DNA of 51,029 nt from Methylacidimicrobium cyclopophantes (GTDB taxonomy: Bacteria > Verrucomicrobiota > Verrucomicrobiia > Methylacidiphilales > Methylacidiphilaceae), in NCBI RefSeq assembly GCF_902143385.2, contig NZ_CABFUZ020000097.1, positions 1 to 51,029 on the forward strand, read 5' to 3'. A program made the translations under genes and the position numbers. This document shows positions 1 through 51,029 of this stretch, piece after piece. Position 1 is the first letter of the stretch. Each line of letters starts with the position of its first letter. A model generated the notes under the pieces. That model did not search any database. It was given only the letters and a program-made list of their open reading frames with translations, and was not told the DNA's origin.

Positions 1-588
1 CCACCCAGGCACGCTCCCGCCTCCACGGCTCCCGCCTCCGGCTTCCCTGGCCGTTCCGGCAATGCCGCCGTCAGCTCCGGTTTTCTCGCCTCCGGAAGAT
101 CGCCCGGGATTGCCACCCCCGGTTGAACTGATCCCCTTGCCCCCAGCCGAGCTCCCTTGACCGCCCGCTACCGGGTGATCCTTGAGTTCGTGGGCTTTCT
201 TCATGTCCTTCACGGCTTGGGCATCTTCGGCTTTCCCCTTGCGCTCCAGGTGAGCCGCCCTCATCTGATCGATTTGCGCCTGCTGGGGATGGCCCTCCTG
301 CTTTTCGATTGAGGCCGCATCTCGGTATCCTCGCGCAAGTGCCTCATTCCCGGCGGCTTGATCCTGTAAGTTCGTGGCTTCTGCCCTCAGTTGGCTCGCG
401 CTCTGGCCTTGGCCAGTAGACGCATTCTCCGCCAACGTCCCCAATAGTGGAGCCACCCCGGTGGCATCAGCAGCGTTAGGATTGTCTCCTCCCGCTTCTT
501 GCGCCTGAAGTAGGGAGTAAGGGGTCGCGCAGATCAGGAACCCTGTCATCAGCCACCACTTTCGACCAAGCCGCCTCTGTCGTTTCAT
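1..588 (-). CDS. Secreted glycine-rich protein of unknown function, C-terminus beyond the window
   Basis: An open frame of 196 codons runs from the ATG at 588 to the left edge with no stop, so the gene is partial. The start is well supported: a purine-rich AGGAGG-type ribosome site lies just upstream on the minus strand. Residues 1-30 look like a signal peptide: a basic stretch (MKRQRRLGRKWW), a hydrophobic core and a possible cleavage site near LQA-QEA. The middle (about 65-140) is rich in Ala, Gln, Glu and Lys and probably helical. From about residue 140 the chain becomes Gly/Ser-rich and low in complexity. I do not recognise a family. An exported or surface protein is the most that can be inferred. 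Confidence 0.7.
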   Translation of the reverse strand, partial: MKRQRRLGRKWWLMTGFLICATPYSLLQAQEAGGDNPNAADATGVAPLLGTLAENASTGQGQSASQLRAEATNLQDQAAGNEALARGYRDAASIEKQEGHPQQAQIDQMRAAHLERKGKAEDAQAVKDMKKAHELKDHPVAGGQGSSAGGKGISSTGGGNPGRSSGGEKTGADGGIAGTAREAGGGSRGGGSVPGW

Positions 589-1007
589 CTCCTGCTCCTC
601 CTTTGGGTTGTTTGAATTACGTAATCGTCTGCAAAACTTGGACTCCTTCTTAAAAGCTGAGACGTATCCGCTCAGCGGGTTCTTAGAAAAAACTTTCGGA
701 AAGAAGGGACGGGAAAATCGGTGCGGTCGGTCTTTCCCTCTCGGACCGAGGCATGGCGAGTACGAGCTCCCTCCGCTTTTCCTGGAGCGAAGGCCATGGT
801 TTCCTGGTAGAGCTGCGGCGCTTCTCTTCTCCACCGAGGATGGATCGATCTCTCTTCCGCGTCGTGGAAAGAGCCTTCGAGAGCCAAAAACGCCCTGGCG
901 CCACCGCCGGAACTCGTCAGGCAAGACCAATCACGTTGCCTATCCCTTTTGCCCGCGAATTCCCGCTCTTGTGTAGGAGCGGAGGGAAGGCCGTGGAAGA
1001 ATAATAA
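589..1007. other. 419-bp intergenic stretch with no convincing gene
   Basis: This lies between the start of the left-edge secreted protein and the stop of the RND gene. Short open frames on both strands (for example 608-976 plus) have no recognisable protein features and I do not believe them. It should hold the promoter of the left-edge gene. Two small inverted repeats are visible: GCTGAG/CTCAGC around 656-676, and CCGCTC/GAGCGG at 963-968 and 977-982. The second sits about 25 bases past the RND stop and could be a weak terminator, but no T-run follows it. Confidence 0.4.
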
Positions 1008-4000
1008 TTATATCGAAGCCTTCGCCAACTCGGCCTCCACTTCTTCGAGACGCTTCCGCCGGCTTAAGGGCGCCAGCAATGAATAGACGCAGGGGACGAC
1101 GAAGAGGGTGAAAAACGTCGAGACGAGAATCCCGCTGATCACTACGACAGCTAGAGGCTTCCGGACTTCCGCGCCGGGGCCGACGCCCAATGCGGCCGGC
1201 AGCGCCGCCGCGATGGTGGCGAGCGAAGTCATCAAGATAGGCCGTAGCCGGATCGCGGCCGCGTCGAGTAGGGCTTCAGGGAGGGGCAGCGCCTCTTCGA
1301 AGCGCTTCTTATTAAAGAACTCGACCAGAAGAATCGAGTTTTTCATCGCCAGGCCCATGAGCAAAATGATCCCGATTCCACTGTAGATGTTGAGCGACAT
1401 CCCGGTCAGATAGAGCCCTTGGAGGGCTCCCGTCAGGGAAAAGGGGATCGCCACGAGCACAACCAGGGGATAGAGGAAGCTGTTGAACTGAGCGCCCAAA
1501 AGCATATAGGCCAAAAGGATTCCCAGAGCGAAGGTCACGGGGAAGGCGGCGAACGTCTCCTTGGCAGTCTGGCTGCTGCCTGTCGGCTCCACGTCGTAGC
1601 CCGGAGGCAACTCTTTCCGGCAGATCGCCAAAGCGGTGTCCAAGGCCTTCGCCTGAGAAACCTCGGGCTTCACGTTGGCGAAAAGGGTGATCGCCCGCCT
1701 GCGGTTTTCCCGAGTGATGTCGAGCAGCTTCGGCACGATCCGTAGCTCTGCGATGTCTTTGAGCCGGATCATCTCTCCTCCATAACCCGACCAGAGCGGA
1801 AGATCGGCTACATCCTCGGGCTCTTGCCACTGCCGTGGTTCGAGTCGAATCCGTACGTCGTAGCGGCGGTTATCTTCCAGATTGGTATATTGCCCCTGGC
1901 GCACTCCTCCGATCGCCGTCCCGACGACATCGGCGATCGTCTGCATGCTTATGTTCGATCCGGCAGCCTTTTCCCGGTCGGGCACTACCTCCAACTCGGG
2001 CATCCCCGTTCGATAGTCGGTGTCCAAATCGGAATAGAAGCCGGTCGCCTCCATCTGGCGAAGAATCGCGTCCGCTTTGGATTGAAGAACCGCATAGTCG
2101 GAACCGCGCAACGAGAGCTCAATGTTCGTCCCTCGCTTGCTGCTGAAGGCACTCTGGCTGATATCGATTACCTTGATGTGCAAGTCGTCGTACGAAGGTT
2201 TCCGAAATTCCTTCCGCCAAGCACGAATGATCTCCTGCAGATGCTGACTCCGCTCCTTGCGAGGTTTGAGCGTGACGAAAACCGCCCCATGGTTCACTTC
2301 TCCACCCGAATAGCCGCCTACCGTGGTAAAAAAGTGAGCGACCGTCGACTGCTCCTTTAGGAAGGACTCGAGCTCCTGGACTCGGGTGCTCGTATATTCC
2401 AACGAGCTTCCTACAGGAGTTTCCACGCGGAGAAGAGCCATACCGAGGTCTTCGGAAGGGGCAAGTTCCCTGTGTAGCAAGGGGAAGACCCGGAGAGAAA
2501 AGAGGAAGAGTCCGAAAGAAACGAAGACGACGAGCCACCGGTGGTGGAGGGCAATGCCGAGGAGAGCTCGGTAGACCTTCCCCATTTTCCGATAAAAGCG
2601 CTCCAGCCAATTTTCGATCGGTCCAGGCCCGTGCGCCCCGCTCACGAACTCGGCGCAACGCATCGGGGCCAAAGTAACTGCTTCCAGAAGAGAGATGAGG
2701 ACCGCGCAAGAAATCATTGCTCCGAACTGGAAGAGGAATTTGCCGACGACCCCCCCTAAGAATGCAATCGGAGCAAGAACGGAAACGATCGTCAGAGTGG
2801 CGGCCCCCGCCGCGAAAAAGATCTCCCGGCTTCCGTCGAGAGCCGACTGCTCCGGGCTCTTCCCCAACCGATGATGGCGGGTGATATTCTCGAGCACCAT
2901 GATGGAATCGTCGACCACGATCCCGACGGCGAGGGAGAGGGCCAGCAGCGTGAAGAAATTCAACGTAAAGCCCATCGCCCGGCAGAAGATGAAGCTTCCC
3001 AGAATGGAAATCGGGATAGAGAAGAGCACGTTCACGGTGGTCCGAAAGGAGCCGAGAAAGGCGAGGCATACCAAAGTCGTCACAGCGATGGAAAAGAGTA
3101 GAGTGAAGGCGGTTTCCCGGATCGCCTCGATTGTAAAGACGGACGAATCGAAGCGCGGGCCGATCTTCATGCCCGGGGGCAAATCGGGCTTCAGTTCGGC
3201 CATAATCCGTTTGGCGGAATTCGCCACTTCGATCTCGTTGTATCCGCGAAGCTTTTGCAGCCCCAATCCCACGGAAGGCACGCCATCGCTCCGTGCGAAC
3301 CGGCGAGGATCCATGATTCCATCCTCGGCCCGTGCTATCTGCCCTAGCGGAGTGAAGGAATCGGCCGGGCCTCGTACGTTGCTCAGGACATTGGTGGCAA
3401 AACTCGTGGCACCGGCGGCCCCGGTCATTCCGGGTTGCGCAGAAGCAATCCCGGTCAATGGGGGCAGATTGGCTCCGCCGGAGCCTCCTCGGTGGTTGAG
3501 GGCCAAGCCGCCCATCTCTTCCGGAGACCGAACCTCGCCCATGACGCGGACGTTGATCTCGTTCGTGGCGCTCTCCAAGTAGCCGGAAGCCGTTTCCTGG
3601 TACTCGGCTCGGAACAAATTGAGAACATCGTTGGGGGCGACTTGGTACTGCGCGAGCTTGGCCCGGTCAAGCCAGACACGGAAATTCCGGTCCGTCCATC
3701 CTCCGAGCTGGATATCTCCAACACCTCGAACGAGAGAAAACTTGTCGCGAACGTTCGTGTCCACGTAACGAATCAGATCCTTGAGAGGCCGATCCCACGT
3801 CACCGCAAGCCAGAGGATCGGGGAATCGTTCTGATTCACTTTGAAGATTACGGGCGGATCTACATTGTAGGGAAGTCGTACCGAGCGGATCTTCGAATTC
3901 GTCTCCTGCAGGGCGGCGTCGATGTCCCGATCCAAGCGAAAATCCAATTGAATCCGTGCAACCCCCTGCATGATCGTGCTCGTGACGTCTCGAATTCCCT

Positions 4001-4223
4001 GCACCGACATGAGCACCTCTTCCAAAGGGTCGACTACCTCAGCTTCCATCACCTCGGGGGAGGCCCCGGGCCACTGCGCGACGACGGTCAAGACCGGATA
4101 GGTCACATCCGGCAGGCGGCTGATCCCTAGAGAAAAAAGGCAGAGAATGCCGAAAAAGACCAAGGCCGCCATCAGCATCCAAGCGGCAACCGGTCTACGG
4201 ATCGCAAGTTCGGGTAAGTTCAC
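1008..4223 (-). CDS. RND multidrug-efflux permease (AcrB/MdtC-like), second of a pair
   Basis: About 1071 residues, the usual size for a hydrophobe/amphiphile RND pump of the inner membrane. The frame could begin at 4265, but GTG at 4223 is the likely start: it forms a GTGA overlap with the upstream permease stop and gives an N-terminus (VNLPELAIRRPVAAWML) matching its neighbour. TM4 carries the proton-relay pair in GIVVDDSIMVLENI (Asp438/439), and TM10 has the Lys in GLAMKNSILLVEF, so proton coupling looks intact. A Gly/Ala-rich insertion of about 45 residues at roughly 245-288, in the porter domain, is absent from the neighbouring paralog. The gene is co-transcribed and probably translationally coupled with that paralog, suggesting a mixed trimer as in MdtBC. 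The substrate is unknown. Confidence 0.93.
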   Translation of the reverse strand: MNLPELAIRRPVAAWMLMAALVFFGILCLFSLGISRLPDVTYPVLTVVAQWPGASPEVMEAEVVDPLEEVLMSVQGIRDVTSTIMQGVARIQLDFRLDRDIDAALQETNSKIRSVRLPYNVDPPVIFKVNQNDSPILWLAVTWDRPLKDLIRYVDTNVRDKFSLVRGVGDIQLGGWTDRNFRVWLDRAKLAQYQVAPNDVLNLFRAEYQETASGYLESATNEINVRVMGEVRSPEEMGGLALNHRGGSGGANLPPLTGIASAQPGMTGAAGATSFATNVLSNVRGPADSFTPLGQIARAEDGIMDPRRFARSDGVPSVGLGLQKLRGYNEIEVANSAKRIMAELKPDLPPGMKIGPRFDSSVFTIEAIRETAFTLLFSIAVTTLVCLAFLGSFRTTVNVLFSIPISILGSFIFCRAMGFTLNFFTLLALSLAVGIVVDDSIMVLENITRHHRLGKSPEQSALDGSREIFFAAGAATLTIVSVLAPIAFLGGVVGKFLFQFGAMISCAVLISLLEAVTLAPMRCAEFVSGAHGPGPIENWLERFYRKMGKVYRALLGIALHHRWLVVFVSFGLFLFSLRVFPLLHRELAPSEDLGMALLRVETPVGSSLEYTSTRVQELESFLKEQSTVAHFFTTVGGYSGGEVNHGAVFVTLKPRKERSQHLQEIIRAWRKEFRKPSYDDLHIKVIDISQSAFSSKRGTNIELSLRGSDYAVLQSKADAILRQMEATGFYSDLDTDYRTGMPELEVVPDREKAAGSNISMQTIADVVGTAIGGVRQGQYTNLEDNRRYDVRIRLEPRQWQEPEDVADLPLWSGYGGEMIRLKDIAELRIVPKLLDITRENRRRAITLFANVKPEVSQAKALDTALAICRKELPPGYDVEPTGSSQTAKETFAAFPVTFALGILLAYMLLGAQFNSFLYPLVVLVAIPFSLTGALQGLYLTGMSLNIYSGIGIILLMGLAMKNSILLVEFFNKKRFEEALPLPEALLDAAAIRLRPILMTSLATIAAALPAALGVGPGAEVRKPLAVVVISGILVSTFFTLFVVPCVYSLLAPLSRRKRLEEVEAELAKASI

Positions 4224-7200
4224 GGGATCCCATCCGGGCTCTGGGGTGCCTCCGCATGCTCCCATACCGCGGGTGCAGGACGCTCCCGAGCCGGAGGCGA
4301 GGGCTGGCGAGGTCTTCTTTCCAGCCGCGCGAGCACGCGGTAAGCGGCCGGGACGACGAAGAGCGTAAAGAGGGTGGAAACCGTCACTCCCCCAAGGATC
4401 GTGATAGCCATGGGAATCCGGCTTTCGGAGCCGGGACCGATCGCCAAGGCCGGAGGAAGTGCCGCCGCCAAGGTCGCCACCGAAGTCATCAGGATCGGAC
4501 GGAGCCGGATCGGACCCGCCTCCAACAATGCTTCCCGCACCGGAAGCCCGTCGAGTCGCCGCTTTTGGTTGGCGAACTCGACGAGCAGAATCGAGTTCTT
4601 CTTCGCGATCCCCATGAGCAGCACCAAGCCGATCATGCTATAAAGATTGATCGACTGATGCGTCGCCCAGAGGGCGAGAAGGGCTCCGCTCAAGCTGAAT
4701 GGGAGCGCAAGCAAGACGGTAAAAGGATGAAGGAAGCTATTGAATTGGGACGCGAGAACCATGTAGGCGATGACGACACCGACCCATAGGGCGAACTCGA
4801 GGCTGCCGAAGGTCTCTTCGAAGGCCGCTGCTCCTCCGCTCCAATGCACTCGATATCCGCGGAGGACATATTTCTCGGCGATCTTTCGGGCCTCGGCCAG
4901 AGCCGCTGCTTGCGACTTCCCCGGCGCGGCGTTCGCGAAGACCGTGATCGCCCGTTCCCGCATCCGCCGGCCGATCGTCTGGTAGGTAGGGACGGTCTCG
5001 AAATGGGCGACCGAGCCGATCGGCATATATTCGTTGGAGTTCGTGCGGACGAAGAGCTTTTGAATGTCCCCCGGCGTAACGCGCTCCCCGCCTTCCAAGC
5101 GGATCCGAATGTCGTAGCGCCGATCTCCATTCGTGAATTGGCTCTGGGCAATGCCTCCGATCGCGACCGCTACTGTGTTCGCGATGTTTTGAATCGGCAT
5201 GGCGCAGGCATTGGCCGCGAACCGATCGGGGAATACCCGGACTTCCGGCATGCCGTCTCGGAAGTCGGTATCGAGATCGACGAAGTAGCCGGATTTCTTC
5301 ATCTCCTCAGTGATCTTGTCGACCTGCTCCCGGAGGACCTTGTAGTCCCGACCTCGCACGGAGAACTCGATCGGAAACCCCCTTCCGGTAGTAAATCCCC
5401 GGATCGATAGGTCCTGGAGGGCCACCTTAAGACCTCCGAGGGCAACGAGCTCAGCCCGGAGGCGATCCCCCAACTGTTGCTGCGTGAGCTTCCGCTCCGC
5501 CTTGGGCTTGAGGGTCACATAGACCGTGCCCACATTGACCTGCGCATCGATCAGGTTGCCGTCGCTCGCCCCCGTGCGCTGCAGGAAACCGCCTACCTCC
5601 CCGAATACTCGAGCCACCTCGGGGTGGGCGGCGATGATCGCCTCACACTCTTCCAGCTTCCTTTGCGTAAGGTGAATCGAAGAGCCGACGGGCGTCTGGA
5701 TACGAACCAGAAAGGACGACTCGTCTTGCGCGGGAATCAGCTCCTTGGGCAACACTGCCAGAAAGCGCAGGGAGAGAACGAAGAGGGCCGTAGCCGCAAT
5801 GAGAATCAACCAGGGGTGATCTATGCAGATGCGCAGGAGGAGCCGATATGTCCGTGACAACCCGCAAAAGATCCGGTCCATGAGCCACGCGAGTCCTCGC
5901 CGGTGGCTCGGATCTTCCAGGAGCTGAGAACAACGCATCGGAGTGAGAGTGATCGCCTCGAGCAGCGAAAGCGCGACCGCCGCGGTGATCGTGACCCCGA
6001 ACTGGTAAAAATATTTCCCGATAATCCCGCGCATGAACGCCACCGGTAAGAAGATGGCCAGGATCGCCACCGTTGCCGCCACGGCCGCAAAGGTGATCTC
6101 TCTCGCTCCGATCTGGGCGGCCAGCACCCTCCCTTGGCCCATTTCCCGATGGCGGACGATGTTCTCCAAAACCATGATCGCATCGTCGACGATGATGCCG
6201 ATGGCCAGCGATAGGCCGAGAAGCGTGAAGAAGTTGAGCGTAAAGCCCAAGAAATAGAGGACGATGAAGGTCCCGAGCACGGAGGTAGGGATCGAGAAGA
6301 GGACATTGAGGGTCGAACTCCACGTTCCCAAAAACAGATAGCAGACTACCGCCGTCACCAGAGCCGAGAGAAGAAGGGTGAACAGGGTTTCCTGAATCGC
6401 CTCTTCGATATGCTGCGTCCGGTCATAGACCACCTTGACAGCGAAACCGGGAGGCAAATGGCGCTGGATCTCCTCGAGCTTCTGCTTCACCGCCCGGGCG
6501 ACCGCGACTGAATTCGCTCCCGGCTGCTTCTTGATCCCCAGTCCCACGACCGGATGTCCATCCGTAACCGCAACCCTTCGGATATCATCGAGACCGTCTT
6601 CCACCCGAGCGACATCCCGAATATGAATCGGGGATCGATAGATAAGCTCGGTCCCTCGTTTTTTGATCTGAATGTTACCCACCTGCTCCGGAGTCAGACC
6701 TTCCCCCATCGCCCGAACGTTCATCTCTCGTCGCGAGTTTTCGAGGTATCCGGCCGCTACCTCGACCTGCTCCTGCTGAAGGGCGGTCTGAACGTCGAGG
6801 ACGGTAAGCTGCAGCGGCTTGAGCTTCTCGTTGTCCACCCAGATCCGTAGGTTGCGAACGTTGTAGCCGGCCAGGACGATCTCCCCGACTCCGGGCACGA
6901 TCTGGAACTCGTCGTGTAAGACCAAGTCTACGTAGGTGACAAGGTCGTGGAGCGTCTTGCCCGTGCCGGAAACCGAAAGGATCAGGATGGGCTGTTCCTC
7001 CGGGTTATCCTTGGTCAAGATGGGCTGCGCAACAGGCTGTACGGTCTGCGTGGCGGCCTGGGTGGTCGTGTCGTAGGGGAGCTTGACGGAGCTGACTTTC
7101 GACTGGACCTCGGTCAATGCCGCATCGATCGGCCTGCCGAGATCGAACTCGAGGATGACCGATGCCTGTCCTTGCTCGATAAAGGATGTGATATTCCGGA

Positions 7201-7429
7201 GCCCCTGCGCCGAAATCACGGCTTCCTCGATCGGATCGACGATCGCCGTCTCCAGGATCTCCGGGGCAGCGCCCGCCCACTGGAGGTTGATCGTCACTAC
7301 CGGAAAGTCGATCTCCGGAAGATCGCTCACTCCTAGTCGGCCAAGAGAGATGGCGCCGAAGACGATGAGCCCCGCCATCAGCATCCATGCGAAGACCGGC
7401 CGACGAATCGAGAGATCGGAGAGAGTCAT
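4220..7429 (-). CDS. RND multidrug-efflux permease (AcrB/MdtB-like), first of a pair
   Basis: 1069 residues with the two-fold RND architecture: TM1 just after SIRRPVFAWMLM, a large periplasmic loop, TM2-6, a second loop and TM7-12. TM4 has Asp415/Asp416 in GIIVDDAIMVLENI, and TM10 has Lys in GIAKKNSILLVEF. These are the known proton-relay residues of AcrB. A Thr/Gln/Pro-rich stretch near 121-146 in the first periplasmic domain looks lineage-specific. The start ATG at 7429 fits the family. It is followed by its paralog with a 4-base overlap. No periplasmic adaptor (HlyD/AcrA-like) gene is in the locus, which is unusual; the adaptor must be elsewhere if this pair works as a tripartite pump with the nearby TolC proteins. 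Confidence 0.94.
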   Translation of the reverse strand: MTLSDLSIRRPVFAWMLMAGLIVFGAISLGRLGVSDLPEIDFPVVTINLQWAGAAPEILETAIVDPIEEAVISAQGLRNITSFIEQGQASVILEFDLGRPIDAALTEVQSKVSSVKLPYDTTTQAATQTVQPVAQPILTKDNPEEQPILILSVSGTGKTLHDLVTYVDLVLHDEFQIVPGVGEIVLAGYNVRNLRIWVDNEKLKPLQLTVLDVQTALQQEQVEVAAGYLENSRREMNVRAMGEGLTPEQVGNIQIKKRGTELIYRSPIHIRDVARVEDGLDDIRRVAVTDGHPVVGLGIKKQPGANSVAVARAVKQKLEEIQRHLPPGFAVKVVYDRTQHIEEAIQETLFTLLLSALVTAVVCYLFLGTWSSTLNVLFSIPTSVLGTFIVLYFLGFTLNFFTLLGLSLAIGIIVDDAIMVLENIVRHREMGQGRVLAAQIGAREITFAAVAATVAILAIFLPVAFMRGIIGKYFYQFGVTITAAVALSLLEAITLTPMRCSQLLEDPSHRRGLAWLMDRIFCGLSRTYRLLLRICIDHPWLILIAATALFVLSLRFLAVLPKELIPAQDESSFLVRIQTPVGSSIHLTQRKLEECEAIIAAHPEVARVFGEVGGFLQRTGASDGNLIDAQVNVGTVYVTLKPKAERKLTQQQLGDRLRAELVALGGLKVALQDLSIRGFTTGRGFPIEFSVRGRDYKVLREQVDKITEEMKKSGYFVDLDTDFRDGMPEVRVFPDRFAANACAMPIQNIANTVAVAIGGIAQSQFTNGDRRYDIRIRLEGGERVTPGDIQKLFVRTNSNEYMPIGSVAHFETVPTYQTIGRRMRERAITVFANAAPGKSQAAALAEARKIAEKYVLRGYRVHWSGGAAAFEETFGSLEFALWVGVVIAYMVLASQFNSFLHPFTVLLALPFSLSGALLALWATHQSINLYSMIGLVLLMGIAKKNSILLVEFANQKRRLDGLPVREALLEAGPIRLRPILMTSVATLAAALPPALAIGPGSESRIPMAITILGGVTVSTLFTLFVVPAAYRVLARLERRPRQPSPPARERPAPAVWEHAEAPQSPDGIP

Positions 7430-7595
7430 TCGGATGTCCCATCCCTCACTGGTCAGAGCCCGCGATCCGCTTCCCTACGGGGATCCTTCCGTCCCCTCCG
7501 GGCGGAGCTCCCCGAGAGAACACAAACGATTTACCGGACGATTCGAGAAAAAGTTGTCCGCTTCGTGCCGTAGCCCTCCCTCCCGAAGCCGCCCG

Positions 7596-7946
7596 CTAGA
7601 GGCCGCCCGAAAAGGCTCCGGTTTCCATTGCCTCATCCGGAATAAAGGAAGGCACGACTCGTTCTTGGGATATTTTCCCATGTTGTCCAGCCCGCGCTCC
7701 TTCGAAAGCGCCTGGCGCGGGTAAGCTGGGGGGGGTCGGAATCACGATGACCGGGCCATCCGAACGCTGCTGGAAATAACCGCCGCCCCCAGGGAACGTC
7801 CTCCACAAGCTCTTCTGCGCCGCGCCGCTGTCCGGCGATCGCTCCAAGACTTTGGTCTCGCTAGCCGTCGCGGCTCCCAAAGCAATCGAGAAAAACCATA
7901 CGGCGAATACGAGAATAGCGAAGACAATCCGCCTTACACGCCCCAT
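7596..7946 (-). CDS. Small secreted protein of unknown function
   Basis: 116 residues. The N-terminus (MGRVRR, then a hydrophobic run to about residue 27, then ATA-SE) is a convincing signal peptide. The mature part is short, Pro/Gly-rich around PTPPSLPAPG, and has no motif I recognise. The start has only a weak ribosome site. The gene lies 75 bases after the ECF sigma factor and 166 bases before the RND permeases on the same strand, so co-transcription is plausible. It lacks the cytoplasmic zinc-binding domain expected of a classical anti-sigma factor. A periplasmic accessory of the efflux locus is one possibility, but nothing in the sequence shows it. Confidence 0.55.
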   Translation of the reverse strand: MGRVRRIVFAILVFAVWFFSIALGAATASETKVLERSPDSGAAQKSLWRTFPGGGGYFQQRSDGPVIVIPTPPSLPAPGAFEGARAGQHGKISQERVVPSFIPDEAMETGAFSGGL

Positions 7947-8021
7947 GGAAAAGAGTGTAACCGCTTATTCCCCGAGAGAAAAGGAACGAAAATGAGAAGA
8001 ACCGGATCCTCTTGCCATCCG

Positions 8022-8594
8022 CTACCGCTCTCCCAGAAGGAACGGCAGGGACTTCCGCAAGGATTCTCGTGCACGGAAGAGCAGGGCTCGCGTCGCGCTC
8101 AAAGACAAGCCGAGCACTCGTCCGATCTCCTCATAGGAGAGATCCTCGTATCCCTTCAGGAGCACAGCCAGCCGCTGCTTCGGCGGAAGGGACGCGATCG
8201 CTCGCTCGACTAGATCGATCCGTTCTTTATCCAGAAGCATCTCCGCGGGAGAGCGGGCCGTGGTTTGGGAACTTCCCGCTCCTGGATCGTCTCCCGTCAG
8301 AATCAGAACCTCGGCGGAGGGGCGGCGGCGGAACTCATTCAACACAAGCCGTCGCAAAATCGTAAAGAGCCAAGTCCGGAATTTTGCCGTCGGCCGGTAC
8401 CGTTTTGCCGCCCAATAGACGCGGAGGAAGACCTTTTGGGTAATTTCCTCGGCGAGGAAGCGATCCTGCAACATCTTGAATGCGGTGCCGAACACCGCGA
8501 GTTTGTGACGCTCGATCAACAAGCGAAAAGCCTCATCATCGCCCTTGGCGATCCTCGCCATGAGCTCTGCATCCTGGAATTGTTCCGGTACCAC
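8022..8594 (-). CDS. ECF-family RNA polymerase sigma factor
   Basis: 190 residues, typical for a group 4 (ECF) sigma factor. Region 2 runs from about 10 to 85, including the helix with RTWLFTILRRLVLNEFRRR that should bind the -10 element. Region 4 (about 125-185) contains LPPKQRLAVLLKGYEDLSYEEIG and an HTH for the -35 element. The start is a GTG at 8594 with a modest GGGA upstream. It sits between the TolC genes and the RND permeases on the same strand, so it may control the efflux locus. No anti-sigma factor with a recognisable zinc-binding domain lies beside it; how it is held inactive is unclear. Confidence 0.93.
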   Translation of the reverse strand: MVPEQFQDAELMARIAKGDDEAFRLLIERHKLAVFGTAFKMLQDRFLAEEITQKVFLRVYWAAKRYRPTAKFRTWLFTILRRLVLNEFRRRPSAEVLILTGDDPGAGSSQTTARSPAEMLLDKERIDLVERAIASLPPKQRLAVLLKGYEDLSYEEIGRVLGLSLSATRALLFRARESLRKSLPFLLGER

Positions 8595-8743
8595 GCTTTC
8601 GTATCCCGTTTTGTCGCTCCGGCGGTAGGGAACGGAAGCCCCCTTCCCCTCAACCGAATCGCGCTATCTTCCGGACGCTCGGGTCCGCCCCCGGGGTCGT
8701 TGTCGTCCCTCGCAGAAGGAAGCCGATGGAAGAGTGCTCTGCC

Positions 8744-10312
8744 TTAGGGAGAAGAGAACGGCATCACCGGAGACGTCCCGGGCCCGGAAGGCGAACTGGT
8801 TTGCAGCATGTCATGAAGCGGAAGGCCGGTGCGATCTGGATTCCCCGAGGCCAAGCCCGCCTGGACAAAGAGATTTACCAATTGGTAACGCGCATTCATC
8901 TCGTTCTGATGGAGCGCGAGCCTCGCTTGCTGATAGGTATTCAAGGCGACGAGCACATCGAGAAGTTGCGCCACCCCTCGCTCGAAGTCCTGCCGCTGCG
9001 CCGCGTAATAGAGCGCGGAAACTTCGACCTGTTCCCGATATTGGAGAACCTGCCCTACGGCGGCATTAAAGAGAGCAAAGGCGATTCGAAGATTTTGATC
9101 CGCGGTACGCTTCAAATTCTCCACCTGAAGCTCGGCGGAATGGACGAGCGCTCGCTGCTGGCGGACATATCCCACGTAAAGGCCGCCGGTAAAAAGCGGC
9201 ATCGTCGTCACGATATTCGTGTTCCAGACTACGGGAGAAACAGGCTGATGGCTCAGGAAGTACGTGCCGGTCAACGCAGTGCGAGGGCCGAACTCGCCAA
9301 TGGCCACCGCCAACGTCGCTTTCTGGGAACGCAAAAGCTGCACCTGGGCAAGAATGTCCGGGCGGGTCCCCACGTGCACCAAGTATTCTTCCAAGGATTG
9401 GGATCCAGGGAAAGCTTGGCTCTCCTTCAAATCGATCTTCTCCGTGCCGATGCCCAAATAGTAATTGAGCACCGCTTTGTACTGGTTCCTCAGCCCGACA
9501 TAGTTTTCCCGCGAGGCGACCGATGCCGCGAGATTTGCCTGTCCTTGAAAGACGTCGGCCGGACGAGAACGACCAACTTTCCATCGGTACTGAAGCTCGT
9601 TCACGAGCCCCCGGAGGGCGGCAATCTGATCTTCCAGGATGATCACGCTGCCTTCATAATTCAGTTCCTGATAGAAGGCTTGGGCGACATTCAAATAGAG
9701 GTTCTGGTAGTCCCACTGCATCGAGTAGGTCTGCGCTGCGGCGGTCGCCCGCGCCGCCGCGACTCGGTTTTGTTGCCGCAAGCTATCGAAAAGAAGCCAG
9801 GTCGAGTTGATCGAGTTGAAGGAGAAGTAGCCCTGGGAAGCTCCCACCGCCACTCCGCCCACGGTGGGAATCACTCCGGTCGTGTTTTGGAAGCTCTGCA
9901 TGTTCTCCCAGGAAAATTGCGGAGCGAATGCCGACTGCGTCTGCGCTACCACCGCCTGCTGCGCGCGCACGGTCTGATAATCAATCTTCAACTGATCCCA
10001 ACGGATCGCCGCCAGCCGATAGCACTCAGCCAAGTCGATTGCTATTGGATCGGACCGTTTTCCGGCGATCGGGGAAACGGCTTCCAGCATCGTTTCCAGA
10101 GAAGGGAGATTGGAAACGGCGGGACGACTCGGGGCCGGCAGAGCCTGAGCCGGCAGGGCCCGTGCGGGCCAACCCGGCCGCCCCGTTCCCACCGCCTCCT
10201 CCTTCTGAGCCGTGACTCGGCACGGAAAAAGGGCCGGCAAACAAAACGCTCCGGCGGCGAGAATCGCCAATGATCGCTCCGACCCTTTGCGTCTCCTGAG
10301 CTCCTCTTTCAT
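8744..10312 (-). CDS. TolC-family outer-membrane efflux protein, second copy
   Basis: About 522 residues. I chose ATG at 10312 over a GTG at 10345 because it has a good GGAAGG ribosome site and starts directly before a signal peptide (MKEELRRRK, hydrophobic core, TA-QKEE). The body has the internal repeat of TolC-type channels: two long helical segments with alternating LQVENLKRTADQN and FQGQANLAASVASRE stretches. This protein should form a trimeric outer-membrane duct and periplasmic tunnel. It is a close paralog of the gene immediately upstream; from about residue 55 onward most positions are identical, while signal peptides and tails differ. It is probably co-transcribed with it, 39 bases apart. 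Confidence 0.92.
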   Translation of the reverse strand: MKEELRRRKGSERSLAILAAGAFCLPALFPCRVTAQKEEAVGTGRPGWPARALPAQALPAPSRPAVSNLPSLETMLEAVSPIAGKRSDPIAIDLAECYRLAAIRWDQLKIDYQTVRAQQAVVAQTQSAFAPQFSWENMQSFQNTTGVIPTVGGVAVGASQGYFSFNSINSTWLLFDSLRQQNRVAAARATAAAQTYSMQWDYQNLYLNVAQAFYQELNYEGSVIILEDQIAALRGLVNELQYRWKVGRSRPADVFQGQANLAASVASRENYVGLRNQYKAVLNYYLGIGTEKIDLKESQAFPGSQSLEEYLVHVGTRPDILAQVQLLRSQKATLAVAIGEFGPRTALTGTYFLSHQPVSPVVWNTNIVTTMPLFTGGLYVGYVRQQRALVHSAELQVENLKRTADQNLRIAFALFNAAVGQVLQYREQVEVSALYYAAQRQDFERGVAQLLDVLVALNTYQQARLALHQNEMNARYQLVNLFVQAGLASGNPDRTGLPLHDMLQTSSPSGPGTSPVMPFSSP

Positions 10313-10351
10313 AAAACGGACCTTCCCGCGCCGACTGTCGTTCACCGACCG

Positions 10352-11920
10352 CTACGGAATCGAAGCCTTCAACACCGGCGGGCTATTCGGACCCACCGGC
10401 GGTCCGGTGCGAAGGACATTCTGCAAAGGGAGGCCGGTGGCATCGATATTGGTCGGCGTCAGGCCCGCTTGGACGAAGAGATTCACCAACTGGTAGCGAG
10501 CATTCATCTCGGTCTGATGCAAAGCAAGCCTCGCCTGCTGATAGGTGTTCAAAGCCACCAAAACGTCGAGGAGTTGGGCGACGCCACGCTGAAAGTCGTC
10601 CCGCTGCGCCGCATAATAGAGAGCCGAGACTTCGACCTGCTCGCGATACTGGAGTACCTGCTCGACCGCGGCATTGAAGAGAGCAAAAGCAATCCGAAGG
10701 TTCTGGTCGGCCGTGCGCTTCAAATTCTCCACCTGGAGTTCCGCGACATGGACGAGTGCCCGCTCCTCTCGAACGGTCGAGGTGAGGAGGCCGCCGGTAA
10801 AGAGCGGCATCGTCGCCACGATGTTGACGGTCCAAACGACCGGAGAGTCCGGCTGGTGGCTCAAAAAGTAACTTCCCGCCACTCCGGCACGCGGGCCGAA
10901 ATTTCCAATGGCGACCGCCAGCTGAGCCTTCTGCGCACGCAAGAGCTGCAGTTGGGCGAGGACATCGGGCCGGCTCCCTACATGCACCAAATACTCTTCC
11001 AGGCTCTGTGAGCTGGGGAAAGGCTGCGTCTCTTTGAGGTTGACCTTCTCCGGACCGATTCCCAAGTAGTAGTTGAGCGTCGCCTTATACTGATTCATGA
11101 GCCCGACGTATCCCTCTCTCTGGGCGACCGCCGCAGCCAGGTTTGCTTGCCCCTGGAAAACGTCCGCGGGACGAGACCGCCCGATCTTGAGCCGATACTC
11201 AAGCTCGGTTACGAGTCCTTGCAGAGCGGCAATCTGATCCTCCAGAATCGAGACGCTCCCCTCATAGTTCAACTCTTGATAGAACGCCTGGGCGACATTG
11301 AGGTAGAGCATCTGGTAATCCCGCTGCAACGTGTAAGACTGCGCCGCAGCGTCCGCTCGAGCTGCGGCGACGCGGTTTTGTTGTCTCAAGCTGTCGAAGA
11401 GCAGCCAGGTAGTGTTGATGGAATTAAAAGAGAAATACCCCTGGGATGTTCCCACAGCCACCCCGCTGACGGTGGGAATGACCCCAGTCGTATTCTGGAA
11501 GCTCTGCATGTTCTCCCAAGAAAACTGCGGGAAGAACGCCGACAAGGTCTGCGTCACCACCGCCTGCTGAGCTCGTAGGGTCTGATAGTCGATCTTCAAC
11601 TGATCCCAACGGATCGCCGCCATCTGATAGCAGGCGGCTAGATCGAGTGCCTTCGGGTCGGACCGCTTCCCGGCGATCGGCGAGACGGCTTGCAGAAGCG
11701 CCTCGAGAGGAGGAGCATTGCCAGGAGCGGGACGTCCTTGCACCGGCTGCTCATAGGCCGGCAGCGCCCTGACCGGCCGAGTCGCCTGCGCTTTATCCGC
11801 CTCCAATTCGAGTCGAGCGAGAGCCGACCGGAACGGGAGACTGAAAAGAAGGACTACTCCCACACCCGCAGCGGTCAATCGCCGCGTCGGCCTGCTCTGC
11901 CTCGCCCTCGTTTGCTTCAC
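10352..11920 (-). CDS. TolC-family outer-membrane efflux protein, first copy
   Basis: About 522 residues from a GTG at 11920, which has GGGAG upstream and gives a signal peptide with a basic head (VKQTRARQSRPTRR) and hydrophobic core. A TTG at 11953 is an alternative start. Domains match its downstream paralog: a helical duct of duplicated coiled segments and short strands, with motifs such as WENMQSFQNTTGV and GIGPEKVNLKET shared almost unchanged. It leads the efflux cluster. A perfect 7-bp inverted repeat lies about 57 bases upstream and could be an operator. Two near-identical outer-membrane channels for two inner-membrane pumps suggests a duplicated export system or dosage. Confidence 0.92.
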   Translation of the reverse strand: MKQTRARQSRPTRRLTAAGVGVVLLFSLPFRSALARLELEADKAQATRPVRALPAYEQPVQGRPAPGNAPPLEALLQAVSPIAGKRSDPKALDLAACYQMAAIRWDQLKIDYQTLRAQQAVVTQTLSAFFPQFSWENMQSFQNTTGVIPTVSGVAVGTSQGYFSFNSINTTWLLFDSLRQQNRVAAARADAAAQSYTLQRDYQMLYLNVAQAFYQELNYEGSVSILEDQIAALQGLVTELEYRLKIGRSRPADVFQGQANLAAAVAQREGYVGLMNQYKATLNYYLGIGPEKVNLKETQPFPSSQSLEEYLVHVGSRPDVLAQLQLLRAQKAQLAVAIGNFGPRAGVAGSYFLSHQPDSPVVWTVNIVATMPLFTGGLLTSTVREERALVHVAELQVENLKRTADQNLRIAFALFNAAVEQVLQYREQVEVSALYYAAQRDDFQRGVAQLLDVLVALNTYQQARLALHQTEMNARYQLVNLFVQAGLTPTNIDATGLPLQNVLRTGPPVGPNSPPVLKASIP

Positions 11921-12230
11921 AACACCCAATCGCTCCCAAGAGGCTCTTACCAAGCTTAGCGCTTCCTCCCGAAGAGCCGGTTACCGATATAACCGGGTGG
12001 CGCGAAAAATGTCTCGCTTCCGCTAGCGCCATTCTCCCGATTCGCGAGAGCGTGTCAACGGACAGCGGCGCTGAAACGGATCGGCGTCCACGATCCTTCT
12101 CGGCTTCGGAAGGCCAGCCGGTCCAAGCACTCCCTCTTTGACGGGCGGACCCTTGGATCGGATCGCAGCCGCCTTCCCCGCAATTCGTATCCGCCACGCC
12201 GGATAGGGCGTGCATGCGGGGCGAACGGCG
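11921..12230. other. 310-bp intergenic stretch between tolC and purC
   Basis: No convincing gene. Open frames on the minus strand here have no recognisable content. Both flanking genes are read on the minus strand, so the stretch holds the 3' end of the purC transcript and the promoter of the efflux cluster. The clearest structure is the inverted repeat listed separately. Confidence 0.4.
11977..11996. promoter_or_regulatory. Perfect 7-bp inverted repeat upstream of the first tolC
   Basis: CCGGTTA and TAACCGG flank a 6-base spacer (CCGATA). The 20-bp size and symmetry suit a dimeric repressor site such as a TetR or MarR operator. It lies about 57-76 bases upstream of the chosen tolC start, where an operator or promoter would be expected. 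A short RNA hairpin is the alternative. No regulator gene of those families is in the window. Confidence 0.35.
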
Positions 12231-13109
12231 CTATACCTGCTCTCCAAGCTCCGGGAAGAGCCGCTGCAACGCCTCCCGATACTTCGCTTGCGTTTTTGCC
12301 ACGATCTCCTCGGGCAAAGGAGGTGCAGGCGGCTGTTTATTCCAGGGAAGCGCTTCGAGGTAGTCCCGCACGAACTGCTTGTCGAAACTGGGACAGGGTC
12401 CTCCAGGATGATATTCCGACAGCGGCCAAAGCCGCGAGCTATCCGGGGTCAGAACCTCGTCGATCAACAGGAGCTCCTCTCCTTGCATTCCAAACTCGAA
12501 CTTCGTGTCCGCGACGAGGATCCCCCTCTCCAGCGCGTATCGCCTCCCCGCTTCATAAAGCTCCAAGGAGAGCGAAGAGACTCGCGCATGCAAGGCCGTT
12601 CCCAACAACTCCTCCGCCTCCGATGCGCTCAGCGGCAGATCATGCCCGACTTGGGCTTTGGTCGTCGGAGTGAAAATCGGTTCCGGCAAGGAATCCCCTT
12701 CCCGCAAGCCAGCGGGAAGAGAGATCCCCGCCACGGTCCGGCTCCGGCGATACTCCTTCCAAGCGGAGCCCGCGAGATACCCGCGCACCACGCACTCGAT
12801 CGGCAACGGTCGACACGGCCGGGCTCGGGTCAGCCGTCCGGCCCACTCCGGAAAAGGAATCTCCGCCGGGAGGTCGTAGCTCAAGGCATGGTTGGGGCAG
12901 AGGGAGGCCAGAAGGGAAAACCAGCCTCGGCTGATCTGCGTGAGAATTTTCCCTTTGCCCGGAATCGGGGTAGGCAAGATGCAATCGAAGGCCGAAATCC
13001 GATCGGAGGCGACCAGCCAAAGCTCATCGCGCCAGGCGTAAAGATCGCGCACCTTTCCCTGGTGAACCAGCCGGAGACCGAAATGGGCCAGCTCCTTTTG
13101 CGTCCTCAC
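12231..13109 (-). CDS. purC: Phosphoribosylaminoimidazole-succinocarboxamide synthase
   Basis: 292 residues, the longer bacterial/eukaryotic-type SAICAR synthetase. It joins CAIR and aspartate with ATP in purine synthesis (cytoplasm). Recognisable motifs are GKVRDLYAW near the start, VASDRISAFDCILPTPIPGKG (nucleotide site), RPLPIECVVRGYLAGSAWKEY, and ILVADTKFEFG with LIDEVLTPDSSR toward the C-terminus. It is a single gene with no other purine genes beside it, divergent from the GH-GT module with about 160 bases between the starts. Confidence 0.97.
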   Translation of the reverse strand: MRTQKELAHFGLRLVHQGKVRDLYAWRDELWLVASDRISAFDCILPTPIPGKGKILTQISRGWFSLLASLCPNHALSYDLPAEIPFPEWAGRLTRARPCRPLPIECVVRGYLAGSAWKEYRRSRTVAGISLPAGLREGDSLPEPIFTPTTKAQVGHDLPLSASEAEELLGTALHARVSSLSLELYEAGRRYALERGILVADTKFEFGMQGEELLLIDEVLTPDSSRLWPLSEYHPGGPCPSFDKQFVRDYLEALPWNKQPPAPPLPEEIVAKTQAKYREALQRLFPELGEQV

Positions 13110-13268
13110 CGTCTCTGTCTACTCCCTCCGCTTCCGTTCCGTAAAGCCTGCAACTCTCTGCCAGTTCGGCGGGCAGCCGCCTTGCCAACCTTCCCAAGGA
13201 ATCGCTAGGATTCTCTCCGAGAGCCGCTTAGCGGCGCAGCGCCATGCCGGGTGCTGCTCCTATCGTGT

Positions 13269-15821
13269 ATGGGCATCGCCCGCGTCCAAGTTCGCGCGAA
13301 GTTTTTCTTCGAAGAGGAGCGGAAGTTTCCTATTCAAGGAGTAAGCTACGGACCGTTTGCTCCTCGTTCGACCGACGGAGCCCCGTTTCCTGAGCCCGCG
13401 ACCATTCGCAGCGACTTCTCGCAAATGAAGGAGTGCGGCTGCAACGTTCTCCGCGTTTATCACATTCCTCCCCTCGATCTGCTCGATTCGGCGCTCGATC
13501 ACGGACTGCGGGTTCTCATCACGATCCCATGGGTCGAGCGCACGCTCTTTTGGAAGGATCCCGCGATTCTTCGGAGGATCGAGGAACATGTCCGACAATC
13601 TGTCCGGGCAAGCGCGGGTCATCCGGCGATTTTCGCCTACTTGGTAGATAACGAGATCCCTCCGGATCTCGTTCGCTGGGCCGGGATCCGGAGGATCGAG
13701 CGCCACATCGATTCGCTGATCCGCTTGGTACGGGAAGAAGATCGGGAAGCGCTGGTAAGCTACGCAAATTATCCGCCGACCGAATACCTCCGTCCCTCGT
13801 CGGTCGATTTCGTCAGCTTCAACGTATATCTTCACCGACCGGAAGAGTTGCGCGCCTATTTGGCGCGCTTGCAAAACCTCTCCGGTGAGAAGCCTCTGCT
13901 GATATCCGAGTTTGGCATGGATACTCGCCGCCATTCGGAAATCGAGCAAGCCGACCTGCTCGCGGGCCATATCGAAGCGGTTTTTCAGAGCGGCGGAGCC
14001 GGCACGATCCTTTTCTCATGGACCGATGAATGGTTCACGGGCGGATCCGAAATCTCTGATTGGGCATTCGGACTGGTGAGGAAAGATCGCACTCCGAAAG
14101 AAAGCTTCCATCGGGTAAAATCTCTCTTCCGCTCTTGGAACGATCCGCTCTTCCGCCGCTTCCCCCTTCGACAGCTGCCAAAGATCTCCGTCATCGTCTG
14201 CAATTTCAACGGCGGCCGCTTCCTGGGAGACTGCATCCGCTCTCTCCAGCAACTCCAATATCCCGATTTCGAAATCATCGTGGTCGATGACGGTTCGACG
14301 GACGGCTCGCGCAAGCTCCTCGAAACCTTTGAAGGAATCCGAGTGATCCATCAGGAGAACGGGGGCTTGTCGGTCGCGCGAAACCGAGGAATCGCCGCTG
14401 CGGAAGGAGAGGTTCTTGCGTTCACCGATGCCGATTGCGTAGTCGACGAGGATTGGCTCTATTTTCTGGCGAGCGCTTTTCAGTCTGGCGATCTCGCTGG
14501 CGTGGGAGGACCGAACATCGCTCCCCCTCCGGCTACCGCAGTCGAAGCCGTCATTGCGGCGGCTCCCGGTTCCCCGTCTCATGTCCTGCTCACGGATCGG
14601 TTAGCGGAACACCTTCCCGGATGCAACATGGCCTTTCGGCGTACCGCCCTGGAGAAGATCGGAGGGTTTGTTCCGGAATTTCGGGTTGCCGGGGACGACG
14701 TCGATCTCTGTTGGAGGCTTCTCGATCAGGGTTTCGCTCTCGGCTTTTCGCCCGGCGCCCTGGTTTGGCACCGCCGGCGTTCAACCGTTTCGGCTTACCT
14801 CCGACAGCAAGCCGGCTATGGGAAGGCCGAAGGCCTGCTGCGCTTCCGCCACCCGTCGCGTTTCCGGTCGAGCGAGACAGCCTTCTGGAGAGGTCGAATC
14901 TATCCTTCGCCCGCTCCCCGCATTCCGATTCTCGAGCCCATCGTTTACCGCGGCGCTTTTGCCAGCGGCCTTTTCCAATATCTCTACGCTCGCCCTGCGC
15001 CTTCCTGGTTCTGGGTCGTCACCAGCATGGAATGGTTCGCGCTCGCTCTCCTATCCCTTGCGCTGAGCTTCCGCTGGCCCTGGTTTCTCGCTCCGACGCT
15101 CCTACTCGTTTTGGCTGGCATCATTCCGGCGGCACTCTACGGATTCCAGAGCCGACTCTCTCCGCGATTCGCAACGGGAACCAATCGATTCCTCCTGTCG
15201 GCCTTGGCGCTTTTACAACCGCTGGTTCGAAGCCTTCTCCGACGGCTTACCTGGCTGCGCGGCAAGCCCGCACCGACCACCCCGGAACCGTTGCCGGAAA
15301 TTGCTCGGCTGGAGGGAGCGCTCTTGCAGGAGGGAGTGGCCCTTTGGAGCGAATCGGGCATCGAACGCATCGGCCTCCTGGACAGGATTCAGTCGGTGTT
15401 GGAGGAGGATCGCTATTTTTCCGTCGTAGACGACGGCTGGAGCGATTGGGACATCCAAGTCTTTGCCGGACCATGGTGGCAAGTCCGCCTCCGCACCTTG
15501 ACCGAGGTCTATCCTCAAGGCGCAAGGCTGCTGCGAGTGGCTATTCTGCTCAAGCCGAGCCCTCTCTCCGCGCTTGCCTTGGTAGGCGGCGGCTTCTCGA
15601 TCGCCGCGGCCTTCGTCGCCTTTGGTCGACCCGCCCTGCCTCTCCTCGCAGGCGGCATTCTGACCTTGCTTCTCTGGCTCCGAGAGGGGCTTCGTCTTCG
15701 CCGCTGCCTTGCCACCCTGATAGGCAGGGCGGGTCAGCGACTCGGTCTGATACCGGTTTCCTGGCATCCTTTCGGCTCGCGTCCCGGCCCGCGCTTCGAC
15801 CCGCCGCAAGAGGAGCGATAA
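13269..15821 (+). CDS. Bifunctional clan GH-A glycoside hydrolase fused to a GT2 glycosyltransferase, membrane-bound
   Basis: About 850 residues from ATG 13269; a GTG at 13251 is possible and neither has a clear ribosome site. Residues about 20-285 form a GH2/GH5-like barrel: IQGVSYGPFAP, CNVLRVYHIPP, then VDNEIP with the acid/base Glu at about 129 and ISEFGMD with the nucleophile Glu at about 214. Residues 305-545 are a GT2 domain with VDDGSTDGS, TDADCVVDE, and GDDVDLCWRL followed by RQQAGYGKAEG. The C-terminal third has hydrophobic segments near 585-660 and 760-795. The protein probably polymerises a sugar at the inner membrane while the hydrolase trims or transfers the chain. The ABC exporter starting 6 bases later is the likely export partner. 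The glycan is unknown; beta-glucan is a guess by analogy with NdvB. Confidence 0.85.
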   Translation: MGIARVQVRAKFFFEEERKFPIQGVSYGPFAPRSTDGAPFPEPATIRSDFSQMKECGCNVLRVYHIPPLDLLDSALDHGLRVLITIPWVERTLFWKDPAILRRIEEHVRQSVRASAGHPAIFAYLVDNEIPPDLVRWAGIRRIERHIDSLIRLVREEDREALVSYANYPPTEYLRPSSVDFVSFNVYLHRPEELRAYLARLQNLSGEKPLLISEFGMDTRRHSEIEQADLLAGHIEAVFQSGGAGTILFSWTDEWFTGGSEISDWAFGLVRKDRTPKESFHRVKSLFRSWNDPLFRRFPLRQLPKISVIVCNFNGGRFLGDCIRSLQQLQYPDFEIIVVDDGSTDGSRKLLETFEGIRVIHQENGGLSVARNRGIAAAEGEVLAFTDADCVVDEDWLYFLASAFQSGDLAGVGGPNIAPPPATAVEAVIAAAPGSPSHVLLTDRLAEHLPGCNMAFRRTALEKIGGFVPEFRVAGDDVDLCWRLLDQGFALGFSPGALVWHRRRSTVSAYLRQQAGYGKAEGLLRFRHPSRFRSSETAFWRGRIYPSPAPRIPILEPIVYRGAFASGLFQYLYARPAPSWFWVVTSMEWFALALLSLALSFRWPWFLAPTLLLVLAGIIPAALYGFQSRLSPRFATGTNRFLLSALALLQPLVRSLLRRLTWLRGKPAPTTPEPLPEIARLEGALLQEGVALWSESGIERIGLLDRIQSVLEEDRYFSVVDDGWSDWDIQVFAGPWWQVRLRTLTEVYPQGARLLRVAILLKPSPLSALALVGGGFSIAAAFVAFGRPALPLLAGGILTLLLWLREGLRLRRCLATLIGRAGQRLGLIPVSWHPFGSRPGPRFDPPQEER

Positions 15822-15826
15822 TTCTC

Positions 15827-17674
15827 ATGTCGCGAAAAGCGAAAATCGGGGATGCCGCAGCGAACCGCCGAACCCGACTCGGCGATCCGCTCGGAACTCG
15901 AAACTCCCCGTGGACCGTCTATCGGGACGCCCTTCGCTTCTTTTCCGAGGTCTCCGGCGCGGCGCTCTTTGCTTCTCTTCTGCTTCTGCTCACCGTGGCG
16001 GCGAGTCTTCTGCGCCCTTGGCCAGTGCAATGGCTGATCGACAACGTGCTGCTTTCGCCCCACGCTCCTCTTCGCTTCCTCGGCAAGCCGCTCTCCCTCT
16101 CCGAAGCCGCCTTCGGCGCCGCCTCGGCCCTGGTTGGATTTTCCCTTCTCCACGGAGGCCTCAACCTCTGGGCCAATTCCCTGCTCTATCGGATCGGGCT
16201 GCGCGCTCTAGTCTCGCTCCGCACCGAGCTCTTCGACTGCTTGCAAAACCTTCCTCTCTCCTATCATCGAGGCCATCTGACCGCGGACTCGTCCTATCGA
16301 GTCGCATACGACGCACAAGCGATCCAAACGGTTCTTCAGAAAGGACTCGGTTCGGTTCTCGGATCGAGCGCCACCTTGATCGGGGCTGCTGTCGTTCTTT
16401 TTCGGATGAATCCGCTTTTGGCGGCCTGCTCCCTCGGCATCCTTCCCTTCCTCTGGATCGTCATCATCCATTTCGCAGGCCGGATCCGCAAGGAGAGCGG
16501 AGAAGTCCAAGAGAAGGAAAGTCTTCTTCTCGCTCAGGTCTCGGAAGGTTTGAGCAACGTGCAACTGCTTCAGGCTTACGGGCGGGAGGAGGAGTCGCTC
16601 TCTTCCTTCCGTCGGCACGCCGAGAAGAGCGGGCAGGCCAATCTCCGATTCCTTTGGACCAACAGCCTGTCGGCCTTGGCCGCGACGGCCATTACCGCCC
16701 TTGGGTCCGCTCTCGTCCTCTTCGTCGGCGCCCAACAAGCCGCCGTCGGTCGCCTGACCGTAGGTGAGTTGTGGATTTTCCTGAGTTATCTGGCATTGCT
16801 CTACCACCCTCTGGAACAACTCTCTTATACGGCATGGGCGCTGGAGGACGCGGCGGCTCGGCTTGGCCGCGTCTTCGAAGTCTTGCGAGTCGCAGACGCA
16901 ATCCCGGATCCGCCAGGCGCAAAACTCTTCCCGCGCACCCGAGGGGAAATCTCCTTCGACCACGTTTCCTTCTTCTACGATGCGCGGCGACCGATTCTCC
17001 GGAACCTCTCCTTACACGTCGCTCCGGGGCAGCGGATCGCAATCGTCGGTCCGACCGGAAGCGGAAAAAGCACTTTCCTTTCCCTGCTTCCTCGATTTTT
17101 CGAACCATCGGATGGCGCTATCCGAATCGACGGCATCGACATTCGTACGGTAACGAAGCGCTCGCTGCGCGAGCAGATGGCGATCGTTCTCCAGGACACG
17201 ATGATTTTTCAAGGGACCGTTCTGGAGAACATCGCGTTGGGACGCGCTTCCGCTTCCTTTCCGGAAATCGAGAAAGCGGCGCAAGCGGCGCGGGCGGATG
17301 AATTCATCGAGCGGCTCCCGCAAAAATATGAGACTCGGATCGGAGAGCACGGACTGACCCTGAGCGGCGGGCAGCGGCAGAGGATCGGGATTGCCCGGGC
17401 CTTCTTGCGACAAGCCCCGATTCTTTTGCTCGACGAGCCGACAGGATCTCTCGATCCGGCGGTCGAGGCCGACATCATCCAGAGCTTGCGCCTGCTCTTT
17501 TCCCGCCGGACGACCTTACTAGTCACCCATCGGCTTCATCTCGCCTGCGAAATGGATTGGATCTACGTCCTGAACGAAGGTCGCTTTGCCGAATCGGGCC
17601 GACATCGCGACCTCCTCGCTCAGCACGGCCTCTATCGTCGGCTTTGGGAAGCGCAGAATAGCGGAGGAACCTAG
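15827..17674 (+). CDS. ABC exporter, fused permease and ATPase (MsbA/NdvA-like)
   Basis: 615 residues. ATG 15827 has AGGAG upstream overlapping the end of the previous gene. Residues about 40-325 hold the six-helix exporter membrane domain. The ATPase domain follows: Walker A GPTGSGKST (408-416), Q-loop near 456, signature LSGGQRQR (512-519), Walker B ILLLDEP (532-538) with catalytic Glu537, and switch His568. All catalytic residues are present. The protein works as a homodimer in the inner membrane. Its coupling to the GH-GT2 gene suggests export of that enzyme's glycan or a lipid-linked form, as NdvA exports cyclic glucan. A lipid flippase role like MsbA is the alternative. Confidence 0.93.
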   Translation: MSRKAKIGDAAANRRTRLGDPLGTRNSPWTVYRDALRFFSEVSGAALFASLLLLLTVAASLLRPWPVQWLIDNVLLSPHAPLRFLGKPLSLSEAAFGAASALVGFSLLHGGLNLWANSLLYRIGLRALVSLRTELFDCLQNLPLSYHRGHLTADSSYRVAYDAQAIQTVLQKGLGSVLGSSATLIGAAVVLFRMNPLLAACSLGILPFLWIVIIHFAGRIRKESGEVQEKESLLLAQVSEGLSNVQLLQAYGREEESLSSFRRHAEKSGQANLRFLWTNSLSALAATAITALGSALVLFVGAQQAAVGRLTVGELWIFLSYLALLYHPLEQLSYTAWALEDAAARLGRVFEVLRVADAIPDPPGAKLFPRTRGEISFDHVSFFYDARRPILRNLSLHVAPGQRIAIVGPTGSGKSTFLSLLPRFFEPSDGAIRIDGIDIRTVTKRSLREQMAIVLQDTMIFQGTVLENIALGRASASFPEIEKAAQAARADEFIERLPQKYETRIGEHGLTLSGGQRQRIGIARAFLRQAPILLLDEPTGSLDPAVEADIIQSLRLLFSRRTTLLVTHRLHLACEMDWIYVLNEGRFAESGRHRDLLAQHGLYRRLWEAQNSGGT

Positions 17675-17684
17675 TCGTAGCCGA

Positions 17685-18863
17685 TCAACCTTTGTTGGAC
17701 CGGTCGCGTTCTTTCTCGAATCGCGCCGCGACGGTGCCGATCCGGCTCACATCGTATCCCGGAAGAGCGGCGAACTCGGTCCGCAACCGGCGGTCCGAGA
17801 GGAGGTCGAGGAGCAAGGCAACCGTGGGATGTTCGGTCTGATCTTGCGGCACGATCCAATCAAATTCGCTTGTGCCCAGAGGAAGGAAGGCTACCCCTTG
17901 GGCCTCCGCACAGGCGCGGTTGGTCAGGGATGCATCGGCTACCCCGAGACGGACCGCTCGAGCCGCAGACACGGGGCTGGGAGCAGCCGTTTCATATCCT
18001 CGGATTGCCTCTTCCGGAATTCCCCGCTTCCGAAGCAGATCGTCCAAGAGGGCTCGGCTTCCCGACCCCGGATCCCGATTGAGAAATCGCAATCCTGGAT
18101 TGATCAAATCTTCCACCGAACGGATGCCGGCCGGATTGCCCGGCGCGAGAGCGATCCCCTCCTCCCACTGGGCGAAACGGATCAACATTCCGCCGAACTC
18201 TCGCAGAGCTTCCCGTGCGAGCACGACGTTATTGCGGGCCTCGTCTGCGGGGAGATGGCAACCCGCGAGATGCGTCTGCCCAGCGCGAAGGGCTGCCGCA
18301 GCCTCTTCGCTCGCACACGAGATCCAGCGCAGGCGATCCCGACTGACGGCGGCGAGTCTCTCCACGAGCAGACCGATGCCCGGGTCGCAGCCGAGAAAGA
18401 AAGCGCTCCGTTGAATGGCGGAAGCCGACGAAAGCAGCGTCCACCCGCCTCCCCGGCCTTCTCCCGGGAGAAGAGCATCGGCCGCCGTGAAGGCACCGGA
18501 GCCCTCTTCGATCCTTTCCACGGGGTAGGGCACCAACCGGCCGCGCACGTCCGCCAACACGATCCGCCTCCCCCCTGCTACCCCGGGAAACGGGCCGGAC
18601 AAGAGAGGAAGATCGATTCTGTCCCAGCAAGGAAAGAGCTCTTCGACACGGCTTCCGAGCGTGCGAGCAAGACGGATCGCCACGAGAGTGTTCGGAATGT
18701 AGCGCCCCGTCTCGATGGAATGCAGCGCTTGGCGTGTAATCCCGATGAGCTTCGCTAGCTCTTTTTGCGAAAAGCCTCTTTCGATCCGTTTTTGCCGGAC
18801 GGGCTTCTCGAACTCCGCAGCGCGGGCCTCGGATCCCCGAATTGGTTGTCTGCCATTTGCCAT
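17685..18863 (-). CDS. XRE-type DNA-binding regulator with a periplasmic-binding-protein-like ligand domain
   Basis: About 392 residues from ATG 18863, chosen over 18893 because only it has a ribosome site (AAGGA). Residues about 25-75 are an XRE helix-turn-helix (IERGFSQKELAKLIGITRQALHSIETGRYIPN). The rest resembles the cytoplasmic substrate-binding (PBP-like) domain found on such regulators, with GSGSRALLDDLLRKRGI and HPTVALLLDLL as in the molybdate/tungstate-type binding fold. It should be a ligand-responsive repressor or activator; the ligand (an oxyanion or small metabolite) is not decidable. It ends 10 bases from the ABC exporter on the opposite strand and lies just downstream of ftsZ; its target is unknown. 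Confidence 0.85.
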   Translation of the reverse strand: MANGRQPIRGSEARAAEFEKPVRQKRIERGFSQKELAKLIGITRQALHSIETGRYIPNTLVAIRLARTLGSRVEELFPCWDRIDLPLLSGPFPGVAGGRRIVLADVRGRLVPYPVERIEEGSGAFTAADALLPGEGRGGGWTLLSSASAIQRSAFFLGCDPGIGLLVERLAAVSRDRLRWISCASEEAAAALRAGQTHLAGCHLPADEARNNVVLAREALREFGGMLIRFAQWEEGIALAPGNPAGIRSVEDLINPGLRFLNRDPGSGSRALLDDLLRKRGIPEEAIRGYETAAPSPVSAARAVRLGVADASLTNRACAEAQGVAFLPLGTSEFDWIVPQDQTEHPTVALLLDLLSDRRLRTEFAALPGYDVSRIGTVAARFEKERDRSNKG

Positions 18864-18934
18864 GAGTCCTTTTCCGAGATCCCCTCTCGCCATGACCGCG
18901 TTCGATTACAGAACCAAGGAAGGATCGGACCGAT

Positions 18935-20080
18935 TCATTCGCCGGCGAATCGGCTCCCGCTTCTGCGTCGAAAGGCGGGAATATCGAGATTCTCCCCCTT
19001 GTGCATGGTAGCCGTGGTCTTGGCAAACGGAGCACTCTCCGCAGGGAAAGAAACCCGCCGTCCCTCGCGTTGTACTCCGACCGCCGCTTCTACGGGAAGC
19101 TCGGAGGACGTCCGCATCGGCTCGTTCCGAGCCTCCTCCGAAAGATCTTGTTTCTGGAGCCGAGAAACGCATCGCCCGAAAAGAAAGAGCCCATGATTTC
19201 GCATCGGGCGAGCTGGCGATCGCCCCAAAACACAGACGGGCGTCCCCCTCGGGAGAAGTTGGGCCAGCTTCTCCCGGGCTTCGTCCTGCATACCAAAAAT
19301 CTCCTCATCCGTCTCGAAGTATCCCACGCAATAATCGGCACTTTCCGCCGCCTGCCGGAAGTCGCTCCTCTCGAAGAGGGCCAATGGGGATCCATCCGCG
19401 CGGGGCCCCTTTTCCCAAAAGACGCGGCAATCCTCAACCCTACGACCGGCGGAAAAGGGCGACGAGTCCGCCCCACCTTCCAGGGAAACGGATCGGACCC
19501 CTCCGGAGGCGATCTCCCGCCATAGGTCCACCCATTGTCCGACCCCGGCCTGAAGATCCCGCAGCCGGCGCCGCACATCGGCGACTCCGGGGGTTGACCC
19601 GTTTTGTACGACCGGCGCGGTCGAGAAAAGAAACAACGAGGCCTCGGCGGGGAACTCGTCGCGAGCGATCTCCGCTGCCTTTCGTCGCTCCTCGGCTTCG
19701 AAGGGAAAAGGAAGAAACGCGAAGATTGCAGTGGGAATCTCCCGCTCCACCGACTTGAGAGAAAGAGCTTCCGCCACCGTCGCTCCTGTCGCGCCGGCAA
19801 GCCCGGTGAGAATCAGCAGCGAAGAGCAGCCCGTCAGCAGACTCTCGAGCCGCTGGTTCTCCTGCCCTACCATCCGCCATGCAAGATCCCGACTTCCAAA
19901 ACAGCCGAGCCCTCCCACGAGGTTGGGAGCCAGAAGGAGCTTTTCCCCTGCCAGCGACCCTTCCACCGCGGAAAGCTCTCCATCGCATGCAAAGCTCCCC
20001 TCCGGGGAATCCGACAGGAGAATCCACTCATCCAAGACGTTGATCCCCGCCGAACCTGCTCCGACGATGCGAACGCTCAT
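18935..20080 (-). CDS. ftsZ: Highly divergent FtsZ (tubulin-fold division protein)
   Basis: 381 residues from ATG 20080; the frame extends further upstream, but only from this start does the protein begin like FtsZ. Residues 3-18 (VRIVGAGSAGINVLDE) match the FtsZ T1 region. GGLGCFGSRD (56-65) matches the GLGAGANP segment. TGLAGATGAT (92-101) replaces the tubulin signature GGGTGTG. LPFPFEAEERRKAAE (123-137) matches KPFNFEGKKR. The C-terminal domain follows, then a linker and the tail peptide LDIPAFRRR (365-373), nearly the consensus that binds FtsA and ZipA. The T7 loop (about 190-206) lacks the catalytic NxDxxD motif. Position after ftsA is canonical. It probably forms or joins the Z-ring with altered GTP use, or is a ring-associated paralog. 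Confidence 0.85.
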   Translation of the reverse strand: MSVRIVGAGSAGINVLDEWILLSDSPEGSFACDGELSAVEGSLAGEKLLLAPNLVGGLGCFGSRDLAWRMVGQENQRLESLLTGCSSLLILTGLAGATGATVAEALSLKSVEREIPTAIFAFLPFPFEAEERRKAAEIARDEFPAEASLFLFSTAPVVQNGSTPGVADVRRRLRDLQAGVGQWVDLWREIASGGVRSVSLEGGADSSPFSAGRRVEDCRVFWEKGPRADGSPLALFERSDFRQAAESADYCVGYFETDEEIFGMQDEAREKLAQLLPRGTPVCVLGRSPARPMRNHGLFLFGRCVSRLQKQDLSEEARNEPMRTSSELPVEAAVGVQREGRRVSFPAESAPFAKTTATMHKGENLDIPAFRRRSGSRFAGE

Positions 20081-20109
20081 TCTCCATTTTCCCCAGATCG
20101 CGCTGCCGC

Positions 20110-21345
20110 CTAAAAAAATCGGATCCCGGAAAGAAATCGTCGCAGCGACCTGCCCATACGGTTCCACCGACCACCTTCGCCCTCTTGCATTTCTGCGATC
20201 CTCCCATAGCGCAAGAGACCCAAGACGGTCGCCCAATCCTGTTTCCCCTCGCAGGAGACTTCCCCGTCAAAGGCGAGAAGCCTCCCGGCTTGCACGGGCC
20301 GATCAAAGATCTTTCCCGCCAATCCCTGGACTCCGTCGAGCCGGGATCCTCCGCCCGTCAGAATGATCGTTCCGGAAAAGCTCTCCCAAAACGGCTGCGC
20401 CTCCAAATCCTCTCGGATGATCTCGAAGATCTCGGCCTGCCTGGCCCGAAGGACGTCGACGATCAGGGACATCGGCACGAATCGCTGCTCATAAGGCCCT
20501 TCGGCCGGTAGACTGACCCGCCGGTACGCCACATCCTCCCGTACTTCCACCGTCCCGCTGCTTTTTTTGAGTTCCTCGGAGCGGGGGAACGGAATTTTCA
20601 CCGCGACGGCGAGATCGTTGGTGAGATGATCTCCTCCCACCCCGAGCGTCCCCGAATGGGCGACGTAGCCGTTCCGATAGACGATATAATCGGTAATTCC
20701 CGCCCCGCAATTGACCACCACCGCACCGGAGCTTTTCTGCTCCGGCGCGAGAAGGGCCTGTGCGGTAGCATAGCTGGATAGGGCATACCCCTTGACGCGA
20801 AGGGAAAGTCCCGTCACGCAATGGATGGTCGTCTGCAGACGCGTCGCAATCCCGGAAACCAGATGATAGTCGGCCATCAAGCGGCGGGAAAGGAGTCCCA
20901 CGGGGTTGGCGGTCGGCGTGCCATCGTCGAGAATGTAGGTCTGCAACAAATCGTGAAGCAAGATCTGACCTGGTGGTAGCGCTTGCTGCCGTACGAGTTG
21001 ACGCAGCTCTCGCAGATGGCCCTCCTCGATCATGGCTCCCTCCGCCCCTAAATCGAGGGCCAGGCGACTTTGGAAAGAGCGAATATGCGCCCCCGAAATC
21101 GCCAAGTAGACCTCTCCAATGGAAACCGCAGTCTTTGCTTCCGCATCCAAGATCGCTTGGTGGATTGCCTTTTGCGTCATCTCGAAATCGGTGATTTCGC
21201 ACTTACGAACATGCGTCGAAGGGCTCTCCGCGACTCCGAGAAGAGAGAGAGAGCCTTCCGCATCGAGCTCGGCAACCGCGACTTTGATTTTGCTCGTTCC
21301 CACCTCCAACCCGACAAGAACCGACCGAGACCTGCCGCCAAACAT
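20110..21345 (-). CDS. ftsA: Cell division protein FtsA
   Basis: 411 residues. The ATG at 21345 is preferred: AGGAG lies 7 bases before it, whereas the ATG at 21351 is too close. It is an actin-fold ATPase: phosphate-1 motif VGLEVGTSKIKVAV near the start, the 1C subdomain with EVYLAISGAHIRS, phosphate-2 VVVNCGAGITDYIVY, and adenosine motif IILTGGGSRLDGV. The last residues (NRMGRSLRRFLSGIRFF) make a basic amphipathic helix, the membrane-targeting sequence that tethers the Z-ring. It lies 10 bases after ftsQ and directly before the divergent ftsZ. FtsA itself looks ordinary, which supports the idea that the FtsZ tail still has its partner. Confidence 0.95.
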   Translation of the reverse strand: MFGGRSRSVLVGLEVGTSKIKVAVAELDAEGSLSLLGVAESPSTHVRKCEITDFEMTQKAIHQAILDAEAKTAVSIGEVYLAISGAHIRSFQSRLALDLGAEGAMIEEGHLRELRQLVRQQALPPGQILLHDLLQTYILDDGTPTANPVGLLSRRLMADYHLVSGIATRLQTTIHCVTGLSLRVKGYALSSYATAQALLAPEQKSSGAVVVNCGAGITDYIVYRNGYVAHSGTLGVGGDHLTNDLAVAVKIPFPRSEELKKSSGTVEVREDVAYRRVSLPAEGPYEQRFVPMSLIVDVLRARQAEIFEIIREDLEAQPFWESFSGTIILTGGGSRLDGVQGLAGKIFDRPVQAGRLLAFDGEVSCEGKQDWATVLGLLRYGRIAEMQEGEGGRWNRMGRSLRRFLSGIRFF

Positions 21346-21355
21346 CGACATTCTC

Positions 21356-22216
21356 CTAATATTCAAAAATTACCGGAACATTCTGCTCCGGAGTCAAATC
21401 GACGGAAGCTACCTTGCGGCCGCGACTCTGGGAAAAGGCATAGATCTTTTGGAGCCGCTTCATCTGCCTTTCCAGATGATCCAACCTCAAGACGATGCCA
21501 ACCCCATCACGGGTCACCACCTTCAGGCAGAGATGGCCGGAAACATCGAGACTCGCCGGATCGAGCAAATTTCGCAAAGAGGGCGTCCCCTGAAGCAGTC
21601 GAAGCAGACGGAGCGCTGCGCGGCATTCCTGGCTATCCAACCGGTTGCCGATCTCCAATTCGTCTGCCGGTACCCCTTCGATCTCCGGCAAAAGCGCAAG
21701 GACTTCCCCCTTTCGCGCCAGAAAAACGACCCCGTGGAAATCCACACACAAGTTCTGACCCGCAAATCGCTTCCCCTTCGTCCAAAGTTTCGCGAGCGGG
21801 ATCCGTTCCTCGACGGTAATGGCAATGCGATCGGGCAGGTCTCGACGAACGGAGACTCGCTGTACATAGGGAAGCGAGGCGATCGACTGATAGACCTCCG
21901 GCAACGAAATGCTCAGGAGATTTTGCCCTAAGCGAAGTTTCGAAGCGGACAAAATCTCCTTGCGAGGCAGGTGATCGGTTCCATCGAGGGTGATTTCCCG
22001 GAGCGCATAGCGAGAGTCTCTCGCAAAAAAGGGGAGAGCCAGTCGCGTCCCGGCATAATAACCGGCGCCACCTAGGAGGATGAGAGCCGCCAAGATCAGC
22101 ACGAGCGCAGAGATGCGCCGCAGAAAAAGCCGCCTCCGCTGCTGCGGACCCCCCTTGGTCTGCAACACGCTCTGCTTGGCTCGGTTTCGGCGGTTCGGTT
22201 TGCGAAAGCGATTCAT
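21356..22216 (-). CDS. ftsQ: Cell division protein FtsQ (DivIB)
   Basis: About 286 residues. ATG 22216 overlaps the ddl stop as ATGA, so the longer upstream frame is not used. A basic cytoplasmic head (residues 1-30), one membrane helix (about 31-52), then a periplasmic POTRA domain beginning YALREITLDGTDHLPRKEIL, followed by the beta domain with VSVRRDLPDRIAITVEER. FtsQ links early and late division proteins (FtsL/FtsB, FtsW, FtsI). Similarity in this family is weak, so domain order and cluster position carry much of the call. Confidence 0.9.
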   Translation of the reverse strand: MNRFRKPNRRNRAKQSVLQTKGGPQQRRRLFLRRISALVLILAALILLGGAGYYAGTRLALPFFARDSRYALREITLDGTDHLPRKEILSASKLRLGQNLLSISLPEVYQSIASLPYVQRVSVRRDLPDRIAITVEERIPLAKLWTKGKRFAGQNLCVDFHGVVFLARKGEVLALLPEIEGVPADELEIGNRLDSQECRAALRLLRLLQGTPSLRNLLDPASLDVSGHLCLKVVTRDGVGIVLRLDHLERQMKRLQKIYAFSQSRGRKVASVDLTPEQNVPVIFEY

Positions 22217-23115
22217 CTTGCGTTGCGTTCTTCCCAAGACAAAAGGAGGATCTTTTCGCAGAGCTGCGGAAATTCGAGCCCGGCCGCCCGTGCGGCTTTC
22301 GGGAAGAGGCTCGTCTCCGTCATTCCCGGAATCGTGTTCACCTCGATCACCCAAGGCTTCCCGTCTGCATCCAAGAGGAGATCCACTCTCCCATAAACCG
22401 TGCAACCCAAGGCTCGGTAGGCGGCAAGAGCCGCTCGGGCCGCCGAGTCGGCCTCTTCCCCCGTAAGTGGGGCCGGGCAGAGGTATTCCACCGCTCCGGG
22501 GGTGTACTTATTGCGATAGTCATAAAATCCGGCCTTGGGTCGAATTTCGACGACTGGCAAAAGTTCGCTCCCAAGGATACCGACCGTAAGCTCTCGTCCT
22601 TGGATATAGGCTTCGGCGATCACGAGATGATCTTCCTCGGCCGCTCGGATATAGGCTTCTCGATATTCTCCTTTTTGAAAAACGAGGCTGATTCCGATGC
22701 TCGATCCCTGGCGCGCGGGCTTGATAACAAAGGGAAGCGGCAGCGGCAGCTTGTCCCCGGAGCGGGCGAGAGCCCAATCTGGGGTCGGCACACCGCTTTT
22801 TCGGAAGATCTCCTTGCTCCACGACTTATCGAAAGCCCGCTCGCTCGCTTCCGCGCCACTGCCCGTGAATCGAACTCCTCGCCGCAACAGCAGCCTCTGC
22901 ACCTGGCCATCTTCCCCGAAAGTTCCGTGCAAACAGAGAAAGACGATGTCTGTATCCTGGGGAAGGGAAAGATCGACATCCCGCAAATCGATCTCCTCGA
23001 CCGGGTAATCGAGCTGGCGCAATGCCGCCGTCACGGCTCGCCCGGTTCGCAACGAAACCTCTCTTTCGTGGGAAGGTCCGCCTTCCAAGACGACCACTCG
23101 CAACTTCTCCTTCAC
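22213..23115 (-). CDS. ddl: D-alanine--D-alanine ligase
   Basis: 300 residues, GTG start forming GTGA with the stop of murC-murB. ATP-grasp enzyme that makes the D-Ala-D-Ala dipeptide for the peptidoglycan stem. Visible motifs are GGPSHEREVSLRTG at the N-terminus, LHGTFGEDGQVQ, the ATP-binding KPARQGSSIGIS, EIRPKAGFYDYRNKYTPGA, and the metal site VIEVNTIPGMTETS. The Tyr of the YDYRNKY loop indicates a ligase for alanine rather than lactate. Coupled by overlap to both neighbours. Confidence 0.97.
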   Translation of the reverse strand: MKEKLRVVVLEGGPSHEREVSLRTGRAVTAALRQLDYPVEEIDLRDVDLSLPQDTDIVFLCLHGTFGEDGQVQRLLLRRGVRFTGSGAEASERAFDKSWSKEIFRKSGVPTPDWALARSGDKLPLPLPFVIKPARQGSSIGISLVFQKGEYREAYIRAAEEDHLVIAEAYIQGRELTVGILGSELLPVVEIRPKAGFYDYRNKYTPGAVEYLCPAPLTGEEADSAARAALAAYRALGCTVYGRVDLLLDADGKPWVIEVNTIPGMTETSLFPKAARAAGLEFPQLCEKILLLSWEERNAR

Positions 23116-25364
23116 GAATTCTCCTCATCTCCGAGCACGGCTAGGTCGCAAACCACGTTTACCTCCCTTTTCCGGCAGAGCTGCCGGACGATCTCGACGA
23201 TGGCCAACACATCGGCAATCTTGACCTCGTCCCGCAGCTGGATGCGGTTCGGCACCCGGGGATTTACCGAGGCCCCGCCCACCGCGATTCCCTCACTGCC
23301 GATCTCCGCCCACACATCGTCGATCTCCCCTCCCTCGGCGGTTCGAAAGATTCCTTCGAGCCATCGACCCGTCATTTCCGGATCGGCTTCCACTCTTGCA
23401 GAGCGCATGGATGCAACGGAAGCCGCCGCTTTCGTACCGGGCGCGGTTCGAAAGGAGACGCCGACGACAACGCCAAGATGCGCGAGCGATCCTCTCTTCG
23501 AAAGAGCTTGCAGGTCGTGCCGCAGCAACGTCCGCACCTCTCCTTCCCGGTCGATCAGGACGATCTTTTCGATCCGATGAGCAAGCCGTCTCTCGAGACG
23601 ATCCACGCCTCGGATCAGCGCTCCCCCTACGGTTCCGCAAACCCCTGCACCGAGCGAAGAGAGGCTCGTTCCACCTCCGGCTTCCACTCTCCCGTCTTCG
23701 ACCACCACCCGACAGAAGGACGGGTGGCGGAGGCTCAAACAAATCCCGCGCATCCCCCCTTCCCGAACCAAGCTCCCCGTTCCCATGCCGACGACATTCA
23801 AGGAGATCTTCTCGCGACAAGCGATCTTCGCCAATCGGCAGACATCTTGCCGAGTCGCCGGCTCGCACCAGAATTCCGCAGGGCCTCCCAGCCCCGAGGA
23901 GGTATGCTTGCCGAGAGGCTCCTCCATCGCGAGGATGGCCGACGGCGACAGCGATCGCCGCATCTCCTCGTAAAGAGAACATTGACCCGCGAGCGCGCGA
24001 GCCACACGGTGCACGTCACCGGCCCCCAAGGCCAGAAAGAGATCCCCCGGGCGGAGCGCCGCAGCAGCCCTCCGCCTGGTTTCCGAGGGGGTGCGTGCGG
24101 AAAGCACCTCGACCCCGCTCCCCTCGGCGATCGTATGCGCCAGCCGCTCGGAGTTCACTCCCTCGATCGGTTTCTCGCCGGCACCATAAATTTCCGTCAC
24201 CAAGACCAGATCCGCTCCGCGGAAGGCGGTCGCAAAGCCCTTCTCCAACCCATGGGCACGGGAATAGCGATGAGGCTGGAAAAGGGCGACTACCCGCCTT
24301 CGGCCCGCCCCTCGTGCGGCAGCGAGCGTTGCTCGAATCTCCGTAGGGTGATGGGCGTAGTCATCGACGACCAAGAACGACGAACCCGCAAAGAGGACCT
24401 CGAAACGCCGTTTGACCCCCCGAAAACCCGCCATCGCCGCTCCGATATCGCCGAGCGGGAGTCCAAGCTCGAGGCTCAAGGCAATTCCGGCCAAGGCATT
24501 CTGCACATTCTGGCTTCCCGGCAGGGGCAGGCGAATCTCTCCCAGCGGTCTTCCCTCGTCGACCAAGAGGAAGGTACTTTCGAACGGCTTCAGCTTGACG
24601 CTCTCCGCGCGGTATCTTCCACCCGAGCCCAAGCCGTAGCTCACCGCATTCTCCCGATGAGCGCAGAGCTTGGATGCATACGGATCGTCCGCGCAATAGA
24701 TGATCTTTCCGGAACATCGATTCAAAAATGTGGCAAAAACCTCCAGGATGGCATCCATCCCCGGGTAGAAGTCGAGATGCTCCTCCTCTACGTTCAGAAG
24801 CACGGCGTGGGTCGGTTGAAAGGACGCCAGCGTCCCGTCGCTCTCGTCGCCCTCGATGACCATGTAATCCCCCTTCCCCCAGTCGGAGCTCGGGCCCAGA
24901 ACGGGAACATCGCCGCCTACATAGTAGGACGGCTCCCATCCGCTCTGACGTAGGATATGAGCCAACAGGGCGGTGGTCGTTGTCTTGCCGTGCATTCCTG
25001 CAACGACGATCGATTTTTTCGTGCGGCAGAGTTCCTGAAGCAAGTCGGCTCTTCGTGCGGTCGGAATCCCCCGTGCAACCGCGATCTTTCGCTCGGGATT
25101 ATCCTCACGAACGGCGGAAGAGTAGACCAGAAGGTCTACTCCTTCCGGGACGCCGCCGTCATGGCCGCAGGAGAAGCGCAAGCCCAATTCTTCGAGATCC
25201 TCGATCGCGGCCGTTCGGCGCCGATCCGACCCCGAGACCTGATGGCCTAGCAACAGCAAGAGGCGAGCGAGCGGCCCCACGCCCGCCCCCGCCACACCCA
25301 CAAGATGAATCCGCGCGGGCCGGCTCAAGCAGCCGTTCCACGAACGCGTCAACGTCGCATGCAC
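23112..25364 (-). CDS. murC: MurC-MurB fusion; MurC intact, MurB domain apparently degenerate
   Basis: 750 residues; GTG 25364 has AGGAGG seven bases upstream. Residues 15-465 are UDP-MurNAc:L-alanine ligase, with P-loop GMHGKTTTT (123-131), EGDESDGT, DDYAHHPTE, FQPHRYSR and GAGDVHR, all as expected. Residues about 485-747 align with MurB (UDP-enolpyruvyl-GlcNAc reductase): GLGGPAEFW, GTVGGAL, DREGEVRTL and GGASVN are recognisable. However, the NAGAYG part of the FAD site is replaced, about 17 residues before it are missing, the YR and GS-F-NP motifs are gone, and the terminal catalytic Glu region reads VNVVCDLAVLG. Reductase activity is therefore doubtful. MurC-MurB fusions are known in some bacteria; a decayed MurB half is not something I know of. 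Confidence 0.9.
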   Translation of the reverse strand: MHATLTRSWNGCLSRPARIHLVGVAGAGVGPLARLLLLLGHQVSGSDRRRTAAIEDLEELGLRFSCGHDGGVPEGVDLLVYSSAVREDNPERKIAVARGIPTARRADLLQELCRTKKSIVVAGMHGKTTTTALLAHILRQSGWEPSYYVGGDVPVLGPSSDWGKGDYMVIEGDESDGTLASFQPTHAVLLNVEEEHLDFYPGMDAILEVFATFLNRCSGKIIYCADDPYASKLCAHRENAVSYGLGSGGRYRAESVKLKPFESTFLLVDEGRPLGEIRLPLPGSQNVQNALAGIALSLELGLPLGDIGAAMAGFRGVKRRFEVLFAGSSFLVVDDYAHHPTEIRATLAAARGAGRRRVVALFQPHRYSRAHGLEKGFATAFRGADLVLVTEIYGAGEKPIEGVNSERLAHTIAEGSGVEVLSARTPSETRRRAAAALRPGDLFLALGAGDVHRVARALAGQCSLYEEMRRSLSPSAILAMEEPLGKHTSSGLGGPAEFWCEPATRQDVCRLAKIACREKISLNVVGMGTGSLVREGGMRGICLSLRHPSFCRVVVEDGRVEAGGGTSLSSLGAGVCGTVGGALIRGVDRLERRLAHRIEKIVLIDREGEVRTLLRHDLQALSKRGSLAHLGVVVGVSFRTAPGTKAAASVASMRSARVEADPEMTGRWLEGIFRTAEGGEIDDVWAEIGSEGIAVGGASVNPRVPNRIQLRDEVKIADVLAIVEIVRQLCRKREVNVVCDLAVLGDEENS

Positions 25365-26449
25365 CTTTCCACCTCCTCTGCGACGAGCCTTGCCGCGTCC
25401 GGACGCGCCAAGCTTGCGGCCGCCTCGCTCATCCTCTGGCGCTTCCTTGCGTCGTTCAAAATCTCCTCTACTGCTGTCGCCAGCACCTCTCCAGACAGAG
25501 CCCCTTGATCGTAGGACAAACTTGCTCCGGCTTCCACGAAAGCTTTTGCATTGGCACGCTGATGGTTGTCGGCGGCGTAGGGGAAGGGTATCAGGATGCT
25601 CGGCAGCCCGTAAAATGCGACCTCGGCCAGAGTAGCTGCTCCGGCGCGCGCAACGGCGACATCGGCCAAGCTATAAAAGAGATCCATCCGATGCGAAAAG
25701 CTTTCGACTATCGCGGGAATCCGATGCGCTCGATAAGAAGCCAGACAGGCCTCACGATCCGCCAGACCAGAAAGGTGGAGAACTTGTACCGGGCACGACG
25801 ATCGAGCCAAAGCGCCCACTGCTTCCTGCAAAAGACGATTCACTGCTCGGGCTCCCTGGCTTCCCCCCAGGATCAGAATCGTCGGCCGGTCCGCGGATAA
25901 GCCGAGCGCATCGGCCGCCTCGCCCCGAGGAATCTTCCGTAGGCGCTCGCGCAGCGGCGTACCCGTCACGACCGCCGAGGCACCTCCTAAAAGCGCCCGG
26001 CATTGAGCAAACCCCAAAAGGACCCGGTCGACCTTACGGCAAAACAACCGAGTAACAAGACCGGGCACGGCGTTCGACTCGTGCAGTAGGGTAGGAATGT
26101 TCCGCTCTCCTGCCACGAACAGCGGCACCGCACTCAGAAAGCCACCCATCCCAAGGACCGCTCCAGGCTGCAAACGACCGAAGAGAGAGAGGCAACTTCG
26201 CCGACTCCGCCAGAGCCGCCAAAAGAAAATGGGGGTGTTGGTCGAAAACGGCCCAGGCCATCCCATGGTGGGAAGCGTCTCCCACGGATACTCTCCCTCG
26301 CCTTCCAACGCGGTGCGGTCGATCTCTTTTTCCGAAAGGAGCAGGCAGATCCCCTTCCCCCGCCGTTTCAACTCCTCGGCGACCGCGAGGCCGGGCAACA
26401 GGTGTCCGCCTGTTCCGCCGCAAGCGATGACGACGCAAGGAGGACTCAT
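25349..26449 (-). CDS. murG: UDP-GlcNAc:undecaprenyl-PP-MurNAc-pentapeptide transferase (lipid II synthase)
   Basis: 366 residues, GT28 family, on the inner face of the membrane. It adds GlcNAc to lipid I. Motifs are ACGGTGGHLLPGLA (N-terminal glycine loop), MGGFLSAVPL, HESNAVPG, LGGSQGARAVN and RAGAATLAEVAFYGLPSILIPFPYAADNHQ for UDP-GlcNAc binding. The ATG overlaps the ftsW stop (ATGA) and the gene's end overlaps the start of murC-murB by 16 bases. Confidence 0.97.
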   Translation of the reverse strand: MSPPCVVIACGGTGGHLLPGLAVAEELKRRGKGICLLLSEKEIDRTALEGEGEYPWETLPTMGWPGPFSTNTPIFFWRLWRSRRSCLSLFGRLQPGAVLGMGGFLSAVPLFVAGERNIPTLLHESNAVPGLVTRLFCRKVDRVLLGFAQCRALLGGASAVVTGTPLRERLRKIPRGEAADALGLSADRPTILILGGSQGARAVNRLLQEAVGALARSSCPVQVLHLSGLADREACLASYRAHRIPAIVESFSHRMDLFYSLADVAVARAGAATLAEVAFYGLPSILIPFPYAADNHQRANAKAFVEAGASLSYDQGALSGEVLATAVEEILNDARKRQRMSEAAASLARPDAARLVAEEVERCMRR

Positions 26450-27603
26450 AGCCGCACACTCCGCTGGGCTCCCTGCGACTCCACCGCAAATGCCGATCCC
26501 CTTCCCCCTTGCCGATGGATATTGAGCAGAGTACCGAGAGCCATGAGGCAGAATAGAAGATTCGAGCCGCCATAGCTAATGAAGGGCAAGGGCAACCCCT
26601 TGTTCGGCAATAGACCCGTCACAACGCCCAAGTTGGCGATCGCTTGAACCGCAATGAGCGTAATCAGGCCCATCCCGAGCAAGAGCCCCTCTCCGTCAGC
26701 GGCGAGCAGCGCGATCCATCCGCCGCACAAGGAGAGCACTAGATAGACCAACACGACTCCCAATGTCACCCAAAGACCGAGCTCTTCTCCAAGAATCGGA
26801 AAAATGAAATCGGTGGTCGCTTCCGGCAGATAATACATTTTCTGGCGGCTATTCCCCAGCCCCAGCCCGGTAACACCTCCCGAACCGAGGGCCACGAGCG
26901 CTTGCCACACCTGGTAAGCCTTCCCCTGCTTGTCTCCGTCCATATTCCAAAATGCGAGCAATCGAGCTCTCCGCTCCGGAATGCTCAAAGCTACCCCGAG
27001 AAGCCCGCCGGCCACCGTGAGGAAGCCCGGCACGATCAGCCAAAGCGACACCCCCGCAATCACCAAAACCACCATGGCCAACGTCATGTAGAGAGCGGCG
27101 CTCCCGAGATCGCGTGCCAGTAGGAGAAGGCCCGCGAATCCACTAATCACGAGGAGCACCGTGAGATAGCGACGCCATCGCTCCCATCGACGCCCGGTTG
27201 GCCTCCCCAGTTGGTCTGCGGCAAAGATGCAGAGGACCCACTTGATCAACTCCGAGGGCTGCAAGGTCAGAGGCCCGAGAGAAATCCAGCGAGCGGATCC
27301 GTGAACCTTGTGCCCGATACCGGGAACAAAGCAGAGCAAGAGAAGCAGGAGCCCGACGCCTACCAAGATCCAAGACCGCTTCAAGAGCCAATGATAATCG
27401 ACGCGCGCCAGAAGCAGCCCCCCCCCGATTCCCACCCCGATCCAGCAGAGCTGCCTCTCCACAAGGGGAAGAAGAGAGGTGTCCTTCTCTCCCACGAAGC
27501 GGCCGGCCGCACTGTACAATGCGATCAGGCCAAGACCCATGAGGGCAAAGGCGGTCAAGGTCAAGACGTACCCGACCCACCGGTGCAGCTCTCTTTCCCT
27601 CAC
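26446..27603 (-). CDS. ftsW: Septal peptidoglycan polymerase FtsW (SEDS family)
   Basis: 385 residues, polytopic with about ten membrane helices. SEDS hallmarks are GSARWISLGPLTLQPSE in the large loop region, the catalytic-region Asp in LLARDLGSA, FPILGEELGL, and the C-terminal GLLPNKGLPLPFISYGGSN. FtsW polymerises lipid II with FtsI at the septum. The start is a GTG at 27603 with AGGA upstream. RodA is the alternative SEDS protein, but the position next to murG in a dcw cluster with ftsI favours FtsW. Confidence 0.95.
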   Translation of the reverse strand: MRERELHRWVGYVLTLTAFALMGLGLIALYSAAGRFVGEKDTSLLPLVERQLCWIGVGIGGGLLLARVDYHWLLKRSWILVGVGLLLLLLCFVPGIGHKVHGSARWISLGPLTLQPSELIKWVLCIFAADQLGRPTGRRWERWRRYLTVLLVISGFAGLLLLARDLGSAALYMTLAMVVLVIAGVSLWLIVPGFLTVAGGLLGVALSIPERRARLLAFWNMDGDKQGKAYQVWQALVALGSGGVTGLGLGNSRQKMYYLPEATTDFIFPILGEELGLWVTLGVVLVYLVLSLCGGWIALLAADGEGLLLGMGLITLIAVQAIANLGVVTGLLPNKGLPLPFISYGGSNLLFCLMALGTLLNIHRQGGRGSAFAVESQGAQRSVRL

Positions 27604-27624
27604 CGATCCTTTCCCCCTTTTGCT

Positions 27625-28425
27625 TTAACCGCCCCGCGCCCCGACGATCCGACGGGGGGAATTCGTTTTCGCGGGCGGTATGCGAATCTCTTGACCAATC
27701 TGGAGCTTGCTGGAAGCAGTCAGCCCGTTGAGGGCCATCAAGTCGGCCAGCCCGACATGAAAACGGCGCGCAATCCGCCAGAGACTGTCTCCTTGGACGA
27801 CATGATAGACTCGAGGCGGACTCTCCGTCGAAGGTCCCACGGGGGTCGAGGAGCTTCGCAGTTCGGCAGGCGGAGACGCCCCTCCACGAGTTCTCCCTGT
27901 CGGATCGGTCACAGGCGCAGGTTCGAAGGAGCTCGATGGACGCATCTGCCCATCGGACGAGGTTCGCCGAAGACGTTTTTTGGACCCTTTCTTTCGCTCG
28001 GGATCTTCGGAGTTCGACAACCGAAGGGGATCGTTTTTCCCATGCGCGGCACTCCCGCGAACGGGAGTGGCTCCCGCAAAAGACGGCTTGGCCTCCGAGC
28101 CCGCACCCCCGTCCGGCCGGGGGCCTGAGAGCGCGGCACTGACCGTGCCTTTTCGGCCTCTGCTTTCCGGCCGCACCCCTTTTTCACCAACTCCCAAGAG
28201 GTTGTAGAGCGCGATGCCTCCAATGAAGAGAACGTGGAGCAACATGACCGCGAGAATCACCGTGATTACCTTCAAGCCAGCCGTGCTTTCCTTCAGTGGG
28301 AGATCCTGCTGCACGAGATCCATCGAACCGGAAGAGCCGCCGACGGCCCCTCCTCCGAGAGGGTTCGCGGCCTTCCAGCGAAGCACCCGGGCGGAAGTTC
28401 GGGTCTTTCTCTTCATTCGCACCAC
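27625..28425 (-). CDS. Membrane-anchored LysM-domain protein in the position normally held by murD
   Basis: About 266 residues; several closely spaced starts (28425, 28422, 28416) cannot be separated. A basic head, one membrane helix at about 51-76 (VITVILAVMLLHVLFIGGIAL), a long Ser/Pro/Lys-rich disordered linker, then one LysM domain at about 206-251 (YHVVQGDSLWRIARRF, LQIGQEIRIPP). This topology puts the LysM in the periplasm, where it would bind peptidoglycan glycan strands. The gene lies between mraY and ftsW in the same orientation, where most dcw clusters have murD. A division or wall-anchoring role is an inference from context. Confidence 0.88.
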   Translation of the reverse strand: MVRMKRKTRTSARVLRWKAANPLGGGAVGGSSGSMDLVQQDLPLKESTAGLKVITVILAVMLLHVLFIGGIALYNLLGVGEKGVRPESRGRKGTVSAALSGPRPDGGAGSEAKPSFAGATPVRGSAAHGKNDPLRLSNSEDPERKKGSKKRLRRTSSDGQMRPSSSFEPAPVTDPTGRTRGGASPPAELRSSSTPVGPSTESPPRVYHVVQGDSLWRIARRFHVGLADLMALNGLTASSKLQIGQEIRIPPAKTNSPRRIVGARGG

Positions 28426-28444
28426 GCGCTCCGAATAAACCCTT

Positions 28445-29545
28445 TCATCTGAGCTTGAGGCTCGAGAGAGCCAAAAGCCCGCAGAGCAGGCTCAAAATCC
28501 AGAAACGTACGGTCACCCTCGATTCCCCCCACCCTTGCAATTCGAAATGGTGATGGAGGGGCGCCATAGCGAAGACCCTCTTTCCGGTCAACCGGAACGA
28601 AGCGACCTGAATGATGACCGAAAGGGCCTCGATGACGAAGATCCCCCCGGCGAGGACCAGCAGAAGCTCCTGACCGATCGCAATGGAGACCAACCCGAAG
28701 GCCCCGCCGAGCGCCAACGACCCGGTGTCGCCCATGAAGACCTCCGCCGGATGACAGTTATACCAGAGGAAGCCGATAGACGCTCCAAGGAGAGCCGCGC
28801 AGAAAACGGCCAGCTCATCGGCACCCCGGACATGGGGAACGAAGAGATAGGAGCTCCAATCCGGACGTCCCGCTACGTACGAGAAGACGGCGAAAACCAA
28901 CGCCACTCCGATGGAGCAGCCGATGGCCAGCCCATCGAGTCCGTCGGTCAGGTTGACCGCATTCGAAGAGCCCATGACCACTAGCAAGAAGAATGGCAGC
29001 GCCGCCCATCCGAGCTCGATGCGGAAGACCGACTTCAGGAAGGGCACCGCCAGCTTGCTCGCCTCTCGGCCGGTCTCCGGACTTCCGAGAAGGAGCACGC
29101 CGGCGATCAGGGCGACGGCTGCCTGGACCAACAGCTTGACGCGACCGGGAATTCCGGCCGACTTTTTTTGCACCACTTTGAGGTAATCATCCCAAAAACC
29201 GAGCGCGCCGAGCGCGGAGGTTCCCCCTAAGCAGATCCAGAGAAAGCGGTTGGTGGGCACCGCCCAGAGCAGGCAACTTCCCACAAGGGCGGAGAGAATC
29301 AGCAAGCCGCCCATCGTGGGCGTTCCGGCCTTCGATCCATGCAGATCGGCTAAATGCCTCACCTCTTCCTTCCCGCGAATCGGCTGACCCATCTTCAAGC
29401 GTCGGAGCAGAGCGATCGTGGGCCGCCCAAGAATCCAAGAAATGAAGAGCGCCGTGAGAGTAGCGGCGATCGATCGGAAGGTGATGTAACGAAATACATT
29501 AAAACCGATAAAGCTTCCGGAAAGCAAATGCAGGTAGTAGAGCAC
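28445..29545 (-). CDS. mraY: Phospho-N-acetylmuramoyl-pentapeptide transferase
   Basis: 366 residues, about ten membrane helices. It transfers phospho-MurNAc-pentapeptide to undecaprenyl phosphate, giving lipid I. Family motifs are all present: AGTPTMGGL, GFWDDYLKVVQKKS with the paired Asp, NLTDGLDGLAIG, PAEVFMGDTGSLALGG and the His loop APLHHHFELQGW. The GTG start at 29545 has AAGGAG seven bases upstream. 67 bases separate it from murF. Confidence 0.97.
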   Translation of the reverse strand: MLYYLHLLSGSFIGFNVFRYITFRSIAATLTALFISWILGRPTIALLRRLKMGQPIRGKEEVRHLADLHGSKAGTPTMGGLLILSALVGSCLLWAVPTNRFLWICLGGTSALGALGFWDDYLKVVQKKSAGIPGRVKLLVQAAVALIAGVLLLGSPETGREASKLAVPFLKSVFRIELGWAALPFFLLVVMGSSNAVNLTDGLDGLAIGCSIGVALVFAVFSYVAGRPDWSSYLFVPHVRGADELAVFCAALLGASIGFLWYNCHPAEVFMGDTGSLALGGAFGLVSIAIGQELLLVLAGGIFVIEALSVIIQVASFRLTGKRVFAMAPLHHHFELQGWGESRVTVRFWILSLLCGLLALSSLKLR

Positions 29546-29612
29546 CTTGATTCTCCTTTCGCTCCGTTCTCGTCGTCACCCCTTGTTTCCGTATCGTGCT
29601 TCTCCGCCGCCG

Positions 29613-30992
29613 CTATAACAGAGCTTGAACCAAGCGCTCGAGCCCAAGAAATCGGGAGCCTTTCACCAAGATCACATCGTCCGCCCGGCGCAAGCTCTGC
29701 AGCTCTCGAAGCGCTTCCTCCGCAGTGGGACACCGGCGGACCTTCTCCTCGGGAAGTCCCCCCAAAACCGCACCCTGGGCCAGCCGGTCCGCCTCCGGAC
29801 CGACCGTGATCAAGAACGCCAGGGGCAGTGCACCGGCCTCCCGACCAACACGTTCGTGCAGAGCCGATGATTGGGAACCCAACTCCCCCATGGAACCGAT
29901 GACCGCCGCCCTCCGGCTCCCCTTGGGAAACTCCGCCAGAGCGCGAAGCGCGGCGCACGCCGAATCCGGATTCGCGTTATAGCTGTCGTCGATCAGCCAA
30001 CCCTCCCGAAACCGCCGAACCTCCATGCGATGTCCGGGATAGACCGCGGTTTCCAACGCCCGGGCGATCTCCCCCGCCGATACTCCTGCGAGCTTCCCTA
30101 CGCCCGCGGCCAGCAATGCGTCGGTCACCACCGCTCGGGAGGTCGTACGAAGCTGCACAGGCAGCTCTTCCGAATTTCCCTGGAGCAAAAAATGAATCCC
30201 TTCCTCTCGCACTTCGATCCGTCCGGCTCGCCAAACCGCCTCGGGGCCCGAGCCGACCCAGAGAACTCTACCGCGGCACCGTCCCGCCGTCCGGCGAACC
30301 CAAGGATCCTCGTCCGGGAGAACCGCCCATCCGTCCGGAGGGATCGACTCGAGAAGGGCACCTTTTTCCTTCGCTATGGCCTCGTCGCTTCCGAAGAAGC
30401 CGACATGAGCCAAGCCGATATTGGTGAGAACGCCGATTTCAGGCGCGGCGACGGCGGCCAAGCGGACGATTTCCCCGGGGTGGTTCGTTCCCATTTCCAG
30501 GACGCCGAATTCCGTCTTCGAAGAGAAGTCGAGAATCGCTAAGGGCAATCCGATCTGATTGTTGCGATTTCCGGCATTGCCAAGGGCGACAAAACGACTT
30601 CGCAGCACACTCAGAATCAATTCCTTGGTCGTCGTCTTCCCACTGCTCCCGGTCACCGCGACGATTTTCCCAGAGAGAGTCCGGCGATACCGATGAGCGA
30701 ATCGGTGGAGGGCGGCAAGCGTGTCCTCGACCAGCACAATGCCTGCATCGTCGGGGAGAAAACCCAGGCTCTCGATAGGGCGAGCGACGACAGCCGCGCG
30801 CGCGCCCCGACCCAACGCCTCTCGGAGGAAGTCATGGCCGTCGAAGTTCGCGCCGGAAAGAGCCCAGAAACAATCGCCAGGCTGAATCGTTCGCGAATCG
30901 GTATGGATACGAGCGAGGAGCAAACCAGGATCTCCCTTCCTTCGGAATCCTCCGCACCATTCCGCGATTCTTTCCAGAGAAACGGATTCCAT
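29613..30992 (-). CDS. murF: UDP-MurNAc-tripeptide:D-Ala-D-Ala ligase
   Basis: 459 residues. It adds the D-Ala-D-Ala made by Ddl to the UDP-MurNAc-tripeptide. Mur-ligase features are the N-terminal substrate domain (RIHTDSRTIQPGDCFWALSG), P-loop VTGSSGKTTTKE, GTNHPGEI, and the C-terminal IDDSYNANPDS typical of MurF. ATG 30992 has AAGGGA upstream. It follows murE by 6 bases. Confidence 0.97.
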   Translation of the reverse strand: MESVSLERIAEWCGGFRRKGDPGLLLARIHTDSRTIQPGDCFWALSGANFDGHDFLREALGRGARAAVVARPIESLGFLPDDAGIVLVEDTLAALHRFAHRYRRTLSGKIVAVTGSSGKTTTKELILSVLRSRFVALGNAGNRNNQIGLPLAILDFSSKTEFGVLEMGTNHPGEIVRLAAVAAPEIGVLTNIGLAHVGFFGSDEAIAKEKGALLESIPPDGWAVLPDEDPWVRRTAGRCRGRVLWVGSGPEAVWRAGRIEVREEGIHFLLQGNSEELPVQLRTTSRAVVTDALLAAGVGKLAGVSAGEIARALETAVYPGHRMEVRRFREGWLIDDSYNANPDSACAALRALAEFPKGSRRAAVIGSMGELGSQSSALHERVGREAGALPLAFLITVGPEADRLAQGAVLGGLPEEKVRRCPTAEEALRELQSLRRADDVILVKGSRFLGLERLVQALL

Positions 30993-30998
30993 CTTCCC

Positions 30999-32480
30999 TT
31001 ATCCTCTCTCCGCCAAAATCTTGCTCACGATGCTCCGATCGTCGAAAGGATGAAAGACGCCCTGAACTTCCTGAGTCGTTTCATGCCCTTTGCCGGCGAT
31101 GCAGATGAGATCGCCGCTTTCGGCTTCCCACAAAGCGGCCCGAATCGCGGAAAACCGATCCGGAATCCAAGCGGGGCGACTGCCCGCCGGCACGCCTTTT
31201 GCCATATCCGCAAAAATGTGATCGATCGATTCCGTTCGCGGATTGTCCGCGGTGAATAGGACTCGATCCGCAAGCGAACAGGCCACCGCCGCCATTCTCG
31301 GGCGTTTGGTTGGATCCCGGTCCCCCCCGCAGCCGACGACGACCCCCAGTCGTTTCGGTGCCAGTTCCCGAAGGGCCTGCAGCGTCTTTTGCAGCGCGTC
31401 TTCCGTATGTGCGTAATCCACCACGGCGATGACCCCATCGCGGGAACGAAAGCGCTCCATCCGACCCGGTACTCCAGGAAAGTCTTCCAGAGCCTTTACG
31501 CTCTCCCGAGGAGAAATCCCGAGTGCGTAGGCGGCCGCGAAAGCCCCCAGGGCGTTCTCGACATTGAACGACCCGAGCAAGGGGATCGTGACCGAAAACG
31601 ATCCGCCGGGATAGCATAAACGAAACGAGCTTCCCGAGGGTTCCTTCCTCACCTCTTCCGCCCGAAAATCGGCACCGGCAGCCCCTGACGCGCTATAGGA
31701 AACAACTCTCTTCGGTTTTCGAGGCGACGAGCGGAGCGCCCGCCAGGCCGGATCATCCTCATTGAGTACGGCAACCGCCGGCCTTTCCGACGCCGAAAGC
31801 CGCTCGAAGAGCAAGGTCTTCGCGGCCTTATAGCTCTCCACGTCTCCATGAAAGTCGAGATGATCCGACGTCAGATTGGTAAAGACCCCGACAGAGAAAG
31901 TAGCTCCGGCTACTCTCCCTTGCGCTAAGGCATGAGAAGAGACCTCGAGGACGGCGTTCCGACATCCGCTCTCCCGCATTTCGGCGAGAAGTCGCTGGAG
32001 ATCGGAACCTTCGGGAGTCGTTCTGCGCGCCGGGAGAACCAATTCCCCGAGTTGGTACCGCACGGTGCCGATAAGACCCGTCTTTCGCCCGGATCGCTCG
32101 AGAATATGGTGGACGAGAAAGGCCGTCGTCGTCTTCCCGTTGGTTCCCGTGATCCCCACCAGCTCCATAGAGCCGCTCGGATGCCGATAGAACCGATCCG
32201 CCATCAAGGCCAGCGCCTCACGCGCATTGGCGACCCGAACGTAGGGGACCCGTAAGGGCGATGCTGCTTCTCGGCCGCGCTCCCCGACGATCGCAACCAC
32301 TCCCTTTCCCACGGCTTCGGAAAGGAAGCGGTGACCGTCAACCCTCACCCCTTGCCAGGCAAAAAAGAGATCTCCCGGCTTTGCGCTTCGAGAATCGTAA
32401 CAGAGCCCGCGTACCGGAGGATCTGCGTCTCCGGTCACCTCGCAAGGCTCTACAGCAGCCAGAAGATCTCGAAGCGTCAC
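30999..32480 (-). CDS. murE: UDP-MurNAc-dipeptide ligase, meso-diaminopimelate type
   Basis: 493 residues. It adds the third stem residue. The P-loop is GTNGKTTT at 112-119, with TTPEGSDLQ and SSHAL for UDP-MurNAc-L-Ala-D-Glu binding. DNPRTE at 412-417 is the signature of enzymes that use meso-diaminopimelate; lysine-type enzymes differ there. This implies Gram-negative A1-gamma peptidoglycan. GTG start overlaps the ftsI stop as GTGA. Confidence 0.97.
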   Translation of the reverse strand: MTLRDLLAAVEPCEVTGDADPPVRGLCYDSRSAKPGDLFFAWQGVRVDGHRFLSEAVGKGVVAIVGERGREAASPLRVPYVRVANAREALALMADRFYRHPSGSMELVGITGTNGKTTTAFLVHHILERSGRKTGLIGTVRYQLGELVLPARRTTPEGSDLQRLLAEMRESGCRNAVLEVSSHALAQGRVAGATFSVGVFTNLTSDHLDFHGDVESYKAAKTLLFERLSASERPAVAVLNEDDPAWRALRSSPRKPKRVVSYSASGAAGADFRAEEVRKEPSGSSFRLCYPGGSFSVTIPLLGSFNVENALGAFAAAYALGISPRESVKALEDFPGVPGRMERFRSRDGVIAVVDYAHTEDALQKTLQALRELAPKRLGVVVGCGGDRDPTKRPRMAAVACSLADRVLFTADNPRTESIDHIFADMAKGVPAGSRPAWIPDRFSAIRAALWEAESGDLICIAGKGHETTQEVQGVFHPFDDRSIVSKILAERG

Positions 32481-34231
32481 AATGGTCCTACGTTCGCCGC
32501 CCGAGCCGGCGCGCTCCTCGGAACAATCCCCAATGCCTCCGCAATTTGGGAGGCCATCGAGCTAAACGCGGGCGCGGCTACGTCCCCGCCGTAGTACCGA
32601 CCTCCCTTCGGCTCATCGACCATGATGAGAAGCACGAACTGAGGGTCTTCCTCCGGCAGATATCCCACAAAAGAAGAAATGTATCGGCCGTGTCCGTAGC
32701 TTCCCCCGACCGCCTTTTGGGCCGTTCCGGTCTTGCCCGCCACGGTGAAGCCCGGCACGGCCGCCTTCGTTCCGGTTCCCCCTTTCGCCACCACGCTGGC
32801 GAGGGCGAGCGATACCCATCGCGCCGTTTTCTCGGAAATCACACGTCGCACCTGCTCGGGGACAACGTAAGAGATGGGTCGGCCGTCCGACGACACCCAT
32901 CCGCGCACCAACAGCGGCTTCATGAACCAACCTCCGTTGGCGATCACCGACATCGCTTGCGTCATCTGCATCGGAGTGACCATGACCTCTTGGCCCATAG
33001 GAATGCGACTGATGGAAAGCTTCGACCACTGCCAGGGCGGCCGAAGCACACCGGCCGACTCCCCCTGGGAGGGCAAAAGGCCGGTTGGCGCACCGATCCC
33101 AAAGGCACGGGCAAAGCGATAGAGCCGGGCGGATCCTAAGCCGATTCCCAACTTGGCAAACCCGATATTACTCGATTTGGAGGTCGCCTCTCGCACGGTC
33201 AGGGTCCCGTGCGCATGGCTGTCGTGCAGAACGTAGCCGGCGTAGGAGAACGCACCGTTTTCGCAATTGACCAAGGAGTTCAGCGTCACCTGTCGTTCTT
33301 CGAGAACACCCGCGAGAGTGATGATCTTGAAGATCGATCCGGGTTCCATCGGATCGGTCAAGCAGCGATTGCGCAACAGCTCCGGACGAACATGCTCCCC
33401 GTCGTTGGGATCGAACGTGGGTCTTACCGCCATCCCGAGAACCTCTCCGGTCGAGGGCCGCATCACGACCGAACAGATCGCCTTCGGACGAAATTCCCGA
33501 TCGAGATCGTCCAGCCCTTTTTCCAAGATGTGTTGAATCGTCAAATCGAGGGTCAGCCTCACCGTCGCCCCATCGACCGGCGCGACGTTGAATCCGCGAT
33601 ATACCGGAATTTCCCTACCCAACACATCCTTTTCGATCCAGCGCTCTCCGGGTAGGCCGCGGAGCTGGCGGTCAAAAGCTCGCTCGACTCCCGCCACTCC
33701 CTTCCCCTCCGCGTCCAACATCCCGACGACTGCAGCCCCCTCCCGCCCGTTTGGGTAAACGCGGATGAAGTCTTCGCGGAAGAGGAGGAACGGCTCCGGA
33801 CTCCTTCCTCCCACGCGCCACTGTCGCAACTTCTCCTGTTCGAAATTGTTCAGCCTCTGGACGACATCCTCGCCCACCCTTTTGGCCAGCAGCCGATACC
33901 TCTCGGTCGGTCGAAAGTTCGCCGAAATCGATCCGGGGGCGAGGCCAAGCAGGCTTTCTAGCTTAGGAACGGTCTGCTCAGGATCGCGAAGGTTCTTGCC
34001 ATCGAGCCGGACCTCGTAAACCGCCTGGCTCTGGGCTAGCGGCGTCCCATGGACGTCGACGATCATGCCTCGATGAGCCGGCAGCTCGATCCGGGCGCAA
34101 TGGTTGAGCATCGCCAGTCGGGCGTACTTCGAATGCTCGACGAGCTGAAGCTCGACCAGCCGATGCGAAACGACCGTAAACCCGAAAGCGAGCAAGACCA
34201 GAATCCACAGGGATCGTTGCCGAGTTTTCAC
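32477..34231 (-). CDS. ftsI: Septal penicillin-binding protein FtsI (PBP3), class B transpeptidase
   Basis: 584 residues. A short cytoplasmic tail, one membrane helix (about 8-27), the PBP dimerisation domain from about 50, and the transpeptidase domain. The active-site SxxK is SIFK (299-302), SxN is SSN (353-355), and KTG is at 500-502, so it should be active and beta-lactam-sensitive. It cross-links septal peptidoglycan with FtsW. GTG start forms GTGA with ftsL. Confidence 0.96.
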   Translation of the reverse strand: MKTRQRSLWILVLLAFGFTVVSHRLVELQLVEHSKYARLAMLNHCARIELPAHRGMIVDVHGTPLAQSQAVYEVRLDGKNLRDPEQTVPKLESLLGLAPGSISANFRPTERYRLLAKRVGEDVVQRLNNFEQEKLRQWRVGGRSPEPFLLFREDFIRVYPNGREGAAVVGMLDAEGKGVAGVERAFDRQLRGLPGERWIEKDVLGREIPVYRGFNVAPVDGATVRLTLDLTIQHILEKGLDDLDREFRPKAICSVVMRPSTGEVLGMAVRPTFDPNDGEHVRPELLRNRCLTDPMEPGSIFKIITLAGVLEERQVTLNSLVNCENGAFSYAGYVLHDSHAHGTLTVREATSKSSNIGFAKLGIGLGSARLYRFARAFGIGAPTGLLPSQGESAGVLRPPWQWSKLSISRIPMGQEVMVTPMQMTQAMSVIANGGWFMKPLLVRGWVSSDGRPISYVVPEQVRRVISEKTARWVSLALASVVAKGGTGTKAAVPGFTVAGKTGTAQKAVGGSYGHGRYISSFVGYLPEEDPQFVLLIMVDEPKGGRYYGGDVAAPAFSSMASQIAEALGIVPRSAPARAANVGPL

Positions 34232-34593
34232 GGCAGCCGCCGTCGTTCCCTCCCCGTCGTTCCCGCAAGAACATCGGAGCGCTTCCCTTCCTCCATGCGA
34301 ACCACTTCCAGTTCACTCGTCTTGACCAAGCCGAGATGCCAAGAGGCGATTCTTCGTTCCAGCTCCAGAGCGGAGCTCGCACGGGCAATCCCCACCTGCA
34401 CCCGCATGTTCCGTTTTTTCCACTGGACTAGCTCCTTTTCGTAATGGGCCACATCCAGGGAGAGCCGGGCAATCTGGTTCTTGAGGGACAAAAACGCGAT
34501 ACCGACTCCGGCAAGGAAAAGAACCGCGACGATCCATCCCCCCAGAGTGCTTAATGGGAATGGCTCGAGATGTCGTACTTGGTTTCCGCTCAT
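34228..34593 (-). CDS. ftsL: FtsL-like bitopic division protein
   Basis: 121 residues from ATG 34593, which overlaps the rsmH stop as ATGA; a start 24 bases earlier is less likely. A short cytoplasmic part, one membrane helix (about 17-37, GGWIVAVLFLAGVGIAFLSL), then a predicted coiled coil (about 40-85, heptad-like KNQIARLSLDVAHYEKELVQW). FtsL sequences are poorly conserved, so the call depends on size, topology and position between rsmH and ftsI. Confidence 0.82.
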   Translation of the reverse strand: MSGNQVRHLEPFPLSTLGGWIVAVLFLAGVGIAFLSLKNQIARLSLDVAHYEKELVQWKKRNMRVQVGIARASSALELERRIASWHLGLVKTSELEVVRMEEGKRSDVLAGTTGRERRRLP

Positions 34594-35549
34594 AAATCCC
34601 TTCCACCTTCCTTCCAACCCACTCGCAAGCGGGCGCTGCGCGATCTCGGATTGCGCAAGATCTCCTCTTCCGACGGCAGAACGCGCACCAGCCGGGCAAA
34701 GCCGCCGGCGAGTGGCAAAGCCTCCTCCGGCGCGGTAGGTTCTTTCAAGCGCCGACAGCTCTGCCCGCGCAGGAAATGCTTCACGCGACGATCTTCCTCC
34801 GACTGAAAACTAATCACCGCCAAGCGGCCTCCGGGACTCAATAGGCGCAATGCCGCCGGCAGAGCTCGTTCCAGCGATCCCAATTCATCGTTGACAGCCA
34901 TTCGCAGAGCCAAGAACGCTCGGGTCGCCGGATGGATTCGCCTGCGAGACGGCCGGGCCGCGCCGATGGCCGCGACGAGCTCTCCCGTCGTCCGCAAGCG
35001 TCCCTTCTCCCGAGCGCGCAGGACGGCGCGGGCCAACCGCCGGCTTTCCCCCGGAGAGGACGTCGTCGAAAAGAGTCGAACCAGATCCGCTTCACCGAGA
35101 TCCTGCAAGAGATCGCCCGCAGTCATTGGACTCGCCGAATCCATCCGCATGTCGAGCGGCGCATCCCAACGGAAGCTAAACCCTCGAGAAGGATCCTCCA
35201 GTTGCCCCGATGAGATCCCTAGGTCGAGGAGGACTCCCTCGACGGATCCCCAACCCATCTCGACCGCAGCCGCAGCCATCTCGACAAAATTCCTCCGAAC
35301 GAAGCGGAATCGGTCGCCCCAGACATTCCCCAAAAGGGCCGCCCTTTGCTCCGCCTCGGGATCGCGATCCATCGCCAAGACCCGACAACCGCAAGCGAGC
35401 AGGGCGGAGGTATGCCCCCCAAAGCCGAAGGTGCCGTCGATCCAACGTTCCCCCTGCGCAGGAGCGGCTGCCTCCAGAAACTCGCGCAACAAGACCGGCT
35501 CATGCCGCAGTCCGTCCATGATCGCCTCAGCTGGAAGAGACCCGTTCAT
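34590..35549 (-). CDS. rsmH: 16S rRNA (cytosine-1402-N4)-methyltransferase
   Basis: 319 residues. SAM-dependent enzyme that methylates C1402 in the ribosomal P site. Motifs are RHEPVLLREFL at the start, DGTFGFGGHTSALL (SAM loop), MDRDPEAEQ, LLDLGISSGQLEDPSRGFSF, MRMDSASPMTA, and RRIHPATRAFLALRMAVNDEL with SFQSEEDRRVK near the end. Two starts (35549 and 35519) both have usable ribosome sites; the longer is listed. The usual second gene of the dcw cluster. Confidence 0.96.
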   Translation of the reverse strand: MNGSLPAEAIMDGLRHEPVLLREFLEAAAPAQGERWIDGTFGFGGHTSALLACGCRVLAMDRDPEAEQRAALLGNVWGDRFRFVRRNFVEMAAAAVEMGWGSVEGVLLDLGISSGQLEDPSRGFSFRWDAPLDMRMDSASPMTAGDLLQDLGEADLVRLFSTTSSPGESRRLARAVLRAREKGRLRTTGELVAAIGAARPSRRRIHPATRAFLALRMAVNDELGSLERALPAALRLLSPGGRLAVISFQSEEDRRVKHFLRGQSCRRLKEPTAPEEALPLAGGFARLVRVLPSEEEILRNPRSRSARLRVGWKEGGRDL

Positions 35550-35585
35550 GCTTCTTCCTCGTTGCCCCGCCCTCTCGATTCGAGT

Positions 35586-36014
35586 TCACAGGCCCGCCTT
35601 CTCCATCACCTCTTCCAAGGTCGTAGGACCGAGCCGAAGCGCATGCCAAGCCTCCGCGCTCCAGATTTCAAAGTGGTCGAAGCATCCTGCGAGCACCGCT
35701 TCCTTCCGTAAGCCCGCTTGGCGCCGAAGCCGCTCTTTCACGCTAATCCGCCCCTGCTGGTCCCAACTGACCATCTGAGCGATGCGAGCCAACGCCTCCA
35801 GCTGCAAACGCAAAGGATCCTGAAAGGAAAGGTTGCCGACTCGTTCACGAAGCTGGGCAAGCCAACTTTCGGGGTAGACCTTCAGGCACTTCGATCGGGA
35901 AGGGAAAGCAAAAAGCCGGGCCTCGTACCCCTCCTGCCTCCATTCCGAGGGTATGGTTATCCGTCCCTTTTCATCGAAAGCGTGCTCGAAAGCATCGGTG
36001 TAATTTGCGCTCAT
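35586..36014 (-). CDS. mraZ: MraZ transcriptional regulator
   Basis: 142 residues from ATG 36014, where the sequence begins like other MraZ proteins (FEHAFDEKGRITIPSEWR); the frame is open upstream but that part has no similarity. Two SpoVT/AbrB-like repeats: the first at about 5-50, the second at about 75-120 with IAQMVSWDQQGRISVKERLRRQAGL. MraZ forms a ring that binds spaced repeats upstream of its own gene and represses the dcw cluster. A matching 10-bp repeat array is present just upstream. Confidence 0.94.
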   Translation of the reverse strand: MSANYTDAFEHAFDEKGRITIPSEWRQEGYEARLFAFPSRSKCLKVYPESWLAQLRERVGNLSFQDPLRLQLEALARIAQMVSWDQQGRISVKERLRRQAGLRKEAVLAGCFDHFEIWSAEAWHALRLGPTTLEEVMEKAGL

Positions 36015-36023
36015 CGGGGCACC

Positions 36024-36063
36024 CATTCCCCCGTTTCGCGCCACTTTCCTCCATTTTACACCA
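36024..36063 (-). promoter_or_regulatory. Putative MraZ operator: four 10-bp units beginning TGG/CGG
   Basis: Read on the minus strand toward mraZ, the sequence divides into TGGTGTAAAA, TGGAGGAAAG, TGGCGCGAAA and CGGGGGAATG, ending 9 bases before the mraZ ATG. E. coli MraZ binds TGGGN repeats separated by 5 bases, which is the same 10-bp phase. That period puts each TGG on one face of the helix, as an MraZ ring would require. A TTGACG sits immediately upstream and may belong to the promoter. Autoregulation is inferred from this match. Confidence 0.6.
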
Positions 36064-36172
36064 CCCGTCAACCGGATTTTCTCTGGAATTCTCGCCGAGT
36101 TCGGCGAGCTAGCAGGATCGAGGCGGGAGATTCTGCTTGCGAGCCGGTCGCTCAATCCATTAGGGAGCGGCA

Positions 36173-36877
36173 ATGCCCGCGCCTTTGCCTCCCTTTTCCC
36201 CGGAAAGCCTTCTCGACTTTTCCGGGACGGCTCACAGCTCTCTGTTCCAGGGCCTCTCTCGGGTTTGGGAGGTGCTGCCACGCATCGCACGCTACCTGGA
36301 CGAACGGCTGGAGCCTGCTCTTCTGGGGGAAGTCTCTCCCCTAGCGACGATCGGCCCCCGAGTGCGGATCGAGAAAGGGTGCATCGTCGAGGCGGGCGCC
36401 GTGCTTCTCGGGCCGGCGTGGATCGGAGAAAACTGCACGATTCGGCCGGGGGCGTTCGTGCGGCAGAATGTCATCGTTGGATGCCGCTCCGTCCTCGGCA
36501 ATTCCTGCGAGTTCAAGAACGCCCTTCTCTTCAATGACGTACAAGTTCCCCATTTCAACTATGTGGGCGATTCGATCTTGGGAGCTCATACCCACCTGGG
36601 TGCGGGAGCGATTCTCTCGAACCTGCGTCTGCGCGGCGACGAGGTCCAAGTCCGTCTCGGACGGACCGTCTTCCCCACCGGTCTCCGCAAATTCGGCGCC
36701 ATCCTTGGCGACCATTCCCAAGTCGGGTGCAACGCGGTCCTCAATCCCGGATCCATCCTCGGTCGAGGATCGCTGGTTTACCCGGGCGTCGTCTGGAGCG
36801 GGTATCTCCCGGAAGGGGCGATCGCCAAGGCGGCGTCACGGCCGGTCGTCGTGGAAGGTGGCTCCGCCGATCGATAA
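36173..36877 (+). CDS. Left-handed beta-helix protein, GlmU C-terminal-like
   Basis: 234 residues; ATG 36173 has AGGGAG upstream. After about 50 helical residues, hexapeptide repeats run from about 58 to 225 (for example ATIGPRVRIEKGCIVEAGAVLLGPAWIGENCTI style units), with NVIVGCRSVLGNSCEFKNALLFND and FNYVGDSILGAHTHLGAGAI as in the acetyltransferase half of GlmU. There is no N-terminal pyrophosphorylase domain. The cytoplasmic enzyme may acetylate or bind an amino-sugar nucleotide. Divergent from mraZ, it shares the 158-bp promoter region with the dcw cluster. Confidence 0.8.
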   Translation: MPAPLPPFSPESLLDFSGTAHSSLFQGLSRVWEVLPRIARYLDERLEPALLGEVSPLATIGPRVRIEKGCIVEAGAVLLGPAWIGENCTIRPGAFVRQNVIVGCRSVLGNSCEFKNALLFNDVQVPHFNYVGDSILGAHTHLGAGAILSNLRLRGDEVQVRLGRTVFPTGLRKFGAILGDHSQVGCNAVLNPGSILGRGSLVYPGVVWSGYLPEGAIAKAASRPVVVEGGSADR

Positions 36878-36906
36878 GAGGCGGGCAGAGAAAGTCTAGG
36901 CTCGGC

Positions 36907-37911
36907 TCACGCCGGGAGACGGCGGCGGCTGAAGAAGAGCCCCAACCCCCAGAGAAGAAGGGCGGGAGTCAGAAAGTAGGGGTAGAGCTCTTCGGTCACC
37001 AGCCCGGGGCGATCGGGAAACGAGACCTTCTTCTCCGCATCGATGGCGGCAAAGGCATCCCGTATCGTTCCCTCGTCGAGTGCGCGAAAGTAATGTCCTC
37101 CCGTCTGGTCCGCCATCCGTCGCAGCAGATCCTCATCCAGGTCCGACGAGCTCATCTCGTTCCCTACCTTTTGTCCATCGTCATCGAAGACGGGTGCGCC
37201 GCCTTCGCCCAAACGTCCGGCACCGATGGTAAAGATTGGAATCCTCTTCTGGCGCGAGAGCGCAATCGCTTCCTCGGGGGAAAGCGCTCCGCAATTATTT
37301 CCTCCGTCGGTTAGCAGAATGAGAAACTTTCCCTTCCTCTTTTCCTCTTTTGCCTCTCTCCCGGTCAGCCGGGCAAGGGCAAGGCCGACCGCGTCGCCGA
37401 TCGCCGTCCCATCCTCGATCATCCCCACCTCCAACCGATCGATTTGCCGATCGAGCCAACGATGATCAAAGGTGAGGGGACTCACGGTATACGCTCGTCC
37501 CGAAAAAGCGACGAGTCCGATCCGGTCAGCGACGCGCTTGTCCAGAAAAGACTTCACGACGCCCTGCACCGCTTCGAAACGGCTCACCGCTCGGCCGCCC
37601 CGTTCGTAATCTTCTGCAAGCATGCTCCCGGAGAGATCGAGGACAAGCAGAATGTCATATCCTTCCTGTGGAATGCGCAAGAGCCCTTTCTCCTCCACCG
37701 GACGAGCGAGCGCCAGAATCACCAGAGCCAAACCTCCATAGGCGCAAAAAGCCGCGATTTTCCCGGAACCGACGCCTCGTGGGGGCTTCCAGCGCCCGGC
37801 AAACGGGAGGAGCCAAGCAGATGGCTTCCTTCGGCTTCTGGCCCAACCCAAAAGCGGGAGAAGGGCGAGGCAAAGGAGGAAAAGTGGCTGAGCGAGTCGC
37901 AAATGCCCCAT
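36907..37911 (-). CDS. VWA-domain inner-membrane protein, BatA-like
   Basis: 334 residues from ATG 37911, the only start after the end of the DUF58 gene. Two N-terminal membrane helices (about 8-23 and 50-68), a von Willebrand A domain (about 85-285) with a full MIDAS metal site (DLSGSM, DGTAIGD, LTDGGNN), and one C-terminal helix followed by RRRLPA. This is the BatA layout of MoxR-DUF58-VWA operons, thought to act as chaperone or stress modules at the membrane. BatB and the TPR proteins that often follow are absent; the next gene is convergent. Confidence 0.88.
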   Translation of the reverse strand: MGHLRLAQPLFLLCLALLPLLGWARSRRKPSAWLLPFAGRWKPPRGVGSGKIAAFCAYGGLALVILALARPVEEKGLLRIPQEGYDILLVLDLSGSMLAEDYERGGRAVSRFEAVQGVVKSFLDKRVADRIGLVAFSGRAYTVSPLTFDHRWLDRQIDRLEVGMIEDGTAIGDAVGLALARLTGREAKEEKRKGKFLILLTDGGNNCGALSPEEAIALSRQKRIPIFTIGAGRLGEGGAPVFDDDGQKVGNEMSSSDLDEDLLRRMADQTGGHYFRALDEGTIRDAFAAIDAEKKVSFPDRPGLVTEELYPYFLTPALLLWGLGLFFSRRRLPA

Positions 37912-37967
37912 GACGAACTTGAAAAGCGCTCCCGCCGGTCCGGCGGCGATGGTCTCTTTGCTTTGGC

Positions 37968-38876
37968 TTAAGCAACGTGCATTCTGCGCATCCGTGCAAG
38001 AAGGAATTGCGCGAGCGCCGACGAGATCGGCCGATCGGTGCTCAATACACATCGGGCTTGAGGATCCGGAAAGAGGGTCCTCCATCGCTCTTCTCGTTCC
38101 CGCGCCCACTCCTCCTGACGCCGACGAACGGATCGGGAGGAAGTGTCCAAGGAGAGGAATTCTCCGGAGGTCGGATCGAAAACATCGATGACGCCGATCT
38201 CGGGTAATCTCCTCTCCCAAGGATCCTCAACCCGTACTCCCACCAACTCGTACTTGGATCGCAACAGCGCCCAATCCGAGGGCTTCCTCTCGCCCGCAAA
38301 ATCTCCCAGCCAAACCAGTACGCCTCCCTTCGATAGCACCGAATGGACGATCTTCCACGGAATCTCCGGATCCGGCAAAGGCCACTGCTCCGGAGGTCGG
38401 CTCCTCAAAAGCTGCAAAAGCGAACGAAGGATTCCGCGCGGTTGCCGCTTCGGCGGGTAGAGGGCGTATCCGCCGGAATAGACATGCAGAATGGCCACGC
38501 GATCCCGATTATCGGCGGAGAGCACCCCGAAGAAGCCGGCTGCCTCCAAGACGGTCTCCCGTTTGGTCTTGCCTTGGGAGCCAAAGCAAAGCGACGGGCT
38601 ATCCTCCACCAAGAGCAACAGGGAAAGCTCACGCTCCTCCACGAATTTCTTGCGGTATGGCTCACCCTTTCTGGCCGTGACATTCCAATCGATGTCCCGC
38701 ACGTCGTCGCCGAACTCGTAGCGAACCACCTGCTCGAACTCCATCCCCTTGCCCCGAAAAGCAGATCGGTAACCGCCTTCCAACAAGGATCTCGTGGAAT
38801 GGCGGACCCGCCATTCCAAACGGCGTAGAAGTCCGCAAGCCGCGACGATTTGTCTGAGATCTTCGGAGGAGCCCAC
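37968..38876 (-). CDS. DUF58 protein of a MoxR-Bat operon
   Basis: 302 residues, GTG start with GGAAG just upstream. The DUF58 signature is clear at about 45-85: GMEFEQVVRYEFGDDVRDIDW, then TARKGEPYRKKFVEERE. The C-terminal half has a VWA-like fold without a complete metal site (VEDSPSL in place of DxSxS). No membrane helix is seen, so it is cytoplasmic and probably bridges MoxR and the VWA protein. Its exact biochemical role is not established. Confidence 0.92.
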   Translation of the reverse strand: MGSSEDLRQIVAACGLLRRLEWRVRHSTRSLLEGGYRSAFRGKGMEFEQVVRYEFGDDVRDIDWNVTARKGEPYRKKFVEERELSLLLLVEDSPSLCFGSQGKTKRETVLEAAGFFGVLSADNRDRVAILHVYSGGYALYPPKRQPRGILRSLLQLLRSRPPEQWPLPDPEIPWKIVHSVLSKGGVLVWLGDFAGERKPSDWALLRSKYELVGVRVEDPWERRLPEIGVIDVFDPTSGEFLSLDTSSRSVRRRQEEWAREREERWRTLFPDPQARCVLSTDRPISSALAQFLLARMRRMHVA

Positions 38877-38898
38877 GACTTCCCGCTCGCGCTTCCGC

Positions 38899-39858
38899 TC
38901 AATCCTTCTCCGGGATAGCGGTCCTTTCCAGAAGCTGCTCCAAGACGGCTCCCACCGCGATCCCTTGGGCTTCGGCTTCGTAGCTCAACCCCACTCGATG
39001 GCGCAAAACATCGGGGAAGAGTTCTCGAATCAACGCCGGACTGACATAATCGAGCCCCCGGAGCCAAGCCATCGTCCGACCGGCAAGGAAAAGCGCCAAG
39101 GAAGCCCGAGGCGACGCTCCGTAGGAGAGGAGATTCTCTCCTTCGAAGACCTCTTTCCGCCGGGTCGAGCGCACAAGCTCCAAGATATACCGCTCGATGG
39201 CCGAACTCACATAGATTTCATCGATCTGCGACCGGAGCCGGCGGATCTCCTCAGCGGAAGAGACCCCGGAAACCTCCGGCGTCTCGGTCAATCGGCCCCA
39301 GAGACGCAACATCGAACGTTCTTCCTCCTCCGATGGATAATCCACCAGGACCTTGAAGAGGAAACGGTCCGCCTGCGCCTCCGGCAACGGGTAGGTTCCT
39401 TCCTGCTCGATGGGATTCTGGGTAGCAAGAACAAGAAACGGATCGGGGAGCCGATGCGCAGTGCCCCCCAGCGTGACCTGCCTTTCCTGCATCGCTTCCA
39501 GCAGAGCGCTCTGCACTTTGGCCGGAGCGCGATTGATCTCGTCGGCCAGAACGATATTCGCGAAGATCGGGCCGAGATGAGGATAAAACCGTCCTTCTTG
39601 CGGCTGAAAGACCATCGTGCCCACTACATCGCTCGGGAGCAGGTCCGGAGTAAACTGGATGCGCTCGAACTGCACCCCGACCGCTGCCGAAAGGCTCTTC
39701 ACCAAAAGGGTCTTGGCTAAGCCCGGCATGCCTTCGATCAAGACATGCCCTCCCGAAAGAAGGGCGATCAGCAGCCTTTCGATGATCTTATCCTGGCCGA
39801 GTACGGTCTTGTGGACTTCGTCGAGAATCCGCTGCGCCCATTCCGGTCCTTTTATCAT
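38899..39858 (-). CDS. MoxR-family AAA+ ATPase
   Basis: 319 residues, ATG 39858. AAA+ motifs are Walker A EGMPGLAKT (about 43-51), Walker B IVLADEINRAPAK (about 102-114), sensor LATQNPIEQEGTYPLPEAQADRF, and a C-terminal lid with SYGASPRASLAL. MoxR proteins act with VWA partners to mature or remodel client complexes. The name comes from methanol dehydrogenase activation, but this operon type is widespread, so no link to methanol oxidation can be drawn from sequence alone. First gene of a three-gene operon. Confidence 0.95.
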   Translation of the reverse strand: MIKGPEWAQRILDEVHKTVLGQDKIIERLLIALLSGGHVLIEGMPGLAKTLLVKSLSAAVGVQFERIQFTPDLLPSDVVGTMVFQPQEGRFYPHLGPIFANIVLADEINRAPAKVQSALLEAMQERQVTLGGTAHRLPDPFLVLATQNPIEQEGTYPLPEAQADRFLFKVLVDYPSEEEERSMLRLWGRLTETPEVSGVSSAEEIRRLRSQIDEIYVSSAIERYILELVRSTRRKEVFEGENLLSYGASPRASLALFLAGRTMAWLRGLDYVSPALIRELFPDVLRHRVGLSYEAEAQGIAVGAVLEQLLERTAIPEKD

Positions 39859-40073
39859 ATCTTTGCGAAGCTCGGCTCAGTATAGCCAGCAGCCCCTTTT
39901 GCTACGCGAGGTTCTTTTTTCGTCCGAATCCTCGGTCGGACTCCGATGTTTCGGCTCCGATCGGGGATCGGCCGACCTTCCCTAGGTTTCTCCAGTAAGC
40001 CTGCTCTCGACGAAATGAGGCGTGACAGGCGGAAAAGAATCGGAGTAGGTAAATGGTGTAAGGATAGCTTCCC

Positions 40074-41144
40074 TTGGAAACGCAACGCCTTTCCCCCTCG
40101 AAGGCTCTCCATTGGTTTTGCGGAGCCCTGGTAGTCGCCACGTTGATATTGATCGGCGTCGGGGCTCTCGTAACGAGTACCGAGTCGGGCATGTCCGTTC
40201 CCGACTGGCCCACGAGCTTCGGCTACAATATGTTCTCGCTCCCTCTCGCACGCTGGGCGGGCGGAGTGCTCTACGAGCATAGTCATCGGCTGGCCGCATC
40301 TGCCGTCGGTTTCCTCACGATCATTTTGGCGGGCTGGCTCTGGTTCCGAGAGCGAAGACCCTGGCTGCGTTGGGCGGGGGTGGTCGCCCTCCTCCTCGTC
40401 ATTCTGCAGGGAATAGTGGGTGGACTCCGAGTCGTCTGGGTGGCCGATCGGTTGGGCATTCTTCACGCCGCGTTGGCCCAAAGCTTCCTCGCCCTCGTCG
40501 CCGTCATCTGGTTGGCAACTTCCGCTCGTTTGTGGCTCGGGGCCGACGGCGGCGCCACGGGGAAGACAGAGTCTCCAAACGTCCCTGCTTGGCTTGCCAG
40601 CGCCTTTTTGGGTCTCAGCCTCTTGCTCTTCCTCCAACTCCTGGTTGCCGCCGCAATGCGCCACGCGCATGCCTGGCTCTCCATTCCGGACTTCCCGACG
40701 GCCTACGGCCAACTCTGGCCCCATATCGGAGAAGGCGATCTCGCCTCCATCAATGCGCAGAGAGCAGCGAAAAACATCCCGCCCACGTCTCTGTTTCAAA
40801 TCCATCTCCAGTTGGTCCATCGGGGACTCGCCTTGCTCATCCTCCTCTGTGCGATCGCGCTCTCCGCGGGCGTTTTCCCGAAAACGAAACGAGGGTCCCT
40901 CCGACGGACCGTCCTCTGGTTCCTGGCGCTCACAGCCGTACAGATCGGGATAGGAGCGTTCGTCATTTGGAGCGGAAAATCTGTGTTTCCGACGACCCTT
41001 CATGTCCTCTTGGGAGCCGGTCTCTTCCTTTTGGCTGTCCTCGGCACCGGCATCGCCTACCGCCTTCGCTGGCTCGCCGGCAGGGAAGCTCTGGTAGGCG
41101 AGAAAACCCCCCTAGGCGATGCAGGGAAAGAGTGCCCGGCCTAG
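40074..41144 (+). CDS. ctaA: Haem A synthase (CtaA/COX15)
   Basis: 356 residues with eight membrane helices in two four-helix halves. It oxidises the C8 methyl of haem O to the formyl group of haem A. Conserved features are ALVTSTESGMSVPDWPTSFG, EHSHRLAAS, LQGIVGGLRV with HAALAQ, RHAHAWLSIPDFPTAYG, VHRG and the final HVLLG, giving the four haem-ligand histidines. The start is an unusual TTG at 40074 with AAGGA about ten bases upstream. It is followed immediately by ctaB and implies an aa3-type oxidase elsewhere. Confidence 0.93.
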   Translation: METQRLSPSKALHWFCGALVVATLILIGVGALVTSTESGMSVPDWPTSFGYNMFSLPLARWAGGVLYEHSHRLAASAVGFLTIILAGWLWFRERRPWLRWAGVVALLLVILQGIVGGLRVVWVADRLGILHAALAQSFLALVAVIWLATSARLWLGADGGATGKTESPNVPAWLASAFLGLSLLLFLQLLVAAAMRHAHAWLSIPDFPTAYGQLWPHIGEGDLASINAQRAAKNIPPTSLFQIHLQLVHRGLALLILLCAIALSAGVFPKTKRGSLRRTVLWFLALTAVQIGIGAFVIWSGKSVFPTTLHVLLGAGLFLLAVLGTGIAYRLRWLAGREALVGEKTPLGDAGKECPA

Positions 41145-42118
41145 CAGCCATTGCATCCAAGCCAGTGAAACATCTTCTCCGCCATTCGGGCCAGCCTTCG
41201 ATTCCATCGCTCCCCGCAGGGAGAGCGGTCCCGACGCTTTCTCCACGGCCGTTGTCGGCAGCCGTTCGGTGGTGGCAGGAACTCTCGGCGCTCATTAAAT
41301 TCCGGCTGACCCTCCTGGTCCTGCTCACTACCTTGATCGGCTACTGCATCGGATCCGATCACCCGATCGATGGGCTGCGAGCCCTGCACGCCGTTTTGGG
41401 AACGGCCCTCGTGGCGGCCGCTGCCGCTATTCTCAACGAGGTAATCGAACGCCGGCAGGATGCGCAGATGACCCGCACGCAAAATCGCCCGATCGCAGCT
41501 GGCCGTGTCGACGGCCTCCATGCAACCGCCGCAGCGGTGGCCTCCGCGATGGCGGGCATCGCCTATCTCATCTTCTTCGCCAACATGCTCGCCGGGCTGG
41601 TCGCGGCTGCGACCCTCTTCACCTATGTCTGCCTCTACACCCCCATGAAGCTGATCAGCCCGTGGAATACATGGGTAGGAGCAGTTTCCGGAGCTCTGCC
41701 TCCCGTCATCGGCTACGCGAGCGCCAAAAATGCGGTCGACGGCACGGCACTCTTCCTCTTCTCCCTTCTCTTTTTCTGGCAGATGCCGCACTTTTTCGCC
41801 ATAGCGTGGCTCTACCGCAACGATTACGAGAAAGCCGGATTCCGGATGCTCGTCGTGGTCGACGTCACCGGTCGAAAGCTGACCTCGCAAACCGTCTTCT
41901 TTACCTTGATCCTCTTTCTGGTCAGCCTCTGGCCGATGGTGGCGGGAACCGCGGCCATTCCTTATACTCTAGGGGCCATCGCCCTCGGAGCGCTCTTTAT
42001 TGGGGCTGCCGTTCGCTTCCACAACGAACCGAATCGAGCTTCGGCCCGGGGTCTCTTCTTCGCTTCCATTGCCTATCTCCCGCTCCTCTTGGGACTTCTC
42101 GTCGCCTTCTGGAAATAG
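41132..42118 (+). CDS. ctaB: Protohaem IX farnesyltransferase (haem O synthase)
   Basis: About 328 residues. The start is inferred as GTG 41132, overlapping the end of ctaA by 13 bases with AGGG upstream; a longer in-frame opening is a shadow of ctaA. UbiA-family prenyltransferase with about eight helices. The first Asp-rich motif is NEVIERRQDAQMTRTQNRP, and the second is in YRNDYEKAGFRML. It attaches farnesyl to haem B, making haem O for CtaA. Inner membrane. Confidence 0.92.
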   Translation: MPGLAAIASKPVKHLLRHSGQPSIPSLPAGRAVPTLSPRPLSAAVRWWQELSALIKFRLTLLVLLTTLIGYCIGSDHPIDGLRALHAVLGTALVAAAAAILNEVIERRQDAQMTRTQNRPIAAGRVDGLHATAAAVASAMAGIAYLIFFANMLAGLVAAATLFTYVCLYTPMKLISPWNTWVGAVSGALPPVIGYASAKNAVDGTALFLFSLLFFWQMPHFFAIAWLYRNDYEKAGFRMLVVVDVTGRKLTSQTVFFTLILFLVSLWPMVAGTAAIPYTLGAIALGALFIGAAVRFHNEPNRASARGLFFASIAYLPLLLGLLVAFWK

Positions 42119-42151
42119 CGGGCGCTGGATCCGCGGGTTTTGTTCGAGAGG

Positions 42152-42718
42152 TTATTCTCCGTCCGCCGGGCGGCTCGACTCGAAACTCAACCGCTGCGCA
42201 AGGTTCGAGCTCGTGGTCATCTCCGCCCCGTAGTTGCGGCGAAGATACTCCAAGCCCGACGTTTGCTCTTGCTCGGTGAACGCCCCCACGCAGTCGACCG
42301 GCACCAGGATTCGGTAGCCGCGAAAAAATGCACCGGCCGCGGAATGACGGATGCAAAGATGCGTGTGCAGGCCCGTGAGAATCACCGTGTCCACCCCCAG
42401 CGAGCGCAAGAGCGAGTCGAGCCCGGTTTCGAAGAAAGCACTGTAAGTTCGCTTTTCCAGAACGTAATCCCCGTTCTGGGGAGCCAGCTCCGCGACGATG
42501 CGAGCTCCTTCGCTCCCCTTCATCGCGTGCTCTCCCCAAACTCGCAGCTCGGGATCATGGGGCAGATGGGCGTCGCTGACGTAAATCACGGACCGCCGCG
42601 ACCGCCGCGCTGCGGAGAGAAGCGATAGAAGCGGCTCGATCACGGCCGTCTCTCTCCCCGTGGCGAGTTTTCCGCGAAGGAAGTCGACCACCATGTCGAC
42701 CACAATCACGGACTCCAT
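42152..42718 (-). CDS. Isochorismatase/nicotinamidase-like cysteine hydrolase
   Basis: 188 residues from ATG 42718, which has GGAGG close upstream; an earlier ATG at 42745 is less likely. The catalytic triad of the family is visible: Asp in VIVVDMVVDF, Lys in LEKRTYSAF and Cys in GLHTHLCIRHSA with the preceding small-residue turn. Substrate is uncertain: nicotinamide, isochorismate or a ureido compound are all possible. It follows typA closely. A 5-bp stem overlaps its ribosome site. Confidence 0.88.
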   Translation of the reverse strand: MESVIVVDMVVDFLRGKLATGRETAVIEPLLSLLSAARRSRRSVIYVSDAHLPHDPELRVWGEHAMKGSEGARIVAELAPQNGDYVLEKRTYSAFFETGLDSLLRSLGVDTVILTGLHTHLCIRHSAAGAFFRGYRILVPVDCVGAFTEQEQTSGLEYLRRNYGAEMTTSSNLAQRLSFESSRPADGE

Positions 42719-42723
42719 ATTTC

Positions 42724-42738
42724 CTCCGAAAACCGGAG
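42724..42738 (-). promoter_or_regulatory. Small stem-loop covering the ribosome site of the isochorismatase-like gene
   Basis: On the minus strand CTCCG and CGGAG flank a 5-base loop, and the second arm is part of the GGAGG before the ATG at 42718. Folding would hide the ribosome site, so translation may depend on ribosomes finishing typA just upstream. The stem is short and could be chance. Confidence 0.25.
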
Positions 42739-42745
42739 AACCCAT

Positions 42746-44572
42746 TTAGGCGCTGGCGGTCGCCTCGGCACGTCGCCGGTCGATTGCGCTCAAGATTTTC
42801 TTCCGCAGGCGCAGCTTCCCGGGGGTTACTTCGACGTACTCATCTGGTCCGATATATTCGATGGCCTGCTCCAAGCTCAGGCTCCGCGGAGGTTCCAGGA
42901 TGATCCCCTTCCCCTCTCCTTGCGAGCGCATGTTCGTCAGATGCTTGGTCTTGCAGGGATTTACCAAAAGATCATCGGGCCGAGCGTTCTCTCCCACGAT
43001 CATCCCTTCGTAGACCTCTTCTCCGGGACCGACAAAGAGGACACCTCGCTCCTGGAGATTTTCCAAGGCGAAGGAGCTGGTCGTCCCCTTTTCCATGGAG
43101 ACCAAAACGCCGTTACCGCGAAGGACGATCTCCCCACGCTTCGGACCATATTCTCGAAAGAGATGGCTCGCGACGCCCTCTCCTCGAGTGAGATTCACCA
43201 GCTCCGTCTCGAAGCCTATCAGCCCCCGGGTCGGAATGACCGCTTCCACGAAAACCGTCTCCCGCAAGTGCCGAAGATTCTCGACCTCCGCTCCCCGTCG
43301 AGCCAATGACTCCAGCAGAGGGCCCAAATTCGCCTGCGGAAGATCGACATAGAGCGTTTCCAGCGGCTCCAGAATGCGCCCGGCCTCGTCTTTTCGGTAG
43401 ATCACCTCGGGTCGAGAAACCATGAGCTCGAAGCCTTCCCGGCGCATCTGCTCGACGAGAACCGCAATTTGCATCTCTCCTCGGCCGCTCACCTCGAAGG
43501 AACCCGCCGTGCCACCGTCCTCCACCTGCAGTCCCACGTTGGTACGGATTTCGCGGAAGAGGCGATCTCGCAGATGCCGAGCGGTCAAAAATTTCCCTTC
43601 TCGGCCCGACAGCGGCGAGTTGTTGACCAACAAGCGCATGCGGACCGTGGGCGGATCGACTTCAATGCGAGGCAAGGGCTCCCGATCCTCTTGATCGCAG
43701 AAAGTATCCCCGATTTCGACCTCGGCGAGCCCGGCTACGGCAACGATGTCGCCCGCCACCGCTTCCCCCAATTCCTGGCGACGCAAGCCGTCATAGCCTA
43801 AAAGCTGCGTCACCCGCCCTCTTCGCGGGATCCCTTCCCTCGGAAGGCAGACGATCGGATCTCCTACCCGAATCCGTCCTCCATAAATCTTCCCGATCGC
43901 CAGCTGCCCGAGGTAGTCGCTGTAATCGAGGTTGGCGACCAAGAGCGAGAAATGGGCGCCGGCATCGACTTTCGGCGGGGGAATCTTCTCCAAGATCGTT
44001 TCGAACAACGGCTCCATCCCGAGCTTTGTCGCCTCTTCCACTCCTTTCCATTCGCGACAGGCGAAGCCCACCTTTGCTGAGGCATAAAGAGCTGGGAAGT
44101 CGAGTTGCTCGTCGGTCGCTTCCAGCTCCAAAAAGAGCTCGAACACCTGATCGAGGATCTCATTGGGTCGAGCATTTTCCCGGTCGACCTTGTTCAAGAT
44201 GACGATCGGAGCGAGGCCGGCGGCCAATGCCTTCTTGAGAACAAACTTGGTCTGAGCTTGGGGTCCCTCCACCGCGTCGACGAGCAAGAGAACCCCGTCT
44301 ACCATTCGAAGACTCCGCTCTACTTCCCCTCCAAAATCGGCATGACCAGGCGTATCGACCAAATTGATTTTGTAGTCCTTATAATGGAAGGAAGCATTCT
44401 TCGCCCGGATGGTAATTCCCTTCTCCTTTTCGAGATCCATCGAATCCATCACTCGCTCCGCAACCGTTTGGTTGCTGCGGAATGTGCCGGATTGGCGAAG
44501 GAGTTGGTCGACGAGAGTCGTCTTCCCGTGATCGACGTGCGCGATGATAGCAATATTTCGTATCTGAGCCAT
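42746..44572 (-). CDS. typA: Ribosome-binding GTPase TypA/BipA
   Basis: 608 residues from ATG 44572, close to the 607 of E. coli BipA, which supports this start over one 39 bases earlier. G1 AHVDHGKTTL, G2 region with KGITI, G3 DTPGHADFGGE and G4 NKVD are intact, followed by EF-G-like domains and the BipA-specific C-terminal region (RGVLFVGPGEEVYEGMIVGE). It acts on ribosomes under stress and in 50S assembly. Confidence 0.97.
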   Translation of the reverse strand: MAQIRNIAIIAHVDHGKTTLVDQLLRQSGTFRSNQTVAERVMDSMDLEKEKGITIRAKNASFHYKDYKINLVDTPGHADFGGEVERSLRMVDGVLLLVDAVEGPQAQTKFVLKKALAAGLAPIVILNKVDRENARPNEILDQVFELFLELEATDEQLDFPALYASAKVGFACREWKGVEEATKLGMEPLFETILEKIPPPKVDAGAHFSLLVANLDYSDYLGQLAIGKIYGGRIRVGDPIVCLPREGIPRRGRVTQLLGYDGLRRQELGEAVAGDIVAVAGLAEVEIGDTFCDQEDREPLPRIEVDPPTVRMRLLVNNSPLSGREGKFLTARHLRDRLFREIRTNVGLQVEDGGTAGSFEVSGRGEMQIAVLVEQMRREGFELMVSRPEVIYRKDEAGRILEPLETLYVDLPQANLGPLLESLARRGAEVENLRHLRETVFVEAVIPTRGLIGFETELVNLTRGEGVASHLFREYGPKRGEIVLRGNGVLVSMEKGTTSSFALENLQERGVLFVGPGEEVYEGMIVGENARPDDLLVNPCKTKHLTNMRSQGEGKGIILEPPRSLSLEQAIEYIGPDEYVEVTPGKLRLRKKILSAIDRRRAEATASA

Positions 44573-44632
44573 GAGCACAGGGAAGATAGCAGCGCCGCCC
44601 GTTTCGCACAAGTGCCCCGGGCAGGCGCCCGC

Positions 44633-45481
44633 CTACGGCCTCACCAGGATCCGGGTTCCTTCCGAAACCTTGAGCTGATGGGCCGCCGAGTTCTTGTTCA
44701 TGGCCAGCTCGAGATAGTCCGAGCTATTGAAGAGCGCCCCCAATTTTCCAGAGGGGATGTCCGCATAGGTCCCGACGAGCGGCGCCCGAATCGTCTGTTC
44801 CCCGATGGAGATCCGCAAGAGGATCCCTTCCTGCAAACGGGAAGAGAGATCCCTCGGAATATTCGTAATCACGTTTCCGAAGTGATCGACATAAATCACC
44901 TGACCCTGGAAACTCTGGCCGAGAAGGCTCGCAGGCGTTAGGTTGAGTGACTCCACCTTCTCGATTCGAGATCCGAGCTGGTCCGGATCCATACCGGCCG
45001 CCAAGCGGGCGGCTTCGGGTCCAAAGATATCCCGCCCTTGAAAGGTACGCGAAGACTTTCCCGCTCGATAAAACGAAGGCTTATCGAGTTTCCAAGCCCG
45101 CCTCATCCCTTCCCGCTCGACGACGAGCGAGAGGATCCCGTTATCCGGGGCAAAGAAGAACTTTCCCGAGCGGGTCTCGAGTAGGATCGGCGCCCGCTCG
45201 GTTCCGACGCCCGGATCCACAACGGTGACAAAGATCGATCCCTTTGGAAACTCCCGCGTAGCCTCTTCGACCAAGTAGGCCCCCTGCCAAATCTGAAAGG
45301 GTTCGACCTGATGAAGCAGATCGACCACGCGGGCGCTCGGATGGACCGTATAGATAGCCCCCTTCACCGCCGCCACATAGGGATCGCGCAAGCCGAAATC
45401 GGTAAGCAGGCCGATCACGGGCTCGCTCTGCGGCTCCCTCCGCGAGCAACCGGCCAGAATCATGGCAACCCCAAAAACCAA
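44633..45481 (-). CDS. S-adenosylmethionine hydrolase-family protein (DUF62) with a lipoprotein signal
   Basis: 282 residues from a TTG at 45481. The body is a clear SAM hydroxide adenosyltransferase, related to fluorinase/chlorinase: LLTDFGLRDPYVAAVKG, DPGVGTERAPI, FFAPDNGILSL, TFQGRDIFGPEAARLA and YVDHFGNVITNI. These enzymes split SAM to adenosine and methionine. Unusually, the N-terminus ends in LAGC-SRRE, a lipobox, which would export it. In-frame upstream codons (ATC CGT AAA TTA GCT) would supply the missing basic head, so an ATC start at 45496 is possible. Part of a minus-strand gene run. Confidence 0.85.
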   Translation of the reverse strand: MVFGVAMILAGCSRREPQSEPVIGLLTDFGLRDPYVAAVKGAIYTVHPSARVVDLLHQVEPFQIWQGAYLVEEATREFPKGSIFVTVVDPGVGTERAPILLETRSGKFFFAPDNGILSLVVEREGMRRAWKLDKPSFYRAGKSSRTFQGRDIFGPEAARLAAGMDPDQLGSRIEKVESLNLTPASLLGQSFQGQVIYVDHFGNVITNIPRDLSSRLQEGILLRISIGEQTIRAPLVGTYADIPSGKLGALFNSSDYLELAMNKNSAAHQLKVSEGTRILVRP

Positions 45482-45488
45482 AGCTAAT

Positions 45489-46520
45489 TTACGGATTGTA
45501 CGATCTCCCGCATTCCGCCCCGACTGGGCTCGATCGATAATACAGGTAGACGATTCCGCCGACTAGACTCCAGACGAGTCCGACCGCAAAGAGCAGCAGG
45601 GAGAAGGCTACCGCCTCCTCCCGACTCACTCCAAAGGAGCCGAGCAGATAGAGAAGCGCTCCTTCCCGAATCCCGAGACCCGAAATACTGACCGGCAGCG
45701 CGACCGCGACGTTTACGACGACCATCGTCGTCACCAGGAGCCAAAACGGCAGCTCCAGGCGCAGCGCTTGCATGAGCGCCCAGAGCAAGGCCGCGGAGCT
45801 CCCATGGGCCAGCACAGATAGGCCGACCGCGATCCAATTCGCCCGCGTGGCCTTCCGATAGAGTTGCACCGCGCTCAGAACCTCCTGCAACGCCTTTTCC
45901 AAGCGTGCCGCCGTCTTCCCAGAGCTGGGAAGCCGGAGACGTCCGCTCGCAAACCCGCGCAGCAGAACCGGGATCGCCACCAGCGTGGCAAGTGTCAAAA
46001 GGAAGAGGGAGAGAGCCGCATTCCGGAGGACCGCTCGCGCTGCGAGTTCCGGATAAAAGGCTGCCGCGAGCAGCGAGCCAAGCACGAGGAGAACGACCCC
46101 TTCGAGAAACCGATCGTAGAGGACCGAGAAGCCAGCCATCGCCCCCTTACCAGGAAAAACGCGTGTCGCGTAAAAGATCCGGACGAAATCACCGCTGGTC
46201 GAACCCGGTAGAATCGCGTTGAAAAACTTCCCGACGAACCCTAAGGCCATAGCCTGCCGAAAGGAAAGAGGAAGCTCTAATACGGCAAGCAGGATGCGCC
46301 AGCGGACCGACGTAATCGGCGTCGACAGCCCGGCAAAGAGAATCGCCAACCCCAGCCAGACCGGCCTCCCGGCGAGCGCTAGTTTGCCGATCTGCTTCCA
46401 ATCTACCCGCGTCGCGATCCACGCAAGGAGGATCGATGAGACAGCCGCTCTCGCCGCCCATTTCCACGCGCCTCTCTGCCATGGGACACGCCGACCCTCG
46501 AACGTTCCCTCGCGCTCCAT
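45489..46520 (-). CDS. Flippase-like/lysylphosphatidylglycerol synthase TM-region family protein
   Basis: 343 residues with about eight membrane helices. It matches the integral-membrane family typified by the flippase half of MprF and AglD-like proteins (UPF0104): RWRILLAVL, the motif GFVGKFFNAILPGSTSGDFVR, SVLYDRFLEGVVLL, and LPVSISGLGIREGALLYLL. There is no catalytic lysyl-transferase domain. A role in moving a lipid or lipid-linked molecule across the inner membrane is likely, substrate unknown. Its stop overlaps the possible extended start of the SAM hydrolase-like gene. Confidence 0.85.
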   Translation of the reverse strand: MEREGTFEGRRVPWQRGAWKWAARAAVSSILLAWIATRVDWKQIGKLALAGRPVWLGLAILFAGLSTPITSVRWRILLAVLELPLSFRQAMALGFVGKFFNAILPGSTSGDFVRIFYATRVFPGKGAMAGFSVLYDRFLEGVVLLVLGSLLAAAFYPELAARAVLRNAALSLFLLTLATLVAIPVLLRGFASGRLRLPSSGKTAARLEKALQEVLSAVQLYRKATRANWIAVGLSVLAHGSSAALLWALMQALRLELPFWLLVTTMVVVNVAVALPVSISGLGIREGALLYLLGSFGVSREEAVAFSLLLFAVGLVWSLVGGIVYLYYRSSPVGAECGRSYNP

Positions 46521-46544
46521 CCTCCTCCGCTCCTCGCATCCGAT

Positions 46545-47879
46545 CTACCGCTCCGCGACCGGGTCCGCAACGTTCTCCCGGTCCTCGGTCGTCTCGATAG
46601 TCTTCGCAGGATCGAGGATGACACGCATCTGATGGAAATCCAAGGTAAGGCGATAGGATTGAAAGAAACCATTCCCTAGGATGCCGTCGATCGGAAATCC
46701 CTGCATGTGATCGATCGACGGGGGAAAATCATACATGGTGCCAATATCGGCCTTCTGATCGAGTCGCACGATGGGACCCACCCGCAGCTCTCGAAATTCG
46801 GTGTAAACCTTCGGGAAAAGCCCCGCACGCCGCAGGCTGATGATGTAGCCGCCGTGGGCAGGCAGATGGGCTCGATGGATGAGCCGTCGAGAAAGCGTAA
46901 CGGGCCGTCCTGCGGCGACCGTATCCAACAGGAAGACCGTATCCGTTCCGTTTACCCGCCCTTGTATCACGATTTGTCCGCCCGGCGTCCAAAAGAACGG
47001 GAGAACGATCGGGCCCGAATCCGACCTTCTCTCTCCCTCTCCCTCACCCCGCGGCTCCTTTGCCGCTCCTCCATCCGCCTTCCGGAGAGAGAGCTTCTTT
47101 GCGGGATAATCAATCGTCGTCTCGAAATGGGAAAGGAAATCCGTCCCAAGCAGACCGTCGACCAAGCCCTTCCAATTCGGCAGGAGCACGGGGACGCGCC
47201 GGATCCTCATCGAATCCAAATTCAGGGTATCGACCCGCCCGAAACGATTTTTTACCGACCACTTGCCTGCGGCCCAGAACCAGAACTGGAGAAAGTTGCT
47301 CTGCTGCCGCTCGACCTTCGCCGCGCGCGCGACCGTATCGTTGACCGCGCTCATCCCGCCGCGCGTGTCGATGTAGAATTGGGCATCCTTCCCGTTGATG
47401 CGTACCGGAAACTTGAGGCGGGGAAACGCCGCGAGAAGGGGGAGCCGGACGGAGCTCGCTCCTTCGATTTCGTACGCCTTCGGCTCGAGAGTGGCCACGA
47501 GCTCGGCCAACGCATCGAGGCCGAGACCATCGAGCTCGGAAGCGGATTGGCTCAGCTCCCCGGAGCGATACCATGCGAGGCTGAGCAAGGCTTGCGTCTC
47601 CGGATCCGATGGATGGAGGCGGAGCGCTCGGCGGAAATGCGCTCGCGCTTCGGGAAGCCGATTCTCCATGAGCTCGAACCATCCCAGCTTTTTCCAGGGG
47701 AGCGCGCTGTTCGGCTCCTCGATCACCCATCGGCGCACCGCGCCGCCGGCGCCGAGAAGATCACCCTTCTGAAGAGACGATTCGAATGCCGCTCGGGACG
47801 GGGAGTCGGCGATCGCCGGCTCGGCCGGGGCAACCAGTGCCAACCCCATGGCAAGCAGCACCGTCCTTAGAAAAATCAT
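46545..47879 (-). CDS. Secreted protein with TPR-like region and two retropepsin-like domains lacking canonical DTG
   Basis: About 444 residues. A signal peptide (about 1-25, ending AIA-DS), a TPR-like helical region (about 30-125: WKKLGWFELMENRLPEARAHFRRALRLHP), then two repeats of an aspartic-protease half-fold. The first has FYIDTRGG (about 171) and DGLLGTDFLSHFETTIDY. The second has FLLDTVAAG (about 319) and DGILGNGFFQSYRLTLDF. The catalytic consensus is Asp-Thr/Ser-Gly; here Gly is Arg in one and Val in the other. Activity is doubtful and a binding role is possible. The start is ATG 47879 or GTG 47882, both beside GGAG. Confidence 0.8.
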   Translation of the reverse strand: MIFLRTVLLAMGLALVAPAEPAIADSPSRAAFESSLQKGDLLGAGGAVRRWVIEEPNSALPWKKLGWFELMENRLPEARAHFRRALRLHPSDPETQALLSLAWYRSGELSQSASELDGLGLDALAELVATLEPKAYEIEGASSVRLPLLAAFPRLKFPVRINGKDAQFYIDTRGGMSAVNDTVARAAKVERQQSNFLQFWFWAAGKWSVKNRFGRVDTLNLDSMRIRRVPVLLPNWKGLVDGLLGTDFLSHFETTIDYPAKKLSLRKADGGAAKEPRGEGEGERRSDSGPIVLPFFWTPGGQIVIQGRVNGTDTVFLLDTVAAGRPVTLSRRLIHRAHLPAHGGYIISLRRAGLFPKVYTEFRELRVGPIVRLDQKADIGTMYDFPPSIDHMQGFPIDGILGNGFFQSYRLTLDFHQMRVILDPAKTIETTEDRENVADPVAER

Positions 47880-47902
47880 CACTCCTTCTTACTTAGTCTC
47901 CC

Positions 47903-48889
47903 TCAGAAAAGCAGATGGAATTTGACGATGAGCGCGTTGGCGTACCTCGACTCGATTGTAGAGTGATTCAAGGCTATCTGGTAGCCGATTCCGAAGTAGT
48001 AGCGCAGGTCCTCCTTGATTGTGAACCGGCCGATCAAGAGTTCCGGTAGCACGAAGAGTCCCGGGGCGCCGGTGGGCAGAAAACGGCTAATCGTGGGCTG
48101 AGAGTTGAACTCGAGGCAGGGAGTGATGCGGCCGATCCGGTATTCGAACGCCGCGTTCCAGATGATGGGGGCCCCAAGCTTGCTATTGTCTCCATCCGCC
48201 CACTGGGAGCCAAGGTTCGCGATAAAGTTGAAGTTTCCCCAACCCTTTCCGAAAAGCAGGGTGGGAGTCCAAACCCAGTGGTTGGCCATATTGGGAATGA
48301 CGGCTGTCGGAGTAAGCGCGGAAAGCTGGACCGAGAAGACGTAGTTCTTCTGGTTTTCCGGCGAGGCCATGATCCGGTGGCGCCATTGTAACACCTCGCC
48401 CGCCCAACCGGTGGAAGCTGGGACTCCAGGTTCGTCGATATAGTTGGGCAAAGAAAAGGTAAATTCATCGGTGGGGGTTACGATCAGACTTACACCCTTC
48501 CCCGCCCCATAATTGTACTCCTTGTTTCCATTGCCCTTGGTCTCGTCGTAGACGTCGTAGCGGATGCGCTGCTCCAAGCGCGAGGTTGTCGTTACCAAAG
48601 GAGTCATCCAGTTCGTCTGACGCTCCTTGGTCTCGGCGGTCATCCGGTGCCATCTTTCGTACCAGCCCGTACCCGGATTCTGGTCGTTCATGGTCTCCAC
48701 TAGATCCTGCGCCGCGATTTCTTCGCCCGGGTAGAAGACCGAATCGGCTTGAGCACTCGGGGACAAGGCCCAAACGGCCCATCCGGTGATCCAGAAGACG
48801 CAAAAAGAGCGTGCGAATGCTGCCGTACGGCTCCGAAAGCGCGGCCCGGCACTCCGCCGAAGGGATGGGGGGAACCCTTCGTGCCTCAT
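47903..48889 (-). CDS. Outer-membrane beta-barrel protein, paralog A
   Basis: 328 residues. An Arg-rich head and hydrophobic core (about 28-48) ending AQA-DS act as signal peptide; the start ATG 48889 has no good ribosome site. The mature protein has alternating hydrophobic strands (for example LLFGKGWGNFNFIANLGSQWADG) and ends in Phe, as barrel proteins do for BAM recognition. It resembles the putative phenol-degradation-type transporter barrels, but function is not shown. About half of residues match the paralog at 49520-50440. The same motifs FYPG-E-AAQDLVETMN and RLEQRIRYDVYDET occur in both. Confidence 0.82.
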   Translation of the reverse strand: MRHEGFPPSLRRSAGPRFRSRTAAFARSFCVFWITGWAVWALSPSAQADSVFYPGEEIAAQDLVETMNDQNPGTGWYERWHRMTAETKERQTNWMTPLVTTTSRLEQRIRYDVYDETKGNGNKEYNYGAGKGVSLIVTPTDEFTFSLPNYIDEPGVPASTGWAGEVLQWRHRIMASPENQKNYVFSVQLSALTPTAVIPNMANHWVWTPTLLFGKGWGNFNFIANLGSQWADGDNSKLGAPIIWNAAFEYRIGRITPCLEFNSQPTISRFLPTGAPGLFVLPELLIGRFTIKEDLRYYFGIGYQIALNHSTIESRYANALIVKFHLLF

Positions 48890-49185
48890 GGAGAAGGAAA
48901 GCTACGCATCCGGCGGGTGTGCAAAAACAGACTCCGGTAAGCAATCTCCGCGCCAACGTGAGAAGTTCTTGGTTTCAGTCAACCCTCGGGAAAGAGGCTC
49001 CTATCCCTGGATGAGGGAAATCGGCCGACTCGGCTTGGTCGATCCGTGCAATGGAAACACGGCGAACCGCCGGAACGGATGCATCGTCGATCCCGAGGTT
49101 TTGCACATTCCTTTCTCTCTATGGCATGAACCCGAGGAACGAAAAAAGGTTGTGGCGAAAGTTGTCGGGCGGCCGATCGCTTCCC
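48890..49185. other. Intergenic stretch of about 296 bases with no identified gene
   Basis: It lies between paralog A's start and the end of the decayed barrel gene. Open frames on the plus strand (for example 48786-49211) have no recognisable features. It may hold the promoter of paralog A. Confidence 0.35.
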
Positions 49186-49470
49186 TCAAAAAAGCGGAGA
49201 AAACTTCCTGATGAGCACGTTTGCAAATTGCGCCCGGGCGGTCGCCGCATCTTGAGCCATTAGGTATCCGAATCCGAAATAGAGGCTTTCAGAAATCCTG
49301 GAAATGGAAACGGCTGATCGTGACAAAAGGCGTCCAAACCTAGTGCTCGGCCACTCCGGGCAGGGTTCCCGGGATGAGCCGAATCAGCATGACCGACAAG
49401 GGGGAATTCTTTTGGTTTTCGGAAGAGACCGTGCTTTCTGGAAAACAACAATCCGGACCACCCTTCTCTT
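49186..49470 (-). pseudogene. Decayed third copy of the outer-membrane barrel gene
   Basis: Reading on the minus strand, SENQKN then SVMLIRLIPGTLPGVAEH matches paralog B (SPEDQKN, SVMLEALSPTGTLPDFAEH). The next Trp codon is TAG, followed by VWTP, then a jump of roughly 100 residues straight to SRFHFQDF, matching GRFHFRDHW. A frameshift follows, then SLYFGFGYLMAQ and FANVLIRKFSPLF with a TGA stop. Nonsense codon, large deletion and frameshift mean it cannot be functional. The 5' half is largely lost; similarity fades near 49470. Confidence 0.8.
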
Positions 49471-49519
49471 CCCGGATTTCCCCAGCAGCAGATCCTGGTC
49501 CGTTTTGCCCCGAGAATGG

Positions 49520-50440
49520 TTAGAAGAGAAGATGAAATTTTGCGATGAACGCGTTGGCGTACTGCTCTTCCAACGTCGTCTGGTCCAAGGCCATTTGGTA
49601 TCCGAAACCGAAATAGAGGCTCCAGTGATCGCGGAAGTGGAATCGGCCGATCAAAACTTCCGGGGTGACAAAGAGCCCTGGCTGCCCAACAAAGAAGAAG
49701 TTGCTGAGAGTAGGATGGGAATTCACCTCGATCGTCGGGCAGATCACGCCGAAACGATATTGAAGGGCCACACCCCAAACAATCGGGCTGCCGAGTTGCC
49801 GATTGTCGGCGTCGGCCCAGGCGGTGCCCAGATTCACCATGAAGTCGAAATGGCCCCAACCTTTGCCGAAGGTAAGCATCGGCGTCCAGATCCAGTGCTC
49901 CGCGAAGTCAGGCAGCGTCCCGGTTGGAGAGAGCGCTTCGAGCATCACGGAAAAGACGTAATTCTTCTGGTCTTCCGGAGAAGCCATGATCCGGTTTTTG
50001 ATCATGAAGCTCTCTCCTCGGAATCCATCGAGCCGACCCGCTCCCGGATAATAGAGATATTGGGGCAAGGAAAAAGCCGCCTCCATTGTCGGAGCGACGA
50101 TGAAGTTGATGCCTTTTCCCGCCCCGAAATTGAACTTCTTATTTCCGTTCGGCAGAGTCTCATCATAGACGTCGTAGCGGATCCGCTGTTCCAGACGCGG
50201 GGTTTCCGTCACGATCGGCGTCAGCCAATGAGTCTGTTTCTCCCGCGTCTCGATCGTCATCCGGCGCCAGCGGCTAAGCCAATCTTTTCCGGGGCTCTGC
50301 TGGTTCATCGTTTCGACGAGGTCTTGGGCGGCGACCTCGACCCCCGGATAGAAAACGGGATCAGCCCGGACCGTGGACGATGCCGTCACAAAAAGGATTA
50401 GACAGAGGAAGGCGGAGCCAACTGGTCCGAAGCGATGCAT
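49520..50440 (-). CDS. Outer-membrane beta-barrel protein, paralog B
   Basis: 306 residues from ATG 50440, which starts directly before a signal peptide (MHRFGPVGSAFLCLILF, cleavage VRA-DP); the open frame extends to 50545 but lacks signal features. Strand-rich sequence with Phe at the C-terminus indicates an outer-membrane barrel. Shared motifs with paralog A include EQRIRYDVYDET, PEDQKNYVFSVML, WTPMLTFGKGWGHFDF and ANAFIAKFHLLF. The substrate is unknown. It is first of the three tandem copies, one of which is decayed. Confidence 0.84.
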   Translation of the reverse strand: MHRFGPVGSAFLCLILFVTASSTVRADPVFYPGVEVAAQDLVETMNQQSPGKDWLSRWRRMTIETREKQTHWLTPIVTETPRLEQRIRYDVYDETLPNGNKKFNFGAGKGINFIVAPTMEAAFSLPQYLYYPGAGRLDGFRGESFMIKNRIMASPEDQKNYVFSVMLEALSPTGTLPDFAEHWIWTPMLTFGKGWGHFDFMVNLGTAWADADNRQLGSPIVWGVALQYRFGVICPTIEVNSHPTLSNFFFVGQPGLFVTPEVLIGRFHFRDHWSLYFGFGYQMALDQTTLEEQYANAFIAKFHLLF

Positions 50441-50684
50441 GGGACGTTGGCCCTCTCTCCTCCCCGTGAGCATCCTTTTGAATTCCGGCGACCGTCCTTT
50501 TCCTCTCCCTTTTTGCCTTACCTTCCGCGCGGGCCAAAGCGGCAAAAAGCGCTACAGCGGCCCTTGGATAGAGCCAACTCCACTTCGCGTCCTTCCTCAA
50601 AAATCGATCTCCTCCTTTCCGGGGATCGGCAAAAGAGCATACCCGCTTTCCTCGGCCTTCCTGCCGAGGAGAGAAGACCACATC

Positions 50685-50754
50685 TGCCCGGCATGGATTC
50701 GAACCATGACTAAAGGCTCCAAAGACCTCTGTGCTACCGTTACACCACCGGGCA
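50685..50754 (-). tRNA. tRNA-Gln, anticodon UUG
   Basis: 70 bases on the minus strand fold as a cloverleaf. The acceptor stem TGCCCGG pairs with CCGGGCA. The D arm has GTG..CAC, the anticodon loop is CTTTGGA with TTG at positions 34-36, and the T arm is CATGG-TTCGAAT-CCATG. The 3' CCA is not encoded. It begins 5 bases after the stop of the upstream isocitrate-dehydrogenase-like gene. Confidence 0.95.
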
Positions 50755-50759
50755 AAACT

Positions 50760-51029
50760 CTAGGCTCCCTGGCTACGGGAAAAGCCTTCGGTTCCATTAA
50801 ACGTATACAGGAGCTCCATCTTTGTGAACTCAATTCCCGCGGCTTCCACGGAGCCAAGCAGGTCGACGATCGCCTGCTGCGAAACTGCGGCCAGCCGATC
50901 CTTGGCGAGAAATCGGCATTGGAAGGGTCCGGCGAGCAGTGTCTCTCCCAAGCCGAAAGGCCAGACGCTCATTCCGCGGTTGGCGATGGTTCCAAGCGCC
51001 AAAGCATCCGTTTCCGCCGCACGGAGTGC
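50760..51029 (-). CDS. C-terminal end of an isocitrate-dehydrogenase-like protein (partial)
   Basis: The last 89 residues before a TAG at 50760; the gene continues beyond the right edge. The tail reads as a small alpha/beta domain, with ETDALALGTIANRG, FGLGETLLAGPFQCRF and a finish LYTFNGTEGFSRSQGA. This resembles the extra C-terminal domain of the longer NADP-dependent isocitrate dehydrogenases (Thermus/Rickettsia type), which ends with a similar Phe-Thr/Ser-x-x-Gln-Gly. The active-site domain lies outside the window, so this is a tentative family call. Confidence 0.5.
   Translation of the reverse strand, partial: ALRAAETDALALGTIANRGMSVWPFGLGETLLAGPFQCRFLAKDRLAAVSQQAIVDLLGSVEAAGIEFTKMELLYTFNGTEGFSRSQGA

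Follow-up and report, generated by a model that had tools for sequence, protein, structure and literature searches.

The sole FtsZ of Methylacidimicrobium cyclopophantes appears to have lost most GTP-handling residues while keeping its fold and an FtsA-docking-type tail

In most bacteria, septal wall synthesis is considered to be organised by FtsZ as it treadmills, driven by GTP. The gene that follows ftsA in Methylacidimicrobium cyclopophantes raises the question of what remains for an FtsZ to do when the motifs for binding and splitting GTP are eroded. It lies in a window of 51,029 nucleotides (the whole stretch of DNA analysed here), which corresponds to one of the 273 contigs of a draft genome of 2.28 Mb. 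The gene occupies positions 18935-20080 on the minus strand, with its ATG at 20080 and its stop at 18935-18937, and encodes 381 amino acids; the plus-strand frame across the same interval is interrupted by stops, which marks the minus strand as the coding one. Its start is found 29 bp past the ftsA stop in a dcw cluster with ftsW, murG, a murC-murB fusion, ddl, ftsQ and ftsA, in agreement with a sequence-only reading of this DNA that had placed it next after ftsA. The features considered below are as follows.

18935..20080, minus strand: divergent ftsZ, the genome's sole FtsZ, 381 aa (PF00091, PDB matches, profile-profile comparison and model)
19661..20080, minus strand: N-lobe, residues 1-140, with T1-T5 (81% mean identity among six Methylacidimicrobium species, with dN/dS of about 0.1)
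20039..20062, minus strand: T1 loop GAGSAGIN (residues 7-14), canonical G20, G21 and G23 replaced
19778..19804, minus strand: T4 loop GLAGATGAT (residues 93-101) replacing GMGGGTGTG, with alanine at the E. coli G105 position (ftsZ84)
19685..19711, minus strand: T5/H5 segment PFPFEAEER, equivalents of E138 and R142 kept
19466..19504, minus strand: T7 loop position GGVRSVSLEGGAD, lacking the catalytic Asn/Asp and unconserved within the genus
19160..19387, minus strand: FtsZ C-terminal domain remnant, below detection by Pfam FtsZ_C and modelled by AlphaFold in blocks with a pLDDT of about 68-90
18962..18988, minus strand: FtsA-binding-type tail LDIPAFRRR (residues 365-373), from sequence comparison
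20110..21366, minus strand: ftsA, intact, the C-terminus of its product carrying an amphipathic-type helix RMGRSLRRFLSGIRFF (identity within the genus 84-85%)
21356..22405, minus strand: ftsQ (domain matches POTRA_1 and FtsQ_DivIB_C)

Several other genes of the window deserve mention. A fusion of an HTH regulator with a PBP-like domain (17685-18893, minus strand) is located immediately 3' of ftsZ in both Methylacidimicrobium and Methylacidiphilum, and the murC-murB fusion (23112-25364, minus strand) has a counterpart in Verrucomicrobium spinosum (PMC12283558). A tandem pair of similar outer membrane efflux (OEP) genes is present at 8744-10345 and 10352-11953 (minus strand), and a glycoside hydrolase family 2-like TIM barrel is joined to a family 2 glycosyltransferase at 13251-15821 (plus strand). 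In FtsA (20110-21366) the E. coli ATP motif DIGGGTMD is replaced by NCGAGITD in Methylacidimicrobium, with the Asp changed to Asn, and by DLGAGLSD in Methylacidiphilum.

The gene is best explained as an FtsZ by descent, vertically inherited within the dcw cluster. Its product matches the Pfam Tubulin family PF00091 above the cut-off (38.2 bits versus 33), falls below that of the NCBI FtsZ equivalog TIGR00065 (27.2 bits versus 295.2) and has no match to PF13809 (FtsZl1/Tubulin_2). The best PDB sequence matches are FtsZ throughout (E down to 2.4e-9), and of 145 genomes sampled across the phylum 144 have a match, the best match in M. cyclopophantes, this gene, being the weakest of all. The suggestion that it aligns with FtsZ along its length holds for a profile-profile comparison against 24 FtsZs from its order (99.9%, covering residues 2-307; 0.2% for FtsA as negative control) and for the fold, but not for plain pairwise alignment with known FtsZs, which is limited to residues 2-147; the core beyond residue 147 is recognisable by profile-profile comparison or fold only. 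Among sequence searches, the FtsZ_C remnant is seen by profile-profile comparison only, and PF12327 matches in none of the 13 family genomes, as against 14 of 17 genomes from the rest of the order. In the tree, the divergent protein falls inside the FtsZs of its order.

The predicted structure points in the same direction. AlphaFold run on three family sequences alone gave a pLDDT of 38.8, and this model was not used. In a second alignment, N-terminal parts of canonical FtsZs encoded on viral contigs added depth over the N-lobe, the C-terminal half keeping the depth of the three family sequences only, and here the model reached a pLDDT of 74 and a pTM of 0.75 (N-lobe blocks mostly at least 89), with a long H7 and a C-terminal domain in a two-domain FtsZ/tubulin fold. 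The best 50 PDB matches listed for this model are all FtsZ (E down to 3.3e-17, about 317 columns), and no sign of a non-tubulin fold was seen; since canonical FtsZ sequences had been added over the N-lobe, the fold result is not independent of the homology. As for the viral sequences themselves, many IMG/VR contigs (L106-L179) carry a canonical FtsZ core, with contamination possible, and in 16 of 18 checked cases from the viral collection the frame stops right past the core, without an FtsA-binding tail. Unannotated phage records have relatives that are mostly 50-60% identical, and viral scans with E. coli FtsZ and the family alignment as queries found no relatives.

Judged from sequence and model, most residues needed for GTP binding and hydrolysis are lost, and the fold and an FtsA-docking-type tail are retained. 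The features listed in the sequence-only reading (GAGSAGIN at T1, GLAGATGAT, no NxDxxD, and the tail LDIPAFRRR) are all present. The tubulin signature GGGTG[ST]G is absent, with AGATGAT in its place; AGATGAT is the T4 form in the genus, apart from AGGMGAT in one species. The T108 position is methionine in G003, and T3 reads CFG in Methylacidimicrobium. No NxDxxD motif is found at T7, where the equivalents of N207, D209 and D212 are S/S/G or S/P/gap depending on the alignment. FtsZ contacts the guanine base through N24, N165 and N186; the equivalents here are N/A/Q and vary across the genus, with N, S, D or Q at the N24 position. The first signature glycine (G105) is alanine in every species of the genus having that part of the gene, at the very position changed in E. 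coli ftsZ84 (G105S; PMC4603965). In S. aureus FtsZ, six residues are key for subunit association or hydrolysis (D46, Q48, R143, N208, D210 and D213), and single changes at five of them suppress assembly (PMC8936486). By their E. coli equivalents, every Methylacidimicrobium species for which the N-lobe is present keeps R142 alone (one of six). The number kept is 1-3 for Methylacidiphilum, 1-4 for the order's other families and 2-6 for the rest of the phylum, and four of the five assembly-critical positions are altered here, D45 only to E. The pocket still has the GxTG of T4, E138 and R142. The absence of T7 together with the loss of guanine contacts makes GTP hydrolysis improbable, and because GxTG, E138 and R142 survive, weak nucleotide binding may be possible, GTP binding as such being doubtful.

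Such changes in a draft of 273 contigs could be suspected to arise from assembly or sequencing error. However, all five other Methylacidimicrobium species for which the relevant part of the gene is present show the same changes at 57-60% protein identity, and identical changes occur in independent assemblies including the single-contig G004 and G005. Sequencing error is therefore refuted, and its probability is practically nil; the close relatives restore neither GGGTGTG nor T7, a return that the sequence-only reading had linked to such error.

Erosion of the motifs is graded across the order. Methylacidiphilum, which we take to be the sister genus, shows a milder form, with T4 as GG[AG]MGSA and T7 without a conserved acid, while an outer family (f2) mostly has GGGTGSG at T4 and retains D212 without N207 and D209, and T4 is variable in families f8 and f9. 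T7 is already imperfect in many Verrucomicrobiota, suggesting that the lineage began from a relaxed state. In several families of the phylum (L056, L057 and others) T7 reads NLDF[AS]T, the D212 equivalent being Thr or Ser, with the signature intact. The stems to the two genera are long (2.17 and 2.05 changes per column) and the branches inside them short, which implies an evolutionary burst followed by constraint; as the long branches meet in the tree, the exact branching is unsure. A tail of the FtsA-binding type is conserved in each sampled orthologue from the order that has its C-terminus. Neither ZapA nor SepF was found in any sampled genome of the order, so that they are uninformative on the divergent ftsZ, and MreB, present in all sampled genomes, does not discriminate either.

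It had been proposed that the protein might be a ring component beside another, canonical FtsZ, and this is not supported by the genomes. There is one PF00091 place and no second match in the M. cyclopophantes genome, and likewise one place each, with no canonical ftsZ elsewhere, in G004, G005, G007, G010, G011 and G012, six closed genomes from the same family; the same search was positive in 13 of 14 control genomes. As the sole FtsZ, the protein is not a helper alongside another. The other proposal, a change in the main division tubulin itself, is supported in so far as this is the only FtsZ and the changes are genus-wide; GTP binding may be either altered or abolished.

A second member of the superfamily is nevertheless encoded in the genome, namely FtsZl1 (Tubulin_2, PF13809; 1017 aa; L189:4023-7076 on contig C148), a protein described from M. 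infernorum (PMC2875224), the gene of which adjoins that of an OmpA/PBP-like protein. It could be argued that FtsZl1 has taken over the GTPase job and left FtsZ as a relic adaptor, in accordance with its intact GTP loop (AGGTGSG) and its presence in 7/7 Methylacidimicrobium and 4/5 Methylacidiphilum genomes (11 of 12 together); it is absent from the third genus, and no above-cut-off match occurs in 11-12 other genomes of the order. However, the closed genome G010 has an eroded FtsZ without any FtsZl1, and in three controls (Deinobacterium, Corynebacterium and Methanosarcina) FtsZl1 coexists with a PF00091 FtsZ match. Its absence from the one and its occurrence beside ordinary FtsZ in other bacteria make such a replacement very unlikely. 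Moreover, FtsZl1 is located outside the dcw cluster and is without recognisable T6-H7 and FtsZ C-terminal domain (PMC2875224).

The pattern of selection indicates that the gene is not decaying. N-lobe identity within the genus is 77-88% (mean about 81%), and that of the remaining core is far lower. In wider pairs, for which dS is near saturation, dN/dS (NG86) is about 0.1 in the N-lobe as well as in the tail, whereas the middle and lower core have 0.4-0.5; in the closer pairs G002-G003 and G001-G004 it is about 0.13 and 0.25 for the N-lobe and about 0.4 for the middle. FtsA has values of about 0.08-0.18, comparable to the N-lobe constraint, and the T4 variant AGATGAT is retained despite synonymous codon differences. 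The ratio of lower-core to N-lobe divergence is 2.49 in the genus versus 0.94-1.56 in seven other clades. T7 and the bottom filament face belong to the lower core, the fast evolution of which suggests a bottom face that has lost its partner, with the top face remaining under selection. A gene on its way to being lost from a cell that no longer needs FtsZ for division might also show fast lower-core evolution and the very long stems noted above, but the frame is open in every examined species with the full gene, and the low dN/dS of the N-lobe and tail, with N-lobe constraint near that of FtsA, speaks against a decaying relic, which we consider exceedingly unlikely.

We somewhat favour the explanation that a vertically inherited FtsZ has turned into a non-hydrolysing scaffold tethered by FtsA. 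Such a protein would neither hydrolyse GTP nor treadmill; its tail would bind FtsA, which has a putative membrane helix of its own, and the top face of the N-lobe, altered yet conserved, would bind itself or a partner. A static or FtsA-driven scaffold could then gather the septal wall enzymes, with the bottom filament face freed from constraint. Release of this face would make classic head-to-tail, GTP-gated protofilaments unlikely, and the tail together with an intact FtsA ending in an amphipathic-type helix makes FtsA docking the best-supported candidate function. Thus, Methylacidimicrobium probably relies for division on a ring protein that has ceased to consume GTP. Apart from the surviving GxTG, E138 and R142, two observations weigh against a scaffold: E. 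coli cells with ftsZ84 (G105S) still divide at the permissive temperature (PMC4603965), so that pocket damage need not abolish polymer function, and the eroded T7 and T4 in other families of the order imply that some of the loss may suit a still active polymer.

The main rival is a re-engineered nucleotide switch, in which the pocket binds GTP or another ligand differently and filaments still assemble, turning over slowly or not at all. Within the genus, the pocket motifs are conserved in their altered form (ACDGE, GLGCFG, GLAGATGAT and PFPFE), GxTG, E138 and R142 are retained, and purifying selection on the N-lobe is strong, all of which would suit a switch. However, the T7 residues are gone and their region is unconserved, the guanine contacts are lost or variable (N24 as N/S/D/Q, T108 as M in G003), and in S. 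aureus D46A, N208L, D210N and D213N each impair assembly (PMC8936486). We regard such a switch as possible but unlikely.

Earlier work gives hints of this divergence. The evolution of ftsZ was reported as accelerated in M. infernorum, with data not shown (Hou et al. 2008; PMC2474590), its FtsZ was detectable only via an alternative query (Rivas-Marin et al. 2016; PMC5147048), and verrucomicrobial FtsZ has been placed among the most divergent (PMC9871819). In searchable papers, outside which most subscription papers lie, the motif losses and the FtsZ of Methylacidimicrobium are undescribed, and a literature search for a pseudo-GTPase FtsZ gave no match. We see roughly an even chance that this free-living bacterium, the wall and division cluster of which looks complete, has a pseudo-GTPase as its sole FtsZ, dividing with an FtsA-tethered tubulin scaffold without GTP-driven treadmilling, a condition reached stepwise in one order of Verrucomicrobiota. 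If true, a sole FtsZ without its catalytic loop and most nucleotide contacts, with fold, tail and strong selection kept, would reveal which functions of FtsZ are dispensable. Across the order, FtsZ grades from an intact signature to none at all, which makes the idea testable in culturable species.

Compared with canonical bacterial FtsZ (TIGR00065, PF00091 plus PF12327), the protein shares the fold, the position after ftsA, the linker, the FtsA-type tail and the single copy, and differs in the loss of the tubulin signature and T7, the replacement of most nucleotide contacts and an undetected FtsZ_C. A counterpart from the same family and locus is the FtsZ of Methylacidiphilum (M. infernorum V4), which has likewise lost T108, T7 and a detectable FtsZ_C, but which retains N24, N165, N186, D45 and G105. 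FtsZ of other Verrucomicrobiota orders also has a partly eroded T7, with D212 changed to T or S in several families, whereas its tubulin signature is mostly intact. FtsZl1 belongs to the same FtsZ/tubulin superfamily and occurs in the same genomes, but is about 1000 aa long, with an intact GTP loop, another C-terminus and a place outside the dcw cluster. E. coli FtsZ84 is likewise changed at the first signature glycine and is GTP-defective yet functional in vivo at the permissive temperature; in contrast to the divergent FtsZ, it represents a single laboratory mutation in an otherwise intact protein.
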